This document shows positions 1 through 64,000 of a stretch of DNA of 64,000 nt, in pieces. The position numbers and the translations under genes were made by a program. The notes below the pieces were generated by a model. It had not been told where the DNA came from. It searched no databases and worked only from the letters and a program-made list of their open reading frames with translations. The stretch is from Treponema sp. Marseille-Q4130. GTDB lineage: Bacteria; Spirochaetota; Spirochaetia; Treponematales; Treponemataceae. How positions within the stretch are numbered: the stretch's first letter is position 1; each line of letters starts with the position of its first letter. The stretch is taken from NCBI RefSeq assembly GCF_014334325.1, contig NZ_JACSET010000002.1, forward strand, positions 1 to 64,000, written 5' to 3'.

Positions 1-320
1 GCGATATTGTCGAAGACGTTGTAGTGCGGCAAAAGCGCGTAGCTTTGGAACACCATAGCCGTATCGCGCTTATTCGGCGTGAGTTCGTTGATCGCCTGAT
101 CGCCGATGTAGATTTCGCCTTTGTCGGGGCTTTCAAAGCCTGCAACCATGCGCAGCGTCGTCGTTTTTCCGCAGCCGGAAGGGCCGAGCAGGGTGACGAA
201 GCTGCCCGGTTTGATGTCGAGCGAAATGTCGTCCACAGCGGCGAAATCTTTATCCGTTTTATAATCTTTGTAGATCTTCGTTATGTGATCGAGGCGTACG
301 CCTTTTTGTTCTTTTGTCAT
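1..320 (-). CDS. ABC importer ATP-binding protein, AfuC/FbpC type (partial, C-terminus beyond left edge)
   Basis: Cytoplasmic ATPase that would power the importer whose permease and binding protein lie just upstream. About 106 N-terminal residues are visible. Walker A is GPSGCGKTT at residues 46-54 and the Q-loop (MVFQSYALLPH) is near residue 91. The loop order fits the Fe3+/polyamine/sugar-phosphate (CUT1-like) ATPases. The ATG at 320 lies 14 nt after the permease stop, so the two are almost certainly co-transcribed. The signature motif, Walker B and any C-terminal regulatory domain are outside the window. The substrate cannot be told from this subunit. Confidence 0.9.
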   Translation of the reverse strand, partial: MTKEQKGVRLDHITKIYKDYKTDKDFAAVDDISLDIKPGSFVTLLGPSGCGKTTTLRMVAGFESPDKGEIYIGDQAINELTPNKRDTAMVFQSYALLPHYNVFDNI

Positions 321-334
321 GGTAATTCCCCTTG

Positions 335-2050
335 TTATTTTTGTTTGCGGCTCGTGCCGAATCTTCCGGTAAACAGATTCATCAGTGTGATCGCCGTGTA
401 CGTGATGATGATCAATATCGTCGCGTATGCGCATGCGATTCCGTAGTTGCCTTTTTCCGCATGTTCGTTGATGCGCACGGTGATGAGCACGAACTGCGGA
501 GTGACGAGCAGAATGATGGCGGAAATCGCGGTGATGGAACGAACGAAAGTCGTGACGAGTCCGCTGAAAAACGAATCCTTAATGAGCGGAAGCGTTACCG
601 TCGTAAATACGACGAGACTGTCCGCACCCAAATCGTAGGCGGACTCTTCGATCGATTTGTCGATCTGTCTGAGAGCCGCGATGCCGCTTCGAGTTCCGAT
701 CGGAAGCGAGCGCACGATAAACACGATGACGAGGATCGCTCCGGTGCCGTAAAGCCCCTGCATAAAGCCCGAATGAAAGAGGCCGCTGTTGAATCCTCGT
801 ATAAAGCCGACGCCGAGAACCGTTCCCGGAACCGCCATCGCGAGCATCGCGATGAATTCCATGAAACCCTTGCCTACGAATTTCCGCTTTACGACGAGGT
901 AGGCGATTATCATCGATATGAATGCGGTGATGGGAGATGCGATGAGCGAAAGCCAAATCGAATCGAGGAATACTTTGTATCCGTTATTTTTAAACACGTA
1001 TTGATACCATTTGAGCGACAGGCTGTAGTTCCGTCCCCAGATTTTAAAGAGCGAGCCGAATACGACGAGAACGTAGAGCACGATGACGAACAGCGAAATG
1101 ACGATGCTGATTGTGACAAGCGGAACGCGCACGCTTTTGTCTTTTATACGCATACGCTCCCGAGAGGCTTTGCCCGTAAGGGTGGCAACCGATTTCCGCT
1201 CGAGCCAATATTTTTCGACGATGAATAAACCCATCGAAATAAAGAGCAGTACGACTGCCATTGCCGTGGCTCCGCTTTTATCGTATGCGCCGGTGAGCTG
1301 CAGGTAAATCGAAGTTGCGAGCGTATCGAAGTTTCCGCCGATGATCATCGGGTTTGCGAAGTCCGCAACCGATTCGATAAAGGTTACGAGAAAAGCGTTG
1401 CCGAGACCGGGGAGCAAAAGCGGAAGCGTTACCGACGTAAACACTTTCCACCGTGAAGCGCCGATATTTCGCGCGGCTTCTTCGAGAGACGGATCTATGT
1501 TTTTAAGCAAGCCTTTGAGCATGAGGTAGCAGACGGGAAAAAAAGTAAGCGTCTGTACCAGGCAGATACCCGGAAGGCCGTATAATTTTGTCGTACTTAA
1601 ATTGAAGAGGCTTCGCGTGATGATACCCGTGCGGCCGAAAAGCATAATCGCCGAAAGCGAGAGGACAAAGGGCGGAGAGACGACCGGCAGTACGGAAACG
1701 ATTTTAAACAAGCCCTTTACGAATTTGTTTCCGACGTTGACGTACATGTCGACGTACGCGAACAAAAATCCGATAAGAGTGGCGAGGATGCCTGAGATAA
1801 AGCCGAGATGCAGCGTATTTGAAATCGCCTTTCTGAAACCCGACATCCCGAAGATGCGGACGAATACGGAAAGCGTGATTTGATTTTCTTCGTACACGCT
1901 GTCGACGAGCAGAATCGACAGGGGATAGACGATAAATAAAACTAAAAATAAAAATATTGCAAATATTGCGGTTATGAGAATCGGATCGGCAAACAGTTTT
2001 TTTCTGTCGAGCGTTTTGCTTTGCGTTCCGGCACTGTATGGTTTTGTCAT
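335..2050 (-). CDS. ABC importer permease with two fused membrane domains, AfuB/FbpB type
   Basis: Inner-membrane channel of the importer, about 571 residues. It has two BPD_transp_1 halves in one chain: many hydrophobic helices and two EAA-loop regions, one near EEAARNIGASRWKVF and one near EESAYDLGADSLVVF. Fusion of both halves is typical of FbpB/AfuB. I chose the ATG at 2050; an in-frame TTG at 2065 would add five residues but has no better ribosome site. It follows the binding-protein gene across a 205-bp gap that holds a hairpin and a dispersed promoter-like repeat, and it precedes the ATPase. Family annotation says iron; AfuABC-type systems can instead carry hexose phosphates. Confidence 0.92.
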   Translation of the reverse strand: MTKPYSAGTQSKTLDRKKLFADPILITAIFAIFLFLVLFIVYPLSILLVDSVYEENQITLSVFVRIFGMSGFRKAISNTLHLGFISGILATLIGFLFAYVDMYVNVGNKFVKGLFKIVSVLPVVSPPFVLSLSAIMLFGRTGIITRSLFNLSTTKLYGLPGICLVQTLTFFPVCYLMLKGLLKNIDPSLEEAARNIGASRWKVFTSVTLPLLLPGLGNAFLVTFIESVADFANPMIIGGNFDTLATSIYLQLTGAYDKSGATAMAVVLLFISMGLFIVEKYWLERKSVATLTGKASRERMRIKDKSVRVPLVTISIVISLFVIVLYVLVVFGSLFKIWGRNYSLSLKWYQYVFKNNGYKVFLDSIWLSLIASPITAFISMIIAYLVVKRKFVGKGFMEFIAMLAMAVPGTVLGVGFIRGFNSGLFHSGFMQGLYGTGAILVIVFIVRSLPIGTRSGIAALRQIDKSIEESAYDLGADSLVVFTTVTLPLIKDSFFSGLVTTFVRSITAISAIILLVTPQFVLITVRINEHAEKGNYGIACAYATILIIITYTAITLMNLFTGRFGTSRKQK

Positions 2051-2120
2051 AATAAAAATCCACAAAAAAAGATGATTTGCTGCGGCACGGATCGCACCGC
2101 AGCAGATAAATTAATAATTA

Positions 2121-2187
2121 TTCGTGCAGAGGGTTTAATACCTCGACGCTTGCGTCGTAACAAAGGGTATTAAAGCCGACTGCAACC
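2121..2187. repeat. Dispersed 67-bp repeat, copy 1, with nested hairpin and promoter-like boxes
   Basis: Matches 13558-13624 with two differences in 67 bp. An outer inverted repeat encloses an inner perfect palindrome CGACGC-TT-GCGTCG. Read on the minus strand it holds TTGTTA (2163-2158), a 17-bp spacer filled by the palindrome, and TATTAA (2140-2135), so it may be a promoter with a built-in operator for the permease and ATPase genes. In this copy the outer arm is TTTAATACCT/GGGTATTAAA, with one mispaired base compared with copy 2. Confidence 0.8.
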
Positions 2188-2227
2188 ACCTTATAAGAAC
2201 ATACAGTGCGAAACGTTGAGCACTGTA

Positions 2228-2245
2228 CCCGACGCTTGCGTCGGG
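2228..2245 (-). terminator. Hairpin 10 nt after the binding-protein stop
   Basis: CCCGACGC-TT-GCGTCGGG forms a perfect 8-bp stem just downstream of the 2256 stop. No T-run follows, so it may be a weak terminator or an mRNA-stabilising hairpin that keeps binding-protein levels above permease levels. Its core equals the palindrome in the dispersed repeat nearby. Confidence 0.5.
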
Positions 2246-2255
2246 GGTATGTTGT

Positions 2256-3296
2256 TTATTTTGTTTTGACGCGGTCGTCGCTTGCGATGACTTTAAAGAA
2301 ATCCTGCACGTACTGCGACGTGTGATATTTCGCGTCTTCGAAATCGTAGTTGATCGTTTTGATTTTATCGAGACCCGCTTTGACTGCAGCTTTGACGGGC
2401 TTCGCGTTGTCGATGACGAGGAACTGATACGAACCGTTTTGTTGAGCGAGGTTTACGCAGTCGGGCGAAAGCGCGAATTCGATGAATTTCTGCGCGTTTT
2501 CGACGTTTTTCGCGCCTTTGAAAATAGCCGTCGCTCCGATTTCGTAGCTCGTGCCGGATGCAGGTGCGGTCATGCCCAAATTGTCGTATCCGTTGTCGAC
2601 GATCTGATAGACGACGTCGTGCAAAAAGCCGATACCGATGACGATTTCGCCGGTCGGAACGAGCTTTGACGGGCCGGAACCGGATTTCGTATACTGAACG
2701 ATGTTTTTATCGAGGGCTTTAAAGTACTCCATCGCTTTGTCGTGGCCTTTCATCTGTACCATCGTGTTGACGATGAGTTTTCCCGTTCCCGCCGTATTCG
2801 GGTTTGCAAACGAAATCAAGCCCTTGTATTGCGCTTTTGTCAAATCGTCCCAATCTTTCGGCGGCTGAATGCCGAGTCGCTTGATCTCTTCCGTATTCCA
2901 GAAAAAGCCGAGAATGCCGCGGTAGATTCCGAACCAGTTGTTGTTCGCATCTTTAAACTGGGGAGCGATGATGTGTTTTGCATTTTTCGCATCGTACGGG
3001 AGCAAAAGCCCTTTTGCAGCAGCTTCATTGTACGGATCGGTCGTACCGCCGAACCATACGTCCGCCGACGGCTTACCGTTTTCTTCGGCAATTTTCGTGA
3101 GCACTTCGCCCGTAGAAAGGCGCTGGTAGCTCGTTTTGATGCCGGTGAGCTTTTCGAATTTTGCACATACGGCGCTGACGTATTCTTCTTCGCAAGAGCC
3201 GTAGACGACGAGGGAACCTGCGTTTTTGTTGCTGGCGGCAAAGAGCATGCTGCCGGCGAGCAAAAGCGAGCCGATCACTGCACAAATCTTTTTCAT
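2256..3296 (-). CDS. Periplasmic substrate-binding protein of the Afu-type importer (AfuA/FbpA family)
   Basis: Captures the importer's substrate in the periplasm; 346 residues. A signal peptide spans about residues 1-20 (MKKICAVIG...LFAAS), followed by a COG1840-type fold start (SLVVYGSCEEEYVSAVCAKFEKLTGIKT). The true start is ATG 3296: it has GGAGG 6 nt upstream and opens the signal peptide, whereas the longer reading frame upstream has neither. The paired C-terminal tyrosines typical of FbpA iron ligands are not evident, so iron is not assured. Regulation probably comes from the kinase/regulator pair directly upstream. Confidence 0.88.
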   Translation of the reverse strand: MKKICAVIGSLLLAGSMLFAASNKNAGSLVVYGSCEEEYVSAVCAKFEKLTGIKTSYQRLSTGEVLTKIAEENGKPSADVWFGGTTDPYNEAAAKGLLLPYDAKNAKHIIAPQFKDANNNWFGIYRGILGFFWNTEEIKRLGIQPPKDWDDLTKAQYKGLISFANPNTAGTGKLIVNTMVQMKGHDKAMEYFKALDKNIVQYTKSGSGPSKLVPTGEIVIGIGFLHDVVYQIVDNGYDNLGMTAPASGTSYEIGATAIFKGAKNVENAQKFIEFALSPDCVNLAQQNGSYQFLVIDNAKPVKAAVKAGLDKIKTINYDFEDAKYHTSQYVQDFFKVIASDDRVKTK

Positions 3297-3333
3297 AATG
3301 AAAATCCTCCGGATATTGAATATCTTTAAGAAA

Positions 3334-3362
3334 ATTGTAAGACCGGAATTCCATATCCGCAA
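3334..3362 (-). promoter_or_regulatory. Sigma-70-type promoter for the binding-protein gene
   Basis: TTGCGG (3362-3357), 17-bp spacer, TACAAT (3339-3334), 38 bp before the ATG. The leader contains a GATATT/AATATC palindrome next to the GGAGG ribosome site, which could act on translation. Confidence 0.6.
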
Positions 3363-3522
3363 TGCCGATTTTATATAAAAATATCCCGAAAAATGAACTG
3401 ACGTGCGCAGGGGCGGGGATGATAATGAACCGTGTGATACAAGATGTGAACGATGCGGACAAAGTGCGGCCATACGGACGATGCCGGCGAAGTACGGACT
3501 GCAGCCGATCGGACAACTGCGT

Positions 3523-3553
3523 CCGAAGCTCTCTTTTCTGAAAACAGCTTCGG
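3523..3553 (-). terminator. Hairpin after the first AraC-type regulator
   Basis: CCGAAGCT and AGCTTCGG (8-bp perfect stem, 15-nt loop) begin 16 nt after the regulator stop. There is no T-run. It separates the sensory genes from the transporter genes. The rest of the 272-bp gap holds only the promoter at 3334-3362. Confidence 0.45.
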
Positions 3554-3568
3554 CTGCACTCTCGCGTA

Positions 3569-4360
3569 CTATCGTTCAGCTTTCCGTTTTCCGTCCGGTT
3601 TTGCGAGTTCCGTCGGCGGAAAACCCGCATAGGATTTGAACACTTCATAAAATCGCTTGTACGACGAAAAGCCCGTCATCGATGCGACTTCATAGACGCG
3701 GTATTTTTGATCGGCAAGGAGGCTTACGGCTTTTTGAATTCGGTACGTGTTCAAAAAATCGAGGAAGGTCATGGATGTCTGTTTTTTAAATAATCTGCTT
3801 AAATAACTTGCGCTCACTTTGAGCGTTTCGGCGAGCGACTCGATGTTCGGATGGCCTGAGTAGTTTTGCTCGATCGCACGGAGGCAGGCTGCGATATACG
3901 GATTGTCGGAAACCATCGGTGGAAGGAAAGGAGAGGGAGCGGCGCCGGCGCTTTCTGCGCGTTCGGCTTTTTGCACGATGCGGTTTTTTGTAAGCTGCTC
4001 TTGTGCGCGCGAAACGACTTCTTTGATCTTCGCTTCGTCGACGGGTTTCAAAAGATAATCGAAGACGCGGAGGGCGATGGCACTTTTGGCATAATTGAAA
4101 TCGGAATAGCTGGTAAGCACGATCGGGATAAAATCGATTTTTGCTTTTTGCGCCGCCTCTATCATATCGAGTCCGCTCATGCCGGGCATCTTTATATCGG
4201 CGATCACGATGTCCGGTTGCAGGCTTTTGATCTTTTCGAGTCCTTCGGCACCCGTTGCCGCAGAGGCGACGACGACAGCGTTCATGGAAAGCCAGTCGAT
4301 CGTATATAAAAGCCCCGAGCGGATGATCTCTTCATCTTCGGCGATCAGTATTCGTATCAT
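3569..4360 (-). CDS. Response regulator, receiver plus AraC-type DNA-binding domain (HptR/YesN-like)
   Basis: Cytoplasmic transcription factor, 263 residues. The receiver spans about residues 1-120 with acidic pocket EDE at 8-10, phospho-acceptor Asp55 (DIVIADIKMPG) and KP near 106. The C-terminal ~100 residues form an AraC/HTH_18 domain (two helix-turn-helix units, ending VASMTGFSSYKRFYEVFK). The start overlaps the kinase stop by 4 nt, so the pair is translationally coupled. Its likely target is the adjacent importer. The receiver closely resembles the one encoded at 11050-11847, so the two look like paralogues. Confidence 0.92.
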   Translation of the reverse strand: MIRILIAEDEEIIRSGLLYTIDWLSMNAVVVASAATGAEGLEKIKSLQPDIVIADIKMPGMSGLDMIEAAQKAKIDFIPIVLTSYSDFNYAKSAIALRVFDYLLKPVDEAKIKEVVSRAQEQLTKNRIVQKAERAESAGAAPSPFLPPMVSDNPYIAACLRAIEQNYSGHPNIESLAETLKVSASYLSRLFKKQTSMTFLDFLNTYRIQKAVSLLADQKYRVYEVASMTGFSSYKRFYEVFKSYAGFPPTELAKPDGKRKAER

Positions 4361-6045
4361 AGTTTACTCCGAATGACCGGCAGGCTTATGCGCACGGTCG
4401 TTCCCTTGCCTGCAACGCTGTCGATCGTTATGCCGTATGTGCTTCCGTACAAAAGTTCGATGCGCCGCTCGACGTTGTATAAGCCGATGTGATTCGTTTT
4501 ATTGTTCTGTGAACGAATGAGTTTTCGCATCGCTTTCAGTTCCGTTTCGTCCATGCCGGCTCCGTCATCGCTCACGACGATATGCAGTTTTTTCCCGACC
4601 GCGTGCGCACCGATGGAAACTTTCATGCGCTCTTTATCGCCGAAGCCGTGTTTGACGGCATTGTCGATGAGCGGCTGGATGATGAGCTTCGGCACGACAC
4701 AGTTTTGTATGTCGTCCGGCACGTCGATTTCGTATGCGAATTTTTTGCCGAAGCGAAGTTTTAAGATGTATAAATAATGTTCGATACGGCCCATATCTTC
4801 GCCGATTCGAGCGGTCGGCGCATCGTTGTCGATGCTGTAGCGCAAGAGCTCCGAAAGGCGCAGGATCGTTTTTTGCGCTTTATCGGGATCAAGTTTTATC
4901 AGAAATTTAATGTTTTCAAGCGTGTTGTATAAAAAGTGCGGATTGAACTGCATTTCCAGCTGTTTGATTTCTGCGACATAGCGTTCGTGCGTTTCCTTTT
5001 GGTTTTCGTCGATGAGGCGCTGGACGGTGTCGAGCATGTCGTTGTACGCGTTTGCGATTTTTTGAAATTCGACAGTGCCGGAAGCCGAAAGGCGCTCTGC
5101 GAGATTGCCGCGTTCGACTTTTCCGCACGACTGTGCAATCTGCGTAAGCGCACTCGATTCTTTCTCAGCGATTTTAGCGGCGCTGACGAAAAGACCGCCG
5201 ATGACAAGCGCGAGAACCGAAAGCGTCGTCAATGCGATTATTAAAAAAGCGCTCCTCATCTGCTGCGTATTTTGAAAGGTATAGACGTCGAAGGCGCCGT
5301 CTGCCGTCGACGTGCGGAACACCGCTTCGTTTTCCGTAAAATAATATCGCTTATCGCTTCGATAGTTGTCCGCGAGTTTTCCGAATACGTTCGCCGCATA
5401 CGGAAAAGAAGCCGTAAGAAGCGTACCCTTTCTGTCGGTGATCGCAAAGGGAAGAAGCGGATTGAAATATGCGCGTATGTCTTTTTCATCTATCGTAAAG
5501 ACGATGTAACCGCCGATCCTGTCTTTTGTGTCGAGCGCGCGTCCGATGACGATTTCGCTTTTGCCGCCCGCGTTATACTCGGACGAGAGTTCCATCACCG
5601 TTCGATTCGGTCTTTCGCGCATTCGGCCGAGTGCTCCCCATGTAAATTGATTTTGCCATTCGGGAACGATAAAATCGTCATCCGCGCTTCCCTTGAGTAC
5701 GACGGCGTACGACGGGGAAAGCAGCGTAAAATCCGCAGCGATCTTTTGCGCATGGATAAATTCTTTCAGCGCGGTATATGCTCCGGAAACGGAAGTCGCA
5801 TCGTCAAAGATTATTCTTTCGGGCGAGCGGCTTTGCTCTTCGATAAAAGCGTCGTATGAGGCCACGGCTGTGCCCAAAACGGAGGAGAGCTTTTTGTTTT
5901 CGCGCGCAAGCGTGCGGTAGAGATTGACGTTCCACAGCAATGCGGAAGTGATGATGACGATGCTTGCGAAGGCGACCGACGGGATGAGCGAATGCACTAT
6001 AAACGAGCGGCGTATTTCTTCTTTGAAGTGCACATTGTTATTCAT
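4357..6045 (-). CDS. Sensor histidine kinase, YesM/LytS (His_kinase) family
   Basis: Membrane sensor, 562 residues. TM1 is about residues 13-36 and TM2 about 265-290, bracketing an extracytoplasmic sensor region of ~230 residues. A HAMP-like linker follows, then the His_kinase motif QFNPHFLYNTLENIKFL with the phospho-accepting His near residue 370, and a HATPase domain (DNAVKHGFGD and DDGAGMDE). It overlaps the upstream lipoprotein gene by 8 nt and the downstream regulator by 4 nt, so lipoprotein, kinase and regulator are one unit, as in HptA-HptS-HptR of Staphylococcus or PgtC-PgtB-PgtA of enterics. A likely input is the lipoprotein bound to ligand. Confidence 0.92.
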   Translation of the reverse strand: MNNNVHFKEEIRRSFIVHSLIPSVAFASIVIITSALLWNVNLYRTLARENKKLSSVLGTAVASYDAFIEEQSRSPERIIFDDATSVSGAYTALKEFIHAQKIAADFTLLSPSYAVVLKGSADDDFIVPEWQNQFTWGALGRMRERPNRTVMELSSEYNAGGKSEIVIGRALDTKDRIGGYIVFTIDEKDIRAYFNPLLPFAITDRKGTLLTASFPYAANVFGKLADNYRSDKRYYFTENEAVFRTSTADGAFDVYTFQNTQQMRSAFLIIALTTLSVLALVIGGLFVSAAKIAEKESSALTQIAQSCGKVERGNLAERLSASGTVEFQKIANAYNDMLDTVQRLIDENQKETHERYVAEIKQLEMQFNPHFLYNTLENIKFLIKLDPDKAQKTILRLSELLRYSIDNDAPTARIGEDMGRIEHYLYILKLRFGKKFAYEIDVPDDIQNCVVPKLIIQPLIDNAVKHGFGDKERMKVSIGAHAVGKKLHIVVSDDGAGMDETELKAMRKLIRSQNNKTNHIGLYNVERRIELLYGSTYGITIDSVAGKGTTVRISLPVIRSKL

Positions 6046-7066
6046 CGCTTTGCCTCGCGTTTTCGAAGATATCGAAAAAGCGTTCGACCCATTCGCTTTG
6101 ATGCGATGTCGTATATGCGTAATCGACGGAGATGCTGTTGATGCCGCTCTTTGCGGGAAGCAGACTTTTTGTTTCGACGTCGTTTCGCACGGAGCGGCGG
6201 TTCATTTGCTTTGCGATATAGCTTTGTACGTTTTTACCCGTCACGTAATCGATAAATCTGACGGCGTTGTCTTTGTGCCGGATTTTTTTAGGCATATAGA
6301 CGCCGTCGGGAGTGAAGACGACACCTTCGTTCATGTAGACGAGGGCTATGTTGTCGTCTTTTTCGGCAAAATTGGCGCCTCCTTCTTCGAATGTCAAACC
6401 GACTGCGAAGCGTCCGTCCGCAACTCCGTTGTATACCGCGCTTGAAGAGTTTAAAAGAATGCCGTCGAGATTTCCGCACAGCCTCTTCACGTAGTCCCAG
6501 CCGTCGTCGGGATTTCCTTTGCCTGCGGCGTAAAGCATATTTATCAAATGTTCCCATGCGGACGATGAGGTTTCCGGGTTTCCGAACGCGATCGCGCCTT
6601 TTAATTTCGGATTGAGGAGATCGCCGTAGCCTGAGAGTGCGACATCGCCGAGCCGCTTTTTGTTTATCATTAAAACGCTCGGTACGTCGGAAAATCGGTT
6701 CAGCATGCCTTCGACGTTTTTGTATTCGCCCTTGATGTACGGTTCGTTCTCACTCGTATAGGAATCGAAGAGGGAAGAGGCGGGAAGCACGGACGCGTAC
6801 GAACCGCCCCACAGCACATCGTACGGAGATGAGTCGGGGTGCATTTGAAGAGTTTTAAGTATTTCTTTTGTGCCGCCCTGCACGAGTTCGACGTCGATCC
6901 CGGTTTCGTTTTCGAAATTTTCTATGACGGGAACGATGAGCACGAGCGGGTGAGGGCTTGCGACGACAAGAGTGTTAGAATCGTCTCCGCCTTTAGCCTT
7001 TTTAAAACAGCCCGTAAAAACGAAAAACGCAACGAAAAACAAAAAGGCGCGATAAAGAGTACGCAT
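6038..7066 (-). CDS. Solute-binding lipoprotein of the sensory operon (HptA/PgtC-like, COG1840)
   Basis: Periplasmic lipoprotein, 342 residues. The N-terminus MRTLYRAFLFFVAFFVFTGC has a hydrophobic stretch and lipobox FTGC with Cys20. The body resembles Fe3+/sugar-phosphate binding proteins (LVVASPHPLVLIVPVIENFE; AIAFGNPETSSSAWEHLI). It is first in an operon with kinase and regulator, so it more likely senses than transports, although sharing the downstream importer is possible. A TATACT box ends 6 nt before the ATG, leaving no room for a ribosome site. Confidence 0.87.
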   Translation of the reverse strand: MRTLYRAFLFFVAFFVFTGCFKKAKGGDDSNTLVVASPHPLVLIVPVIENFENETGIDVELVQGGTKEILKTLQMHPDSSPYDVLWGGSYASVLPASSLFDSYTSENEPYIKGEYKNVEGMLNRFSDVPSVLMINKKRLGDVALSGYGDLLNPKLKGAIAFGNPETSSSAWEHLINMLYAAGKGNPDDGWDYVKRLCGNLDGILLNSSSAVYNGVADGRFAVGLTFEEGGANFAEKDDNIALVYMNEGVVFTPDGVYMPKKIRHKDNAVRFIDYVTGKNVQSYIAKQMNRRSVRNDVETKSLLPAKSGINSISVDYAYTTSHQSEWVERFFDIFENARQSDE

Positions 7067-7072
7067 GGCATC

Positions 7073-7101
7073 AGTATAGCACGGATCGTCTTGGTTTGAA
7101 A
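7073..7101 (-). promoter_or_regulatory. Promoter of the sensory operon; predicts a leaderless mRNA
   Basis: TTTCAA (7101-7096), 17-bp spacer, TATACT (7078-7073) preceded by TGC (extended -10). Only six bases separate TATACT from the ATG at 7066, placing the expected transcription start on or beside the A of ATG. Confidence 0.6.
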
Positions 7102-7122
7102 CGGGGTGCGTTTACCGACGCG

Positions 7123-7818
7123 TTATAATTCTTCGATGTATTTTACGCCTTTGAGCGTTCCGAACTCCTGGATGACTTCGGCGTGATTTCGCCGCTTCGG
7201 AAGCGAAATGGCGATATTGACGCCGACGTAATCGCTGTCGAGCAGCGATTTTTTCATTTCGATGTCGGACAGCGTACAGTTCTTTTTGCGCGCCTCTTTT
7301 ACGAACAAGGTAAGCGCTTCCATCGATTTGAATTCGGCGAAGACGATCATCGAACGGCTCGTCGCGTTCATCCGTGCGTCGATCCTGCTCATAATCGTCA
7401 GAATGATGAGCAAAAAGAGTCCGGTAATGAGCGCGCCGATGTAAAATCCCGCGCCGATCGCAAGACCCAATCCCGCCGATCCCCAAAGACCGGCGGCGGT
7501 CGTAATGCCTTTGACGCGCATATTGCTTATCATAATGCTGCCGGCTCCGAGAAATCCGATACCGCTGATAACCTGCGCGCCGAGCCTTGCGGGATCTCCC
7601 GTGCCGTAGAATTCGACGAGGTATAAGTCGGTGATCATGACGAGAGCCGAAGAGAGGCAGACGATCATATACGTGCGGAAGCCCGCAGGCCGATGCTTTC
7701 TGCCCCGTTCGAGTCCCAGTATGCCTCCGAACGCTACGGCGAGCGCGAGGCGTGCACATACCGAAACGGTATTCAGCGAAGTCAGTATTTCCGGCAAATC
7801 AAAAACAGCATTCCTCAT
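7123..7818 (-). CDS. MgtC/SapB family membrane protein
   Basis: Inner-membrane protein, 231 residues. The N-terminal ~140 residues have about five helices with the MgtC hallmarks (GGILGLERGRKHRPAGFRTY and GIGFLGAGSIM); a soluble ACT-like C-terminal domain covers residues ~150-231. Family members modulate F1Fo ATP synthase or magnesium and phosphate homeostasis; the role here is not shown. The ATG lies 2 nt beyond the tctA stop, so it is the last gene of the tct operon, an unusual partner for a tripartite carboxylate importer. Confidence 0.9.
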   Translation of the reverse strand: MRNAVFDLPEILTSLNTVSVCARLALAVAFGGILGLERGRKHRPAGFRTYMIVCLSSALVMITDLYLVEFYGTGDPARLGAQVISGIGFLGAGSIMISNMRVKGITTAAGLWGSAGLGLAIGAGFYIGALITGLFLLIILTIMSRIDARMNATSRSMIVFAEFKSMEALTLFVKEARKKNCTLSDIEMKKSLLDSDYVGVNIAISLPKRRNHAEVIQEFGTLKGVKYIEEL

Positions 7819-7820
7819 CG

Positions 7821-9341
7821 TCAGTCTTTCGGCATATCCGCGTTCGGATCGCGCTCCTTGTATTTATTTTCCAGCTTTTGCATGAGCATCGGAGAGAATA
7901 TACTGAATACGCACAAAGCTATCAATACCCAGCACACCGGTGTTGAAAACAGGATAGCAGGATTTCCCTTCGAAAGCAAGAGCGAGCGGCGGAGTCCCCG
8001 TTCTCCGATCGGGCCGAGGATGAGAGCTAAGACGATGGCTGCGGAGTTCAATCCGAAGAGCTTTACGAAATAGCCGATGACGCCGAATACGAACATGATG
8101 ACGACGTCGGCCATGCTGTTGCGGATCGCATAAGAGCCGACGACGCTCAGCGCGAATATGATCGGGATCAAGATCGCGTCGGATACGCGTGAAATCTTTG
8201 CAAACCACTTGCTGCCCCACAGTCCGAGTGCGAGCATAAAAAACTGCACGAATACGAATCCCGCAAAAAAGGTATAGGTGACGGCGGCGTATTTGTTGAA
8301 GAGATCCGGACCGGGCTGCATATTGTGGATCAAAAGACCGCCCATGAGAACCGCCGTAACGCTTTCGCCGGGAATGCCGAGCGTGAGCGTCGGAATGAGA
8401 GAGCCTCCGGTAACCGCGTTGTTCGCCGCTTCGGAGCCCGCAACTCCTTCGATGCTTCCGTGCCCGAATTCTTCTTTATGCTTCGATGCGCGCCGCGCTT
8501 CGTTGTAGCCGAGGAACGATGCGATCGATGCCCCCGCTCCCGGAAGAATGCCGATGACGTTGCCGATAATCCATGAACGGATGATGGTCGGGGCGATCTG
8601 CTTCATCTCTTTTCTGTTGAGGAGGACGCGGTCGTCGAAGTCGACCAATTCTCCGGCTTTGCGGATTTTGTGATCGGCGAGTACGAGGACTTGCGACATC
8701 GAAAAGAGACCGATGAGCGTTGCGGTAAAGGGGAGTCCTTCATAAAGAGCGGCCTGTCCGAAGGTAAAGCGGAACACGCCGTTCATCGTATCCATGCCGA
8801 TCGTCGAAAGCAAAAGACCGAACGCGCCCGAGATAAGCCCCTTTATCATGGAGTCGGAGCTGACGCCGGCGATAATCGTCAAACCGAAAATCGAAAGCCA
8901 AAAATATTCGGGGCTTCCGAATGCCATCGCGAGTTTTGCAAGCGGCGGCGAAAAAAAGTACAGCGAAATACAGCTTAAAAGCCCGCCGAAAAACGACGAG
9001 ATAACCGCAGTTCCGAGCGCTTTGCCCGCCTTGCCTTGGAGCGTCAGCTGGTAGCCGTCGATCGCGGTCGCTGCGGAAGCGGGGGTGCCCGGCGTGTGAA
9101 TCAATATGGCTGAAATCGATCCGCCGAAAATCGCACCGCAGTAAATGCCCGCAAGCACGATGAGACCGGTCGAAGGCGGCATGCCGAATGTGATCGGAAT
9201 GATGAGCGCGACACCCATAGCGGCCGAAAGACCGGGAAGCGCTCCGATGATGATGCCGATCGTCGTGCTTAACAACATTGCAAGCAAATTGAGCGGCATG
9301 ACGGCGTTGATAAATCCCGCGCCGATTAATGAAAAATCCAT
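7821..9341 (-). CDS. tctA: Tripartite tricarboxylate transporter, large membrane subunit TctA
   Basis: Main transport channel of a TTT-type secondary importer, 506 residues with about eleven hydrophobic segments. Family hallmarks are visible: GALPGLSAAMGVALIIPITFGM near the start, IHTPGTPASAATAIDGY, and the internally repeated GILPGAGASIASFLGYNEARR. The start has GGGAGG 6-7 nt upstream. It lies between tctB (17-bp gap) and mgtC (2-bp gap). The substrate cannot be read from sequence; citrate, other di- and tricarboxylates and aromatic acids are all known for the family. Confidence 0.93.
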   Translation of the reverse strand: MDFSLIGAGFINAVMPLNLLAMLLSTTIGIIIGALPGLSAAMGVALIIPITFGMPPSTGLIVLAGIYCGAIFGGSISAILIHTPGTPASAATAIDGYQLTLQGKAGKALGTAVISSFFGGLLSCISLYFFSPPLAKLAMAFGSPEYFWLSIFGLTIIAGVSSDSMIKGLISGAFGLLLSTIGMDTMNGVFRFTFGQAALYEGLPFTATLIGLFSMSQVLVLADHKIRKAGELVDFDDRVLLNRKEMKQIAPTIIRSWIIGNVIGILPGAGASIASFLGYNEARRASKHKEEFGHGSIEGVAGSEAANNAVTGGSLIPTLTLGIPGESVTAVLMGGLLIHNMQPGPDLFNKYAAVTYTFFAGFVFVQFFMLALGLWGSKWFAKISRVSDAILIPIIFALSVVGSYAIRNSMADVVIMFVFGVIGYFVKLFGLNSAAIVLALILGPIGERGLRRSLLLSKGNPAILFSTPVCWVLIALCVFSIFSPMLMQKLENKYKERDPNADMPKD

Positions 9342-9358
9342 AAAGTACCTCCCGCCTT

Positions 9359-9805
9359 TTAGAGCAGCAGACCGCGCGGAAGCGGAACATGCAGGAACGT
9401 TGAAAATCCGCCGTAAATCAAAACGAGAAACACGGCGGTCGTTATGACGATGTACAGCGGTTTGATCTTAAAAAATATAAGCGTTCCCGCAATAAACAAA
9501 AGACTTGAAATGTAAAAACCGAGTATGCTTATTAAAACGACGTATGCGGACAGCATTGCAAAAACGGTAAAAAATTGCTTCGCTTTAAAATGCTCGAAGA
9601 GAAGGGGCATATCGTTTTCGATTTTTTTCTCCCGGGCGAATTTTACAAGACAGCCGACCAAATGCATCGTCGTCAATACGACGAGCACTGTCATGATAAA
9701 GATCGGATAGATGCGCACGTCGCTCGGATACTGCAGCACCATAACAAAGAAAAAAGCGGTAATCGCATAGACCGCCGCAACTAAAATGATGTCGCTTTTT
9801 TTCAT
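9359..9805 (-). CDS. tctB: Tripartite tricarboxylate transporter, small membrane subunit TctB
   Basis: Four-helix membrane subunit, 148 residues, required with TctA in TTT systems. Hydrophobic segments lie near residues 6-24, 32-55, 75-100 and 105-135. TctB proteins are weakly conserved, so the call rests on size, topology and position between tctC and tctA. GGAGG sits 5 nt before the ATG. The 116-bp gap to tctC holds no clear hairpin with a T-run. Confidence 0.88.
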   Translation of the reverse strand: MKKSDIILVAAVYAITAFFFVMVLQYPSDVRIYPIFIMTVLVVLTTMHLVGCLVKFAREKKIENDMPLLFEHFKAKQFFTVFAMLSAYVVLISILGFYISSLLFIAGTLIFFKIKPLYIVITTAVFLVLIYGGFSTFLHVPLPRGLLL

Positions 9806-9921
9806 ATAACCTCCGAAGAAGGAGAGAGTAAAGCCGCGTCGGCATAAAACAGCCGGCCGCAGCTTTTCGAAAACGCCGATCGACGCATCTGCGGATCGAT
9901 CGGCGCTTGATGGTCGCTTCG

Positions 9922-10905
9922 TCAGTTGAACAGTGTGGGAAGCGTGTTTTTGACGAAGTCCTCCTGCGCGTCCATAAACTGACCGAGCGCATCCGGCGAC
10001 ATAAAGTCGAGAGCGAGACCCGCGTTTTTGCTCTTTTCGATATTGTCGGGATCGTTTATCGTCTTTTCGAACGCATCGACGTAGAAATCGATTGCAGCCT
10101 GCGGAGTACCTTTCGGGGCGACAAGCGCGCGTGCCGAACCGTAGACGAGGTTGTAGCCTTTTTCTTTCAGCGTCGGAACGTCCGGCATTTCCGCGAGACG
10201 GTTTTCCGTGTAGGTCGCGAGCACTTTGAGCTCTCCGTTATCTCCGATGAGCGGCGCAACGTCGGCCGATTTCGGAACGGACATGTCGACTTCACCCTGT
10301 CGAAGCGCGAGAAGCTGGTCGGCGGTTCCGCCGTAGGGGATGCAGCTGATTTCAAAACCGGCCGCTTTTGCCAAAAGCTGCGCGCCGATGTGGTTCGACG
10401 CTTTGACGCCGTTCGTCGAACATTTTACTTCGTTTTTGTGCGCTTTGCAGTATTCGATCAATTCTTCGATCGTGTTCCACGGCGCGTTTTTGCGTACGAC
10501 GACGACCGAGGGTTCGAACAGGTGATTGCAGATCGGAACGATCGAATCTTTCGTAAAGGGGCTGTTCGGCTGGATGGAAAGCGAACTGAAGGTCGGCAGA
10601 TTGATAAAGCCGATCGTATAGCCGTCGGGCTTTGAAGTTGCGAGCGTCGTATATCCGATTTTTCCGTCGGCGCCCTCTTTGTTCGTGACGATGAGCGTTT
10701 TGCCGACGTATTTTTCGGCGACCGAGCACAGAATACGCGCTCCCGTATCCGTACCGCTTCCGGCTTTGTATGCGACGATAACCGTTACGTCTTTTTCCGG
10801 CTTCCAGCTCGAAGCTGCACTTTCCGCGCCGCTTCCCGATTTTTTCGAGCAGCCTGCGAGCACGGCGGCCGCAAGAGCCGCCGTTAAAATAATGCTTCGT
10901 TTCAT
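9922..10905 (-). CDS. tctC: Tripartite tricarboxylate transporter substrate-binding lipoprotein TctC (Bug family)
   Basis: Periplasmic receptor of the TTT importer, 327 residues. Lipoprotein signal with lipobox LAGC (Cys19). Bug-family features are present: KDVTVIVAYKAGSGTDTGAR near the start and CIPYGGTADQLLALRQGEVDM mid-protein. First gene of tctCBA-mgtC, with its own promoter; the two-component genes immediately upstream probably control it. Confidence 0.93.
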   Translation of the reverse strand: MKRSIILTAALAAAVLAGCSKKSGSGAESAASSWKPEKDVTVIVAYKAGSGTDTGARILCSVAEKYVGKTLIVTNKEGADGKIGYTTLATSKPDGYTIGFINLPTFSSLSIQPNSPFTKDSIVPICNHLFEPSVVVVRKNAPWNTIEELIEYCKAHKNEVKCSTNGVKASNHIGAQLLAKAAGFEISCIPYGGTADQLLALRQGEVDMSVPKSADVAPLIGDNGELKVLATYTENRLAEMPDVPTLKEKGYNLVYGSARALVAPKGTPQAAIDFYVDAFEKTINDPDNIEKSKNAGLALDFMSPDALGQFMDAQEDFVKNTLPTLFN

Positions 10906-10944
10906 AGTTAATACCTCTTATTTATTAATTTTAATTCCCCTTTA

Positions 10945-10973
10945 TTAATAACACAATCCTAAAATTCGGTAAA
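10945..10973 (-). promoter_or_regulatory. Probable promoter of tctCBA-mgtC
   Basis: TTTACC (10973-10968), 17-bp spacer, TATTAA (10950-10945). The leader is about 35 nt, AT-rich, and ends in a GAGG ribosome site before ATG 10905. Confidence 0.5.
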
Positions 10974-10992
10974 AAGGTTCGGAAAAATGAAC

Positions 10993-11031
10993 TTCGCACG
11001 CTTGTGCCTGCGTCTTCGTTTGCCGTGCGAA
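10993..11031 (-). terminator. Terminator-like hairpin after the second AraC-type regulator
   Basis: TTCGCACG and CGTGCGAA (8-bp perfect arms, 23-nt loop), followed on the minus strand after five bases by TTTTT. It begins 19 nt beyond the regulator stop and would separate the regulators from tctC. Confidence 0.55.
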
Positions 11032-11049
11032 TCCTCTGCGCCGAGACTT

Positions 11050-11847
11050 TTATCGGACGAGCTTTGACGGTGCGTAACCCGTGTAGCGTTTAAAAACCGT
11101 GCAAAAATATTTGTAATTCGTAAAACCCGTCATTTCGGCGATTTCGTACATGCGGTATTTTCCCGTATTCAGCAATTCGGCTGCCTTTGCGATACGCAAG
11201 CCGTTGAGCAGATCGACAAAGGTCATATTCGTTTCCTGCTTGATTTTCCTGCTCAAATAGCTTACGGAAACGCCGAGAGAGGCCGCTATATCTTCTATAG
11301 TAATCTTTGTTCGGTAGTCGTCTTTAATGTGTTTGATCGTTTCCGCAACGTAAAAATTGCCGCTTTGTACGCTGCCGTTGAAAAACCGAAGCGAGGGATT
11401 GCTCTGTTCCGCATCACCCTTTGGCACCCCTTCGCTGTCGATTTTTGCCGCATCGCCGCCCTGCATTCCCGCGTGCGCGATTTTATCTTTTGCTCTTTCG
11501 ATCGCTTCTTCGAGTTCGTCGTCGACGATCGGTTTAACCAAGTATTCGCCGACGTCGAGGAGGATCGCTTGTCTCGCATAATCGAATTCGCTGTAGCTCG
11601 ACAGGATGATCGCGTAAAAGCGTTCTTCCGATCCTTTTGCTTTTTCAATCATTTCGAGACCGCTCAAACCCGGCATACGGATATCCGCGATGACGATGTC
11701 GGGGTGCGTGTCTTTGATCTTTTGCAAACCTTCAAGACCGTCCGCCGCTTCTTCTATGACGGTGCAGCCGAGTGAAAGCCAATCTATCGTGTAGACCAGT
11801 CCTCGGCGGATCAATTCTTCATCTTCTGCGATAAGCACTTTATACAT
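11050..11847 (-). CDS. Response regulator, receiver plus AraC-type DNA-binding domain
   Basis: 265 residues. Receiver about residues 1-120 with EDE at 8-10 and phospho-acceptor Asp55 (DIVIADIRMPG). AraC/HTH_18 domain in the last ~100 residues (IEDIAASLGVSVSYLSRKIKQ; IAEMTGFTNYKYFCTVFK). It starts 2 nt after the kinase stop, so the two are coupled. Its neighbour is tctCBA, the likely target. The first 60 residues are close to those of the 3569-4360 regulator, pointing to duplication of a kinase/regulator module. Confidence 0.92.
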   Translation of the reverse strand: MYKVLIAEDEELIRRGLVYTIDWLSLGCTVIEEAADGLEGLQKIKDTHPDIVIADIRMPGLSGLEMIEKAKGSEERFYAIILSSYSEFDYARQAILLDVGEYLVKPIVDDELEEAIERAKDKIAHAGMQGGDAAKIDSEGVPKGDAEQSNPSLRFFNGSVQSGNFYVAETIKHIKDDYRTKITIEDIAASLGVSVSYLSRKIKQETNMTFVDLLNGLRIAKAAELLNTGKYRMYEIAEMTGFTNYKYFCTVFKRYTGYAPSKLVR

Positions 11848-11849
11848 AG

Positions 11850-13517
11850 TTAAAACACAGCGGGAAAAGATATCGTTATTGAAGTTCCGCGATGCAAGCC
11901 GCTTTTAATAATCATATCCGATTTTTCTCCGTAGAGCAAGCGTATGCGCTTTGCGATATTGTACAGGCCGAAGTGATTCGTCGTCCTCGCCCGCTCGGAA
12001 AGCATCTCGTGCAGTTCGGAAACTTTTTTTTCATCCATGCCGCAGCCGTCGTCTGTGACGGTGATAACGAGGTTTTCACCTTCGATATGAGCGCGTATAA
12101 TAATTAATAATTTTCTTTTTTCGACGGCAAAACCGTATTGAATCGCGTTTTCGATGAGCGGCTGCACGAGGAGTTTCGGCACGATGCAGTTTTGCGCCTC
12201 TTGAGCAATATCGAGTATGCAGTCGAGCGTATCGGTAAAACGGAAGCGCTGGATCGCGATGTAGTTTTTCGTGTATTCCAAATCTTCGGCAAGCGTACAC
12301 CGAGCTTCCGAAGCGTTTATGCTGTAGCGGAGCAGTTTTGAAAGATGGTCGATGATCGCAGGGACGGCGTCCGGTTCGAGGGCTACCATGTATTTGATAA
12401 CCTGCAGCGTGTTCGACAGAAAATGCGGATTGAATTGGCTTTCAAGTTGTTTGATCTGCGCCCTCGTCGTCTCTTCGTTTATCTCCTTATTCTTCCGCAG
12501 CAGCTCGTCGATGCTTTGAATCATCGTATTGTACGAATCCGCGATGACGCCGAATTCGTCGTTTTCTTCGAGCGTCATCCGCTTTGTTAAATTGCCTTTT
12601 TGCACTTCGTCGAAACACGCCGTTATTTTGTCGATCGATTCCGTCCGCTTTGTGACCGAGCGCGCGACGGCCGCATAGGTGATGACGCCTGAAAGCGCGA
12701 TGATGCACAGCAATATCGAACCGCCTAAGACGAGCATCGCGAAACTCCGTTTTACGGCGGAAAAGGCGTAGACGATAAGCGCTTCATCTGCAAGACGTAT
12801 GCGGCGCTCCGTTTTAAAATAGCGGTTGTTCTTAAAAGAAAAAAAAGACGATGCTTTTGCGGTCTGAGGATTCAAGCGGTTAAAATTACCGGTAAACATC
12901 GCCGTCGATGCAAGTGCGATTTCTCCGTAACGGTTTGCGACGACGATATTTGAAACGTGCTCGAGTGTGTGGTTTGCAAAATAGAATGCGGGGATAACAA
13001 ACACCGCAGAGCTTTCGGCGAGCTTTTTCCCGATGAGGAGATTGCCGCGGAAAAATGCACACTGAACGGTGCCCGGCCGATCCGTCATCCGCTTGTATAA
13101 ACCCCAGTTCCGTCCGACATCGGGCGGCATAAAGGAGAGCGGCATGGAAGTCGAAGAAAGGATCAGGCGCGAAGCGTCGTCGAAGAGGTAAAAATCGGCC
13201 GAATGTCCCTGCCGGTTCATAAATTGAATTTCGAGCGTCAAAAAGGTATTGCCGTTTTTATCTCGCGGCAGTTTCGCTTCAAAGTCGAAAGCAGGGGAGT
13301 TCAATTCCTGCGCATAGGTTTGAAAAATCGCTCTCAGTTCGCGGGATGCCGCTTCGTTGTCGTTTTTATTTTCCGCGAGGATGCCTGCATTGAAATAAAT
13401 GTATGCGAAAATACAAAACGCGACCGCCGCCGAAAAAAGCGGCAAAAGAGAAGATACGGCGACGATGCGGAGCATCGCATTATGAAAACTGTTTTTTTTA
13501 TGTTTTACCGCGCGCAT
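11850..13517 (-). CDS. Sensor histidine kinase, YesM/LytS (His_kinase) family
   Basis: Membrane sensor, 555 residues. TM1 about residues 15-40, a ~230-residue extracytoplasmic region, TM2 about 265-290 and a HAMP-type linker. The His_kinase box is QFNPHFLSNTLQVIKYM and the HATPase segments are ENAIQYGFAV and DDGCGMDE. Unlike the 4357-6045 kinase it has no attached lipoprotein gene; the TctC protein of the adjacent operon could supply the periplasmic input. A copy of the 67-bp repeat lies 40-107 bp upstream and may provide its promoter. Confidence 0.92.
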   Translation of the reverse strand: MRAVKHKKNSFHNAMLRIVAVSSLLPLFSAAVAFCIFAYIYFNAGILAENKNDNEAASRELRAIFQTYAQELNSPAFDFEAKLPRDKNGNTFLTLEIQFMNRQGHSADFYLFDDASRLILSSTSMPLSFMPPDVGRNWGLYKRMTDRPGTVQCAFFRGNLLIGKKLAESSAVFVIPAFYFANHTLEHVSNIVVANRYGEIALASTAMFTGNFNRLNPQTAKASSFFSFKNNRYFKTERRIRLADEALIVYAFSAVKRSFAMLVLGGSILLCIIALSGVITYAAVARSVTKRTESIDKITACFDEVQKGNLTKRMTLEENDEFGVIADSYNTMIQSIDELLRKNKEINEETTRAQIKQLESQFNPHFLSNTLQVIKYMVALEPDAVPAIIDHLSKLLRYSINASEARCTLAEDLEYTKNYIAIQRFRFTDTLDCILDIAQEAQNCIVPKLLVQPLIENAIQYGFAVEKRKLLIIIRAHIEGENLVITVTDDGCGMDEKKVSELHEMLSERARTTNHFGLYNIAKRIRLLYGEKSDMIIKSGLHRGTSITISFPAVF

Positions 13518-13557
13518 CGTTTACAACCTGTACACCGAGCACCATTTATCTCTTTTG

Positions 13558-13624
13558 TTCGTGCGGAGGGTTTAATACCCCGACGCTTGCGTCGTAACAA
13601 AGGGTATTAAAGCCGACTGCAACC
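13558..13624. repeat. Dispersed 67-bp repeat, copy 2
   Basis: Nearly identical to 2121-2187. Outer arms TTTAATACCC (13571-13580) and GGGTATTAAA enclose the palindrome CGACGC-TT-GCGTCG. On the minus strand TTGTTA (13600-13595), 17 bp, then TATTAA (13577-13572) point at the kinase gene. It also abuts the HAD gene stop (13628), so it may serve as that gene's 3' hairpin. Confidence 0.8.
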
Positions 13625-13627
13625 ATT

Positions 13628-14248
13628 TTAAAATTTATTAAAATCGATTTTGCAGTCATTTCCCAAAACCGATCGAATAAATGCTTTCGCTTTATCGGCG
13701 CCCGTAAAGCGGTGAGCGTGTATGCCGAGTCTTTCCGCGGCGCGCACATTTGCTTCGGAGTCGTCGAAAAAGAGCATATCGGAAAAATCGTATGTTTTTT
13801 CTTCGTTGCGGATATACTGCCAAAAGGATGCGTCGGGCTTTCGCGTGTGCATAAAACAGGATGCGTACACTTTATCGAAATCGGCATAAAAGCCCGCTTC
13901 CGAAAGATAATCGTAATACACGTCGAATGTGTTCGTTCCGCATACGATGCGCGCGCCCGATTTTTTTATCGCTTTGATGAGTTTCGCCGTTTCCGTTTTG
14001 AGCGTCGGACGGAAAAATTTTTTCCAGTAATTTTCCGTCGGACGGGGAAGGTGTGCGCGTTCGGCGACGAGAAGCGAAAATTCCATGGATGTGATGTCGC
14101 CTCGTGAGGCCGCGCGGTATATGTGCATATACGGAGAGTTTTCTCTCGGAGCGCCGGGTAGCCCGATCGCTTCCATCGCTTCGGGCCACGGCTCGTCGTT
14201 TTCGACGAGTACGCCGCCCATATCGAAAATAAATAAATAATTTTTCAT
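13628..14248 (-). CDS. HAD-superfamily hydrolase (phosphatase-like)
   Basis: Cytoplasmic phosphatase-like protein, 206 residues. Motif I is FDMGGVLV (residues 8-15), motif II is the GTNT segment, and motif III/IV the C-terminal FFDDSEANVRAAERLGI. In motif I the usual second Asp (DxD) is replaced: DMG, as in several subfamily IA members and epoxide-hydrolase-like HADs, so phosphatase activity is uncertain. It starts 28 nt after metA and is probably co-transcribed with it. Confidence 0.85.
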   Translation of the reverse strand: MKNYLFIFDMGGVLVENDEPWPEAMEAIGLPGAPRENSPYMHIYRAASRGDITSMEFSLLVAERAHLPRPTENYWKKFFRPTLKTETAKLIKAIKKSGARIVCGTNTFDVYYDYLSEAGFYADFDKVYASCFMHTRKPDASFWQYIRNEEKTYDFSDMLFFDDSEANVRAAERLGIHAHRFTGADKAKAFIRSVLGNDCKIDFNKF

Positions 14249-14276
14249 AATCCCGCCTCGTGCTCGAAATTGTTAA

Positions 14277-15185
14277 TTATACGAAATTGAACGGTGTTTC
14301 CTGATAGACGTAATAGTTGAGCCAGTTCGAATAAAATAAATGAGCCGTACTTCTCCACGTTGAAGAGGGCGTTTTTTGCGGATCGTCGTTCGGAAAATAG
14401 TGCTCGGGGATTGCGATGGGAAGATTCTTTTTTTTGTCGCGGATATATTCATCGGCAAGCGTGTCGGTATCGTATTCGAGGTGACCGGTCATAAAGATTT
14501 CGCGGTTGTCTTTCGATTTGATGAGCGTCGTTCCCGCTTCCTGTGAAGAAGCGAGGGCGACGAGGGCTTTGCAAGAAGCGACGTCTTCGGCTCGGATCGT
14601 TGTGTGACGCGACTGCGGAATCGGAAAACTGTCGTCGAAACCGCGCAAAAGCGGATCGGCGTTCGTGAGGCGCGTGTTCATAAATACGCCGAACATTTTT
14701 TTATCGAGCGGATGTTTATCGATACCGTAGAGGTGATACAATCCCGCGAACGCGCCCCAGCACACGTACAGCGTCGAAAATACGTTCGTCCTCGCGTAGT
14801 CCATGATGGCGCACAGTTCGTCCCAGTAATCGACCTGTTCGAAAGGGAGCTGTTCGACGGGTGCACCGGTTATGATCATGCCGTCGAATTTGTGTTTTAA
14901 AAGCGCGCTCGTTGTGATGTAAAATTTTTCGAGGTAATGACGGCTCGTATGGCGCGACACGTGATTTTCCATGCGCACGAGCGATATTTCGACCTGCAGC
15001 GGCGTATTTGCCAAAACGCGCAAAAGCTGCGTTTCCGTTATTTCTTTTACCGGCATAAGATTGACGATCGCGATTTTCAGCGGACGGATATCCTGCGCTT
15101 TAGCCCGCGTGTCGGTCATGACGAATACGTTTTCGCGCTCGAGGATACTGCGTGCCGGCAAATCCGATTGAATCTTAATTGGCAT
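14277..15185 (-). CDS. metA: Homoserine O-acyltransferase MetA; residue 111 predicts acetyl-CoA use
   Basis: Activates homoserine for methionine synthesis, 302 residues. Catalytic Cys142 (YVCWGAFAGLY) and His235 with Glu237 (MTGHLEYD) are present. Residue 111 is Glu (APVEQLPF). In studied MetA enzymes Glu111 favours acetyl-CoA while Gly111 (as in E. coli) favours succinyl-CoA, so this is probably an acetyltransferase despite the common 'succinyltransferase' label. ATG 15185 matches the conserved MPIKIQSDLPA start; the longer frame adds 16 unrelated residues. A TATACT box ends 8 nt before the ATG. Confidence 0.93.
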   Translation of the reverse strand: MPIKIQSDLPARSILERENVFVMTDTRAKAQDIRPLKIAIVNLMPVKEITETQLLRVLANTPLQVEISLVRMENHVSRHTSRHYLEKFYITTSALLKHKFDGMIITGAPVEQLPFEQVDYWDELCAIMDYARTNVFSTLYVCWGAFAGLYHLYGIDKHPLDKKMFGVFMNTRLTNADPLLRGFDDSFPIPQSRHTTIRAEDVASCKALVALASSQEAGTTLIKSKDNREIFMTGHLEYDTDTLADEYIRDKKKNLPIAIPEHYFPNDDPQKTPSSTWRSTAHLFYSNWLNYYVYQETPFNFV

Positions 15186-15193
15186 AATGAATA

Positions 15194-15226
15194 AGTATAG
15201 CGGAAGTTCTTTAAATTTGCTATACT
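15194..15226. promoter_or_regulatory. Back-to-back -10 boxes for metA and the esterase gene
   Basis: TATACT on the minus strand (15199-15194) lies 8 nt before the metA ATG. TATACT on the plus strand (15221-15226), preceded by TGC, lies 6 nt before the esterase ATG at 15233. The start codons are only 47 bp apart, so both messages should be nearly leaderless. Confidence 0.55.
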
Positions 15227-15232
15227 GCTCCA

Positions 15233-16237
15233 ATGGCAGTACAGCAGGACAGACGCGCGGCGCTCAAACGGCTCAAGCTTCTCGTCTACGCTCCGAAATT
15301 AAACGTCGACTCGTTCCGAAGCAGGATGGAAGAAGGTTTTGCCTGTCCCGTTTTGCCCAATCACGTCGACTGCGCCGATTACAATTACGGAGGAGTTTCC
15401 TGTGACGTCCTTTCGCCGGAAATATATTCTTCGAGGCGCATCGTCATCTATATTCACGGCGGCTCCTTTATCGCAGGCTCCCGCGCTTCGTGGCGAGGTT
15501 TTTGCGCGCGCCTTGCGGCAAAATCTTTCAGTCGCGTCGTCGTGCCGGAATTTCGCCTCGCGCCCGCTCATCCTTATCCGGCTGCGCTCGAAGACGTGCA
15601 GGCGGTGTTCCGTACGGTGTACACGGAATTGCAGGTGGCCTGTTCGCTCGACGCTTCTGCGGAAAAAGCTGCCGCTCATCCCGAGATCGTCATCGCTGCC
15701 GACGGCTCGGGCGCTTCCATCGCTTGCGCGCTCCTGTTCAGTCTCCGCGAAAAATACCGTACGGGCGTTTCCCGTCTCGTCTTTTTCTCTCCGTGGTTTG
15801 ATTTTTCCGAAGAGGCTGCCGCTTCAAAGGGTAAAAAAGCTTCGGACGAATTGATAAACGGAGAAACGCTTTTGCGCTGCGGGGAGATATATACCTTTGT
15901 TTCCAATTTAACGAATCCGCTCGTCTCTCCTCTGTATGCGGCAAAGGAACAGCTTTCCGATTTTCCGCCTGTGTATATACAGTGCGGCGAAAAGGAGCTT
16001 TTACTCGGCGATACCGAACGGTTTTCGAATTTGCTCGTATCGAACGGCGGGCAGTGCGAACTCGATGTGTGGCCGAAGATGATGCCGTTTTTTCAGTTTG
16101 CCGACGATCACCTGTGGGAAACGCACCTCGCGATCGGAAAGGCGGGCAGCGTCATATCCGGAGAAGGCGATACGGATGCGGGGACATCCTTTCACAATAA
16201 GCCGCGTCTCGAAAACTCTTTGCAGGCGGACGCGTAG
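15233..16237 (+). CDS. Alpha/beta hydrolase, hormone-sensitive-lipase-like esterase
   Basis: 334 residues. Oxyanion motif HGGSF is near residue 75, FRLAPAHPYPAALED near 105, and the nucleophile elbow reads ADGSGAS where the family usually has GDSAGG; the serine is kept. Late His is in ADDHLW. These support a carboxylesterase acting on small esters. No signal peptide is seen. The gene is divergent from metA and 18 nt upstream of the U32 gene, which may share its mRNA. Confidence 0.82.
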   Translation: MAVQQDRRAALKRLKLLVYAPKLNVDSFRSRMEEGFACPVLPNHVDCADYNYGGVSCDVLSPEIYSSRRIVIYIHGGSFIAGSRASWRGFCARLAAKSFSRVVVPEFRLAPAHPYPAALEDVQAVFRTVYTELQVACSLDASAEKAAAHPEIVIAADGSGASIACALLFSLREKYRTGVSRLVFFSPWFDFSEEAAASKGKKASDELINGETLLRCGEIYTFVSNLTNPLVSPLYAAKEQLSDFPPVYIQCGEKELLLGDTERFSNLLVSNGGQCELDVWPKMMPFFQFADDHLWETHLAIGKAGSVISGEGDTDAGTSFHNKPRLENSLQADA

Positions 16238-16255
16238 CGCGCGCGGCGATTTGCG

Positions 16256-17734
16256 ATGGAACTTCTTTCGCCTGCAGGCAATGTAAAAAAATTATACTGT
16301 GCATACGCGTACGGAGCGGATGCCGCGTACATCGGTCTCAAGCATTTTTCGCTGCGCGTCAAAGCCGACAATTTTTACGACGACGAATACGAGCAAGTAT
16401 GCGAACTCAAAAAACGCTTTCCCGGAAAAAAACTTTACTGTGCGCTCAACATCGCCTTTCACAATGACGATATCGCTTCTTTTCAAAACAATATCGATTA
16501 TTTTAAGCGCTATCCGATCGATGCGTTTATCGTGCAGGATTTGGGCATCGTGCCGATTTTGCAAAAAGAGTTCCCCGACGCGGCGCTTCACTTGAGCACG
16601 CAGGCAAGCTGCATCAACGCTTCCGCCGCTTTGTTTTATAAGCGGATCGGATTTAAACGTATCGTGCTCGGACGGGAAGCTTCGCTTAAAGAGATCCGAG
16701 AAATTAAAGACGCCGTTCCCGATATGGAGCTCGAAGCCTTTTGTCACGGCGCCATGTGCATCGCCTATTCCGGGCGCTGTCTTATGAGCGCCTATCTTAC
16801 AGGCAGGAGCGCTCAGAGCGGTTTTTGCTCTCATACGTGCCGTTGGAATTTCAGCGTGAGCGCGGACGAAAATCGGTTTTTCGATGCGGATGCTGCGAAG
16901 CGCCTCGCCTCATCGGGTGTATTGCGGCTTTCGGAAGAAAAAAGAGCAGGTGAATATTTTCCGATTTTTGAAGGCGATAATTTTACCGCAGTCCTTTCGA
17001 GTAAAGATCTCAATATGATCGATAAGCTTTCGGATATGAAAGACGCGGGTATCGACGCGATAAAAATCGAAGGGCGGATGAAAAGCGTGTATTACGTTGC
17101 GCTCGTAACGAGGGCGTACCGTAAAGCGCTCGACGCACTCGACGGCAAAATTTCTTCCGAAGAGGCTGCTCCTTTTATCGCGGAGCTCGACAATGTACCG
17201 CATCGGGAATCGACGACGGGATTTTACTACAGCCGCGAAGACGCCGACGTGACGACAAGCGGCGCGTCCGACAGTCCCTATGCGCTTGCGGCGGAAATCG
17301 GAAACGAAGTGAGCGAAGCGGAGCAAAGTGTGATCTTTTTGCGCGGGAAAAAAACGGTGTGCGATTTTCAAAAATCGCTTGCACTCCTGTGTAACGAAGC
17401 GCGCTTTGCGCGCGAACGCGATTTGAAAAATCATCCCGAAAAAATACCCGCCGCAGCCGAAAAAAAAGACGGCTGGCATATGTATGAGTTTACGCCTTTT
17501 AATAAAATCGATACGGCCGATACGCTTGAAATCATTTCGCCCGGATGCGCGCTTCGAAAAGCGGAAGCGGGCGAGTGGCTCCTCATCGATCCCGAAACGG
17601 GCACGCTTCGTTCATGGGCATTCGACGGACATCCGTGCGTGCTCTACAGTTCGACGGCGCTTGAAAGCTCTTCTCTCGTGCGTATCCGCGACGAAACGTA
17701 CGTGCCCGAGCGGGCGAAAGCATCGAAACGATAG
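16256..17734 (+). CDS. Peptidase U32 family protein (TrhP/RlhA-like)
   Basis: 492 residues. Starts MELLSPAGNVKKLYCAYAYGADAAYIG, standard for U32. The family signature runs EAFCHGAMCIAYSGRCLMS and continues to GFCSHTCRWNF; the cysteines probably bind an Fe-S cluster. Characterised relatives hydroxylate tRNA U34 (TrhP) or 23S rRNA (RlhA) using prephenate-derived chemistry; the old 'collagenase' label rests on a few proteins. Which RNA is modified here is not decided by sequence. Confidence 0.87.
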   Translation: MELLSPAGNVKKLYCAYAYGADAAYIGLKHFSLRVKADNFYDDEYEQVCELKKRFPGKKLYCALNIAFHNDDIASFQNNIDYFKRYPIDAFIVQDLGIVPILQKEFPDAALHLSTQASCINASAALFYKRIGFKRIVLGREASLKEIREIKDAVPDMELEAFCHGAMCIAYSGRCLMSAYLTGRSAQSGFCSHTCRWNFSVSADENRFFDADAAKRLASSGVLRLSEEKRAGEYFPIFEGDNFTAVLSSKDLNMIDKLSDMKDAGIDAIKIEGRMKSVYYVALVTRAYRKALDALDGKISSEEAAPFIAELDNVPHRESTTGFYYSREDADVTTSGASDSPYALAAEIGNEVSEAEQSVIFLRGKKTVCDFQKSLALLCNEARFARERDLKNHPEKIPAAAEKKDGWHMYEFTPFNKIDTADTLEIISPGCALRKAEAGEWLLIDPETGTLRSWAFDGHPCVLYSSTALESSSLVRIRDETYVPERAKASKR

Positions 17735-17738
17735 ACGG

Positions 17739-17767
17739 ATTGTTCGGCGGACTGTCGAACAATTTAA
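17739..17767. terminator. Bidirectional terminator between convergent U32 and araD genes
   Basis: ATTGTTCG and CGAACAAT (8-bp perfect arms, 9-nt loop) followed by TTAAATT. It starts 5 nt after the U32 stop and ends 8 nt before the araD stop. Confidence 0.65.
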
Positions 17768-17774
17768 ATTGCCG

Positions 17775-18500
17775 CTATCTGTTTTGCTGTCCGTAGTATG
17801 CGCCGGGACCGTGCTTTCGCATATAGTGCTTGTTGACGATGTAGTCGGGAAGCTGCATCGCGCCCGGATTGACGAGTATCGTATTGAGCGCCATCTTGCA
17901 CACTTCTTCGAGGACGACACCGTTGTACACCGCTTTTGCCGCATCGCTTCCCCACGCAAAGGGGCCGTGTCCGCCGACGAGTACCATATTCGTTTCGGCC
18001 GGATTGTAGCCGTGCTGTTTAAAATGTTCGACGATGAGCGTACCCGTCTCTTTTTCGTAATCGCGTTCGACGGCTTCTTTTGAAAGATAGGGCGTACACG
18101 GGATTTCCGTTTGGATGTGATCGGCGTGCGTCGTACCGAAAAGCGGAACGGCGCGCATCGCCTGTGCCCAACCGACTGCAGCCGGCGAATGCGTGTGGAT
18201 GATTCCGCCGACTTTGCAGCCGCCTTTTACAGCGAATTCTTTATACAAAACGATGTGCGTCTGCGTATCCGAAGACGGGCGCAGTTTCCCTTCGACGATT
18301 TTTCCGTCCAAATCGACGACGACCATAGCGTCGCTCGTCAATTCGGAATAAGGGACGCCCGACGGCTTTATCGCAAACACGCTTTTTCCCGCATCGAATG
18401 CGGAAACGTTGCCCCACGTGTACACGGCGAGATCGTGTTTGGGGATTTCCATATTCGCTTCGTATGCTTCTTCTTTTAAACTTTGATATGCACCTGCCAT
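17775..18500 (-). CDS. araD: L-ribulose-5-phosphate 4-epimerase
   Basis: Converts L-ribulose 5-phosphate to D-xylulose 5-phosphate, 241 residues, class II aldolase fold. Metal-binding His motif is IIHTHSP near 100 with a third His late (HGPFAWG region). AVYTWGNVSAFD near the start is typical of AraD. GGGAGA lies 5 nt before the ATG. It follows the ribulokinase gene by 28 nt, forming a two-gene operon. No arabinose isomerase is present in the window. Confidence 0.93.
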   Translation of the reverse strand: MAGAYQSLKEEAYEANMEIPKHDLAVYTWGNVSAFDAGKSVFAIKPSGVPYSELTSDAMVVVDLDGKIVEGKLRPSSDTQTHIVLYKEFAVKGGCKVGGIIHTHSPAAVGWAQAMRAVPLFGTTHADHIQTEIPCTPYLSKEAVERDYEKETGTLIVEHFKQHGYNPAETNMVLVGGHGPFAWGSDAAKAVYNGVVLEEVCKMALNTILVNPGAMQLPDYIVNKHYMRKHGPGAYYGQQNR

Positions 18501-18528
18501 ATTTGTCTCCCGTAAAAAATTGCCGTTC

Positions 18529-20133
18529 TTACCAATCGATGTACTCCGTCGCGGCTTTTACGACGGGCAATCCCTTCGTATAGCGCGCAAAGAATGTATT
18601 GAATCCTTCGACGTCGGCGGGATCGGGTACGACGGTTTTCGATTCGCTCGATGCAAATACGTCTTCGTTTAAAAATTGCGCGAGGCTGCGTCCGTTTTTA
18701 TGTACCATATATGAAGCGAGGAGGGCGATTCCCCACGGGCCGCCTTCGCCCGCCGTCTCAAGAGCGGCGACTTTGGTGTGCATTGCCGCCGCCATAACGC
18801 GAAGACCGGTTTCCGCCGTTTTGAAAAATCCTCCGTGGCAGACGAGGGTATCGAGGGCGACGTGCTCTTTGTCGAACAGAATGTCCATGCCGGCACGCAG
18901 CGCGCCGAGTGCGGTAAAGAGTTGGGCGCGCATAAAATTGGCAAGGCTAAAGCCGGCACTTTGCGTTCGCACAAAAAGCGGTCGACCGGATTCGAGGCCC
19001 GTCATCGATTCGCCTGAAATATAGTTGTACGGCATGAGACCGCCGCAGTCTTTGTCCCCTTTCAACGCGAGGCCGAGCAGCGCATCGTAGAGCGTACCCT
19101 TGTCGAAGCGAGCGCCGAGAGCCGCCGCCGCTTCGCCGAATATTTTGATCCAGCTGTCGTATTCGCCTGTACAGTTGTTCGCGTGTGCCATCGCCGTAAG
19201 CGAACCGTCGGGCGTCGTCACCAAATCGATTTTGCGGCTGTACGTTTTTGAAAGCTCTTTTTCGAGCACGACCATCGCAAATACGGATGTGCCTGCCGAA
19301 ACGTTGCCCGTGCGCTTTGCGACCGAATTCGTTGCGACCATGCCGGTGCCCGCATCTCCTTCGGGCGGGCAGAGCGGAATGCCGCTTTCGAGCGTACCGT
19401 CTTTGTCGAGCAGAGCGGCGCCTTCTTTCGTAAGAGAACCCGCGTCGTCTCCCGCAACGAGCACTTCGGGCAAAACGCTTTCGATATTCCAGCCGTAGTT
19501 TTTTTCCGCGACGAGCGATGAAAACTGTGCGAGCATTTTTTTATTGTAATTTTTTGTTGCGATGTCGATCGGGAACATACCCGACGCATCTCCTACACCG
19601 AGCACTTTTTTCCCTGTCAGCTTCCAATGCACGTAGCCTGAGAGCGTCGTCATAAACGCGACGTCTCCGACATGCTTTTCGTCGTTTAAAACAGCCTGAT
19701 ACAGATGGGATATGCTCCATCGTTCGGGAACGGGGTAATCGAAGAGCGCCGAAAGCTTTGCCGCCGCTTCCGTCGTGATCGTATTGCGCCAAGTACGGAA
19801 CGGGACGAGCAGATTGCCGGACTTGTCGAAGGCGAGGTAGCCGTGCATCATCGCGCTGATGCCGAGCGCTCGCAGCTTTGTGAGTTCTACGCCGTACTTT
19901 TGCATGACATCTTCTTTCATTCGAGCGTAGCTTTCCGCAATACCCTCGTACACTTTATCGAGCGGATAGGTCCAGATGCCGTCGATAAAGGAGTTTTCCC
20001 AATCGAAAGCGCCCTGTGCGACGGGGACGTTTTTCGTATTGATAAGCACCGATTTTATCCTCGTTGAACCGAGTTCGATACCGAGAATTGCTTTGCCCGA
20101 TCGTATTTCCTCTGCGATGAGTTTTGCTTCCAT
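18529..20133 (-). CDS. araB: FGGY-family carbohydrate kinase, ribulokinase-like
   Basis: Phosphorylates a ketopentose, by context L-ribulose, 534 residues. Phosphate-1 motif is LGIELGSTRIKSVL (about 17-30). The central region holds MMHGYLAFD and GDASGMFPID, and the C-terminal half has GTSVFAMVVLEK and VCHGGFFKTAETG. A GGAG ribosome site lies 10 nt before the ATG and a strong promoter 54 bp upstream. The partner araD follows directly. Confidence 0.88.
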   Translation of the reverse strand: MEAKLIAEEIRSGKAILGIELGSTRIKSVLINTKNVPVAQGAFDWENSFIDGIWTYPLDKVYEGIAESYARMKEDVMQKYGVELTKLRALGISAMMHGYLAFDKSGNLLVPFRTWRNTITTEAAAKLSALFDYPVPERWSISHLYQAVLNDEKHVGDVAFMTTLSGYVHWKLTGKKVLGVGDASGMFPIDIATKNYNKKMLAQFSSLVAEKNYGWNIESVLPEVLVAGDDAGSLTKEGAALLDKDGTLESGIPLCPPEGDAGTGMVATNSVAKRTGNVSAGTSVFAMVVLEKELSKTYSRKIDLVTTPDGSLTAMAHANNCTGEYDSWIKIFGEAAAALGARFDKGTLYDALLGLALKGDKDCGGLMPYNYISGESMTGLESGRPLFVRTQSAGFSLANFMRAQLFTALGALRAGMDILFDKEHVALDTLVCHGGFFKTAETGLRVMAAAMHTKVAALETAGEGGPWGIALLASYMVHKNGRSLAQFLNEDVFASSESKTVVPDPADVEGFNTFFARYTKGLPVVKAATEYIDW

Positions 20134-20186
20134 AAATATTCATACTCCTAAAAACTGATGTACCCGTATGTGCTTTCTCGGATTAC

Positions 20187-20214
20187 GGTATAATTTTTTT
20201 ATGTATATTGTCAA
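20187..20214 (-). promoter_or_regulatory. Strong sigma-70-type promoter of araB-araD
   Basis: Perfect TTGACA (20214-20209), 16-bp AT-rich spacer, TATACC (20192-20187). The leader is about 47 nt. Confidence 0.7.
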
Positions 20215-20247
20215 GGGATGGAAAGTGCTGCTCGTCAGCGCTTTTTA

Positions 20248-20285
20248 TTCGTGGGGAGATTTAATAATCCGACGTTCCGTATCGG
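20248..20285. repeat. Possible degenerate third copy of the dispersed repeat
   Basis: Begins TTCGTGGGGAG, then TTTAATAATCCGACG, closely following the order of bases in the two good copies (TTCGTGCRGAGG..TTTAATACCYCGACG). It then diverges but keeps a short hairpin (CCGA...TCGG, 20269-20285). It lies between the divergent araB and chemoreceptor genes. Confidence 0.35.
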
Positions 20286-20388
20286 AGTTGCTGCTGCGTA
20301 GAGATTGTCCCCGATACTTCGGTTTTGTTGTTTTCTTGATTGACAAAAGCGGCGCAATGCGTGAATATGTGAAAAAGGAGAAAACGTA

Positions 20389-22515
20389 ATGGAACAAAAG
20401 ACTTTTTCCGAACAACTTTCTACGCAGACTAAGCGGTCGTCTCTCGTTCGGAAATTGAGCAGCGTCAACAGAATCACGGTGCTTTTTACGGTGATCGTCT
20501 GCGGGCTTGCGCTTGCCGTTTTCTTTTACCGCATACTGACAGCTCAGCACGAGCAGTCGACAAAAGCGAGCGTGGCGGGATTTCAGCTTTCGCTTGAAGA
20601 CTTCGCTTCGCGTGCGGAGGGAGCTGCAGCATCGATCGCAGGTCGTCCCGATGTCGTTCAAGCCGCTCTCAGCCGCAGTCACACCGATGCGTATAAAATC
20701 CTTTCCGAACTCAACAAACAGATGAGTGTCGATTTTATCGTCTTAACCGACACGAGCGGCAATATCATCGCAAGGGGGCATTCGGAGCGCTTCGGCGATA
20801 ATATCATCAATCAAAAAGCAGTCAGTGAAGCCGTCAGAGGACGCGCGACGTGTTCGTATGAAAAAGCGGTGCTTGTCCGTTTTGCAATCAGAGCGGGATG
20901 CCCCGTATACGACAGCGAGCGGCGGATTATCGGAGCCCTCGTTTCGGGATTCAACGTATCGTCGGTCGCTTTTTTGGAAAAGACGCGCAAAACCTTCGGC
21001 TGCGATGTCATGCTTTACGACGGAACGAAAGCTGTAGCTTCGACTGTCGCGGATGAAAAAAATGAAATGCTCGCCGCCTCGGTCAGCAGCGATTGTGCCG
21101 AAGCGGTGCTCACGCGAGGCGAAAGTTATGCCGAAATGGATACGATAGGAAAGGACAGGTACTACGTCGTCTATTGGCCGGTTTTCGATTTTTCGGGTAA
21201 GCCTGCAGGTATGTGGGCGCTCGCAAGCAATTTTTCGGCAGCGCGTGCGGAACTCGGAAAAAGTATCGGTATCAAAATGCTTGAGATACTTGGGGCGATC
21301 GTCCTATTGCTCGTCATCCTTGTTTCGGTTATCGCAAACCGCGTGTTCGGTTTGGTTATGCGGCCGCTTCAAAAAGTATCGCAGGCGTTTATTGCGCTGT
21401 CGGAAGGTAATGCAAATCTCGCCGTCAAAATCGACGCGCCGTCGAACGACGAAATCGGTATGCTCGTTGCAGGATTTAATAAATTTATTGAAAAGCTGCA
21501 TACGATTGTTAGAGATGTAAAAGAGAGCAAAGCGACCCTTGTCACGGCGGGTGAAGATATGAGCGGCAGCGCCGGCGATACGTCGAGCGCCATCACGGAG
21601 ATCATTGCGAATATCGAAAGCATACACGCTCAGATGGACGACCAGGAGGCGAGTGTATCGCAGACTGTCGGCGCCGTCAACGAAATCGCTGCGAATATCG
21701 ATTCACTTGAACGGATGATTCAAAATCAATCGAGCAGCATGACCGAGGCGTCGGCTGCGATCGAAGAGATGATCGTCAGTATCGCATCGGTCAATCAATC
21801 CGTCGACAAGATGGTCACATCCTTTTCTATGCTGCGCGACAAAGCGCAGGACGGTTTTGTGAAACAGAGCGACGTCAACGCGCGCATCGAGCAGATCGAA
21901 AGTCAATCCAATATGCTCCAGGACGCGAATACGATAATCGCGGACATTGCAACGAGAACGAACCTGCTTGCGATGAACGCGTCCATTGAAGCCGCCCATG
22001 CCGGAAAAGCGGGAAAAGGGTTTGCCGTCGTTGCCGATGAAATCCGTAAATTGTCGAAATCGTCCGCGACTCAGTCGAAGCGCATCGGAGAAGAGCTGGG
22101 CAATGTCAATCAGTCGATCCAAAGCGTCGTCGGCGCATCCGCCCAATTGAGCGAAGTATTCAAATCGGTTTCCGACGAATTGAATGTCACCAATAAATTC
22201 GTGCTGTCCATCAAGCAGGCTATGGCGGAGCAGAATGAAGGTTCGAAACAGATAGATGCGTCGCTGCGCGTCGTAAACGATAATACGGCGAGCGTGCAGA
22301 ACGCATCGCGCGAAATGGCTGCGGGCAATAAATCGATTCTTACCGAAATCAATAAATTGCAAAACAGTGCGTCCGGCATGAAAGACGGCATAGGCGAAAT
22401 GTCGACGGGCGCACGTCGTATAAACGAAACCGGTTCCGCATTGGAAAATATCTCGGCGAGGATGAAAGAAGCCATACAAAAAATCGGATCGCAGATCGAT
22501 CAGTTCGAGTTGTAG
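20389..22515 (+). CDS. Methyl-accepting chemotaxis protein with Cache-type sensor
   Basis: Membrane chemoreceptor feeding CheA and the periplasmic flagella, 708 residues. TM1 about 25-45. The periplasmic region about 50-285 resembles a Cache domain ([34 protein letters not shown]). TM2 about 290-312, HAMP about 315-370, signalling domain about 430-690 with hairpin tip [15 protein letters not shown] and [14 protein letters not shown]. The ribosome site is AAGGAG 8 nt before the ATG. The ligand is unknown; the neighbouring sugar genes are only a weak hint. Confidence 0.93.
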
Positions 22516-22526
22516 CGGGATCGCGT

Positions 22527-24269
22527 ATGAAAAAGACGGGAAGCGAAATAATCGTCAAGCTGCTTGAAATGGAAGGTATCTCCGTCGTCTCAGGCATCCC
22601 CGGCGGTTCGATTTTGCCGTTGTACGACGCGCTTGCAAAGAGTTCGATCCGCCACGTACTCGTCCGGCACGAACAGGCTGCGGGCTTTATTGCGCAGGGC
22701 ATGGCGCGCAGTACCGGAAAGGTCGCCGTGTGCTTTGCGACGAGCGGGCCGGGTGCGATGAATCTGCTCACCGCCGTTGCCGACGCTCGAAGCGATTCCG
22801 TACCCATCGTTGCGATTACGGGGCAGGTGAACACTTCTCTTATCGGCACCGACGCGTTTCAGGAGGCGGACACCTTCGGCCTTTCCTTTCCGATCGCTAA
22901 GCACAGCATCATGGTAAAATCTCCCGAAGAGCTGCTTACCGCGATTCCCGAAGCGTTTGCGATCGCTGTGAACGGCCGGCCGGGTCCGGTGCTCGTCGAT
23001 GTTCCCCGCGACGTACAGACTTCTTCGTGCGAATTCGATTCGTGGCCGGATATCGCGTCCGTCACCATACACGATATACGCTTTCACACGCCGCCCTCCG
23101 AATACGCTTCGAGCATGGATCGTATAACCGATGCGCTTGCCGAAGCTCGGCGACCCGTCCTTTTTTGCGGAGGCGGCTGCAATTCGGAAGCGGCTGCAAA
23201 AGAACTGCAAAAATTTTTGAAAAGTTATCGTCTACCGGTAGTGACGAGTCTTATGGGAATCGGCTGCGTACCTTCCTCTTTTGAAATGTTTGTCGGCATG
23301 GTCGGTATGCACGGCTCCTATGCGGCAAACGTCGCTATGCACGATGCCGATCTCGTCATCGCCGCGGGCGTCCGCTTCGACGACAGGGCGACCGGCGTCG
23401 TGTCGAAATTTTGTCCGAAAGCGCGCATCGTTCACATCGACATCGATGCGGCGGAAGTCGATAAAATCGTCGATGCCGATATTTCCGTCGTCGCCGATGT
23501 CGGATCCGTCTTTCCGATCCTTGTACAGCTTGCGTCCCGAAAGCAGGAGCTTTTCGCGTCGAATTGGCAAAACGCGGAAGCGCGCGCCGTGTGGCTTGAA
23601 AAAATCATTCGGCTTAAAACGGAAACGTTTTCGACCCTCTGCGGTGCGGCGAAAAAATCGTCCTACGACAATCCCCGCGAGTGTATCGCGTCGATTCCGC
23701 TCCTCGCCGAAAAAGCGGGAATGCGGCGCGATAAGCTCATCGTTACGACCGATGTCGGACAGCACCAGATGTGGGCGGCTCAGTATTATCCCGTGGAAAA
23801 GCCGAGGACATTTCTCACGTCGGGTTCGCTCGGTACGATGGGATTCGGTTTACCCGCCGCGATCGGAGCTTCTCTTTCGCATCCTGAATGCCGCGTCGTG
23901 TGTCTTTCGGGTGACGGTTCCATTCTCATGAATATTCAGGAACTTGCGACTCTTTCCGAACAGAATCTTGCCGTGACGGTGATTGTTTTCGACAACGGCA
24001 CGCTCGGCATGGTATATCAGCAGCAAAAATATCTGTTTAACGGAAGCTACGCCGCGAGCGAATTTTCCCGTCGCGTCGATTTTGTTAAAATTGCCGAAGG
24101 CTTCGGCATAGAGGCGATCGATGCGGCAAAAGATGAAAAGTGGTATGAAAAAGCGTTTTCCCCGAAGCGGGAGCGAAAGCCGTTTTTAGTGCGCATCGAA
24201 ATCGATTCTGCCGAAGACGTGCTGCCCTTCGTTTTACCGGGCAAAGCGAACATCGATTCATTGCGATAA
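22527..24269 (+). CDS. ilvB: Acetolactate synthase large subunit (ThDP-dependent)
   Basis: Condenses pyruvate to 2-acetolactate (or with 2-ketobutyrate), first common step of branched-chain amino acid synthesis; 580 residues. The catalytic Glu is in VRHEQAAGFIAQGMA (near 50), FAD/CoA-like region GVRFDDRATG, and the ThDP motif GDGSILMNIQEL ends in NGTLGMVYQQQKY. It follows the chemoreceptor by 11 nt. The usual small regulatory subunit gene ilvN is not adjacent; the next gene is convergent gntP. Confidence 0.9.
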   Translation: MKKTGSEIIVKLLEMEGISVVSGIPGGSILPLYDALAKSSIRHVLVRHEQAAGFIAQGMARSTGKVAVCFATSGPGAMNLLTAVADARSDSVPIVAITGQVNTSLIGTDAFQEADTFGLSFPIAKHSIMVKSPEELLTAIPEAFAIAVNGRPGPVLVDVPRDVQTSSCEFDSWPDIASVTIHDIRFHTPPSEYASSMDRITDALAEARRPVLFCGGGCNSEAAAKELQKFLKSYRLPVVTSLMGIGCVPSSFEMFVGMVGMHGSYAANVAMHDADLVIAAGVRFDDRATGVVSKFCPKARIVHIDIDAAEVDKIVDADISVVADVGSVFPILVQLASRKQELFASNWQNAEARAVWLEKIIRLKTETFSTLCGAAKKSSYDNPRECIASIPLLAEKAGMRRDKLIVTTDVGQHQMWAAQYYPVEKPRTFLTSGSLGTMGFGLPAAIGASLSHPECRVVCLSGDGSILMNIQELATLSEQNLAVTVIVFDNGTLGMVYQQQKYLFNGSYAASEFSRRVDFVKIAEGFGIEAIDAAKDEKWYEKAFSPKRERKPFLVRIEIDSAEDVLPFVLPGKANIDSLR

Positions 24270-24279
24270 AATCTGCATG

Positions 24280-24323
24280 GAAGGGGCAGTCTCAAAGTCG
24301 GTTACTTTTTCGACAGCCCCTTC
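24280..24323. terminator. Bidirectional terminator-like hairpin between ilvB and gntP
   Basis: GAAGGGGC (24280-24287) pairs with GCCCCTTC (24316-24323); the loop holds AAAGTCGGTTACTTTTT, which can form a small inner hairpin. It lies 10 nt after the ilvB stop and 13 nt before the gntP stop. The loop sequence recurs at 29650-29666. Confidence 0.6.
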
Positions 24324-24336
24324 ATCGTAACAATTA

Positions 24337-25677
24337 TTAATGTACAAACAAGGAAACGATAAATACGACGATGATCGTCGTAATGCCTTGTACGAGCGTT
24401 ACACCCGTTTGGCATTTATAGGCCTGCTGCGTATTCATGTCGGAAAACTGCGAAACGACCCAAAAGTACGAATCGTTTGCGTGGCTCACCGTCATCGAAC
24501 CTGCGCCGATCGCCATGATCACGAGCACTTTGCCGATTTCCGACGTAAAGCCGAGAGCCGGCATGAGAGGAGCGACCATCGCCGACGTCAAAATCATCGC
24601 GACCGTGGACGCGCCCATTGCGGATTTTAAAATCGCCGCGATGATAAACGGCAGGAAAACGCCGACATGCATCTGCAAAAGAGAGGAGCTCAGCGCATCC
24701 GCAAGCGGAAGCGATTTTAATATTTCGCCGAATGCGCCGCCCGCGCCGGTGATCGCGAGAATGCCCGCCGAATTCGTTACTCCGTCGGTGACCCACGAAA
24801 GCGTGCTCTTTTTTTCGGATTTCGGAATGAGCGTCGTCGCAAGACCGATACCCAACAGCAGCGCAACGACGGGATTTCCTATAAATGAAAAAAACATTTT
24901 TACGGCGCCGGTGCCGAAGGGATGCGACGGGAAATCGCCGATGCTCTTCAGCGCGATGAGGATAATCGGCACGAGGATCGGAGCGAAGGAGTGCAGCGGT
25001 CCCGGCAGTTTTCCGTATTTTTCTACCAGCTCTTCTACCGTATATTCGGGGTTCGCAGGAATGTCGATTTTACCTGCGACTTTGTTTGCATACAGGATTC
25101 CCATAAACGTCGCCGGCAGCGAAATCAAAAGACCGATTCCGATAACCAAGCCGAGGTTCGCGTTGAGCGTACCGGCCATTGCGATGGGACCCGGCGTTGG
25201 AGGGACGAGACAGTGTGTCGCATACAAACCCGCGCTGAGCGCCGTCGCCATAACCGCAAGCGATTTGTTCGACTGCGCCGCAAGTGCGCGGCTGATCGGC
25301 GAGAGGATGACGAAGCCCGAATCGCAAAATACGGGAATGCCCGTTACATAGCCGGTCAATCCCATTGTGAGAACCGACCGCTCTTTGCCGACGAGTTTTA
25401 GGATAGTGTTCGCCATCGTGAGCGCCGCGCCCGTCTTTTCGAGGATCGTGCCGATGATCGTACCTGCGAGGATTACGATACCGATGCTCGCCAAGATGTT
25501 GCCGAAACCGGCTTTCACTTTGTTGATAACATCTTCCGTGTTCATTCCGCACAGCAAACCGACGGCGATCGCAATGACCGTCATCACGATAAACGGATGA
25601 ATTTTCAATTTGCTGATCGCGAGAATCATGGCTACTACCGCAACGATAATAACCGCCAACATGTACGCACCTGACAT
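24337..25677 (-). CDS. GntP-family gluconate/organic acid:H+ symporter
   Basis: Inner-membrane transporter, 446 residues with about 12 helices. GntP hallmarks include VGLLCGMNTEDVINKVKAGFG, CDSGFVILSPISRALA, HCLVPPTPGPIAMAG and SHANDSYFWVVSQFSDM. GGAGG lies 6 nt before the ATG. Substrates in the family include gluconate, idonate, fructuronate and glycerate. A perfect 13-bp inverted repeat directly upstream suggests substrate-responsive repression. No gluconate kinase is seen nearby. Confidence 0.92.
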   Translation of the reverse strand: MSGAYMLAVIIVAVVAMILAISKLKIHPFIVMTVIAIAVGLLCGMNTEDVINKVKAGFGNILASIGIVILAGTIIGTILEKTGAALTMANTILKLVGKERSVLTMGLTGYVTGIPVFCDSGFVILSPISRALAAQSNKSLAVMATALSAGLYATHCLVPPTPGPIAMAGTLNANLGLVIGIGLLISLPATFMGILYANKVAGKIDIPANPEYTVEELVEKYGKLPGPLHSFAPILVPIILIALKSIGDFPSHPFGTGAVKMFFSFIGNPVVALLLGIGLATTLIPKSEKKSTLSWVTDGVTNSAGILAITGAGGAFGEILKSLPLADALSSSLLQMHVGVFLPFIIAAILKSAMGASTVAMILTSAMVAPLMPALGFTSEIGKVLVIMAIGAGSMTVSHANDSYFWVVSQFSDMNTQQAYKCQTGVTLVQGITTIIVVFIVSLFVH

Positions 25678-25705
25678 TTAAAGCCTCCTGCTTGTTAAAT
25701 AATTT

Positions 25706-25741
25706 CAAAATTATTAAATGCGATACGGTTTAATAATTTTG
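25706..25741 (-). promoter_or_regulatory. Perfect 13-bp inverted repeat upstream of gntP (operator candidate)
   Basis: CAAAATTATTAAA (25706-25718), 10-bp spacer, TTTAATAATTTTG (25729-25741), 29 bp before the gntP ATG and 13 bp after the MBL gene stop. The AT-rich arms are poor for a terminator and good for a dimeric repressor site. Confidence 0.6.
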
Positions 25742-25754
25742 ATAACGCACGTGA

Positions 25755-26579
25755 TTAGAGCACGACGACGCTGCCGGTCGCAAGACGGCAGTCGGTTACG
25801 GTGTTTGTCTCTGCGATAATTTCGTGGACGCGGTTTCCGCTGCAGTGGCAGAATCCCGTCTTTTGTACACCTGTCTTTTGCAGCGCTTCGATCGTTTTTC
25901 GGATGCGTTCGTCGTCGGCTTCGACCAAATGCGATCCCCCGTAAACGGCGGATACGGGTTTACCGAAGTGCGCGGCGACAGACGTCGTCATGTTGAGGAT
26001 GCCCGGATGCGAGCAGCCGACGATAATCGTGAGAGACTCACCTCCGTCGTATACGAGGCAGACTTCGTCGTCGAAAAAATCGCGGACGGTATTGCCTGCG
26101 AGTCCTTTTACGAAGCGTTCGGGAATCGTTTCGAACGCATGCGTGCGCGCAAATCCCGAAAACGCATACAGCGAATCGGTCAGTTGCAGGCAGCCGCAGC
26201 ATTCTCTGTACGCGATACCGTGGGAAGCGAGAAACGCTTTATCGAAACTCGCACCGAGGTACGTAAACGCACCGTTGAGAAAATTGTATTTCGGAAGAAA
26301 AAAATCGGGACCGGTTACGAGTTCGCGCACGCGATATGTTTCGGCAAAAGACGCAAAGCCGCCCGCGTGATCGTAGTGCGCGTGACTTATGACGACGCAC
26401 TCCATATCGTCGAGCGGGACGTTCATGAGGCGGGCATTGTCGGTAAAGATGCCCGTTGCGCCCGTGTCGAATAAAAAGGCTTTATCGTCGACGCGGAGCA
26501 AAAGAGAAAGGCCGTGTTCGACTGAAACCGATTTCAGTTCCGCCTGCGTGTTTTCGAGCAGCACTGTAAGTGTGTTCAT
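25755..26579 (-). CDS. MBL-fold metallo-hydrolase
   Basis: 274 residues. The metal-binding motif SHAHYDHAGG (HxHxDH) is near residue 62 and further ligand segments are GCSHPGILN near 190 and FCHCSG near 250. It resembles the family annotated as dihydropterin ribofuranosyl-aminobenzene phosphate synthase-like, a label without a clear bacterial role. No signal peptide. It has its own promoter and a GGAGAA ribosome site. The substrate is unknown. Confidence 0.85.
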   Translation of the reverse strand: MNTLTVLLENTQAELKSVSVEHGLSLLLRVDDKAFLFDTGATGIFTDNARLMNVPLDDMECVVISHAHYDHAGGFASFAETYRVRELVTGPDFFLPKYNFLNGAFTYLGASFDKAFLASHGIAYRECCGCLQLTDSLYAFSGFARTHAFETIPERFVKGLAGNTVRDFFDDEVCLVYDGGESLTIIVGCSHPGILNMTTSVAAHFGKPVSAVYGGSHLVEADDERIRKTIEALQKTGVQKTGFCHCSGNRVHEIIAETNTVTDCRLATGSVVVL

Positions 26580-26607
26580 GGCTTCTCCGTTTTTGAATGA
26601 TACTACA

Positions 26608-26635
26608 AGTATACATCGTCAATTCCAAAAGTCAA
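26608..26635 (-). promoter_or_regulatory. Sigma-70-type promoter of the MBL hydrolase gene
   Basis: TTGACT (26635-26630), 16-bp spacer, TATACT (26613-26608). The leader of about 22 nt holds the GGAGAA ribosome site. Confidence 0.65.
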
Positions 26636-26794
26636 GTTTTTCTTAATTACCTATCGATTTTATGGGTTTTGTACGGCGGATAAAGCCTTCTGCGCGGGGA
26701 ACTTCGCGCTCTGCGCTCGTATGCGTATCTTGCGACAAGCACGCCGGTTCGAAGTATCGAGCGAAGCGTACACATATATCGCCTTTTTAAAGTT

Positions 26795-26845
26795 ACCTCT
26801 GGACTACAGTTTTTAGAGGTGCCCACAAGTTTGTTTTGTAAACTT
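26795..26845 (-). terminator. Two tandem hairpins after rfbD
   Basis: AAGTTT/AAACTT (26827-26845) and ACCTCT/AGAGGT (26795-26820) lie 27-77 bp beyond the rfbD stop. Stems are short (6 bp). They are the only structure I see in the 292-bp gap besides the MBL promoter. Confidence 0.35.
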
Positions 26846-26871
26846 CCGGTACGATCGACCCTGCCTGAACC

Positions 26872-27819
26872 CTAGCTTTCGAATCTGCCGCTTTTTATAA
26901 AGCGCTCAAGGCTCGCTCTCCACGAAGGGATTTTGATACCGAGCGCCGTTTCGATCTTTGTGCAGTCGAGAACGGAATAAGCCGGTCGCGCCGCTTTCGT
27001 TTTGTATTCGTCGGACGAACACGGACGTACGGCGCACTCGTGCCCGATCCTGCCGTATTTTTTTCCGAAGTCATAGATCGCGCACGCGAAATCGAACCAC
27101 GTCGCCTCCCCCGAATTCGAAAAGTGATAGATGCCGTAGGGAGCTGCGCTTTTTTTCCCGAAGAGGCTCGTAGCGCTTGTTTCTTTTTTTATTAATTTTA
27201 CGGCGGCAGCTGCGAGATCTCCGCAAAAAGTCGGCGTTCCCTTTTGATCGTTTACGACGCCGACCGATTCCCGCTCGTTCATCGCGCGCGTCATCGTATA
27301 TACGAAATTGCGACCGGTAAATCCGTAGAGCCACGAAGTTCGGATGATGTAATACTGCGTCATCGACTGAGCGATGAGGTCCTCGCTTTCAGCTTTCGTT
27401 TTGCCGTATACGTTTATCGGAGATTTCGGCGCGTCTTCCGTATAGGGAATTCCCGAGCTTCCGTCGAATACGTAGTCGGTCGAAATGTGAATGAGCTTTG
27501 CGCCGTGAGAACGCGCCGTGCGCGCGATATTGAGGGCGCCGGTACAGTTTGCGCGGTATGCTTTTTCGGCTTCGTCTTCGGCTTTATCGACTGCCGTATA
27601 AGCCGCGCAGTTTATGATCCAATCGATTTTATTGTCTTTTTTTACATCGCGCGATGCGTAATACGATGCGCTTTCGGTTTTGTTGATAAAAGCGTCGAGC
27701 TTTTCGGCATCGGCGATATTGACGTCGCTTCCCGTACCGACGAAGGGTATGCCTTCCTTTGAAAGTCTATGCGAGAATTCCCGTCCGAGCATTCCGGTAG
27801 AGCCGATGAGCCACAACAT
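26872..27819 (-). CDS. dTDP-4-dehydrorhamnose reductase-like protein (RfbD family)
   Basis: NADPH-dependent sugar-nucleotide reductase, 315 residues. Glycine-rich motif LIGSTGMLG (4-12), STDYVFDGSSGIPYTEDAP and catalytic YGKTKAE are all present. It is not next to rfbA, rfbB or rfbC, so the rhamnose assignment is by family only. An AAAGGA site precedes the ATG and it follows a secreted-protein gene by 17 nt, as the last gene of a three-gene unit. Confidence 0.85.
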   Translation of the reverse strand: MLWLIGSTGMLGREFSHRLSKEGIPFVGTGSDVNIADAEKLDAFINKTESASYYASRDVKKDNKIDWIINCAAYTAVDKAEDEAEKAYRANCTGALNIARTARSHGAKLIHISTDYVFDGSSGIPYTEDAPKSPINVYGKTKAESEDLIAQSMTQYYIIRTSWLYGFTGRNFVYTMTRAMNERESVGVVNDQKGTPTFCGDLAAAAVKLIKKETSATSLFGKKSAAPYGIYHFSNSGEATWFDFACAIYDFGKKYGRIGHECAVRPCSSDEYKTKAARPAYSVLDCTKIETALGIKIPSWRASLERFIKSGRFES

Positions 27820-27836
27820 GAGACGCGTCCTTTCGC

Positions 27837-28565
27837 TCAGAGTTTTTCAAAAATAAAATTGCAAAACGTTTTTATGCGATTTATAAACGACGTTTCGATG
27901 CGCTTTTCGAAAAAAATAATTTTCATCGCTTTGACGCCGCCCGCGCCGTATAAAATCCAATTGTCGCCGTCGCGGAAGAGCAGAATCGCGGATTTCATAT
28001 TTTTCGGTTTGGCACATTTGAATCGTTCTTCGTATACGAGCGTATTATCGTTTGTCGAAACGTAGTATACGAAGTCGGCGCCGGAGCTTATCGATATGGA
28101 CGTTTCGATGATGCCGAAGGGTTCCATCGTCAAATCGGCTTTTACTTTCCGGGTGAGACCGTCATCTCCGATAAAATTGTCTTTGATTTTCGCTTCCGAA
28201 TAAAGATCATAGTAGCGTTCATGTCGTTCCGAATAATACGGAATTCCGACGTAATCGGATATGTTCATCAGAGTATCTTCGAGCCGTGCAGGCAAATCTT
28301 CGTTGCCGGCGTAGGGCTTGACTTGGATCACTTCTGCGAGATACGACGGATTGAGGTCATGTATGTCGCGTATGATTTTTTGTGCGCTTTCGCCCGACGC
28401 TTCAAGGCACATATTCGACGCACGGCTGATATTGCGCACGATGACTTTACCGCTTTCAAGGTCGGCGAGTTCGGCTTTCGAAAGCTTATCGTTGAACGGA
28501 AGCGCGAATGCGGAAAACGCGCAGAGTACGACCACAAAAAACGAAATCGATACTGTCTTTTTCAT
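27837..28565 (-). CDS. Secreted protein of unknown function (treponemal)
   Basis: 242 residues. Signal peptide MKKTVSISFFVVVLCAFSAFA with likely cleavage after Ala21, then a mixed alpha/beta body without transmembrane helices. I do not recognise catalytic motifs; similar proteins are, as far as I recall, restricted to spirochaetes. ATG 28565 is chosen because the upstream residues do not fit a signal peptide. A promoter with TATAAT 13 nt from the ATG precedes it. It sits between the PAP2-like gene and rfbD. Confidence 0.75.
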   Translation of the reverse strand: MKKTVSISFFVVVLCAFSAFALPFNDKLSKAELADLESGKVIVRNISRASNMCLEASGESAQKIIRDIHDLNPSYLAEVIQVKPYAGNEDLPARLEDTLMNISDYVGIPYYSERHERYYDLYSEAKIKDNFIGDDGLTRKVKADLTMEPFGIIETSISISSGADFVYYVSTNDNTLVYEERFKCAKPKNMKSAILLFRDGDNWILYGAGGVKAMKIIFFEKRIETSFINRIKTFCNFIFEKL

Positions 28566-28578
28566 ACGAGTGCTTTGC

Positions 28579-28607
28579 ATTATACAAAGTAAACAGTTCT
28601 GCGGCAA
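28579..28607 (-). promoter_or_regulatory. Promoter of the secreted-protein gene
   Basis: TTGCCG (28607-28602), 17-bp spacer, TATAAT (28584-28579). Thirteen bases separate the -10 from the ATG, giving a leader of only ~6 nt. Confidence 0.6.
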
Positions 28608-28648
28608 GCCAGTTACCGGAAAAACGAACTGCACAAAATTCTATGCCT

Positions 28649-29572
28649 CTATCGGCGGTCGAGCGGTAAAACGATATTTTTCGAGCGCGCGTAACTTTTA
28701 AGCCAGCGCTTAACCGGAACTGTCCAATCGTTTTCGTTTGCACCTTCCAAAAGCAGGCGTTCGAACATAAAGTGAATGTGGGCGCTTATTTTCTTTTTAT
28801 CGGAATCGGAAAGCGTTTCGTCGTCCGCAAACAGACTGTTGATAATATCGATGCCCGCGCTTATCGTAAATCGATTTTTAAGCACATATAGCATCATATA
28901 CATCGCCGCGGGAATGCAGTTTACGCTGTGCTGCTTTACATACAACACGCTTTCGATAATGCGCCGCGCACCTTCACACAGTTCGGCCGTATACGTTTCG
29001 CGTTCCTCTTCGGTAAAATCGTCGTTTTTAAAAACGTCCGCGTAATATACAGACGCGAGAATAACGATCGCAACGTGCAGGCTCGGAACACAGAGAAGAT
29101 GCGGATCGAAAGCGTGAATCATTTTGAATGCCGCGTCCGTTTTATAATCGGGACGCTTTGTCGTCGTCATGCAAAAGCGGTACACTTTTGCGGCATTTGC
29201 ATACGCCGTTTCGATAAGCGAAAGATATTCGATGCAGTACGGCAGTGCCTTTTTTACGCCGAGTCTGCGAAATAAAAAAGTCATCGGCCGGATCCAAAAG
29301 TTTGTAAAGTTCAAATAGATTTTTACTTTGTCGGGCGTAAAGGGAATCAGTTCGTCCAACGGGTGTGATACGTCCAAAACGGGAATTGTTTTGAAGCGCC
29401 ACTTTACCGAAAACTGCAGCCAAAAAAAATCGCGCACGACGGTACGCAAAAAACGGAAAAGCACTTTTGCGCTTTTTAGCCGGAAGGGAATAATCAAATA
29501 CGGAAGAAAGGCGCCGTAAGAATCGATCGGCCGCAGGGCAGGCTCTTTTTTTTCGGCAGAACTTTTTGCCAT
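28649..29572 (-). CDS. Uncharacterised protein with a PAP2-like CVPSLHVA motif
   Basis: 307 residues. Mid-protein CVPSLHVAIVILASVYYA resembles motif C2 of PAP2-superfamily phosphatases/transferases, and YVKQHSVNCIPAAMYMM 70 residues later resembles C3, where the usual closing Asp is absent. Hydrophobic stretches fit an integral or peripheral membrane enzyme. A role in lipid or inositol phosphate transfer is only a guess. ATG 29572 is preceded by a full promoter whose -10 ends 7 nt away, so the longer frame upstream is unlikely. Confidence 0.6.
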   Translation of the reverse strand: MAKSSAEKKEPALRPIDSYGAFLPYLIIPFRLKSAKVLFRFLRTVVRDFFWLQFSVKWRFKTIPVLDVSHPLDELIPFTPDKVKIYLNFTNFWIRPMTFLFRRLGVKKALPYCIEYLSLIETAYANAAKVYRFCMTTTKRPDYKTDAAFKMIHAFDPHLLCVPSLHVAIVILASVYYADVFKNDDFTEEERETYTAELCEGARRIIESVLYVKQHSVNCIPAAMYMMLYVLKNRFTISAGIDIINSLFADDETLSDSDKKKISAHIHFMFERLLLEGANENDWTVPVKRWLKSYARSKNIVLPLDRR

Positions 29573-29579
29573 GAGGGTT

Positions 29580-29608
29580 ATTCTATCGAAAACGGAAATT
29601 CGGCACAA
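29580..29608 (-). promoter_or_regulatory. Promoter of the PAP2-like gene; predicts a leaderless mRNA
   Basis: TTGTGC (29608-29603), exact 17-bp spacer, TAGAAT (29585-29580), then seven bases to the ATG at 29572. Confidence 0.6.
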
Positions 29609-29649
29609 GGTACGGACAGACGGTATCGAGGAAAGACGGTACTGTCGCA

Positions 29650-29666
29650 AAAGTCGGTTACTTTTT
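29650..29666. repeat. Short repeat shared with the ilvB/gntP terminator loop
   Basis: AAAGTCGGTTACTTTTT is identical to 24294-24310, with partly conserved flanks (GTCnCAA before it). It can fold as AAAGT/ACTTT. It lies between the divergent PAP2-like and aminotransferase genes. Confidence 0.5.
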
Positions 29667-29716
29667 CCCTTTGAATACAAACTCGGAAAAGGAGTTACGC
29701 AAAATCTTATATGTGT

Positions 29717-29724
29717 GCTATACT
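29717..29724 (+). promoter_or_regulatory. Extended -10 box of the aminotransferase gene; predicts a leaderless mRNA
   Basis: TGC then TATACT (29719-29724), six bases, then ATG 29731. No clear -35 is seen at 17 bp, and no ribosome site fits between the -10 and the ATG. Confidence 0.5.
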
Positions 29725-29730
29725 GGACGC

Positions 29731-30924
29731 ATGATAGCGGCATATATACGGGATTTGCTTGAAAGTCCGAAAGCGGGCGTCATTCGCAAAATGTTCGAAG
29801 AAGGAGCTCTGCTCAAAAAAAAATACGGAGCCGAAAACGTCTACGATTTCAGTCTCGGAAATCCGGATTTGGATCCGCCGGAGAGCGTGTGGTCGGCTAT
29901 AGAGCGGATCGCTTCGGATAACTCTCACGGCGCACACGGCTATATGCCGAATGCCGGCTATCTTTTTGTGCGCGAAGCGATGGCGAAAAAAACGGAAGCC
30001 GAACAGGGAGTGTCTGTTCCGGCAACTCACGTCGTTATGTCGTGCGGAGCTGCGGGCGCGCTCAACGTCGTTTTAAAATCGCTTTTAAATGCGGGCGACG
30101 AAGTGATCGTGCCGGCTCCTTATTTTGCCGAATACGATCACTATATCAGAAATCATGCGGGAGCTATCGTGCGCGTAAAGACGAAAGACGATTTTTCCCT
30201 CGACTGCAATGCGATCTCGGCGGCGCTCACCGAAAAGACCGCCGCCGTTTTGATCAATTCTCCGAACAATCCGACGGGACGCATCTATTCGGCGGAAGAC
30301 ATCGCGTCTCTTTCGAATGCACTTCGCAAACACGGAAAAAAATGCGGACGCATGCCTTACCTCATCTGCGACGAACCGTATCGCGCGATCACCTACGGCG
30401 GCAAAAAAGTTCCGCCCGTATTTCCGCTGTACGAAAACGCCGTCATCGTTACATCTTTTGCAAAAAATTTGAGTTTGCCGGGAGAGCGTATCGGATATCT
30501 TGCCCTGAATCCCGCATGTACGGAAGCGGATGCCTTTATCGCCGCAGCGATTTTTTCGACACGTATTTTAGGTTACGTCAACGCTCCTGCTTTTTTTCAA
30601 AAAGTTGTCGCTTCTTCGTGGAACGCACCGTGCGATTATTCGCCGTATGAAAAGCGGTGCGCGCTTTTAAAAGAAAATATGGATTACGCGGGACTTGAGT
30701 ATGCGAAACCCGACGGGGCATTTTACCTTTTTGTGAAAGTGCCCGATGCGTGGAATGGTGATGATCTTGCGTTTACGAATCATTTAAAAAAATACAATAT
30801 CCTGTGCGCGCCGGGAAGCGGTTTCGGAGGGGAGGGCTGGTTTCGAATTGCGTACTGCGTGAGCGAGCGGACGATTATCGATTCGCGCGATGCTTTTTAC
30901 AAGGCGGTACACGACGGAGTTTAA
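29731..30924 (+). CDS. PLP-dependent aminotransferase, class I/II
   Basis: Cytoplasmic transaminase, about 397 residues. FSLGNPDLDPP near 36 marks the substrate carboxylate region, NSPNNPTGRIYS the cofactor pocket, CDEPYRAI the pyridine-binding Asp, and SFAKNLSLPGERIGYLAL the Schiff-base Lys. Aspartate or other amino donors cannot be told apart. ATG 29731 (MIAAYIRDLLE) is preferred to an upstream ATG because a TATACT box lies between them. glgA follows 90 bp downstream. Confidence 0.88.
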   Translation: MIAAYIRDLLESPKAGVIRKMFEEGALLKKKYGAENVYDFSLGNPDLDPPESVWSAIERIASDNSHGAHGYMPNAGYLFVREAMAKKTEAEQGVSVPATHVVMSCGAAGALNVVLKSLLNAGDEVIVPAPYFAEYDHYIRNHAGAIVRVKTKDDFSLDCNAISAALTEKTAAVLINSPNNPTGRIYSAEDIASLSNALRKHGKKCGRMPYLICDEPYRAITYGGKKVPPVFPLYENAVIVTSFAKNLSLPGERIGYLALNPACTEADAFIAAAIFSTRILGYVNAPAFFQKVVASSWNAPCDYSPYEKRCALLKENMDYAGLEYAKPDGAFYLFVKVPDAWNGDDLAFTNHLKKYNILCAPGSGFGGEGWFRIAYCVSERTIIDSRDAFYKAVHDGV

Positions 30925-31014
30925 GAGCTGCGAGGCGGTACGCAGCGAACAATCGCGCTTAAAAAGCCATGCGGAAGCGCGGACGATTTTACGATAGCGA
31001 TTTTTGGAGGCGAT

Positions 31015-32487
31015 ATGAAAATCCTTATGGTAACGGCGGAAGCGGTACCCTTTGCAAAGACGGGCGGACTTGCCGATATGGTGTCCGCTTTGGCGGCATC
31101 CCTTGCAAAGCTCGGACACGACGTAAAAATCGTCATGCCGCGCTATTATAAAATCGACCGGAAAAAATTGCAGGCGATCCCCGGTCCGCTCGCCGTCGCT
31201 GCGGGAACTTCGGAATCGTGGGTCGGCGTTTATGAAAGCGTGCTGCCTTCGTCAAAGGTCGGCGTTTATTTTCTCGACCACGAAGGCGCATTCGGGCGTG
31301 ACGGCGTGTACGGCACAAAGACCGAAACCGATTTTCACGACAATCCGTACCGCTTTTCGCTTTTGTGTCACGGCGCTTTTCAGTTGTGCCGAAAGCTCGG
31401 ATGGTATCCCGATATCGTGCACGCGCACGATTGGTCGGCATCCCTCGCTCCGATCATATTAAAGCACGTTGTCCGCCACGAACCGTTTGCAAAGACGGCG
31501 AGCGTTTTGACGATTCACAATTTAGGTTACCAGGGACAATACGCTAAAGATTGGTTTCCTTCACTCGGTATTCATTGGGGATTGTATTACGGCGCGGGAC
31601 TCGAACACAACGGTGGTATCAATTTTTTGCAGGGCGGCATATCTTCCGCCGATATGATTACGACGGTATCCCCGACTTATGCAAAAGAAATTCAAATGGC
31701 AGAAGGCGGCTTCGGTATGGACGGGCTTTTGCGTGTAAGGGGCGACGTTGTTCGCGGTATCCTAAACGGGATCGATGAGGACGTGTGGGATCCGAAAACC
31801 GATCCGCTCATTCCCGTAAATTACGACGAAACGTCTCTTGAAAAAAAAGCGGCATGTAAACGCGAGCTGCAAAAACGCATGAAGCTTCCCGAAGACGATG
31901 CCGTTCCCGTCATCGGTATCGTAACGCGCCTCGCCGATCAAAAAGGTATCGCCGAACTCTTTGCGCCGACATACGGCTGTATGTACCGCCTGTGCAGTGA
32001 AATCGACGTGCAGGTCGCAGTCCTCGGAAGCGGGGAAAAGTGGTGCGAAAATGAAATACTCGCGCTTCAGTCGAAGCTTCCGAATATGCGCGCGTATATC
32101 GGCTACGATGAAAGTTTGAGCCATCTTATCGAAGCGGGCAGCGATTTCTTTTTGATGCCGTCGAAATACGAGCCGTGCGGATTGAATCAAATGTATTCGC
32201 TTTTGTACGGTACGCTTCCGATCGTGCGCCGTACGGGCGGGCTTGCAGATACGGTCGAACAGTACGATGAAGAGACGGGAGAGGGTACGGGCTTTATGTT
32301 CGACAACTTGACGCCTTCCGCCGTGTTCGACACTTGCGGTTGGGCGATCTACGCGTATTACAACAAAAAAGAGCACATCGCCGAAATGCGAAAGCGCGGC
32401 ATGAAAAAAGATTTCAGCTGGAAAAAATCGGCCGAGCAATATATCGCCGTCTATAAAGAAGCCCTTGCGCGCGGCGCGGGAACGTGA
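31015..32487 (+). CDS. glgA: Glycogen synthase (ADP-glucose type)
   Basis: GT5 glycosyltransferase building alpha-1,4-glucan from ADP-glucose, 490 residues. Donor-binding KTGGLADMV is at residues 15-23. The C-terminal half has PSKYEPCGLNQMYSLLYGTLPIVRRTGGLADTV, with the EPCG and TGGLAD signatures. GGAGG lies 5 nt before the ATG. No other glg gene is present nearby. Confidence 0.95.
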   Translation: MKILMVTAEAVPFAKTGGLADMVSALAASLAKLGHDVKIVMPRYYKIDRKKLQAIPGPLAVAAGTSESWVGVYESVLPSSKVGVYFLDHEGAFGRDGVYGTKTETDFHDNPYRFSLLCHGAFQLCRKLGWYPDIVHAHDWSASLAPIILKHVVRHEPFAKTASVLTIHNLGYQGQYAKDWFPSLGIHWGLYYGAGLEHNGGINFLQGGISSADMITTVSPTYAKEIQMAEGGFGMDGLLRVRGDVVRGILNGIDEDVWDPKTDPLIPVNYDETSLEKKAACKRELQKRMKLPEDDAVPVIGIVTRLADQKGIAELFAPTYGCMYRLCSEIDVQVAVLGSGEKWCENEILALQSKLPNMRAYIGYDESLSHLIEAGSDFFLMPSKYEPCGLNQMYSLLYGTLPIVRRTGGLADTVEQYDEETGEGTGFMFDNLTPSAVFDTCGWAIYAYYNKKEHIAEMRKRGMKKDFSWKKSAEQYIAVYKEALARGAGT

Positions 32488-32626
32488 AAACGCAAACGAA
32501 CTGCCGCTAACGGTTTCAGCGCCGGCTTCGCCGCGTTTTGCGTTCGTCCATATAGCGTAACGCTTCATCTTCTCTCAAGCGCCGCACTTGCGTGTTCGGA
32601 AATTCGCGGTAGCGGCTTTGAGAAAA
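32486..32626. repeat. Left direct-repeat copy flanking the HEPN/MNT pair
   Basis: Matches 33378-33515. The best part (32549-32626 against 33436-33513) has two differences in 78 bp, and a second identical 22-bp block lies at 32511-32532 against 33398-33419; the bases between are more divergent. Confidence 0.9.
32516..32626 (-). pseudogene. 3'-terminal remnant of a zinc-ribbon gene like 33403-33858
   Basis: Translates to about 36 residues (IFSQSRYREFPNTQVRRL...) ending in TRRSRR and a stop, matching the last residues of the intact 151-residue protein encoded 890 bp away with about four changes. It has no start, ribosome site or zinc-ribbon part. It is most simply a remnant left by duplication or by insertion of the HEPN/MNT genes through the shared sequence. 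Its reading frame is still open to the common stop codon. Confidence 0.8.
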
Positions 32627-32661
32627 TATCAATTTTCGAAAATGCCGCAGCAGTGCGTATT

Positions 32662-33057
32662 TTAAGCTTCGATTTGTCCTTTGCACCAATCGACTACGAC
32701 ATCCATATCGGCGAGCGCCTTTTTTGTAAGCTCTTCATCGATATGAGGATAGTCAGGGTATCGAAAAGTCGCGGCAAATTTTGTTAAACTGATAGCAGAA
32801 AGTTTCACTGTTTCGGGAAACGCTGTTTTTGGTTGTATTGTTTTAATAAGCATTCCCAAATCGTGTATTTTAATAATTTCAATTTCGTATACTATGAACA
32901 GAGTTTTTATCGCTTTTTCTGCAGCCTGTTGACAGTGAAAGCAGATGATTTCCAGAGGTTTGGGATGCATGGTTTTAAAAAGGTGATAGGCGGTATTCCT
33001 GTCCATATCGACTACGTGAAGCCATTGAGCTACGTCTTGCTTAAGATCGTTTTTCAT
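32662..33057 (-). CDS. HEPN-domain protein, probable toxin of a HEPN/MNT pair
   Basis: 131 residues, all-helical. Conserved N-terminus MKNDLKQDVAQWL and CFHCQQAAEKAIKTL fit the HEPN family (PF05168). The catalytic-type motif is R99-x5-H105 (FRYPDYPH), the RX4-6H signature of HEPN RNases. It overlaps the 3' end of the MNT gene by 17 nt from ATG 33057; in-frame ATG 33075 and TTG 33081 are alternatives. In characterised pairs the HEPN partner is an RNase neutralised by AMPylation. GC content is lower than in neighbouring genes, hinting at transfer. Confidence 0.83.
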   Translation of the reverse strand: MKNDLKQDVAQWLHVVDMDRNTAYHLFKTMHPKPLEIICFHCQQAAEKAIKTLFIVYEIEIIKIHDLGMLIKTIQPKTAFPETVKLSAISLTKFAATFRYPDYPHIDEELTKKALADMDVVVDWCKGQIEA

Positions 33058-33361
33058 AAAGCAATACACCTTCATTTGCAACTGTTTTTTCGAGTGTCGG
33101 ACGATATTTTCGTATATCGAATTTCGACTTATGATTTACGATAACATCGCACGGTTTTTCTTGTATATCGAAAATCGCCGAATAAGCTTTATCACACAAA
33201 AGCAAAGGATTTCCTTTTTCCTCATCGACAACGACATAAAAATCATAATCGCTCTTTTCGGTTTCTTCGTTGCGCGCATAAGAACCGAAAAGATAGATGC
33301 GTTCGGGATCGAGGGCTTCTTTGATTTTTTCCGTTATCCGTTTAATCTCTTCCGTAATCAT
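33041..33361 (-). CDS. Minimal nucleotidyltransferase (MNT), probable antitoxin
   Basis: 106 residues. The NTase core is LFGSYARNEETEKSDYDFYVVVDE: G26-S27, ten residues, then D38-x-D40, exactly the GSX10DXD pattern of MntA antitoxins that AMPylate their HEPN toxin. It is upstream of and overlaps the HEPN gene, giving coupled expression. ATG 33361 opens the conserved MITEEIKRITEKIKE helix; the ORF upstream runs into the direct repeat and is not convincing. Confidence 0.85.
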   Translation of the reverse strand: MITEEIKRITEKIKEALDPERIYLFGSYARNEETEKSDYDFYVVVDEEKGNPLLLCDKAYSAIFDIQEKPCDVIVNHKSKFDIRKYRPTLEKTVANEGVLLYEKRS

Positions 33362-33377
33362 CGCTTTATGATACCAC

Positions 33378-33515
33378 GAAAACGCAAGCGGCGACAACGG
33401 TTTCAGCGCCGGCTTCGCCTCGTCTCTCGCTCGCTCATATAGCGTAACGCTTCATCTTCTCTCAAGCGCCGCACTTGCGTGTTCGGAAATTCGCAGTAGC
33501 GGCTCTGAGAAAAAA
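33378..33515. repeat. Right direct-repeat copy flanking the HEPN/MNT pair
   Basis: Includes the last ~37 codons, stop and 3' flank of the intact zinc-ribbon gene. See the left copy at 32486-32626. Confidence 0.9.
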
Positions 33516-33858
33516 GAGGCTTCTTTCCGCTGCACGTTTTATCTTTGTTGTTTTGCAAATAGGTTTGCAATTCCGCTTCATCCGAAAATATTTTATAAAA
33601 AATTCTTCCCGAAGCGTTTTTGATTTCATATATGCCGCAGCTTTTTTTCATAGTGTAATCGGCCGTCCGCACATACAATTTTGCGATCGCCGCAGATTTA
33701 AACGGAAAGTTCCAGCGCTGCAAACCGTTTTTTGTGCGGTCGATGCAGATACACCGTCCGCACGTTCCGCAGATGTATTGCGTGTGGTTTTTTAAACATT
33801 CTTCCGGATTCAAAAGCGGCGTTACTCTGTCTTCGTCGGCGTAGCATTCAGTACACAT
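33403..33858 (-). CDS. Small zinc-ribbon-like protein of unknown function
   Basis: 151 residues. Cysteine pairs CTEC (2-5) and CGTCGRCIC (30-38) suggest a zinc ribbon; a basic C-terminal tail (RRLREDE...TRRSRR) could bind nucleic acid. I do not recognise a function. It has its own promoter and a 65-nt leader with a hairpin, and it is immediately upstream of the HEPN/MNT pair on the same strand. Its 3' end is duplicated beyond the pair, so the gene and pair may have moved or amplified as a unit. Confidence 0.7.
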   Translation of the reverse strand: MCTECYADEDRVTPLLNPEECLKNHTQYICGTCGRCICIDRTKNGLQRWNFPFKSAAIAKLYVRTADYTMKKSCGIYEIKNASGRIFYKIFSDEAELQTYLQNNKDKTCSGKKPLFSQSRYCEFPNTQVRRLREDEALRYMSERETRRSRR

Positions 33859-33888
33859 ACGTATCCCCCTGTAAAAGTTTTGTAATGC

Positions 33889-33949
33889 GATTGCGCTTCC
33901 GCGGCAAGCGCATGCACTGCAATACTACGGGGAATACAACAACTGTCAA
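33889..33949 (-). promoter_or_regulatory. Promoter and leader hairpin of the zinc-ribbon gene
   Basis: Perfect TTGACA (33949-33944), 16-bp spacer, TAGTAT (33927-33922). The leader contains a TGCGCTT/AAGCGCA hairpin (about 33889-33911) upstream of an AGGGGG ribosome site. The stem could tune expression. Confidence 0.6.
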
Positions 33950-34004
33950 GTAAGCCGAACGGGAAAATATAAAATCGATTTGAATGCGAGCTGTCCCGAT
34001 TTTT

Positions 34005-35978
34005 TTAAAACTCGTACCAAGTTCCGTCTTTTGTCAAATACCAATCTGCGAGCACTTCGGTCTTTCTCGTATCGTACCAGGAAATGCTCCCGTCGCGATT
34101 CAATACCGCGATGCGCTCTCCGTTTTGTACGGCTTTTACCGGCAGCGATGCGGAGCGTCCGTAATATCTGCTTTTTTTTCGCGAAAGATCGTACGAATAC
34201 ACTTTTTCGCTTCCGATATCCGTCAAAATATTTCCGTCATAAAAGTACGTAAAAGCGCGCGTATCTTCGTCGTTCAGTTTTAAAAGCATCGTCGTTTTTG
34301 AAGATGCAGGTGTATACGAAAAAAGATTCGTCGTTTTTTCATTTTCACTTGACTGCACGGCGATGCCGTACAATTCGTCGTCGGAAGCGGAAAGCGCGTA
34401 GACGACGTCTGAGGCGATGTTCAGTGGTACGATTTCCTTTGTACGCATATCGACGCTGAGAAGAGCGGACGGAGGATTTGTCGCAGACGACTTTGCAACG
34501 TAGAGAGTACCGTCCGAGATGAGCGCATCCTGCAGTCCTGTACCCGCATAGAGCTCTTCGATTTCACCCGTGTCGCTGTAATAGGCGCGGACGACGGCGT
34601 TGCTTTCCATTTCCAAAATCACATTTCCGAATGCGCGGACGGATTGAACGCTGCTTTCGGGCGTAAAAAGCGGAACCGTTTTATTTTCCGTGAAGTCGAA
34701 AAATTCGATCGCCCGCTTCGTGCCGCGCGACCAGAGGATGACGCCCCCTTCGCAGATGCTCATATTCGTGTGCGCGTCATTCGATGTGCGTTTATCGACG
34801 GTGCCGGTATCGTAGGATGACGCATAGAGCGCGTCGCGCGTCAAAAAATAAAAACCGTCTTCAGCGCTCGCCGCATCGGAAATCTTTTCGTAGATATCTT
34901 CGGTGAACGGAACGAGCGCAAGAAGCGCCGTATCAGGAGAAGGCGTCGTTCGATACACGTTTCCGCCGGAAGAGGCAAGAACAATTTCGTCTCCCGCTTT
35001 TGCACCCGCTCGGATCGCTTCTCCGTTCGGAAGCGATTTGAAGTTTTTCAAAATGCGGGGAGATGAAAACGTTTTGTCTCCTCGATTTTCAAGCATCGAA
35101 AGAGAGTACGTTCGGGATGCAGTACTTGCGATATAGTACACGTCTTTATCGTCGGCTCTCGTCAGGAGCACGGGATCTCGTGCGGAAACGGAAGCGGACG
35201 TCTTTCCGGAAAGCGCCGACACGACGTACAGACTATCGTTTTTGGTGCCTGCAAAAAACATATCGCCGTCGAAGGACGTGATATCCGAAAGATTCGCTTC
35301 GCAGCTCAAACGCCGCTTCAGTTTTCCGTCGATCATATTGTAATACGAGATAAAGCCGACAGGCGAATACGTGCACAGCGTTTTTTCAGATGCGCTCGTC
35401 ACAGCGTACGAAATGATTCCCGTCGAATCTTTTAAGACGTCGGCGACCCGTCCATCCGAAGCGCGTAAAAAGATCGCCCCTTCGACGGAAGCCGTTCCGA
35501 CGATGACATAGGTACCCTTTGCCGAAAACGACAAAGACGTCACCGCGTCCGAAAAGCGCCGTGCGTATTTCCGCTGCTGCGTATCGAAATCCCACAGGCT
35601 CACGCGGTTCACCAGTCCTCCGTCCGTTTCGTATGCGGCGATCGTTTTGCCGTCGGGGGAGAGGGCGCAGAGTTTTACGCTCATATCCGAAATTTGATAA
35701 TGTTCGCCCTGATCGTCGCCCGTCCATTTTATTAAAAATCCGTCGTCGCCCGCCGTGAAAAATGCGCTTCCGTCGCGGGAAACCGAAACAGCCCTGATTT
35801 CTCCTTCATGCTTTTGCGTCGAAATGTGAGACTCCGATGCAAGGGGCAGCGCGCTTAAAAGGACTGCTGCAAAAAATACGGTATGCCGCACTTTGAAAGG
35901 AGCTGCAAATGCGCAAGACGATTGAAAAAATCCGAGCTTTCGAAAAGTCGAAATTGAACCTTTTAATAATTTTTTCAT
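34005..35978 (-). CDS. Exported beta-propeller (WD40-like) protein, treponemal
   Basis: 657 residues. An unusually long N-terminus precedes a hydrophobic signal or anchor near residues 33-48 (TVFFAAVLLSALPLAS), then repeated blades (GEIRAVSVSRDGSAFFTAGDDGFLIKW; VTSLSFSAKGTYVIVGTAS) through most of the length. Probably a periplasmic scaffold. It is the last gene of the rpsB-to-rseP operon, 10 nt after the protease, so it may assist envelope quality control. No enzymatic motif is seen. Confidence 0.72.
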   Translation of the reverse strand: MKKLLKGSISTFRKLGFFQSSCAFAAPFKVRHTVFFAAVLLSALPLASESHISTQKHEGEIRAVSVSRDGSAFFTAGDDGFLIKWTGDDQGEHYQISDMSVKLCALSPDGKTIAAYETDGGLVNRVSLWDFDTQQRKYARRFSDAVTSLSFSAKGTYVIVGTASVEGAIFLRASDGRVADVLKDSTGIISYAVTSASEKTLCTYSPVGFISYYNMIDGKLKRRLSCEANLSDITSFDGDMFFAGTKNDSLYVVSALSGKTSASVSARDPVLLTRADDKDVYYIASTASRTYSLSMLENRGDKTFSSPRILKNFKSLPNGEAIRAGAKAGDEIVLASSGGNVYRTTPSPDTALLALVPFTEDIYEKISDAASAEDGFYFLTRDALYASSYDTGTVDKRTSNDAHTNMSICEGGVILWSRGTKRAIEFFDFTENKTVPLFTPESSVQSVRAFGNVILEMESNAVVRAYYSDTGEIEELYAGTGLQDALISDGTLYVAKSSATNPPSALLSVDMRTKEIVPLNIASDVVYALSASDDELYGIAVQSSENEKTTNLFSYTPASSKTTMLLKLNDEDTRAFTYFYDGNILTDIGSEKVYSYDLSRKKSRYYGRSASLPVKAVQNGERIAVLNRDGSISWYDTRKTEVLADWYLTKDGTWYEF

Positions 35979-35988
35979 AACAGTTACC

Positions 35989-37113
35989 CTAGTGCGATTG
36001 CAGCGCCGCAGTGAAGTGCCGTATATCGCTTGTTATGCCGAGTACGAAAAGGGCTGCGATGATCGCGATCCCCGCGTACTGCGCGTAATATTGTATTTTC
36101 GGATTGATCGGACGGCGGAAAATGAATTCGACGAACGCGAAAAAAATCAAAGCGCCGTCGAGTACCGGTATCGGAAGCAGGTTCATGATAAAAAGCGAAA
36201 TGCTGATAAAGGCCATGAGTTCCAAAATCGCCGTAATGCCCTGCCTGAAGCCTGCGCCGAATCCGTCTTCGACGGTGTTTCCGAGCATACCCGCAACGCC
36301 GACGGGGCCTGAAATCGCATTTTGCACGTCGGCTCCTTTGAACAAAAGCGCTATGCTTTTTACGGTAAGCGAAAGAGTTTCGCCCGTCCGCTTTATTCCC
36401 TCAACGAGCGCTTTAAAAAACGGATAGCGTTTCGCTTCGCGCATTACCGGTTCGTTCGAAAAAGGCGTGACCCCGATCTTTCCGCTTCCGGTCGATTTGT
36501 CGAAATCGCTGTGAACGATGTAGGAAATTTCCTCGTCGTCGCGCAATACGGCGATACGCAAATCCTTATCGGGGTTCGACGCGACTTCCATAATTATATC
36601 GGAAAAATCTTCGACGGGTTTTCCTTCGATCGACAGGATCGTATCTCCCGTTTTCAATCCCGCATCCCTCGCTGCCGAATGCAGTTCGGGATAAGCTTCG
36701 TCGGCAAGAGCGATCTTCGCCGTATACGAATAATACGTATAACCTGTCATCGCGATCACGGAAAAGGCGGCAAAGGCAAAGAGCGCGTTGAAAAAGGGAC
36801 CTGCGAATCCGATGAGAGCGCGTCCGAGCGGGGCAATACCGTAGAGCGAATCGCGGGTGGCTTCGATGCGCGGAGAAGAGGAGTCGAGCGCTGCCTGAAA
36901 ATCGCGCTCTCCTTTCATGCCGCAGTATCCGCCGAGGGGCAAAAGCGATAAACGGTAGTCGGTACCGCCGATCGTTTTATGCAGCAGGGTGGGACCGAAG
37001 CCGAGCGAAAAAGATTCGACTTTTACGCCGAATAATTTCGCTGCGAGAAAGTGTCCGAGTTCGTGAAAAAAAACCAAAAAACCGAGGCAGACGATGCCGT
37101 AAATCCATTTCAT
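35989..37113 (-). CDS. rseP: Site-2 (RIP) zinc metalloprotease RseP
   Basis: Inner-membrane protease of regulated intramembrane proteolysis, 374 residues. HELGH (17-21) in the first helix supplies two zinc ligands and the base; NLLPIPVLDGALI near the C-terminus supplies the third ligand. One PDZ domain (about 130-210, GLKTGDTILSIEGKPVEDFSD) rather than the two of E. coli. The start overlaps the dxr stop by 4 nt. Family role is cleavage of anti-sigma factors or signal-peptide remnants. Confidence 0.94.
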   Translation of the reverse strand: MKWIYGIVCLGFLVFFHELGHFLAAKLFGVKVESFSLGFGPTLLHKTIGGTDYRLSLLPLGGYCGMKGERDFQAALDSSSPRIEATRDSLYGIAPLGRALIGFAGPFFNALFAFAAFSVIAMTGYTYYSYTAKIALADEAYPELHSAARDAGLKTGDTILSIEGKPVEDFSDIIMEVASNPDKDLRIAVLRDDEEISYIVHSDFDKSTGSGKIGVTPFSNEPVMREAKRYPFFKALVEGIKRTGETLSLTVKSIALLFKGADVQNAISGPVGVAGMLGNTVEDGFGAGFRQGITAILELMAFISISLFIMNLLPIPVLDGALIFFAFVEFIFRRPINPKIQYYAQYAGIAIIAALFVLGITSDIRHFTAALQSH

Positions 37114-38192
37114 ATCAGAGTTTTTGCAAGAGATCTCGCTTTTGCATCCGCTTTAAAAACGTCTTCGAAGCTTTCGGGTAACATTGTCCAATCTTCGTCA
37201 AGCACGCTTCGAACGACGCGGGCGATGTCGGTAAACGAAAGTTTTCCGTCGAGAAATGCGAGGGCTGCAACTTCGTCGGCGGCATTGTATGCAATCGTAT
37301 AGGATGCCCCCCGTTTTGCCGCTTCGTACGCGTATGCAAGGAGCGGAAAGTCTTCGGTGCGCGGACGGAAAAACGAAAGCGTTTTATCGAAGAGGTCGAA
37401 AGGTTCCAGATAATTTTTCGCCGTTTCGGGCCACGTAAGCGCCGAAAGAATCGGGTGTTTCATATCGGGATCGGAAAGCTGGGCGTAGAGCATGCCGTCC
37501 TTTGTGCGCACGAGCGAATGCACGATGCTTTCGGGATGGACGACGACTTTTACGATTTCGGGCGATACGTCGAAGAGGCGGCACGCTTCGATCACTTCGA
37601 GTCCCTTGTTTGCAAGCGTCGCAGAATCGATCGTAATTTTTTTGCCCATTTTCCACGTCGGGTGGGCGAGAGCGTCTTTTACGGAAACGCGCGCAAGATC
37701 TTCTTTTGCGTATGTACGGAAAGGACCTCCGCTTGCGGTTATGAGAATTTCTGCAATATTTTCTTTGCCGATTTTTTCGATGAGGCTGAAAATCGCAGAA
37801 TGCTCCGAATCGACGGGGATGATGCGAGCGCCCGACTTTTGTGCGAGAGCTTGTATGAGATGCCACGCCATGACGACGGTTTCTTTGTTTGCAAGCGCCA
37901 GATCGACTCCCGCTTCGAGCACCGCCTTCGACGGAAGGAGACCCGCGCTTCCGGCTATTCCGTTTACCGCGATGTCGGGGCGCGTTTGCCTTATGAGCCG
38001 CTCGATGCCGTGCGGATCGTCTGCCGTAAGCGTAAAATCGCAGCCGAAAAAGGAAGCGAGCTTTTCGGTTTTTTCGCGGCTCGTATGAGAGGCGAGGGCG
38101 CAGGCGCAAAAGAGGGCGGGCATATTTTTAATGATGTCGAGCGTATTCGTACCGATGGAGCCGGTACAGCCCAAAACGAAAACTTTTTTCAT
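37110..38192 (-). CDS. dxr: 1-deoxy-D-xylulose 5-phosphate reductoisomerase
   Basis: First committed enzyme of the MEP isoprenoid pathway, 360 residues, NADPH-dependent. N-terminal VLGCTGSIGTNTLDI nucleotide motif, LANKETVVMAWHL, substrate/metal residues in PVDSEHSAIF and ASGGPFR, and C-terminal VHPESIVHSLV. It overlaps cdsA and rseP by 4 nt each. Its position between undecaprenyl/phospholipid and protease genes is conserved in treponemes. Confidence 0.96.
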   Translation of the reverse strand: MKKVFVLGCTGSIGTNTLDIIKNMPALFCACALASHTSREKTEKLASFFGCDFTLTADDPHGIERLIRQTRPDIAVNGIAGSAGLLPSKAVLEAGVDLALANKETVVMAWHLIQALAQKSGARIIPVDSEHSAIFSLIEKIGKENIAEILITASGGPFRTYAKEDLARVSVKDALAHPTWKMGKKITIDSATLANKGLEVIEACRLFDVSPEIVKVVVHPESIVHSLVRTKDGMLYAQLSDPDMKHPILSALTWPETAKNYLEPFDLFDKTLSFFRPRTEDFPLLAYAYEAAKRGASYTIAYNAADEVAALAFLDGKLSFTDIARVVRSVLDEDWTMLPESFEDVFKADAKARSLAKTLI

Positions 38193-39043
38193 CGTGCGAA
38201 TATCGGAAGGCCGTAAAGTATGCCGAGCGAAAGATAAAATACGGGAGCGGCAAACAAAAGCGAATCGATCGAATCCAAAACGCCGCCGCGGCCGGGCATA
38301 ATGCCGCCCGAATCTTTTACGTTTGCACTCCGCTTAAATACCGATTCGGCAAGGTCGCCGACGATAGCGGCGCTTGCGACGAGGATGCCGAACAAAACCG
38401 ATTTCCAAAGGGAACCCGGAAATATATGCGGCAGGGCTTTCTGCGCGATGAGCGAAGCGAGGATGCAGCCGACATAGCCGCCTGCAAAACCCGCGACGCT
38501 TTTATTCGGACTTGCGGCGATGACGCCTCGATTGTTTTTTCCCAGCAGCATACCGAAAAGCCATGCGAGCGAATCGCAGATAAAGGTCATCCACAAAAAT
38601 GCGGCGATGTAAAAACTTCCGTATTCGTAGACCGTCATCCTCGAAATAAAAGTGATGAGGTAGCCCGTATACAATAAAATCGATACGGAAAGAGAAACGG
38701 CGGTGTTCGAATGTTCGAAGGATGTTGCCGTAAGCGCATTGTATGCCATGAGTATACATACGCCTGCGACGAAGACTCCGGTTACGATCGCGAGAGGAAG
38801 AGAAAGGCATACGCAGACGTAGACCGCAACGGGAATCAAAAGGTTTAAAAACGCGACGAGGGGCTTCGGCAACAGCGGGCTGTTTTTTGAAAACATATCG
38901 TAGAGTTCCAAAGCACCGATAAACGAAAATACGCACACGGCGATGTGAAAGGGCAATTGATGAAAAAACGGAAGAAAGACAAGACCGATCACGAGCGGTA
39001 TGCCGATAAAAAAAATCAAAAGCCGTTGTACGAGTTTTGGCAT
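38189..39043 (-). CDS. cdsA: Phosphatidate cytidylyltransferase
   Basis: Makes CDP-diacylglycerol for phospholipid synthesis, 284 residues, about eight helices. The C-terminal signature region reads SVFKRSANVKDSGGIMPGRGGVLDSIDS. The family consensus has DRxDS, so the Arg is replaced by Ser here, and PGHGG becomes PGRGG. ATG 39043 is preferred over 39058 because GGAGG lies 8 nt before it. Confidence 0.93.
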   Translation of the reverse strand: MPKLVQRLLIFFIGIPLVIGLVFLPFFHQLPFHIAVCVFSFIGALELYDMFSKNSPLLPKPLVAFLNLLIPVAVYVCVCLSLPLAIVTGVFVAGVCILMAYNALTATSFEHSNTAVSLSVSILLYTGYLITFISRMTVYEYGSFYIAAFLWMTFICDSLAWLFGMLLGKNNRGVIAASPNKSVAGFAGGYVGCILASLIAQKALPHIFPGSLWKSVLFGILVASAAIVGDLAESVFKRSANVKDSGGIMPGRGGVLDSIDSLLFAAPVFYLSLGILYGLPIFAR

Positions 39044-39100
39044 CGTACCGTCCTCCATAAAAAAATGCGCTCGCTTACAGCGAAGTCACGCAGCGTCATT

Positions 39101-39811
39101 TCAGACGGGTACCGCGCCGAACCGTCTCGTCCTCTTTTGAAACTGCTCGATATGACCGTAAAATTCGTCTTCGCCGTAGTCCGGCCACAGCGTATCCGTA
39201 AACACGAGCTCCGCATAAGAGGCGTGCCACAAAAGAAAATTGCTGAGCCGTTTTTCACCGCCCGTTCTGATCAATAAATCGACATCGGGCAGATCCGGTA
39301 TGTCGAACGAAGAAGCGAGTACTTCTTCGTCGATCGCATCCGCCGGCGTTTGACAGGCGGCAAGCTTTTTGATACCGCGCACGATTTCGTCCCTTCCTCC
39401 GTAATTGATCGCCATGACGAGCGTCGTTCCGGTAAAGTGCGCCGTTTCCGCCGTCGCGCTCCGTATCTCTTTGCGGATATCTTCGGGAAGACCCGCTATA
39501 TCGCCCAAGTGCAAAAGCCGTATTTTATTTTTTTTATAAAATGCGAACTCCGCCCTCAAGTGATTTTTGATGAGACTCATAAGATAGCCGGTCTCTTCGG
39601 CGGTGCGCTTCCAGTTTTCCGTTGAAAAAATATAGAGCGTCACGTATTCGATGCCGAGAGCGGAAGCGGCTCCGACGATCTTTTTCGCCTGCTCGGCGCC
39701 CGCATAATGTCCTGCGCTGCGGTTTTTATGCTGTCTTTCCGCCCATCTGCCGTTGCCGTCCATGATGATAGCAACGTGGCGGGGCAGGCGAGTCGTATCG
39801 AGAGAAGTCAA
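39101..39811 (-). CDS. uppS: Isoprenyl transferase (undecaprenyl diphosphate synthase)
   Basis: Condenses isopentenyl units to the C55 cell-wall carrier, 236 residues. MDGNGRWAERQ with catalytic Asp, TLYIFSTENWKR and RTGGEKRLSNFLLWHASYAELVF match the cis-prenyltransferase family. It overlaps the frr stop by 4 nt and is followed by cdsA after 57 bp. Confidence 0.96.
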   Translation of the reverse strand: MTSLDTTRLPRHVAIIMDGNGRWAERQHKNRSAGHYAGAEQAKKIVGAASALGIEYVTLYIFSTENWKRTAEETGYLMSLIKNHLRAEFAFYKKNKIRLLHLGDIAGLPEDIRKEIRSATAETAHFTGTTLVMAINYGGRDEIVRGIKKLAACQTPADAIDEEVLASSFDIPDLPDVDLLIRTGGEKRLSNFLLWHASYAELVFTDTLWPDYGEDEFYGHIEQFQKRTRRFGAVPV

Positions 39812-40350
39812 CCTTCGAGTATTTCCTTTTCTTTCGCATCGTAGAGCTTTTGTATCTCCGCGATATACTTGTCGGTGAGCTTTTGCAATTTGTCCGTTTC
39901 GGCTTTCAAACCGTCTTCGGTAAGTTCACCCGATTTTTGCTGCTTTTTGAGCGCGTCGTTTCCGTCGCGGCGGATATTGCGTATCTGCGTGCGGTAATTT
40001 TCCGCGTCGGCTTTCGCCTGTTTGACGAGCTCTTTGCGCCTGTCGGCCGTGAGCGGCGGAATCGCGATGCGGATCACTTTGCCGTCGTTCGACGGATTCA
40101 AACCGAGGTCGGCGGCTTGAATCCCTTTTTCGATATCGCCGATGAGCCCTTTGTCGAAGGGCTGAATGACGACTGTCCTCGCTTCGGGAATCGCGATCGT
40201 CGCAACTTGGTTGAGCGGCGATTTTTGACCGTAGCAGTCGACGCGCACTTTATCGAAAAGAGCCGCACTCGCCCTTCCGGTTCTGATTGCGGCGAAAGTA
40301 TCGGTAAGCGAATGTATCGCTTTTTGCATTTTCTCTTCACTGTCTGCCAT
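39808..40350 (-). CDS. frr: Ribosome recycling factor
   Basis: Splits post-termination ribosomes with EF-G, 180 residues (usual ~185). Characteristic IRTGRASAALFDKVRVDCYG, GLNPSNDGKVIRIAIPPLTADRRKELVKQAK and the C-terminal helical bundle are present. GGAGG lies 6 nt before the ATG. A 99-bp gap separates it from tsf. Confidence 0.97.
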   Translation of the reverse strand: MADSEEKMQKAIHSLTDTFAAIRTGRASAALFDKVRVDCYGQKSPLNQVATIAIPEARTVVIQPFDKGLIGDIEKGIQAADLGLNPSNDGKVIRIAIPPLTADRRKELVKQAKADAENYRTQIRNIRRDGNDALKKQQKSGELTEDGLKAETDKLQKLTDKYIAEIQKLYDAKEKEILEG

Positions 40351-40449
40351 TGCATCCTCCGGTAGAAAATACGGTTTTAGAAAGTTGCGTTACAACAAAC
40401 GCAAGACAAAGCGCACGCGAGAGGTTCGCGAACGCTTTGCACCGTGCGT

Positions 40450-41283
40450 CTATTTTCCGAGAATGTAAAGATGCACTTCTCCGAATTCGAGCGGGGCGCC
40501 GACATCTTTCGATACTTCCGCGAGTTTTGCGGCGACGCTTACTTTGTCGTCTTTGACGAACATCTGGTCGACAAAGCACACTTCTTCGAGATGCTTTTTC
40601 AATTTGCCCTTTAAGATGCCGTCTTTGACGTTTTGCGGCTTTGACGCCATCTTTTCGTCCTGGTCGAGCTGCTTTGTAAATATTTCCATCTGCTCGTCCA
40701 TATAGGACTGGGGAACGTCTTTTTGCGTGATATAGGCGGGTGTAAAAGCCGCCATGTGCAGACAGCAGTCGTTTGCGAATTCCTGCACTTTCGGATCCGT
40801 CGATCCCTTGACTATGCAGAGGGCTCCCGTTTTGAAATCGCTGTGGACGTAAGTTCCCGCAACCGCGTTTTCCGGCACATCGATGAGCGATACATGTCGC
40901 ACGGACATATTTTCGCGGACCTTCGTCGCAAAAACGGTGAGCATATCGGAATGCTCGCTTTCGACTTTCGTGTAGCCCTTTTCAAGCGTCAAATCGACAA
41001 GCTTTTGTCCGAGCGCTATGAATTCTTCGTTTTTGGAAACGAAGTCCGTTTCGCACACGAGTTCGACGACGGCGATTTTGTTTCCCTTCCTTTGAATGTA
41101 GATGCGACCTTCGGCAGTCGCGCGATCCGCACGTTTGGCGACGGCGGCGAGTCCTTTTTCTTTTAAAAGTTTTGCCGCTTTGTCGATGTCGCCGTTCGTG
41201 TCTTCAAGCGCGCGCTTGCAGTCCATCATGCCTGCGCCCGTCGTTTCACGCAGCGTTTTGATATCCGATGCTTTAATATTCAT
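40450..41283 (-). CDS. tsf: Translation elongation factor Ts
   Basis: Nucleotide exchange factor for EF-Tu, 277 residues. Starts with a UBA-like domain containing LRETTGAGMMDCKRALEDTNGDIDKA and the Tu-interaction core EGRIYIQRKGNKIAVVELVCETDFVSKNEEF. GGAG precedes the ATG. It follows rpsB by 65 bp that contain a hairpin. Confidence 0.97.
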   Translation of the reverse strand: MNIKASDIKTLRETTGAGMMDCKRALEDTNGDIDKAAKLLKEKGLAAVAKRADRATAEGRIYIQRKGNKIAVVELVCETDFVSKNEEFIALGQKLVDLTLEKGYTKVESEHSDMLTVFATKVRENMSVRHVSLIDVPENAVAGTYVHSDFKTGALCIVKGSTDPKVQEFANDCCLHMAAFTPAYITQKDVPQSYMDEQMEIFTKQLDQDEKMASKPQNVKDGILKGKLKKHLEEVCFVDQMFVKDDKVSVAAKLAEVSKDVGAPLEFGEVHLYILGK

Positions 41284-41308
41284 TATTTAACTCCAAAATT
41301 GTCGAGTC

Positions 41309-41333
41309 GTCCGAAGATTTTCGTTTTCGGACA
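41309..41333 (-). promoter_or_regulatory. Intercistronic hairpin between rpsB and tsf
   Basis: GTCCGAA and TTCGGAC arms with a 10-nt loop lie 16 nt after the rpsB stop. No T-run, so attenuation or mRNA processing is more likely than full termination. Confidence 0.45.
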
Positions 41334-41348
41334 GCTCCTTTACATTAA

Positions 41349-42230
41349 TTATTTGTCGCGGTAGATTTTATCTTCGTCGATAAGCTGATCCGCTTCTTTT
41401 TGGTCGCTGTCGGCGTCCTCTTCTTTTTTCGGCTCCGTCGGCTGGTAATTCGAATAGTCTTCGATTTCGACGTCGTTGTCTTTGACGGCGGCATCCGTCT
41501 GCACGTTTTCGTCTTCATCGTTCAAATTTTCGAGAATCTTCAAGCCCTGTTCGTTGTCCGCTTCGATGACCGCATTTGCGATGATCGACGTAAACAGCGA
41601 AATGGCGCGGATGGCGTCGTCGTTGCCGGGAATGGGGTAGTTGATGCCTTCCGGATTGCAGTTCGTGTCGACGACGGCGATGATGGGAATGCCCATGCGG
41701 CGTGCTTCGGCGACGGCGATCTGCTCTTTGTGCGTGTCGATGATGAATACGACGCCCGGCAGCTCTTTCATCTCTTTGATGCCTGCGAGGTTTTTTTCAA
41801 GCTTTGCTTTTTCTTTTTGCAGCGCGGAAACTTCTTTTTTTGTCAGATTGTCGAAAGTGCCGTCGACTTCCATTTTTTCGATTTTTTTAAGCCGCTGCAG
41901 CGATTTTTTGATCGTTGAAAAGTTTGTGAGCATACCGCCGAGCCAGCGGTTGTTGACGTAGAATTGACCGCAGCGCTCGGCTTCTTTTTGGATCGCCTGC
42001 TGGGCCTGTTTTTTCGTTCCGACGAAGAGGATCGATTTTCCCGCCGTCGTCGCTTTGCGTACGACTTCGTAGCTTTCTTTTATAGCTGCAATCGTCTTTT
42101 GCAAATCGATAATGTGAATCCCGTTCCGCTCCGCGAAGATATATTTCTTCATGCGGGGATCCCACCGCTTTACCTGATGACCGAAATGAACTCCCGATTC
42201 AAGCAGGTTTTTCATGGTTACAACTGCCAT
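41349..42230 (-). CDS. rpsB: 30S ribosomal protein S2 with acidic C-terminal extension
   Basis: 293 residues against about 240 in E. coli. The core ([67 protein letters not shown]) is standard. The last ~60 residues are a low-complexity acidic tail rich in Asp, Glu and Lys. ATG 42230 has AAGGAG at the right distance; the track start five codons earlier does not. First gene of the operon running to 34005. Confidence 0.96.
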
Positions 42231-42246
42231 GACGTACTCCTTCACC

Positions 42247-42262
42247 GGTATCGTATGATACC
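42247..42262 (-). promoter_or_regulatory. GGTATC-gtat-GATACC hairpin in the rpsB leader
   Basis: A perfect 6-bp stem lying directly before the AAGGAG ribosome site of rpsB; a possible S2 autoregulatory site. A second inverted repeat (TCTCTTAATAA...TTAAAGAGA, 42288-42313) lies further upstream. Confidence 0.4.
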
Positions 42263-42371
42263 CCGAACTCTGTTTCTCGATGCGCCGTCTCTTAATAATT
42301 TTTATTAAAGAGATGAAACGTACGGAAGATCGCTTGCCCCTTAAGCCTACGGCACAGGGTTTACGGCAAAG

Positions 42372-42962
42372 CTATTCGATAATCGAATACCCCTGCGACG
42401 CAAGAATATCATAAAGCTCGGAGATGGGCAAGCCCTCCACGCCGCTTGTCGTGCCCTTTATCTTTTTAATAAAACACGAAGCGAGGCTTTGAATGCGGTA
42501 GCCGCCTGCAGCCCCGTGCCATTCTCCCGTTTCGATGTACCATTCGATTTCGCGCTCGCTCATCTCTTTGAACGTCACTTCCGTAACGCTTTCGCGGACG
42601 ACCGTCGTCTTCGTTTTGCCGCTGTAGAGCGCGATAACCGTTTTGACCGTGTGCGTTTTTCCGCTCAATTCGCGAAGAAAGGCCGCCGCTTCTTCCTGAT
42701 CGGAAGGCTTGCCGTAGATTTTATTGTTGAAGATGATGACCGTATCTGCGGCCAGCACCCACGGAATCTCCCTGTCGGCAGCGAGCGAACGCACAACGGC
42801 TGCGACTTTTTCCCGTGCAAAAATTTCCGGCACGTCTTCTGCCGGAAGAGAAGAGGATACGGTTTCGTCGATGTTCGGCATGATCACTTGATACGGAATG
42901 TGCAAGAGTTTCAATATGTCCTGACGGCGCGGCGACGACGATGCTAAAATAACGGGTTCCAT
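42372..42962 (-). CDS. maf: Maf-family nucleotide pyrophosphatase
   Basis: Hydrolyses non-canonical or excess nucleoside triphosphates to monophosphates, 196 residues. LASSSPRRQDILKLL at residues 6-20 (SSSPRR signature), AADTVIIFNNKIYGKP with the catalytic Asp, and VEGLPISEL at the C-terminus. The tRNA-Arg gene ends 31 bp upstream on the same strand, so the two are probably co-transcribed. Confidence 0.93.
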   Translation of the reverse strand: MEPVILASSSPRRQDILKLLHIPYQVIMPNIDETVSSSLPAEDVPEIFAREKVAAVVRSLAADREIPWVLAADTVIIFNNKIYGKPSDQEEAAAFLRELSGKTHTVKTVIALYSGKTKTTVVRESVTEVTFKEMSEREIEWYIETGEWHGAAGGYRIQSLASCFIKKIKGTTSGVEGLPISELYDILASQGYSIIE

Positions 42963-42993
42963 AATTTTTTTTACATCCTTTATCTTTAAAAAA

Positions 42994-43067
<74 letters not shown>

Positions 43068-43214
43068 TTGCGTGCAGGCGCCGTCTCAAAATCGCTTAGT
43101 CCGTTTTGACAGCCGCTGTTTTACCGCACACATCAATCAAAAAATCAAAAAATCGCCTGCAAATTTCCGAGTCGCCTCACGGAACACTGCGAAACGATAT
43201 GTTTGATTGTCGAT

Positions 43215-43955
43215 TTATTTTCCGCTTCCCGAAGACGATCCGTCGGATTTAATGCCTTTGAGCACTTCGAGGGCACGCTTTCGCACCGCACTCGTATAGT
43301 GATAGTCCGATGCGATTCGCGAAATCTCGTCGACCATCGTGCGTTTGTTTTCCGTACTGCCTGCAAGCTTTTCAAACGCGTCGAGCGCTTCGATCGCCAT
43401 GCTGCTTGTAGGATTCAATACGCGGTTTCGGTGATTTGCAAACGCGATCGCATCGGCGGCTTCGTCGTTTTCGTTTAAGCCCATCTCCCCGAGCGCGCGG
43501 ATCGCGGCGGCCTGTACCATCGGTTCGTTATCCGCGATAGCGATATTGATGAGCGTGTTTTTCGAATGCTCGCCGCCGACTTTTGCGAGGAGCAGGCAGG
43601 CTCGCCGCCGAACATCGGGGTAATTGTTTGAGAGGCGACCGCCCGTTCTCGCCTGCGTCAAAAGACCTTCGCCTGCAAGCTGATCGAGGGCTGCCGCGAC
43701 ATCTTCGGATACGTTGCCGCCTTTGACGATACCTTCGAGATATTCGAGGGCGACGAGCTTGTTGTCGTACGAATCGGATCGGGCGAGGGTCAGCACGACA
43801 GTGCCGTCGATGTCGCTCAAATATTCGTTTTCAACCGACGTTTCGCTTCGTTTCGCGGAATCGTTTTTTTTCTGGACTTGCTGTTCCTGCGCAAAGAGCG
43901 CTGAAGATGCCGCAATCAGTACGGCTGCACAAAACGTAGTTTTATCAAATTTCAT
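43215..43955 (-). CDS. Secreted HEAT-repeat protein
   Basis: 246 residues. Signal peptide with cleavage near LFAQEQ (about residue 22). HEAT-like helices follow (NYPDVRRRACLLLAKVGGEHSKNTLINIAIADN; PMVQAAAIRALGEMG; SAVRKRALEVLKGI), a protein-binding solenoid. The Ser/Gly-rich C-terminus is probably disordered. An AGGAG ribosome site and full promoter precede it. Function unknown; likely a periplasmic scaffold. Confidence 0.8.
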   Translation of the reverse strand: MKFDKTTFCAAVLIAASSALFAQEQQVQKKNDSAKRSETSVENEYLSDIDGTVVLTLARSDSYDNKLVALEYLEGIVKGGNVSEDVAAALDQLAGEGLLTQARTGGRLSNNYPDVRRRACLLLAKVGGEHSKNTLINIAIADNEPMVQAAAIRALGEMGLNENDEAADAIAFANHRNRVLNPTSSMAIEALDAFEKLAGSTENKRTMVDEISRIASDYHYTSAVRKRALEVLKGIKSDGSSSGSGK

Positions 43956-44023
43956 TTGCCCGATCTCCTGTAAAACTTCTGAATAAAGCGACCGCTTCCG
44001 AAAAAGTTTTTAACCTTTGCCCC

Positions 44024-44052
44024 ATTCTATAAAAAAGCAAAAAAAAAATCAA
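44024..44052 (-). promoter_or_regulatory. Promoter of the HEAT-repeat gene with an A/T-tract spacer
   Basis: TTGATT (44052-44047), 17-bp nearly pure-T spacer, TAGAAT (44029-44024). The homopolymer spacer could slip in length, a common route to phase variation. Confidence 0.55.
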
Positions 44053-44069
44053 TGTTCGAATCGGGCTGC

Positions 44070-44660
44070 TCAATCGATCGGCGGAATACGAACGAGCCAC
44101 TTGTCGCCGACTTTATTAAAATAATAATAGATGATATCGGTATCTTTACTCACTTGGACGGCTTTGACGTCCGTCTTCGAATCGTATCTGATTTCATCGA
44201 CTTTGCGCCCCTTCCGCGAGGGAACGAAGATGTACGTAAAATAATCGCGCAGGCTGTTCATACGAAGCCCTTTGACCGGAAGCATCTTCGACGCGCGCTC
44301 AAGGTTTTTAGGATTCGACCAATAGCGGATCGATTCGTCATCGATAAATTTGAGCCACGCTTCATAGCGGCCGCCTGCCATGATGGACGAAAGTTCGTCG
44401 ATGGTCGCCATGATCGCGGCTTTATCGTCTTCAAATGTTTTTTTCGTGATATCGATATTATTGATCGAACGAAGGTATTCTTCGTTTTCGCCGGTCGTCT
44501 TCGCATCCGTTTTTTGTCCGGCGCCCCTCTTTTCCGCCGGCGCTTTTCCGGCCGACGATGAGGACGAATTCCGAGCGGGGCCTGTAGACGCGCACGCCAG
44601 AATTGAGAGCAGAGAAAAAACACAGCCGACAAGGGTCGCAATTCTTTTTATCTTTTTCAT
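44070..44660 (-). CDS. Lipoprotein of unknown function
   Basis: 196 residues. Lipobox LACAS (Cys23) after a hydrophobic N-terminus, a Ser/Ala/Lys-rich linker to about residue 55, then a compact alpha/beta domain (EEYLRSINNIDITKKTFEDDKAAIMATIDELSSIM...) ending YYYFNKVGDKWLVRIPPID, which looks NTF2/DUF4878-like. No catalytic motif is recognised. It follows no gene in operon and has its own promoter with a very short leader. Confidence 0.75.
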   Translation of the reverse strand: MKKIKRIATLVGCVFSLLSILACASTGPARNSSSSSAGKAPAEKRGAGQKTDAKTTGENEEYLRSINNIDITKKTFEDDKAAIMATIDELSSIMAGGRYEAWLKFIDDESIRYWSNPKNLERASKMLPVKGLRMNSLRDYFTYIFVPSRKGRKVDEIRYDSKTDVKAVQVSKDTDIIYYYFNKVGDKWLVRIPPID

Positions 44661-44669
44661 AATGTCCTA

Positions 44670-44698
44670 AATATACAATCGATTGTCCGTTTCGTCAA
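44670..44698 (-). promoter_or_regulatory. Promoter of the lipoprotein gene, very short leader
   Basis: TTGACG (44698-44693), 17-bp spacer, TATATT (44675-44670). Nine bases separate the -10 from ATG 44660; an AGGA lies inside them but would be at or before the predicted transcription start. Confidence 0.65.
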
Positions 44699-44733
44699 AT
44701 GGGAAAAAATATTGACGGTGCCCGCTGTTTTCT

Positions 44734-46476
44734 TTACCGCGCCAAGTTGATGAACTCTTCCTCCATGTTTTTTACATTTCCCTCAGTATAATCGCTGAAG
44801 CGGAACAACAGTTTTTCGACTTTGGCGGTGATAAAGGGTTTGCCTGATTTCAGTTCGTCCGCAGCGATGGCGCCGAACGTCTTTCCCAAATCGTAAAACC
44901 ATACTTCGCCCAAAACCGTGTCGCTCCATTTTGTGCCCTTATACACGCTGTCGATAGAGAGACGGTAGGTGCCCGGAAGCAATATGCAGGGATTTTTGTT
45001 CGCATTGGCAGAGAGCCATCTTGTTTCGCTTTCCCGGTCGTCAAGCCGGAAGCCCGCATATAAGTCGACGAGGTTTAATTTCCGTTTTTCATGCGTTTTG
45101 ACGTTTTCAAGCGTCATCGTTTTTATCCGATTGTTCTTTGTCCACGTCAACTCTTTCCGATCGTGAATATCGGAAAGCACTACGGAATCTTCGACCCACG
45201 ACTCTTGTTTGGACGTATAATTCCGTGTCAAACCGTTGGTCATAAACGGACCGAAGACTGTCGATGTCAGCGTAAACTCGATCCATTCTCCGATACCGTC
45301 GCCTTTTGCGCCCTCGACCCAGCCGTTCAAAAACTCCCCGTCAAAAGAGCATTCGGGTTTGTACGAAGAAGATTTTTCATCGGTGATTTTAAAGCTTCCG
45401 TCGAGAAAAGAGGAAGCGCTGATATTTCGGACAAAGTCTTGCTTTTCGCGGTTTTGCATAAAAGCCCATCCCATTTCATCGCCATACGTGTACCCGGTGA
45501 ATTCAAAATATTCGCGTGCGGTAGGCTTGTAATTCCGCGCTGCAAGGATAGTGCCGCGGTCATCGGAATAACTGCCGAAGCCGAAAAGACTCTTTTGCTC
45601 AAATTGTGCGACGGAATTGTGCACCGTAACCTCGTCATCGGTCAGCAAGACGAAGTTCTTAATGCTCCCTGCCCACGTACCGCCGGTCGAAATGTCGTAA
45701 ACGCTTTTGTAAACCTCTCCGCGTTTGGCACCTTTGTCGGTATCCGTTGCGTAGGTAATATCGACGACGGAGGATGAAGAAGCGGGGAACTCCAGTTCGT
45801 GGTAAAAGTGCAGTTTAAGCGTGATTTCGCCGTTATAAACCGGCTGGCCGCCCCATTTTTCGGGGACTTTCATTTGACTTTCCTGAACGACGCTTGTTTC
45901 GATGCCGACGTGCGTAATCGGAACTTTTTTGCCGTTTAAGAGGATGTTTACACCCTCGTAAACGGTTTTATTTTTATCCTTATGAAAAACGTTTTCACTG
46001 TAGAACTCATCAAGCTGCTTTTTATATTCGGCATAGGGAATAACGCGCAATTTTTTATCGGCTTCCAAAGGATTGACGGGAATTGTTTTGAACGCCCGCC
46101 CTTCGTCTCGTATCGGCTGCGTTTGCCTGCCAAATGCAAGGTTTAAAACCGTCAAATTGTAAAAGGCTCTAAAATCGCTTGTAACGATTTGTGTGCCGTC
46201 AAACTCATACGGAATTGTAATGACGACGGGGAACGCGCACGGCACCTTCCGTTTTTGAGCCGTAAGATTTTTAAAATCGAAAAGCGCGCGCACCGTATGC
46301 CGCTTTTGGTTGACATATAAAAACTCGCTTTCCAATGCGATTTCTTTATTCGGCTCCGTAACGTAAATGTTGCCGTACGACCAATTTTCAAGGTACTTTG
46401 TACCGCCGTCATCGGCAAATCCGACGCCGATCGCGCTTACGGACAGCAGCAGCATTATAATCGTCTTTTTCATCAT
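44734..46476 (-). CDS. Large secreted protein with an NADase-type glycan-binding domain
   Basis: 580 residues. Signal peptide about 1-21 (...IGVGFADDG). The N-terminal ~320 residues form a beta-rich domain I do not recognise. Around residues 355-490 the pattern ASSFLDG...SFDGEFLNGWVEGAKGDGIGEWIEF matches the discoidin-like NADase-type glycan-binding domain found in many spirochaete surface proteins. A GAGG ribosome site precedes the ATG. Possible host- or matrix-binding protein; surface location is inferred, not shown. Confidence 0.72.
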   Translation of the reverse strand: MMKKTIIMLLLSVSAIGVGFADDGGTKYLENWSYGNIYVTEPNKEIALESEFLYVNQKRHTVRALFDFKNLTAQKRKVPCAFPVVITIPYEFDGTQIVTSDFRAFYNLTVLNLAFGRQTQPIRDEGRAFKTIPVNPLEADKKLRVIPYAEYKKQLDEFYSENVFHKDKNKTVYEGVNILLNGKKVPITHVGIETSVVQESQMKVPEKWGGQPVYNGEITLKLHFYHELEFPASSSSVVDITYATDTDKGAKRGEVYKSVYDISTGGTWAGSIKNFVLLTDDEVTVHNSVAQFEQKSLFGFGSYSDDRGTILAARNYKPTAREYFEFTGYTYGDEMGWAFMQNREKQDFVRNISASSFLDGSFKITDEKSSSYKPECSFDGEFLNGWVEGAKGDGIGEWIEFTLTSTVFGPFMTNGLTRNYTSKQESWVEDSVVLSDIHDRKELTWTKNNRIKTMTLENVKTHEKRKLNLVDLYAGFRLDDRESETRWLSANANKNPCILLPGTYRLSIDSVYKGTKWSDTVLGEVWFYDLGKTFGAIAADELKSGKPFITAKVEKLLFRFSDYTEGNVKNMEEEFINLAR

Positions 46477-46540
46477 TTTACCTCATGAGCAGTATAACTC
46501 ATCTGCAAATAAAGCGGCTATAGGGTAATGTGTCTTCGCC

Positions 46541-46569
46541 TTGTACAATTTCCGATCCCGCGTTAATAT
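46541..46569 (+). promoter_or_regulatory. Promoter of coaD; predicts a leaderless mRNA
   Basis: TTGTAC (46541-46546), exact 17-bp spacer, TAATAT (46564-46569), six bases, ATG 46576. No ribosome site is possible within six bases. Confidence 0.65.
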
Positions 46570-46575
46570 GATCGT

Positions 46576-47055
46576 ATGACAACAGCAGTATTTCCGGGTT
46601 CGTTCGATCCGCCGACAAACGGGCATTTAAGCATTATCAAAAGAGCGAGCAAGCTCTTCGATACGGTCGATGTCGTCATTGCGGTAAACTCGAACAAACA
46701 GTACCTCTTTACGGAAGAGGAGCGCTACCGCATGATGAAAGAAATCATCAAGCCGTATGCGAACGTGACGCTCCATCTGTGCAGCGAGCTCGTCGCGCAG
46801 TATGCGAAAAAGACGGGCGCAAATGTGCTGCTGCGCGGCATCCGCAACACGAACGATTTTGCATACGAATTCGATCTGTCGCTCATGAATCATATGCTGA
46901 ACCCCGACATCGAAACGCTGTTCATACCGACGGAGCAGCGCTACGTCATCGTCAAATCGAGTTCGATAAAAGAGTTGGCGCAGTATCACGGAGATATTTC
47001 GTCGATGGTGCCGCCGATCGTCGAAGCGGCGCTGAAAGCGAAATTCCCCGAGTGA
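46576..47055 (+). CDS. coaD: Phosphopantetheine adenylyltransferase
   Basis: Penultimate enzyme of coenzyme A synthesis, 159 residues. FPGSFDPPTNGHLSII (6-21) carries the (H/T)xGH nucleotidyltransferase motif, and YVIVKSSSIKELAQYHGDIS the second KSSS-type motif, here SSSIKE. The length is standard. rpmF, acpP and rnc follow, with a separate promoter. Confidence 0.97.
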   Translation: MTTAVFPGSFDPPTNGHLSIIKRASKLFDTVDVVIAVNSNKQYLFTEEERYRMMKEIIKPYANVTLHLCSELVAQYAKKTGANVLLRGIRNTNDFAYEFDLSLMNHMLNPDIETLFIPTEQRYVIVKSSSIKELAQYHGDISSMVPPIVEAALKAKFPE

Positions 47056-47149
47056 GATGCGAGTCCGCTGCCGTATACACAGATGCCGAACGGAGTGTCC
47101 TCAGCCGTTGCTCCATAAAGCGTGTTCTCGATAAGCGTGTTACGGAGCG

Positions 47150-47177
47150 TTGACTAAAAGCGGAAAAATGTTATAAT
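47150..47177 (+). promoter_or_regulatory. Promoter of rpmF-acpP
   Basis: TTGACT (47150-47155), 16-bp spacer, TATAAT (47172-47177). The leader is about 66 nt and ends in GCGAGG before ATG 47250. The preceding 94 bp after coaD show no feature. Confidence 0.75.
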
Positions 47178-47249
47178 AGATTGACATTAGGCTGGAAACT
47201 GTTGTACTATTGACCGCAGTTATTCAGAAAAAAGCGAGGTTTAAGTATA

Positions 47250-47438
47250 ATGGCAGTACCCAGATCAAAAACTTCAAAAGCCGTGACGAAAAGACGGCAG
47301 GGTGTGAATATGCATCTTGTGGCACCGCAGCTTGTTCCGTGCAACAACTGCGGGAACCTTGTGCAGCCGCATCGTGTTTGTCCGAAATGCGGATTTTACC
47401 GCGGACGTCAGGTAATTACGCCGGAATCAAACGGCTGA
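47250..47438 (+). CDS. rpmF: 50S ribosomal protein L32
   Basis: 62 residues. MAVPRSKTSKAVTKRRQGVN is the classic L32 start, and two CxxC pairs (CNNC, CPKC) form its zinc ribbon. GAGG lies upstream of the ATG. Pairing with acpP and fatty acid/CoA genes is common in bacteria. Confidence 0.97.
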   Translation: MAVPRSKTSKAVTKRRQGVNMHLVAPQLVPCNNCGNLVQPHRVCPKCGFYRGRQVITPESNG

Positions 47439-47454
47439 TGCAGGGAGCGTAAAC

Positions 47455-47697
47455 ATGGACGAATTATTCAGCAAAATCCAGAAACTCATTGCCGAGAAGC
47501 TGGAAATCGATGAAAGCAAAATCACCCTCGATTCTTCTTTCAGAGGGGATCTCGGTGCGGACAGTCTCGATACCTACGAGCTTGTCTACGCGATCGAAGA
47601 AGAATTGGGTGTGAGCATTCCCGATGACAAAGCGAATGAATTCGAAACCGTCCGCGACGCGTACGAATTCATCAAAGCCGAACAGGCAAAAAAATAA
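47455..47697 (+). CDS. acpP: Acyl carrier protein
   Basis: 80 residues, acidic, four-helix. Phosphopantetheine attachment is Ser37 in DLGADSLDTYEL. GGGAG lies 6 nt before the ATG. It follows rpmF by 16 nt, and a strong terminator follows. The co-located coaD supplies the CoA from which the prosthetic group is taken. Confidence 0.97.
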   Translation: MDELFSKIQKLIAEKLEIDESKITLDSSFRGDLGADSLDTYELVYAIEEELGVSIPDDKANEFETVRDAYEFIKAEQAKK

Positions 47698-47722
47698 CGC
47701 AGCCGTTCGGATGTCCTATGAT

Positions 47723-47755
47723 AAAACACAAGCCGTGAACGCTTGTGTTTTTTTT
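47723..47755 (+). terminator. Rho-independent terminator after acpP
   Basis: AAAACACAAGC and GCTTGTGTTTT (11-bp stem, 7-nt loop) continuing into an uninterrupted T-run. Confidence 0.9.
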
Positions 47756-47776
47756 ATGATGTAGGTTTGCAGGCTT

Positions 47777-48526
47777 ATGTACATAAAACGGAAAAACTTT
47801 TCATCCGAACGCAAAAAACAACTCGTTGCCTTTTGTAAGCCGCTCGGCTTACGCTTCCGCGACCTTGCACTTCTCGAACTCGCGTTTCGTCATCGTTCGT
47901 ATTCAAACGAAAGCGACGATAAACATCCCCTGAACAACGAACGCCTCGAGTTTTTGGGCGATTCGGTGCTGGGTCTTGCTGCTGCGGCATATCTGTACGA
48001 AACTTTCGAGGATAATCCCGAAGGGGATTTGGCGCGGATCAAAGCCGTCGTCGTTTCGGAAAAAACGCTCGCACCGATCGCGCTCCGATTCGGCATCGAC
48101 AAAATGCTCGTTTTGGGACACGGGGAGGAGCTGAGCGGCGGCAGACAAAAGCCCGCCATACTCGCGGACTGTATGGAATCGATCATAGGTGCGTACTTTC
48201 TCGATTCGGGGTATGCGGCCGCCGAAAAATACGTGCTTTCGTTTCTCGTCCCTGAAATCGAAAAAGTCCACGACGACCGCGGTTCGAAAGATTATAAAAC
48301 CCTGCTCCAGGAATTGTATCAAAAAAAGACAAAAGAATGTCCTCGCTACGAAACGGTGAGTGTCACCGGCCCCGATCACGATCGAACGTTTTCCGTTGCG
48401 GTGCACCTCGGAGATGCCGCATACGGTCCCGAAAGCGGTAAAAGTAAAAAAGAAGCCGAACAAAAGGCTGCAAAAAAAGCGTATACGGTTCTGACTTTTG
48501 AAACAGACCCTCTGACAGATGCGTAA
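47777..48526 (+). CDS. rnc: Ribonuclease III
   Basis: Double-strand-specific RNase for rRNA and mRNA processing, 249 residues. The catalytic box is NERLEFLGDSVLGL; metal-binding Glu lies in DCMESIIGAYFLDSG. The double-stranded RNA-binding domain fills the C-terminal ~75 residues (DYKTLLQELYQKK...SKKEAEQKAAKKA). It starts 21 nt after the acpP terminator. Confidence 0.96.
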   Translation: MYIKRKNFSSERKKQLVAFCKPLGLRFRDLALLELAFRHRSYSNESDDKHPLNNERLEFLGDSVLGLAAAAYLYETFEDNPEGDLARIKAVVVSEKTLAPIALRFGIDKMLVLGHGEELSGGRQKPAILADCMESIIGAYFLDSGYAAAEKYVLSFLVPEIEKVHDDRGSKDYKTLLQELYQKKTKECPRYETVSVTGPDHDRTFSVAVHLGDAAYGPESGKSKKEAEQKAAKKAYTVLTFETDPLTDA

Positions 48527-48540
48527 ATGTGTGCTATACT
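48512..48540 (+). promoter_or_regulatory. Promoter of the adenylate cyclase gene, inside the 3' end of rnc
   Basis: CTGACA (48512-48517), 17-bp spacer, TATACT (48535-48540) preceded by TGC. Ten bases to ATG 48551 give a leader of about 3 nt. Confidence 0.65.
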
Positions 48541-48550
48541 GAAAGGCAGT

Positions 48551-51391
48551 ATGGCACAGGAAAAGAAAACAAAAAAAAGCTCGTCTTTTTTTACATCACT
48601 CGGTTTTATCGTTCTCATTGCGACTGCCGCCGTTTTTTCGCTGCTCGGTGTTTTCGGTTTTTTTCAAAAACTCGATTACCGTATGTACGACCTTTTGCTC
48701 GGACTGCGAAAAGAGCCGAAACAATCGGAGAGGATTTTATTCGTCAACATCGATGACGACTCGATTCAAGCGCTCGGCGAATGGCCGTGGAGCCGCGACA
48801 TCATCGCCGATTGTCTTTTGCGCATACGCGAGCTCGGGGCGGAAAGCATCGTTTTCGATGTAGAATATCTTTCGCCTTCTCCGCGGGGAGTGGCGCCGAA
48901 CGCCGAAGAAAATATGGATGCGGCGATTTCGGCAGGCAGGAGCGACATCACCGATGTCATCAACGAGCTTTCCGAATCGGTGAGCCGCGGCTTCGTTTCC
49001 CGCGCGGAGCTTCCGGCAGTGACGAAAGATATGATCGCAAATTACATCGAGCCTGCGCTTTCAAATATGCAGGCCGATATCGCATCGAAAATATACCGCG
49101 ATAACGACGATTATTTTGCACGGGCGATTCAATTTTTCGGCAATACATGGCTTACCGTAAATACGCGCGATGTGGCGATCACGCTTTCCGATGAAGAAAG
49201 GACGTACGCGCAAAAACGCATTTTGCTGTCGAACGTCACCGATACCGGCGGTTTTATTTTGCGCGACAATCAGCATACGTCGGACGAACAGTATAACGGA
49301 CAAAAAACGGGATTCGCTCCCGCGCTCCACACGCTTATCGCTCGCGCATCAGGCGCGGGGTTTACGAACGTCGTCATCGACAGCGACGGCACGCGGCGGA
49401 GAATCGAACTGCTCTACGATTACGACGGAAAATACGCGGCTCAGCTTTCGTTTGCCCCGCTCTTGCGTACGCTCGATGCCGAACGTATGGAGCGTACGCG
49501 GAACTCGCTCATCGTATTCAACGCGCTTTTTCCGGGAGAGACGGAAAGAACGACCGTAAAGATACCGCTCGACAGCCGCGGGCGCATGCTTATCAACTGG
49601 CTGCACCGTGAGCAGGGAAAATCGTTTCGAAACGAATCGCTCGTCTTTTTAAAAGATCTCGATTTTATCGAAGAGGCCGTCGTCGCAACGCTCGGCAATA
49701 TACGCGGCAACGAACTGCTTGCTCCCGACGGAAGCGCGCTTGCCTATACGGGTGCTGCGGAAAAATTATTAAAACAATATAAAGCGATCGACGAAAAAAA
49801 GCAGGCGCTGCTTGCCAAGTGCGCAGGTTTCAACGAGGACGGAGAGCTCATCGACGGGATAAGCGCAGGCGAATACGAAAACTATTTTGCCGCGAGGGAA
49901 GCCTTTTACAACGATATCGGTTTGTTTATCGATGCGGGCTATATGAAAACGATCGATGATCGTATGAAAGAACTTTTAAAAGCGGGGCTGCAGCAAGAGC
50001 AAGCCGAGAGTTTTATCGACGTCATGAAAGAGCAATTCGACCTCCTTTCCGACAATTATAAAACCTATCTGCAGTACGTACACGATATGAAAGACGTATA
50101 CCGGGCGTCGTACTGCATCATCGGAAACACCGCATCGAGCACGACCGATCTCGGAACGAACCCCTTTACGCGAAGCTATCCGAATGTCGGCACGCATGCG
50201 AACGTTATGAACACGATTTTGCAGCGAGATTTTATCACGCCGTTGCCGTGGTATTACGGCATGATCGCAGCCTTTGTTTTAATGCTTTTCGTCATGTTTA
50301 TGACGTACGGCAGATCCGATGCGATGCAAAATACCGTAATCGGCATCGCAGTCTTCCTCATCCTGAGCGCCTTTATCCTTTTCATGGTTCTACCCGGTTA
50401 TTATATTCCTGCAGTTATACCCGGACTTTTTACGCTGTTCGTATATATCGCGGGGATTATTTTGCGCTTTGTGCACAGCGACAGGGAAAAGCGATTTTTG
50501 CGCCGCGCGTTTTCGACCTATCTTTCGAAAGACGTCGTCAATGCGATCGTCGAAGATCCCGAAAAACTTTCGCTCGGCGGAGAAGACAAACACATGACCG
50601 CTCTCTTTTCCGACATCAAAGGATTTTCGTCGTTCAGCGAACTCGTCACGCCGACGCAGCTCGTATCGATTTTAAACGAATACCTCGGCTTGCTCAGCGA
50701 TACGATTTTGAACTATAACGGCACGATCGATAAATACATCGGAGACGCGATCGTTTCGTTTTTCGGTGCACCGATCGATTTGCCCGATCATGCATATCGC
50801 GCCTGTGCCGCGGCTGTGCGCATGAAGCAGGCGGAAAAACTGTACAACGAACAGCACCTCGCACATAAGGATATTCCGCGCGAACTCGAAACGCGGATCG
50901 GCATCAACACGGGCAATATGGTCGTCGGAAACATGGGCACGAATATGAAGATGAATTACACGATTATGGGTAACGATGTCAACCTTGCGAGCCGTCTTGA
51001 AGGCGTTAATAAAATCTACAAGTCGTGGATCCTCGTTTCCGAGACGACGTGGAACGAAGCCGATTCGGGCGAACACAAAGGCGAACTCGTTTCCCGCAGG
51101 CTCGACAGAGTGCGCGTCGTCGGAATCAATAAGCCCGTACAGCTGTACAATATACTCGGCTTTAGAAGCGAAATGCCGCAGAACGAACTTGCGTCCCTCG
51201 ATGAATTCCACGAAGCGCTCGACAAATACCTCGCCCGCGATTTTAAAAAAGCGGGGAAGATGTTTATGAACGCGAATAAACTGAACCCTGCCGACGGAGC
51301 GTCTCTCGTGTTCGCCGAACGCTGTAAAGATTACCTCAAACAGGGTATCCCCGACGATTGGGACGGCGTGATGAATATGACGACGAAATAG
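48551..51391 (+). CDS. CHASE2-domain adenylate cyclase (class III)
   Basis: Membrane enzyme making cAMP, about 946 residues. TM1 near 15-40, large extracytoplasmic CHASE2 region (FVNIDDDSIQALGEWPWSRDIIAD...ESIVFDVEYLSP) to ~550, three helices near 560-650, cyclase domain about 690-870. Metal-binding Asp residues are in FSDIKGFS and GDAIVSFFG; Lys in IDKYIGD and Asp in GNDVNLASRLEG favour ATP over GTP. ATG 48551 is chosen since a promoter -10 lies between it and the earlier in-frame ATG 48527. The tail has a TPR-like segment. Homologues exist in other treponemes. Confidence 0.92.
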   Translation: MAQEKKTKKSSSFFTSLGFIVLIATAAVFSLLGVFGFFQKLDYRMYDLLLGLRKEPKQSERILFVNIDDDSIQALGEWPWSRDIIADCLLRIRELGAESIVFDVEYLSPSPRGVAPNAEENMDAAISAGRSDITDVINELSESVSRGFVSRAELPAVTKDMIANYIEPALSNMQADIASKIYRDNDDYFARAIQFFGNTWLTVNTRDVAITLSDEERTYAQKRILLSNVTDTGGFILRDNQHTSDEQYNGQKTGFAPALHTLIARASGAGFTNVVIDSDGTRRRIELLYDYDGKYAAQLSFAPLLRTLDAERMERTRNSLIVFNALFPGETERTTVKIPLDSRGRMLINWLHREQGKSFRNESLVFLKDLDFIEEAVVATLGNIRGNELLAPDGSALAYTGAAEKLLKQYKAIDEKKQALLAKCAGFNEDGELIDGISAGEYENYFAAREAFYNDIGLFIDAGYMKTIDDRMKELLKAGLQQEQAESFIDVMKEQFDLLSDNYKTYLQYVHDMKDVYRASYCIIGNTASSTTDLGTNPFTRSYPNVGTHANVMNTILQRDFITPLPWYYGMIAAFVLMLFVMFMTYGRSDAMQNTVIGIAVFLILSAFILFMVLPGYYIPAVIPGLFTLFVYIAGIILRFVHSDREKRFLRRAFSTYLSKDVVNAIVEDPEKLSLGGEDKHMTALFSDIKGFSSFSELVTPTQLVSILNEYLGLLSDTILNYNGTIDKYIGDAIVSFFGAPIDLPDHAYRACAAAVRMKQAEKLYNEQHLAHKDIPRELETRIGINTGNMVVGNMGTNMKMNYTIMGNDVNLASRLEGVNKIYKSWILVSETTWNEADSGEHKGELVSRRLDRVRVVGINKPVQLYNILGFRSEMPQNELASLDEFHEALDKYLARDFKKAGKMFMNANKLNPADGASLVFAERCKDYLKQGIPDDWDGVMNMTTK

Positions 51392-51453
51392 CGGAAAAAA
51401 ATCCGGCTCGCCCGCTTTCGCGACCTTATCGAAGCGGACGGGCGCATGAGCGC

Positions 51454-51801
51454 TTACGCTTCGATGATAATCGCTTCACTCACCGAATTTTCGATGCGTT
51501 TATTCCGAAAGTAAAGGCATATATCCGTCGTCACCATGATGATGTTCGGAATATAAAACCAAAAGGCGAGGTTGTATTTGTGCTCGAGGAGCTTTGCGCT
51601 TATGCCGCAGATATAGCCGAACGCGATAAAACACATAAACAAAAGGCTTTTGCCCTTTGTCGATTTCGATTTCAGCGAGCGGGCGATCGACATCGGCCAT
51701 GAAAGACCGAAGCATAAAATCATAATCGATTCGAGAATGCTCGCGGGGTAAAATACGCCGCCCTTTAAGATTCCGAGAAATTCAAGTACCTGATGTTCCA
51801 T
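51454..51801 (-). CDS. Small membrane protein, PQ-loop/SemiSWEET-like
   Basis: About 115 residues, with three or four hydrophobic segments. The sequence FGLSWPMSIARSLKSKSTKGKSLLFMCFIAFGYICG resembles a PQ-loop repeat with the Gln changed (WPMS). Role unknown; half-transporter or cargo-receptor functions are known for related folds. Two starts are possible: ATG 51801, and ATG 51813, which crowds the GGAGG site. It is downstream of, and on the opposite strand from, the cyclase. Confidence 0.6.
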   Translation of the reverse strand: MEHQVLEFLGILKGGVFYPASILESIMILCFGLSWPMSIARSLKSKSTKGKSLLFMCFIAFGYICGISAKLLEHKYNLAFWFYIPNIIMVTTDICLYFRNKRIENSVSEAIIIEA

Positions 51802-51838
51802 AGTTTTTATCATTCCTCCCTGTACAAATATATCGTTT

Positions 51839-53449
51839 TTAGAGTTCGCCGTCTCTATGCGTATAATGCGGCAAAAGGCGGGGTGAGCGCGATTGCGTTT
51901 TTATGCCTGCCGCCACCCTCTCTTTTTCGAAATCCTTTACGTGTTCGAGCGAAAGTTTTTGAGGCATCGCGTTTTTTTGCGCCTCTCGTGCGCCCGCCGT
52001 TCCCGCGATGCGTCCGAAGACGACAACGTCCAAAAGCGAGTTTCCCATGAGACGGTTCGTCCCGTGAATGCCGCCGGATGCTTCACCTGCGACGAAGAGG
52101 TTTCCGATATTCGTTTTGCACTCCCTGTCGATTTCGACGCCGCCGTTTTGATAGTGCAGGGTGGGGTAGACGAGGATCGGATCGCGCCTGATATCGATGT
52201 CGTATTTTTCGAACATGCGCAGCATCGCGGGTATGCGCTTTTCGATCGTGCCTTCTCCGTTTTTCAACTCGATCATCGGCGTGTCGAGCCATACGCCTTC
52301 TCCCATACCCGTCGGAATGCCCTTGCCTTTTTTTACTTCGCGGATGATGCCGGCCGCTTCCACGTCGCGCGTTTCAAGCGGATGGATAAAAGCATCCCCG
52401 TCGATATTGCACACTTTTGCGCCGAGTGAGCGCACTTTTTCCGTAACGAGCGCGCCGAACACTTGCTGCGGATAGGCGACGCCGGTCGGATGGTATTGGA
52501 GCGAATACTGATAGAGGAGTTTTGCGCCCGCGCGATACGCGAGCACGAGTCCGTCCGCCGTCGCGCCGTAGTGATTCGACGTCGGAAAGCCCTGATAGTG
52601 CATACGTCCGGCTCCCCCTGTCGCGATGATGACGGCTTTTGCCTTTGCGACGAGCAGCTCTTTCGTTTCTATGTTCATGAGCACGGCACCGGCACAGTTT
52701 CCTTTTTCATCTTTTAATAATTCCACCGCGCTCGTAAAATCGACGACGGTAATCCGCTCGGCGCGATTTAAAACTTCGTCGCGGAGCGTGCGCATGATTT
52801 CGGCGCCCGAATAATCTTTACACGCGTGCATGCGTTTTCTGCTCGTACCGCCTCCGTGCGTCGTAATCATCGTGCCGTCTTTTTCTTTGTCGAATTCGAC
52901 GCCGAGCGTGTTGAGCCACTGAATCGTTTCGGGCGCACGGGTGACGAGTTCGTAGACGAGTTCCTTTTTTGCGTCGAAGTGACCGCCGCCGAAAGCGTCG
53001 AGAAAATGCCGTTCGGGCGAATCGTTCGCTTTGTCGGCCGCTTGAATGCCGCCTTCGGCCATCATCGTGTTCGCATCTCCGACGCGGAGTTTTGTGACGA
53101 GGAGCACTTTTGCGCCCGCGTTGTCCGCTTCTATCGCCGCCGCCGTTCCCGCACCACCTCCTCCGATAATGAGTACGTCGGTTTCGTAATCGGCTTTCGT
53201 CAAATCGATTTTTTCAGGTTCTATGCGCGGCATGCCTTGTAAAATTTCCGCAAGCTCAAGCGGCGCTTTTTCACCCTTATTCGGCCCGATTTTAAGTTCG
53301 GTAAACTGCTCCGTTATATGATCGGGATGATATTCCCGCAGTACCGCCTCTTTTTCTTCAGCACTCATGCGGTGCGGTTCAAATGCGGCGTTTTCCTTTC
53401 TCTTTGCGGCGACCTTTTCCGCCGACTCTTTCATAATGCCCGTATACAT
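51839..53449 (-). CDS. Soluble fumarate reductase-like flavoprotein
   Basis: Reduces fumarate to succinate (family inference), 536 residues. An unusual ~90-residue N-terminal extension precedes the FAD motif GGGGAG (96-101). Active-site equivalents of E. coli FrdA are present: H320 (YHPTG), R361 (TRDVEAAG), H432 (LHYQNGG), R466 (HGTNRLMGNSLLD). The FAD-linking His is replaced by Asn127 (ANTMMAEGG), so FAD is probably non-covalent, which favours fumarate reduction over succinate oxidation. AAGGAG precedes the ATG. The iron-sulfur subunit is 19 nt upstream; no membrane-anchor subunit is present. Confidence 0.85.
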   Translation of the reverse strand: MYTGIMKESAEKVAAKRKENAAFEPHRMSAEEKEAVLREYHPDHITEQFTELKIGPNKGEKAPLELAEILQGMPRIEPEKIDLTKADYETDVLIIGGGGAGTAAAIEADNAGAKVLLVTKLRVGDANTMMAEGGIQAADKANDSPERHFLDAFGGGHFDAKKELVYELVTRAPETIQWLNTLGVEFDKEKDGTMITTHGGGTSRKRMHACKDYSGAEIMRTLRDEVLNRAERITVVDFTSAVELLKDEKGNCAGAVLMNIETKELLVAKAKAVIIATGGAGRMHYQGFPTSNHYGATADGLVLAYRAGAKLLYQYSLQYHPTGVAYPQQVFGALVTEKVRSLGAKVCNIDGDAFIHPLETRDVEAAGIIREVKKGKGIPTGMGEGVWLDTPMIELKNGEGTIEKRIPAMLRMFEKYDIDIRRDPILVYPTLHYQNGGVEIDRECKTNIGNLFVAGEASGGIHGTNRLMGNSLLDVVVFGRIAGTAGAREAQKNAMPQKLSLEHVKDFEKERVAAGIKTQSRSPRLLPHYTHRDGEL

Positions 53450-53468
53450 GTGTTCACGCTCCTTTTCG

Positions 53469-54146
53469 TCACGCTTCGATGTCGCGGCTGTTGTACAGCT
53501 CTTTGATTTGATCGATCGGCTTTGCCATAAGATTTTGAATCAGACTTTCGAATTTTCCGTCTTTGATCTCTCCGACGCGTTCGGTCAAATGCTTGGCTTC
53601 CGGCTGGATGTATTTGCCGTTTAAGCGGCGCGCGAGTTCGGCCACTTGCGGATGGCTGATTTCTGCCGGACAGCGCGACGAGCAGATGCCGCACATAACG
53701 CAGTCGAAAGATTCGTCCGCGCAGTTTTGAAATTCGCCGCGCTGCGCATAGGCGATGTACTGCATGACGTGCAAGTTCTGCGGGCACGCGCGCGTACAGG
53801 CATTGCAGCCGACACATGCGTAGATTTCGGGATAGAGCTCCATCATGATCCGCTGTTCGGCCGTGACCGCATCGATGTCGTACACTTGCTTTACGAGCGG
53901 AAAAAACGGCAGCGTCGCGATGTACATATTGTCGACGACTTTTGTCTGGCACGCCAAGCACGTGTACAGGTGGTTTTGTCCTTTGATGCGGTACACCGTT
54001 GCGCATGCGCCGCAAAAACCGTTTCTGCACCCGCAGCCGCGCACGAGTTCGTAACCGGCGTATTCCATCGCATTCATGATCGTCAGATGTTCGGGCACTT
54101 CGTATCGTTTCCCGAACAGGTAAATGTTTATCAATTTTTCCGACAT
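53469..54146 (-). CDS. Fumarate reductase iron-sulfur subunit (FrdB/SdhB/TfrB-like)
   Basis: Electron-transfer subunit, 225 residues. The N-terminal ferredoxin-like part has a [2Fe-2S] cysteine set (GCGCRNGFCGACATVY ... YTCLAC) and the C-terminal half has two cluster motifs, CVGCNACTRACP and CVMCGICSSRCP. The second motif set has no clear third-cluster Cys pattern of classical SdhB, so cluster types need testing. It lacks the HdrB-like domain of TfrB, but a separate HdrB is encoded upstream. It follows flxA by 63 bp. Confidence 0.85.
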   Translation of the reverse strand: MSEKLINIYLFGKRYEVPEHLTIMNAMEYAGYELVRGCGCRNGFCGACATVYRIKGQNHLYTCLACQTKVVDNMYIATLPFFPLVKQVYDIDAVTAEQRIMMELYPEIYACVGCNACTRACPQNLHVMQYIAYAQRGEFQNCADESFDCVMCGICSSRCPAEISHPQVAELARRLNGKYIQPEAKHLTERVGEIKDGKFESLIQNLMAKPIDQIKELYNSRDIEA

Positions 54147-54179
54147 GGCACAGTCCTCTTTAAATTATTAGATTCAATC

Positions 54180-54196
54180 CGTTTCGCTTACCAATC
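54180..54196. repeat. 17-bp motif upstream of the fumarate reductase genes, repeated upstream of fumC
   Basis: On the minus strand GATTGGTAAGCGAAACG, identical to 62303-62287. It lies 34-50 bp before the ATG at 54146 and includes a TTGGTA that could act as a -35. Confidence 0.45.
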
Positions 54197-54209
54197 GACA
54201 TATCGTCCG

Positions 54210-55037
54210 TCAATATTCGGGCGGAAGGGCTCCGAGTTCGTCGAACGAAAACACCGGCCCGTCTTTACATACGTATTTGTCGCCGATATTGCACCTGCCG
54301 CATTTTCCGATGCCGCATTTCATACGCATCTCCATCGTCGTAAATATCTGCGTATCTTTAAAGCCGAGCTCTTTGAGTCCGGCGAGCGTCAAGTGGATGA
54401 GGATGGGCGGACCGCACATGATCGCCGTCATACTCGTGTCGGGGTTGAGCTCTTTGACATAGGGCGGCACAAAACCGACGTGACCGTCCCAATCGTCTTG
54501 AGCTTTATCGATCGTCAAATATACGGTAAAGTCCGGAGCTTTCATCCACTCTTCGGTGATCTCTTTGTACGCGACAAGATCCTGTTTCGAGCGCGAACCG
54601 TAAACGATCGTCACTTTGCCGTAATCGCTTCGGTGAGAACGGACGTAGTTGATAACGCTTCGAAGCGGAGCGAGACCTATACCGCCTGCGACAAAGAGCA
54701 AGTCTTTGCCTTTAAAAACGGTGTCGACGGGAAAGCCGTTTCCGAGCGGACCTCTCACGCCTATCTCCTGTCCTTCTTCGGCCGCATGCAGCCACGACGT
54801 GACGCATCCGCATTTTTTTATGCTGAACTCCTGATATGCTTCGACCGTCGGAGAGGACGTTATCGAAATCATTGAATCCCCGACGCCCGGAACGGAGAGT
54901 ATCGCGCACTGACCGGGCTTGTGGTAAAACAATTTTTTTCCGTCGCGTCCGACCACGCGGAAAGTCTTTACGTCTCCCGTTTCATCGCGTATGTCGGTGA
55001 TTACGCCGATGTACGGAATCAACATGTCATTTTCCAT
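54210..55037 (-). CDS. flxA: FlxA-like FAD/NAD(P)H oxidoreductase subunit
   Basis: Probable NADH-oxidising subunit of the Flx module, 275 residues. Ferredoxin-reductase fold: flavin-binding region ending PGQCAILSVPGVGDSMISITSSP, nucleotide-binding LLFVAGGIGLAPLRSVI and VTIVYGSRS. The C-terminal [2Fe-2S] cysteine set is MKCGIGKCGRCNIGDKYVCKDGP, as in PyrK/AsrB. GGAGG lies 6 nt before ATG 55037, which overlaps flxB by 11 nt. Confidence 0.88.
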   Translation of the reverse strand: MENDMLIPYIGVITDIRDETGDVKTFRVVGRDGKKLFYHKPGQCAILSVPGVGDSMISITSSPTVEAYQEFSIKKCGCVTSWLHAAEEGQEIGVRGPLGNGFPVDTVFKGKDLLFVAGGIGLAPLRSVINYVRSHRSDYGKVTIVYGSRSKQDLVAYKEITEEWMKAPDFTVYLTIDKAQDDWDGHVGFVPPYVKELNPDTSMTAIMCGPPILIHLTLAGLKELGFKDTQIFTTMEMRMKCGIGKCGRCNIGDKYVCKDGPVFSFDELGALPPEY

Positions 55038-56094
55038 CGTGTACCTCCGGCTTTTCGATTCGGGTGTCGTCGTTTATCGTTTTCATAACTTTTACGATGT
55101 TCATGCGGATGGGGCAGCTTTCGAGGCATCTTCCGCAGCCGACGCAGCTGTAAACGCCGCCGTGATCCATCGGATAATACACGAGCTTGTGCATAAAGCG
55201 CTGACGGAAGCGCTCCTTTTGCGTGTGCCGCGGATTTTCCGCCGCCATCTTCGTAAAGTCCGAAAACATACAGCTGTCCCAGCAGCGAAACTGCCGTATG
55301 CCGCATCCGGTATCGAAACTCCTGATGTCAAAACACATACACGTCGGACACACGTATGTACAAGTGCCGCAGCCCAAGCACGCTTCCGAAAGGTTTTCCC
55401 ACACCGGCAGATTGAAAATCGAAAGCATGTTTTCGCCGCGAAATTTCGAAAGGTCGATATCGACGAAAGGCAGTTTGTCGATTTTTTCCCGCGTCGCCTT
55501 TTGCTGTTTTTCGACGATATCCGCGCCGCTCTCGCTCGTCATGCTTTTGATGATTTCGATAAACGCGTCTCCCTTTTCGGTGTTTGCGCGAAAAAAGACC
55601 TTTCCGTCTGCGATCCACGCGCTCGCATCTCCTTGCGGCTCGGCAGCATCGATGCCGTAGAGTTTACAAAAACAGGTTTCTTTCGGTTCCGAGCAGGCGA
55701 GCGTGACGACGGTGCCGTGTTCACGCCGCGTTTTGTAGTAGGTGTCGACCGGCTGCATATTGATGTACACGTCGTCGACGATCGCAAAACTTGCAGCGTC
55801 GCACGCGCGTACGCCGAAAACGATAAAATCTTCCGATTCGGTACGCGGATCTTCGACTTCGATTTTTTTGCCCGAAAGCTTGTAGTGTACGAGGTTTTCG
55901 ATTTTCGGAAAGAAAAAATCTTTTGCCGATCTCACCGTTTTAAGCTCGGACGAAAGGACGTCGCCTTTTTCCCAGCGTTTAAAATCGGCTTTACCCGATG
56001 CGTCGTCTACGGGAATATACAGCGCTTCCTTTTGTGCGATGAGGGCAAAGAGCTCGTCGAGTTTTTCAAACGGCAGCGATACGAAAGTTCTCAT
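55027..56094 (-). CDS. flxB: FlxB-like 4Fe-4S subunit (AsrA-like)
   Basis: 355 residues. The first ~210 residues resemble AsrA/hydrogenase-associated proteins (GVRACDAASFAIVDDVYI; VTLACSEPKETCFC), followed by two cluster motifs, CLGCGTCTYVCPTCMC and CVGCGRCLESCPIRM. It passes electrons between FlxA and the Hdr part in the Flx-Hdr model. GGAGG precedes the ATG; it overlaps flxC by 4 nt. Confidence 0.82.
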   Translation of the reverse strand: MRTFVSLPFEKLDELFALIAQKEALYIPVDDASGKADFKRWEKGDVLSSELKTVRSAKDFFFPKIENLVHYKLSGKKIEVEDPRTESEDFIVFGVRACDAASFAIVDDVYINMQPVDTYYKTRREHGTVVTLACSEPKETCFCKLYGIDAAEPQGDASAWIADGKVFFRANTEKGDAFIEIIKSMTSESGADIVEKQQKATREKIDKLPFVDIDLSKFRGENMLSIFNLPVWENLSEACLGCGTCTYVCPTCMCFDIRSFDTGCGIRQFRCWDSCMFSDFTKMAAENPRHTQKERFRQRFMHKLVYYPMDHGGVYSCVGCGRCLESCPIRMNIVKVMKTINDDTRIEKPEVHDGK

Positions 56095-57065
56095 AAGGTA
56101 CCTCCCGAACGCGAATAAATGATGCCGGGTTCGGCATCGCCCGTCCTATACGTGAGCATCGGCGGCTTTGTCTCCATATCGCTTCCCGCCGTATAAGAAC
56201 CGTAGAGTTCGTCGATGTCTTTAATAAATTTTCGATTGATGAGGTGCAACGGGATATGCTGGGGACACACGCGAGAGCATTCGCCGCAGTCGGTACAACG
56301 GCCTGCAACGTGCCACGCGCGGATGATATGGTACATGCTCTCTTCGAAACTCGAAGCGGCGACTTTTTGTGCAGCGCCGGATGCGGGGTTGTCGAATACG
56401 CACGTCGTACAAGTACAGGCGGGACAGACGTCGCGGCACGCATTGCAGCGGATACAGCGCGAAAGTTCGTTTTGCCAAAACGCAAAGCGCTCTTCTTCCG
56501 TCATCGCTTCGAGCTTTGCAACTTCGTCGAAGCGCGCGGAATCCCGGACGTCTCCGTCTTCTCCGATAAGTTCGTCGCAGCCGATGTGTTTTTTGCTTTT
56601 GCACACGGCGCAGCGTTCGGACAACTCTTTTTTTTCGGGGTCTTTCATGCCGTCGCACGGAACGCCGATCGCGTATACGTCGCTTCTGAAAATGCGGTGT
56701 TCTTTCAGCAATTCGGTAAAGCTGTAGGTATCGCAGGGTTTTAAAAACATGAGTATTTTCGCTTCGGGTTCCGCCTGTGTTTCGGCGTTTGCGTCTTTTT
56801 GTTTTGCAAGCGCGTTGTTCGCACGCACGGTATTTTTCGCCGTTTCGATTTTGCGCGTTTCTTTGACGAGGTATTTCGACAGGTTCGCCGCGCTGTATTC
56901 GTTGTATACGAAGTTTTTTTCGACATCGTCCGCCGACGTAAAAAGCGAAGGCGTTACATCGTAATCGAAAAGGCCTCTTCTCCAGCCGAGCACGAGCTGT
57001 ACGGTTTTATCCGCAAGCAGCGCTTTTGTGCGGCTTACCAATTCGCCGGTCATTTCGCTTTGCAT
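56091..57065 (-). CDS. flxC: FlxC-like 4Fe-4S subunit
   Basis: 324 residues. The N-terminal part, with ILMFLKPCDTYSFTELLKEH and VYAIGVPCDGM, resembles F420-hydrogenase beta-type and lactate-utilisation proteins. The C-terminal half has cluster motifs CIRCNACRDVCPACTC and CTDCGECSRVCPQHI. GGAGG lies 7 nt before ATG 57065, and it overlaps flxD by 16 nt. In Flx-Hdr systems this subunit sits between FlxD and FlxB. Confidence 0.82.
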   Translation of the reverse strand: MQSEMTGELVSRTKALLADKTVQLVLGWRRGLFDYDVTPSLFTSADDVEKNFVYNEYSAANLSKYLVKETRKIETAKNTVRANNALAKQKDANAETQAEPEAKILMFLKPCDTYSFTELLKEHRIFRSDVYAIGVPCDGMKDPEKKELSERCAVCKSKKHIGCDELIGEDGDVRDSARFDEVAKLEAMTEEERFAFWQNELSRCIRCNACRDVCPACTCTTCVFDNPASGAAQKVAASSFEESMYHIIRAWHVAGRCTDCGECSRVCPQHIPLHLINRKFIKDIDELYGSYTAGSDMETKPPMLTYRTGDAEPGIIYSRSGGTL

Positions 57066-57550
57066 CGTAAATCCTCCAGCCGTTTGTTTTCTCCGAGCGC
57101 CGTTACCGTTTCGACGAACTCATGCATCGTTTTGGCAAATTTAGCGCCTTCCGCCGCGGACACCCATTCGACTCTCGTTCTCCCTTTTTCGATGCCGAGA
57201 AATTCGAGCATGGAAAAGAGGAGCGTCATGCGCCGTCTCGCAAAATAGTTGCCGCTCGTATAGTGACAGTCTCCCGGGTGACAGCCGCAGAGGATGACGC
57301 CGTCGGCTCCCCGCTGAAACGCGCGCAGGATAAAGATCGGGTTCAGGCGGCACGAACAGGGAATACGGATGATTTTGACGTCGGCCGGATATTCGAGGCG
57401 ATTGCTGCCGGCCAAATCCGCTCCCGCGTACGAACACCAGTTGCAGCAAAAGGCTACGATCTTCGGTTTGAATGCACCTTTTTTTTCGAGAACATCGTTT
57501 CCGGCAGCCGCATCGACAGTCTTCGGCTGCATATCGTTTTTTACAGACAT
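57050..57550 (-). CDS. flxD: MvhD/FlxD-type iron-sulfur linker subunit
   Basis: 166 residues. MvhD family hallmarks: IVAFCCNWCSYAGADLAG, IIRIPCSCRLNPIFILRAFQRGADGVILCGCHPGDCHY. These cysteines bind a [2Fe-2S] cluster that carries electrons from the NADH or hydrogenase module into HdrA. No hydrogenase subunits follow, so the Flx module is the likely donor. It overlaps hdrA by 10 nt. Confidence 0.92.
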   Translation of the reverse strand: MSVKNDMQPKTVDAAAGNDVLEKKGAFKPKIVAFCCNWCSYAGADLAGSNRLEYPADVKIIRIPCSCRLNPIFILRAFQRGADGVILCGCHPGDCHYTSGNYFARRRMTLLFSMLEFLGIEKGRTRVEWVSAAEGAKFAKTMHEFVETVTALGENKRLEDLRCKAK

Positions 57551-59544
57551 AAAGCATCGACCTCCGCCATGATTTCTTTATTCGTAAATCCTTTGAGATC
57601 CATCGCTCCCGAGGGACAGGCGACTGTACACGCGCCGCAGCCTTGACAGACGGCGGGGTTTACCTGCGCGACTCGGCGCGTCACCGTCGTGCGGTTTATG
57701 CCTCGGAAATCTTTATCGATATACGTGATCGCACCGTAGGGACACACGTTTTCGCACTGCGAGCAGCCGTTACACATCGCTTCGTCGGATTCGGCGACGC
57801 AGGGATTGTTTTTCAGTTTATCCTTTACAAGCAATCCGATAACTTTGCTCGCCGCCGCGCTTGCCTGCGAAACCGTTTCGGGTATATCCTTCGGCCCCTG
57901 CGCACAGCCTGAAAGATAGACGCCGGCAGTCGGGCTTTCGACGGGGCGGAGTTTCGGATGCGCTTCGGTAAAAAAGTCGTTCGTGTCCATACTCGCAGTG
58001 AGCATCGTCGCCAATGAGCGCGCGGACTTATCCGCTTCGATGGAAGCGGCGAGTACGACCATGTCGGCTTTGATATGCACTTGTTTATCCATGAGCAGAT
58101 CCGAGCCTTGCACGTCGAGAGTACCGTCTTCTTCGACGGATACTTTTCCGACCATGCCTTTGATATAGTGCACGCCGTACTGTTCAACCGCTCTCCGGTA
58201 GAATTCGTCGAAGTTTTTTCCCGGTGTACGCACGTCGATATAAAACACGTAACACTCCGTATCGGGGTAGTGGTCTCTCGTGAGGATCGCGTGCTTTGCC
58301 GTGTACATACAGCATATTTTCGAACAGTATTCGTGACCCTTTTCCGCATCCGCCGAACAGCGGCTTCCGACGCATTGGACGAATACGATCGTTTTGGGAT
58401 GCCTGCCGTCGGAAGGGCGGAGCAGGGTGCCGCCGGTAGGCCCCGCCGCATTCATGAGGCGTTCGAATTCGAGGGATGATACGACGTCTTTGCTCTGCGA
58501 ATACGCGAACTCGTCGAACTTCGACAAGTCGATCGGATTGTAGCCGGTCGCGGCGACGATGGCTCCGTATTTTTCTTCAATGAACGTATCTTTCGCACCG
58601 TAGTCGATCGCCTTCGCCTGACACACCATCGAACAGACGCCGCATTTTCCCGACGTGAGCTTCATGCAGTGTGCGGCATCGATCGTCGCGATTTTCGGAA
58701 CGGCTTGTGCAAAGGGAATATAGATCGCGGAGCGCTTGTCGAGATTCATATTGAATTCGTTCGGCACTTTTTTTTGCGGACACTTTTGCACGCATTCGCC
58801 GCAGCCCGTACATTTCGTTTCGTCGACGTAGCGCGCTTTGCGTTTTATCGTCACCGTAAAGTTTCCGACGAATCCTTTGATATCCGTCACTTCGCTGTAC
58901 GAGAGGATTCTGATATTTTCATTTTGCCCGCATTCGACCATGCGCGGCGTGAGGATACAGGCCGCACAGTCGAGCGTCGGAAAGGTTTTGTCGAGCTGCG
59001 CCATTTTGCCGCCGATCGTCGGCTTCGCTTCGACGATGTCTACCGGAAACCCCGCGTCCGCGATGTCGATCGCCGTCTGAATGCCCGCGATACCTCCGCC
59101 GATGACGAGAGCGCGCTTGGTGACCGGCGTTTCGCCCGCAGTGAGCGGTTCGTTCAACAGCACTTTTGCGATCGCAGCTTTTCCGAGCGAAATCGCCTTT
59201 GCCGTTGCCGTCGGCATATCTTTGCATATCCACGAATCCTGCTCTCGGATGTTCGCTACTTCGAGCAGATAGGGATTGATACCCGCTTTTTCCGCACACT
59301 TTCGGAATGTCGCTTCGTGCATACGAGGCGAACAGGAACACACGACAACTCCGCCGAGCTCATGTTTTTTTATCGTGTCGGCGATGAGATCCTGACCCGT
59401 CTGCGAGCACATATAGGTGTAGTCCGTCGAAAAGACGACGCCCGCTTCTTTTCCGAGCGCGTCCGCGACGGCTTTTACATCGACCGTGCCCGCTATATTC
59501 GTGCCGCAGTGGCACACAAAAACTCCGATTTTCCGCATACTCAC
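57541..59544 (-). CDS. hdrA: Heterodisulfide reductase subunit A (bifurcating flavoprotein)
   Basis: Site of flavin-based electron bifurcation in Hdr complexes, 667 residues. N-terminal Cys-rich domain (VCHCG; CSCSPRMHE), FAD-binding GGGIAGIQTAIDIADAG and VEAKPTIGGKMAQLDKTFPTLDCAAC, inserted ferredoxin motif CTGCGECVQKCP, and the C-terminal pair CNGCSQCENVCP and CQGCGACTVACP. All expected clusters for electron entry and the ferredoxin branch are present. It overlaps hdrC by 4 nt. Confidence 0.95.
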   Translation of the reverse strand: MSMRKIGVFVCHCGTNIAGTVDVKAVADALGKEAGVVFSTDYTYMCSQTGQDLIADTIKKHELGGVVVCSCSPRMHEATFRKCAEKAGINPYLLEVANIREQDSWICKDMPTATAKAISLGKAAIAKVLLNEPLTAGETPVTKRALVIGGGIAGIQTAIDIADAGFPVDIVEAKPTIGGKMAQLDKTFPTLDCAACILTPRMVECGQNENIRILSYSEVTDIKGFVGNFTVTIKRKARYVDETKCTGCGECVQKCPQKKVPNEFNMNLDKRSAIYIPFAQAVPKIATIDAAHCMKLTSGKCGVCSMVCQAKAIDYGAKDTFIEEKYGAIVAATGYNPIDLSKFDEFAYSQSKDVVSSLEFERLMNAAGPTGGTLLRPSDGRHPKTIVFVQCVGSRCSADAEKGHEYCSKICCMYTAKHAILTRDHYPDTECYVFYIDVRTPGKNFDEFYRRAVEQYGVHYIKGMVGKVSVEEDGTLDVQGSDLLMDKQVHIKADMVVLAASIEADKSARSLATMLTASMDTNDFFTEAHPKLRPVESPTAGVYLSGCAQGPKDIPETVSQASAAASKVIGLLVKDKLKNNPCVAESDEAMCNGCSQCENVCPYGAITYIDKDFRGINRTTVTRRVAQVNPAVCQGCGACTVACPSGAMDLKGFTNKEIMAEVDALCL

Positions 59545-59936
59545 TTCCTATACTTTCTGAATGCGCTGACGATCGCTTGCTGCGGCATATCGCCGTCGAT
59601 ATAAAGCGGCACTTTTTCCGCGGCGAGGCGTTCCGCACCCCGCTCTCGTTCGACGACGGTGCGCACCGCTTCTACGATCTTCGCAGGTTCGACTTGGCGC
59701 GGACATCTTTCCATGCACGCAAAACACGACAGACAACGGTACGTCGATTCCGTTTTCAAAAGCGCTTCGATATCGCCGGTTTCGACCATGTGTACGAATT
59801 CGTGCGGGTGATATTCCATATCGTCGTAGGACGGGCAAGTACCCGAACACTTTCCGCACTGCATACACTTGCGCACGTTTACTCCGCTGACCGAAAGTAT
59901 TTCATCGCGGATTTTATTGAGTTCAGACTGCAGCAC
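59541..59936 (-). CDS. hdrC: Heterodisulfide reductase subunit C
   Basis: 131 residues. Two [4Fe-4S] motifs, CMQCGKCSGTCP and CLSCFACMERCP. It connects HdrA to HdrB. It overlaps hdrB by 14 nt and hdrA by 4 nt, indicating strict co-expression. Confidence 0.94.
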   Translation of the reverse strand: MLQSELNKIRDEILSVSGVNVRKCMQCGKCSGTCPSYDDMEYHPHEFVHMVETGDIEALLKTESTYRCLSCFACMERCPRQVEPAKIVEAVRTVVERERGAERLAAEKVPLYIDGDMPQQAIVSAFRKYRK

Positions 59937-60741
59937 GGCATTGCTCCTTGACGCCGAGCGCTTCGGCGAGCAGTTCGGTAAAATACAGAACGCTTACGTT
60001 TTCAGCGCTCCGATTTTTTACGAGATTATAACGGCAAAGCGGGCAGGCGGTGACGAGCAGCTCGGCTCCCTGCGATTCGGCGTTATCCAAAATCTTTTTG
60101 CACCGTTTTTCGGGAATGTCTCCGCCGTCGAACATCGTGTACGCGCCGCAGCATTCGTTCCGAAGCGAATAGCGCACAGGTGTCGCTCCGATCGCCGATA
60201 TAAAATCTTCGAGGATGCTCGGATTTTCCGGATCGTCCATCTTCATAACGCGTCCCGGCCGCAAAAGGAGACAGCCGTAGTACGCTCCGATTTTTTTGCC
60301 CGCAAGCGGCTTCGTCACTTTCGCTTTGACGTTTTCCCAGCCGACCGCGTCGCGCAGCACTTCGAGATAGTGCAGCACCTTCGTTTCCCCGTGATAGGAG
60401 ATGCCGTCATTTTTAAAATAGTTGTTGACTTTTACGATGACATTGTCGTCCCGCCTCATATCGTCGTTTACCTGCTTTATGACGTTGTGACACGCCGAGC
60501 ATATCGTAACGAGTTCCCTCTTCGCATCGCGGGCGGCCGCAAGTGCGCGCACCGATGAAAGCTTCGTCGCGATTTCGTCTTTTGCCAGCGGATAGGTTCC
60601 GCCGCAGCACTGCCAATCGGGAATCTCTTCGAGCGTAAACCCGAGCGCTTCAGCCGATGAACGGGCATAGCGATCCAAATCGATCGCTTTGTTTCGAAGC
60701 GTGCATCCCGGAAAATACGAATATATACGGTGATCGTCCAT
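59923..60741 (-). CDS. hdrB: Heterodisulfide reductase subunit B (two CCG domains)
   Basis: Disulfide-type active-site subunit, 272 residues. Two complete CCG sets: GCTLR...QCCGG...CSAC and GCLLLRP...ECCGAY...CPLC, which bind the two non-cubane clusters. All catalytic cysteines are kept, so a real disulfide or thiol-linked acceptor is expected. ATG 60741 (MDDHRIYSYFPGC) is preferred, with GAGGGG upstream; the longer frame adds 24 unconvincing residues. fumC ends 78 bp upstream without a strong terminator. Confidence 0.94.
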   Translation of the reverse strand: MDDHRIYSYFPGCTLRNKAIDLDRYARSSAEALGFTLEEIPDWQCCGGTYPLAKDEIATKLSSVRALAAARDAKRELVTICSACHNVIKQVNDDMRRDDNVIVKVNNYFKNDGISYHGETKVLHYLEVLRDAVGWENVKAKVTKPLAGKKIGAYYGCLLLRPGRVMKMDDPENPSILEDFISAIGATPVRYSLRNECCGAYTMFDGGDIPEKRCKKILDNAESQGAELLVTACPLCRYNLVKNRSAENVSVLYFTELLAEALGVKEQCRAAV

Positions 60742-60819
60742 ACTCAAAAACCCCTCAATAAAACTTTTCTCCGAGCGCGTCGTGCTCTTTGCAAAGCCCG
60801 TCGCATCCGGCACCGCGCT

Positions 60820-62211
60820 TCAACGCTTTACGCCCGCCATTTCTTCGGGATGAAAAACTTCGTCGAATTTTTCCGCAGTCAAAAAACCGAGCGATACGCA
60901 TGCGTCTTTCAGCGAAATGTTTTCTTCATACGCTTTGTGACTCGTCTTTGCCGCGTTTTCGTAGCCGATGTACGGGTTCAGCGCGGTGACGAGCATGAGC
61001 GAATTGTAGAGGTTGAAGTGCATCTTTTCTTTGTTCGCCGTAATGCCCGACGCGCAGTTGTCGTTGAACGACACGATCGCTTCGGAAAGCAGGCGTACCG
61101 ACTGCAAAAAATTATACGCGATAACCGGCATAAATACGTTGAGTTCGAAATTGCCCTGGCTCGCGCCGATACCGACGGCAACGTCGTTTCCCATCACTTG
61201 CACCGCGACCATCGTCACCGCTTCGCACTGCGTCGGATTGACTTTTCCCGGCATGATAGAAGAGCCCGGCTCGTTTTCGGGAATGTGTATTTCGCCGAGA
61301 CCGCAGCGCGGCCCCGAAGCGAGCCAGCGAACATCGTTTGCGATTTTTAATAAATCCGCCGCGAGCGCTTTTACTCCTCCGTGCGCAAAGACGATTTCAT
61401 CTTTACTCGTGAGCGCGTGAAATTTATTAGGAGCCGTGATAAAGCGCTTTCCGGTGAGAGAAGACAGTTCTTCGGCAACTTTTACGTCGAAGCCTCGAGG
61501 CGCGTTGAGTCCCGTACCGACGGCTGTACCGCCGAGTGCGAGCTCTTTCAATTCGGGAAGCGCGAGTGAAATGAGGGTTTTGTCTTTTTCGAGGGACGTC
61601 CGCCAGCCGCTTATCTCCTGTGCGAACGAAATCGGGACGGCATCCTGCAAGTGCGTGCGCCCGCTTTTGACGACGTTTTCGTTTACCGCTTCGAGCTTTT
61701 TAAACGTCGATACAAGCAAGTCGATCGCCGGAAAGAGTTTATCTTCGATTTCGACGACGGCTGCGATGTGCATCGCCGTCGGAAAAGTGTCGTTGCTCGA
61801 CTGACTCATATTGACGTCGTCGTTCGGATGACAGAGCTTTTTACCCGCGATTTCGTTTGCGCGGTTTGCGATCACTTCGTTCGCGTTCATATTCGACTGC
61901 GTGCCGCTTCCCGTCTGCCATACGACGAGCGGAAAGTGTTTGTCGAGCTTTCCTTCGATCACTTCGTCGCAGGCTTTTTCTATGCACGAAAGTTTTTCCG
62001 CCGTCATCTTTTCAGGCTTCAGCGCACAGTTCGCACGCGCGGCGGCTTTTTTCAAATGCCCGAACGCTTTTGTGATCTCGCGCGGCATCGTTTCAATGCC
62101 GACACCGATACGGAAATTTTCATGGCTGCGCTCGGTTTGCGCTCCCCAATATTTGTCGGCAGGAACTTTTACTTCTCCCATCGAATCGTGTTCAATTCTG
62201 AAATCGCCCAT
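60820..62211 (-). CDS. fumC: Fumarate hydratase, class II
   Basis: Interconverts malate and fumarate, 463 residues. Fumarase/aspartase signature GSSIMPGKVNP near 318 with catalytic Ser, plus TGSGTQSNMNANEV and SSNDTFPTAMHIAAV. Class II is oxygen-stable and cluster-free. It is the first gene of the run that continues with hdrBCA-flxDCBA-frd, so malate-to-fumarate conversion is linked to fumarate reduction. Confidence 0.96.
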   Translation of the reverse strand: MGDFRIEHDSMGEVKVPADKYWGAQTERSHENFRIGVGIETMPREITKAFGHLKKAAARANCALKPEKMTAEKLSCIEKACDEVIEGKLDKHFPLVVWQTGSGTQSNMNANEVIANRANEIAGKKLCHPNDDVNMSQSSNDTFPTAMHIAAVVEIEDKLFPAIDLLVSTFKKLEAVNENVVKSGRTHLQDAVPISFAQEISGWRTSLEKDKTLISLALPELKELALGGTAVGTGLNAPRGFDVKVAEELSSLTGKRFITAPNKFHALTSKDEIVFAHGGVKALAADLLKIANDVRWLASGPRCGLGEIHIPENEPGSSIMPGKVNPTQCEAVTMVAVQVMGNDVAVGIGASQGNFELNVFMPVIAYNFLQSVRLLSEAIVSFNDNCASGITANKEKMHFNLYNSLMLVTALNPYIGYENAAKTSHKAYEENISLKDACVSLGFLTAEKFDEVFHPEEMAGVKR

Positions 62212-62230
62212 CGCTTTTCCCCGTATAATT

Positions 62231-62280
62231 ATTATCGAAAATTAATAATTCAATTTCAAATTTTATTAAAATCGAAATTG
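62231..62280 (-). promoter_or_regulatory. fumC promoter overlapped by a 30-bp palindrome
   Basis: TTGAAA (62259-62254), 17-bp spacer, GATAAT (62236-62231). The near-palindrome at 62251-62280 has outer arms CAATTTC/GAAATTG and inner ATTTT/AAAAT and covers the -35, so it is a candidate operator. The leader is about 13 nt. Confidence 0.5.
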
Positions 62281-62286
62281 ACCGTT

Positions 62287-62303
62287 CGTTTCGCTTACCA
62301 ATC
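62287..62303. repeat. 17-bp motif upstream of fumC, repeated upstream of the fumarate reductase genes
   Basis: GATTGGTAAGCGAAACG on the minus strand, identical to 54196-54180, 76-92 bp before the fumC ATG. The ~100 bp before it read as an open frame ending ...QSFQIIDW and a stop, without a start codon; possibly a gene remnant. Confidence 0.45.
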
Positions 62304-62391
62304 AATGATCTGAAATGATTGCGGGTGAGGGTAGTATTCGGAAAAAGAAACCGATAATCGGGCAGCGGCGCAAGTTGTACAGACAGGTTAT

Positions 62392-62420
62392 TAAAATCCC
62401 GTTCTCAGTAAAAACGGGAT
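62392..62420 (-). terminator. Rho-independent terminator of the dehydrogenase gene
   Basis: ATCCCGTT and AACGGGAT (8-bp arms, 9-nt loop) followed by TTTTAAT on the minus strand, 66 nt after the stop. Confidence 0.75.
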
Positions 62421-62485
62421 CTTCGTATTCGGCGCATTTTCCGATCCTGCGAACGATCGTCCGCAATCACATCAAAGCACCGATA

Positions 62486-63433
62486 CTAAAACCGAATTTG
62501 CTTGATCGCGTCTTTTAAACAGTCCGCGCTGCGCCGCATCTGTACGATTTCCATATCGGAAAGGGGTGCGAGCAAGTGCCCGTGAAAACCCGTGCGGCCG
62601 ACAACGGAAAGCATGGAAAGGCAGACGTCTTTAATGCCGTATTCGCCGTTCGCCATGGCGGAAACGGTGAGCGTCGTATCGGCGGCGTTATTGATGCAGT
62701 CGACAATGTGCGCGACCGAAATCGCCACCGCGTAAAAGGTCGCCCCTTTACGCTCGATGATCTTCCCGCCGGAACTTCGAATATAGGATTCGACTTCGTC
62801 GTGGACGAGAGGAGAAATGGGTTTGTCGCTGTCTTCACGGCAGGATTTGTATTCGTCGACGGGAATCGTTGCGATATTTGCGAGCGACCACGGAATAAAC
62901 GATGAATCGCCGTGTTCTCCGAAAACGTAGGCGTGTACGTTTTGCTGTGCGATGTGATAGTATTCGGCAATGCAGGAGCGAAGGCGGGCGGTATCGAGGA
63001 TCGTTCCGGAACCGAAAATTTGATTTTGCGGCAGTCCCGACATTTTGTAAAATTGATATGTCAGAATATCGACGGGATTCGAAACGATGACGTAGATCGC
63101 CGTCGAAGCGTACTTGACGATTTCGGGGATGATGCTCTTCGTGATGTCGACGTTCGTCTGCGCCAAATCCAGCCGCGTTTGTCCCGGTTTCCGTGCGACG
63201 CCCGATGTCAGAACGACGATATCGGAATCTTTTGCATCGGCGTATGTCCCTGCATAGATGGTTACGGGATCACAGAACGGCGTACCCTGACTGATGTCGA
63301 GCGCTTCGCCCAAGGCTTTTTGCGTGTTGATATCGATCATCACGATTTCAGAAGCTATGCCTTTTACGGTGAGCGCATACGCGATCGTAGAGCCGACTTG
63401 ACCGGCCCCGATGATTGTGACTTTGAATGCCAA
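62486..63433 (-). CDS. L-lactate/malate dehydrogenase family protein
   Basis: NAD-dependent 2-hydroxyacid dehydrogenase, 315 residues. Start is TTG 63433, needed to include the NAD motif GAGQVGSTIAYAL; AGAGGA lies upstream. Catalytic His175 (EHGDSS) and Arg152 are present. The specificity loop reads ARKPGQTR: Arg81 is at the position (102 in LDH numbering) where lactate dehydrogenases have Gln and malate dehydrogenases have Arg, while the EHGDS context is LDH-like. Next to fumC, malate formation from oxaloacetate is plausible. Confidence 0.88.
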   Translation of the reverse strand: MAFKVTIIGAGQVGSTIAYALTVKGIASEIVMIDINTQKALGEALDISQGTPFCDPVTIYAGTYADAKDSDIVVLTSGVARKPGQTRLDLAQTNVDITKSIIPEIVKYASTAIYVIVSNPVDILTYQFYKMSGLPQNQIFGSGTILDTARLRSCIAEYYHIAQQNVHAYVFGEHGDSSFIPWSLANIATIPVDEYKSCREDSDKPISPLVHDEVESYIRSSGGKIIERKGATFYAVAISVAHIVDCINNAADTTLTVSAMANGEYGIKDVCLSMLSVVGRTGFHGHLLAPLSDMEIVQMRRSADCLKDAIKQIRF

Positions 63434-63521
63434 TTTTTGTTCCTCTGCACTGCTACTTTGCTACAGCAAGTCTTGTATGGGGATTGCTCCCTCTTGTGCC
63501 GACGGCACATCCACAAGAAAA

Positions 63522-63550
63522 ATAATAAAGCATTATTCCGAAAATGTAAA
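63522..63550 (-). promoter_or_regulatory. Promoter of the lactate/malate dehydrogenase gene
   Basis: TTTACA (63550-63545), exact 17-bp spacer, TATTAT (63527-63522). The ~85-nt leader holds a small GTGCCG/CGGCAC hairpin near 63495-63508. Confidence 0.65.
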
Positions 63551-63736
63551 GCGAAAAAATTGACGTAAAAAAATTGACGAAAAATACCGCGAAAAACCGG
63601 CGAAGGGCAGGGGGCGGTGAATATTCCGGTTCGCGATTGGGAAAGCGCGCGGTTTTTGCATGTATTGGACGAAATGGTTGTTTCTGTAATTTCAGGGAGA
63701 ACCGTATCGATACTGTATTTTCGGGCGATGTTGTGG
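63551..63736. other. Non-coding stretch
   Basis: I see no gene in these 186 bp. They contain a tandem AAAAAATTGACGT/AAAAAATTGACGA pair (about 63554-63582) whose TTGACG units could be -35 boxes, and otherwise nothing I can support. Confidence 0.4.
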
Positions 63737-63842
63737 TATAGTAAATAACGTTATATGTCGTATGATTTTTATACGACGATTTTGCCGGATAGGAGGATTA
63801 CGGCGGATACCGAGAAGGGGTGTTATGTGGACTGCTCTCTGA
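63737..63842 (+). promoter_or_regulatory. Putative promoter, palindrome and mini-ORF ahead of the edge gene
   Basis: TATAGT (63737-63742) preceded by TGG is an extended -10. GTCGTAT-gattttt-ATACGAC (63757-63777) follows at the expected 5' end of the RNA. Then come AGGAGG (63791-63796) and AAGGGG before a five-codon ORF (63825-63842, MWTAL). This could be a regulated leader. Confidence 0.4.
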
Positions 63843-63860
63843 GTAGCATTGAGGTTAAAA

Positions 63861-64000
63861 TTGGATAAGGAATATTTGTTTCATTATACACGTTCAGAAA
63901 ATTACAGAAAAATATTAGATGAGCAAACTTTATTATTTAATAATATTCACAAAACAAATGACCCCTACGAAAATAAAAAGTTTGATTTTTTTGATATAAC
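63861..64000 (+). CDS. DUF2971-like protein (partial, C-terminus beyond right edge)
   Basis: 46 residues visible from TTG 63861, with GAGG six bases upstream. The start YLFHYTRSENYRKILDEQTLL and then NDPYENKKF fits the DUF2971 pattern (HYts...il...l...NDPfE), a family often found in defence and mobile regions. The coding sequence is strongly AT-rich, unlike the ~50% GC of the rest, indicating recent transfer. The function of the family is not established. The start codon is uncertain; TTG 63849 is also in frame. Confidence 0.55.
   Translation, partial: MDKEYLFHYTRSENYRKILDEQTLLFNNIHKTNDPYENKKFDFFDI

Follow-up and report, generated by a model that had tools for sequence, protein, structure and literature searches.

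A spirochaete operon joining Hdr-Flx electron-transfer genes to fumarase and a fumarate reductase, a probable soluble bifurcating fumarate reductase with relatives in many anaerobes

The HdrABC-FlxABCD set of Desulfovibrio vulgaris, known from the work of Ramos in 2015, is said to have a DsrC-type disulfide as its proposed acceptor; to our knowledge it has no fumarate reductase attached. The combination of Hdr-Flx with fumarate reductase is already proposed in other bacteria, and it recurs in many anaerobes. The available portions of PMC7282089 describe a “succinate operon” in Pseudoclostridium thermosuccinogenes, in which fumarase, Flx-Hdr and fumarate reductase are encoded in one operon, with a hypothetical protein that may be a succinate transporter coming next; coupling of succinate formation to ferredoxin reduction was proposed from hypothesis and transcript data, and the proposal can be traced to a preprint (Koendjbiharie and van Kranenburg 2019, cited in PMC7282089). 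Endoriftia and other tubeworm symbionts carry an rTCA cluster of flxABCD-hdrABC with tfrAB and korABCD, for which, in the parts of the two papers at hand, direct electron delivery is proposed, with passage through a DsrC-like protein as the alternative (PMC6315080, PMC11636981); the expression pattern of tfrAB, as far as the accessible text of PMC11636981 describes it, is unlike that of the rest of the cluster, which counts against coupling.

The locus considered here lies in the window, the whole 64,000-nucleotide stretch of Treponema DNA that was analysed. The open reading frame list confirms ten genes at 51839-62211 on the minus strand, in the place and order that the earlier note had given (fumC-hdrB-hdrC-hdrA-flxD-flxC-flxB-flxA-frdB-frdA), and their Pfam and NCBIfam families bear out that reading. 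With one flanking gene on each side, the features are:

62486..63433, minus strand: probable malate dehydrogenase on a lactate dehydrogenase (LDH) scaffold, 274 nt 5' of fumC; family models say L-LDH
60820..62211, minus strand: fumC, class II fumarate hydratase (malate to fumarate), first gene of the run; TIGR00979 at 708 bits, above cut-off
59923..60813, minus strand: hdrB, CCG-domain protein, start codon uncertain; PF02754 in two stretches
59541..59936, minus strand: hdrC, two [4Fe-4S] clusters; TIGR03290 at 67.7 bits, under cut-off
57541..59544, minus strand: hdrA, FAD protein, bifurcation site by homology; NF040770 (HdrA2) at 787 bits, under the cut-off of 1100
57050..57550, minus strand: flxD (MvhD/FlpD type), link between donor module and HdrA; PF02662 at 181.5 bits
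56091..57065, minus strand: flxC, iron-sulfur protein; Fer4_8, position conserved among relatives
55027..56094, minus strand: flxB, iron-sulfur protein; Fer4_22 at 99 bits, sulfhydrogenase beta-subunit family at 171 bits, under cut-off
54210..55037, minus strand: flxA, NAD(P)H-binding flavoprotein; NAD_binding_1 and DHODB_Fe-S_bind
53469..54146, minus strand: frdB, [2Fe-2S] and two full CxxCxxCxxxCP motifs, no CCG domain; Pfam and NCBIfam
51839..53449, minus strand: frdA, fumarate-reductase flavoprotein; FAD_binding_2, best NCBIfam model TfrA at 354 bits, under the cut-off of 718
51454..51813, minus strand: 119-aa membrane-like protein, 25 nt 3' of frdA; sub-threshold PQ-loop and CTP_transf_1 matches

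The run is tightly packed, with successive gaps from fumC to frdA of 6, -14, -4, -10, -16, -4, -11, 63 and 19 nt, as counted from mechanical ORF starts, and such short gaps and overlaps make it likely that the ten genes form one transcription unit; promoter and terminator scans yielded about as much as shuffled sequences did. All seven genes hdrA, hdrB, hdrC, flxA, flxB, flxC and flxD are encoded together, and all seven are shared with the D. vulgaris set. As the earlier note observed, the operon contains no dsrC, hydrogenase or membrane anchor; its statement that no complex of this make-up had been described was mistaken, since both this set of genes and the idea of bifurcation have been published. 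By gene list, as far as the accessible text goes, the operon matches the P. thermosuccinogenes one, with fumarase, hdrABC, flxABCD and frdAB together (PMC7282089), although that organism is a Clostridium and ours a spirochaete. The tubeworm symbionts share the interspersion of Hdr-Flx with fumarate reductase, but in an autotrophic rTCA setting with kor (PMC6315080, PMC11636981, in the portions available).

The cluster ligands of HdrB and HdrC are intact: the ten Cys predicted to bind the non-cubane clusters of HdrB are kept in 32/32 near and 60-61/61 far rows, and the eight Cys of HdrC in 91/91 rows. The five PDB relatives of HdrB are every one an HdrB subunit, and in the whole genome only HdrB gave CCG matches (E <= 1e-3). 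Because relatives mostly align only from about residue 24-31, the true hdrB start may lie approximately 70 nt downstream of the ORF start. HdrA is full-length and matches the HdrA of 5odc, which we take to be a complex that bifurcates, with 669 bits over positions 4-663.

FrdA, extended at its N terminus by about 87 residues, retains the catalytic set H320, T336, R340, R361, H432 and R466, invariant wherever the column has a letter (123-125 of 128 rows); the roles of these residues are presumed from E. coli FrdA. In complex II-type enzymes a His is the attachment site of covalent FAD, and in E. coli a change of this His favours fumarate reduction over succinate oxidation; the equivalent position here is Asn127, with Asn in every lettered row (125/128). 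The 12 ligand Cys of FrdB are kept in 80/80 far and 52/52 near rows, and its last CxxCxxCxxxCP motif is complete in 80/80 far rows; the [3Fe-4S] centre of complex II is marked by a non-Cys in this motif. A complex II-type quinol:fumarate reductase was rejected on the lack of an Sdh_cyt match, of the covalent-FAD His and of the 3Fe-4S motif. The methanogen thiol enzyme provides the NCBIfam model closest to FrdA (TfrA), but the TfrB model, of 488 positions, joins iron-sulfur and CCG-like parts in one chain, whereas here FrdB (225 aa, no PF02754 match at E <= 1e-3) and HdrB are separate, and weakly match positions 19-94 (46 bits) and 244-487 (35 bits) of it; lacking a CCG domain in FrdB, the pair is not TfrAB proper. 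L-aspartate oxidase was set aside on scores, the best NadB model giving FrdA 272 bits versus 354 for TfrA, and we know of no FrdB partner of NadB. The equivalog models of the 8-methylmenaquinol:fumarate reductase SdhABE scored far under their cut-offs, the flavoprotein at 227 bits (cut-off 1100) and SdhE at 153 bits (cut-off 500). The genome has 16 FrdA-like matches in all, and four of those other than FrdA itself, which were read, resemble, by eye, exported FMN+FAD proteins.

Given this conserved layout, co-occurrence was followed within the genus and family. Among 49 genomes of the genus, including the window's own, 34 have both FrdB and HdrB, 14 have neither, none has HdrB only and one has FrdB only, this last being explained by a contig end (Fisher p 2e-11, uncorrected for kinship); in other genera of the family, FrdB and HdrB occur in one and the same set of ten genomes. 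All nine genes from hdrB to frdA occur in order in 30 of 32 same-family loci, 20 of which were picked for long contigs; the exceptions are L046, cut by a contig end, and L054, which is split. In four genomes (G048, G034, G273 and G474) hdrBCA-flxDCBA and frdBA are separate and both retained, so that the two blocks persist without a shared transcript, although a loose functional link would fit too. Outside the family, 21 of the 25 genomes with HdrB-like matches have no FrdB match, and HdrB there must have other partners.

For a wider view, 80 FrdB loci from 20 named phyla were listed of 364 relatives; this is a sample, drawn with a distant spirochaete's FrdB at the centre of the query, and records near the window's own genome were perhaps left out. 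Among these 80 listed loci (of 364), hdrB is on the frdB strand in 60 and on the opposite strand in none, in 38 it is the closest labelled gene to frdB in the 600 nt on the 5' side, and hdrA, hdrB and frdAB form a single run in 47. On the genus co-occurrence and these strand data, chance adjacency of frd and hdr was rejected. The adjacency, found in the family and at distant loci, is not confined to this strain; such confinement was what the earlier note had named as damaging to its proposal. The donor, in the same 80 loci of the 364, is NADH/Flx in 20 and MvhA ([NiFe] hydrogenase) in 17, in 13 of them inside the same run, and never both, and a 2-oxoacid:ferredoxin oxidoreductase (Kor), a user of reduced ferredoxin, shares the strand in 27. 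The KorA/B/C, MvhA/G and class I fumarase labels rest on profiles each grown from one locus; one KorB, one MvhA, one MvhG and two KorA were checked, the MvhA, MvhG and KorB examples scoring under cut-offs. A quick FrdA tree requires a minimum of 5 switches of the Flx/Mvh label; when the starred branches are taken by themselves, the changes required are 6 for Flx, 6 for HdrABC-only and 4 for Mvh. The tree suggests that the donor has been exchanged around a constant HdrABC-FrdAB, with the proviso that 16 of its 79 rows are unlabelled and that a donor can go unseen on a short contig.

On balance we lean towards FrdAB being a module that serves HdrABC as terminal acceptor and is widely distributed among bacteria and archaea, giving a single family of soluble bifurcating fumarate reductases with interchangeable donors (Flx/NADH, Mvh/H2 and others) and ferredoxin often passing to a neighbouring 2-oxoacid:ferredoxin oxidoreductase; on that view, many HdrABC sets now assigned to CoM-S-S-CoB or to an unknown disulfide would have their missing high-potential acceptor in fumarate. 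The Mvh-Hdr of WOR-3, for example, is assigned to the CoB-CoM heterodisulfide in the available part of PMC12542636, in contrast to three WOR-3 loci with hdrABC adjoining frdBA (L092, L096, L105). MvhADG-HdrABC and MetFV-HdrABC-MvhD likewise have HdrA at their core and donor and acceptor modules that can be exchanged, but their acceptors differ, being the heterodisulfide, and methylene-tetrahydrofolate with ferredoxin marked uncertain (PMC5861303, in the sections seen). The literature searched, with subscription papers and preprints largely outside the search, contained neither an account of a donor-swapping Mvh/Flx-HdrABC-FrdAB family nor a biochemical test of the Hdr-Flx-fumarate reductase arrangement.

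The probable product of the operon is a soluble fumarate reductase that depends on NADH and bifurcates electrons at a flavin. NADH would be oxidised by FlxABC, and FlxD would hand the electrons on to HdrA. At the HdrA FAD each pair would be split: one electron would reduce ferredoxin, and its partner would travel by way of HdrC, HdrB and FrdB to FrdA, which would make succinate from fumarate. The supply of fumarate would fall to FumC and probably also to the malate dehydrogenase encoded upstream, and reduced ferredoxin would go to Rnf, for ion pumping, or to a hydrogenase; RnfC and one [FeFe] hydrogenase are encoded elsewhere in the genome. The conservation described above and the lack of DsrC and Sdh_cyt (PF01127) matches in the whole genome (profile searches, E <= 1e-3) lend good support to the earlier idea of soluble NADH-dependent reduction of fumarate and ferredoxin free of DsrC, which is thereby rejected as acceptor, and the objection, foreseen in the earlier note, of a dsrC-like gene elsewhere in the genome falls away here; from sequence we further infer a single physical complex, bifurcation, direct transfer from HdrB to FrdB, and the direction of flow.

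A thiol carrier could take the place of direct transfer, with Hdr-Flx reducing a small non-DsrC disulfide and the dithiol then reducing FrdAB as a separate fumarate reductase. Methanogen TfrAB is driven by thiols, both CCG cluster motifs of HdrB are kept, so that a disulfide substrate is conceivable, and the Hdr-Flx and Frd blocks stand apart in the four genomes noted; we nevertheless judge this route unlikely, as FrdB has no CCG match with which to oxidise thiols, HdrB is the sole CCG protein found in the genome, DsrC was not found, and the labelled gene closest to frdB on its 5' side is so often hdrB (38 of the 80 listed loci, of 364). The direct route from HdrB to FrdB also appears more economical. 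Shared regulation alone, with FrdAB fed by ferredoxin or flavodoxin and Hdr-Flx serving another purpose, has a slim likelihood. It would suit the ten of 80 listed loci (of 364) that have no hdrA, hdrB, flxA/B or mvhA on the frdB strand (L093, L094, L095, L115, L130, L146, L153, L158, L165 and L166), among which several lie on short contigs, but not L166 (20.7 kb) or L165 (19.2 kb), where the fetched DNA has frdBA but no Hdr, while in L093 and L095 flxAB is found on the strand opposite to frdB; against it are the joint presence or absence of FrdB and HdrB in the genus, the exchange of donors around a constant unit and the 60 versus 0 strand bias (80 listed loci, of 364).

HdrA-type complexes can be reversible, and several of the surveyed lineages may be syntrophs, so flow in the other direction was also weighed, in which NAD+ (or H+) would receive the confurcated electrons of succinate and reduced ferredoxin, as happens when succinate is oxidised syntrophically; fumC, the probable malate dehydrogenase and a GTP-PEPCK in the genome form a reductive branch, and Asn replaces the covalent-FAD His in FrdA, which leaves such flow quite improbable here. 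Equally doubtful is a complex that sends all NADH electrons to fumarate and reduces no ferredoxin: ferredoxin reduction at this locus is deduced from homology, and the standard potentials (fumarate +33 mV, NADH -320 mV, ferredoxin -420 mV, from the available part of PMC5861303) make NADH to fumarate exergonic by itself, but HdrA is full-length and close to that of 5odc, 27 of the 80 listed loci (of 364) have genes for Kor, which uses ferredoxin, on the same strand, and RnfC is present. From the same potentials we calculate approximately -49 kJ/mol for 2 NADH + fumarate + Fd. These readings overlap, and our estimates for them do not sum to one.

If the bifurcating reading is true, ferredoxin reduction without a membrane gains a further driver, fumarate, beside the reduction of crotonyl-CoA, caffeyl-CoA and heterodisulfide listed in the accessible text of PMC5861303; the calculated ATP yield of succinate fermentation changes, in gut spirochaetes and others, and an HdrABC acceptor is suggested for organisms without DsrC or coenzyme M.

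The product of 62486-63433 has Arg at the site where aligned LDHs carry Gln (28/28 rows), and the one other paralogue found in the genome has Gln there; Arg for Gln being the malate dehydrogenase residue, this “lactate dehydrogenase” is probably a malate dehydrogenase. Its gene is a conserved neighbour, perhaps with its own transcript. The 119-aa protein has matches at eight fetched loci, seven of them just 3' of frdA (L041, L090, L091, L083, L085, L088 and L162), and might, speculatively, be a succinate exporter.

Open reading frames on the minus strand of the window form an unbroken run, fumC-hdrB-hdrC-hdrA-flxD-flxC-flxB-flxA-frdB-frdA (51839-62211); the ten genes, their order and their strand are as described in the earlier note, whose family assignments also agree with domain and family model matches. 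Neighbouring genes overlap at six junctions (4 to 16 nt), and gaps of 6, 63 and 19 nt separate the others; these figures rest on mechanical ORF starts, the true hdrB start possibly lying ~70 nt later. The window belongs to contig 11 of a genome 2.79 Mb in size, whose family includes a large genus, and the nearest named relative found, an uncultured Spirochaetaceae bacterium (locus L162), shares 73% identity in FrdA and 73% in FrdB; a Treponema-like spirochaete is therefore very probable as the source. Two minus-strand genes flank the operon:

62486-63433, minus strand, LDH-scaffold gene, probable malate dehydrogenase, 274 nt 5' of fumC
51454-51813, minus strand, membrane-like protein of 119 aa, start 25 nt past frdA

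The product of the former matches the NCBIfam L-lactate dehydrogenase model above cut-off (339 bits) and carries Arg at a position that is Gln in the L-lactate dehydrogenases aligned with it, 2zqy and 1a5z; Arg is found in 28/28 rows (the window product and 27 aligned neighbours), and Gln in the one other paralogue found in the genome. As a rule, Gln at this position marks LDH, and Arg MDH. Given the MDH-type Arg, the neighbourhood probably encodes a path from oxaloacetate through malate and fumarate to succinate; a GTP-type PEP carboxykinase is encoded elsewhere in the genome. The membrane-like protein has matches in eight fetched loci, seven directly 3' of frdA and one (L084) elsewhere. A CHASE2-guanylate cyclase gene (48527-51391, plus strand) faces the operon, and its relatives sit beyond frdA in L053, L090 and L091.

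The earlier note had suggested a survey for conserved adjacency, and the arrangement does extend beyond the strain: hdrB to frdA are in order in 30 of 32 same-family loci (20 picked for long contigs plus 12 of a further 16), with fumC 5' of hdrB in 27 of the 30 and absent there in L055, L056 and L057. A phylum draw of 392 genomes (FrdB E <= 1e-20, HdrB E <= 1e-15) gave FrdB in 49 and HdrB in 69. Across the 49 genomes of the window's genus, its own included, 34 have both, 14 neither, none HdrB only and one FrdB only (G073, with FrdB at a contig end and flxA running off). Four genomes (G048, G034, G273, G474) retain both a seven-gene hdr-flx block and a separate frdBA pair; G003 and G399 have FrdB on one contig and HdrB on another, with a contig end cutting into the hdr-flx side. 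FrdB matches in other families of the order were no better than 1.3e-9 (among 194 relatives). Outside the window's family, just four of the 25 genomes with HdrB-like matches have FrdB, which indicates that HdrB has roles in additional systems too.

HdrA aligns with HdrA of 5odc over 4-663 (669 bits), HdrB keeps both five-cysteine motifs, and all eight HdrC cysteines are present in 91/91 rows. The alignment of FrdA with E. coli FrdA begins at residue 88 and pairs H320, T336, R340, R361, H432 and R466 with the substrate and proton-donor residues of the E. coli enzyme; all six are invariant wherever a letter is present (123 to 125 of 128 rows), and Asn replaces the covalent-FAD His in all rows having a letter. 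In FrdB a single 2Fe-2S motif is joined by two complete CxxCxxCxxxCP motifs, all of them unchanged in 80/80 distant and 52/52 near rows; among the 60 PDB chains listed for FrdB, out of 76, there is no full-length match. By eye, four FrdA-like proteins of the same genome (L004-L007, contigs C12, C1 and C14) resemble exported FMN+FAD fumarate/urocanate reductases.

From gene content and conservation, the function proposed in the earlier note is likely, the transfer from NADH to fumarate and ferredoxin being putative. Electrons of NADH would enter at FlxA and pass through FlxBCD to HdrA, where bifurcation would send one branch to ferredoxin and the other through HdrC, HdrB and FrdB to FrdA and fumarate. 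Reduced ferredoxin would be consumed by Rnf or [FeFe] hydrogenase; RnfC, the sole Rnf subunit searched, and an [FeFe] hydrogenase are present in the genome. By our arithmetic, with potentials quoted in part of PMC5861303, the reaction yields ~ -49 kJ/mol per two NADH under standard conditions.

A thiol detour between HdrB and FrdB is less likely. The TfrB model, from the thiol:fumarate reductase of methanogens, weakly matches separate stretches of two proteins, FrdB (positions 19-94, 46 bits) and HdrB (244-487, 35 bits; cut-off 385), and methanogens therefore seem to carry both counterparts within one chain. FrdB gave no match to the CCG domain (PF02754) in a domain search and would be unable to oxidise thiols on its own as TfrB does; in the whole genome CCG matches were confined to HdrB, and DsrC was not found. 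Direct transfer from HdrB to FrdB is thus favoured.

An FrdB profile search of genome contigs gave 364 relatives, of which the best 80 come from 20 named phyla, bacterial and archaeal, 16 loci being unranked. On the frdB strand, these 80 loci have frdA in 74, hdrB in 60, hdrC in 58, hdrA in 56, flxD in 52, KorA in 27, flxA in 20 and MvhA in 17, and on the opposite strand hdrB in 0, hdrA in 1 and flxA in 2; hdrA, hdrB and frdAB follow one another with gaps of at most 400 nt in 47/80. In a quick tree built from 79 FrdA rows, the label for the donor changes at least 14 times, a count in which short contigs may cause 'no donor' labels, and Flx versus Mvh at least 5 times; well-supported branches alone force 6 changes for Flx and 4 for Mvh. 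Since the labels change repeatedly and Flx and MvhA are mutually exclusive across the 80, HdrABC-FrdAB is, on this comparison, the constant unit and the electron donor is swapped. Counter-examples are the ten of these 80 loci without hdrA, hdrB, flxA/B or mvhA on the frdB strand; several are short, but L166 has 20.7 kb and L165 19.2 kb, and L153 carries flxD and flxC. A spirochaete of another family (L076) has class I-type fumarase-hdrA~mvhD-hdrC-hdrB-frdB-frdA, with no match to flxABC at the locus; an aldehyde:ferredoxin oxidoreductase-like gene is also there. Six loci (L101, L104, L111, L113, L117, L134) with hdrA-mvhD-mvhG-mvhA-hdrC-hdrB-frdB-frdA and 2-oxoacid:ferredoxin oxidoreductase genes probably represent an H2-driven version.

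The earlier note knew of no described complex of this make-up, a claim that the literature does not uphold. According to a passage of PMC7282089, the succinate operon of P. thermosuccinogenes comprises a fumarase, a Flx-Hdr complex and a fumarate reductase; part of PMC6315080 describes flxABCD-hdrABC interspersed with tfrAB and korABCD and suggests a complex; sections of PMC11636981 restate that transfer may be direct or go by way of a DsrC-like protein, and report that tfrAB expression differed; and a portion of PMC9723716 places SdhA of Culexarchaeia near HdrBC and a hydrogenase. With such sets described, the window operon is a new example of a kind already proposed in print. A donor-swapping family spanning bacteria and archaea was not found in the literature searched; our survey extends Hdr-linked fumarate reductase well past the published cases found, and the proposed mechanism is testable. 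In three WOR-3 loci (L092, L096, L105) frdBA adjoins hdrABC, and a passage of PMC12542636 assigns WOR-3 Mvh-Hdr as CoB-CoM heterodisulfide reductase.
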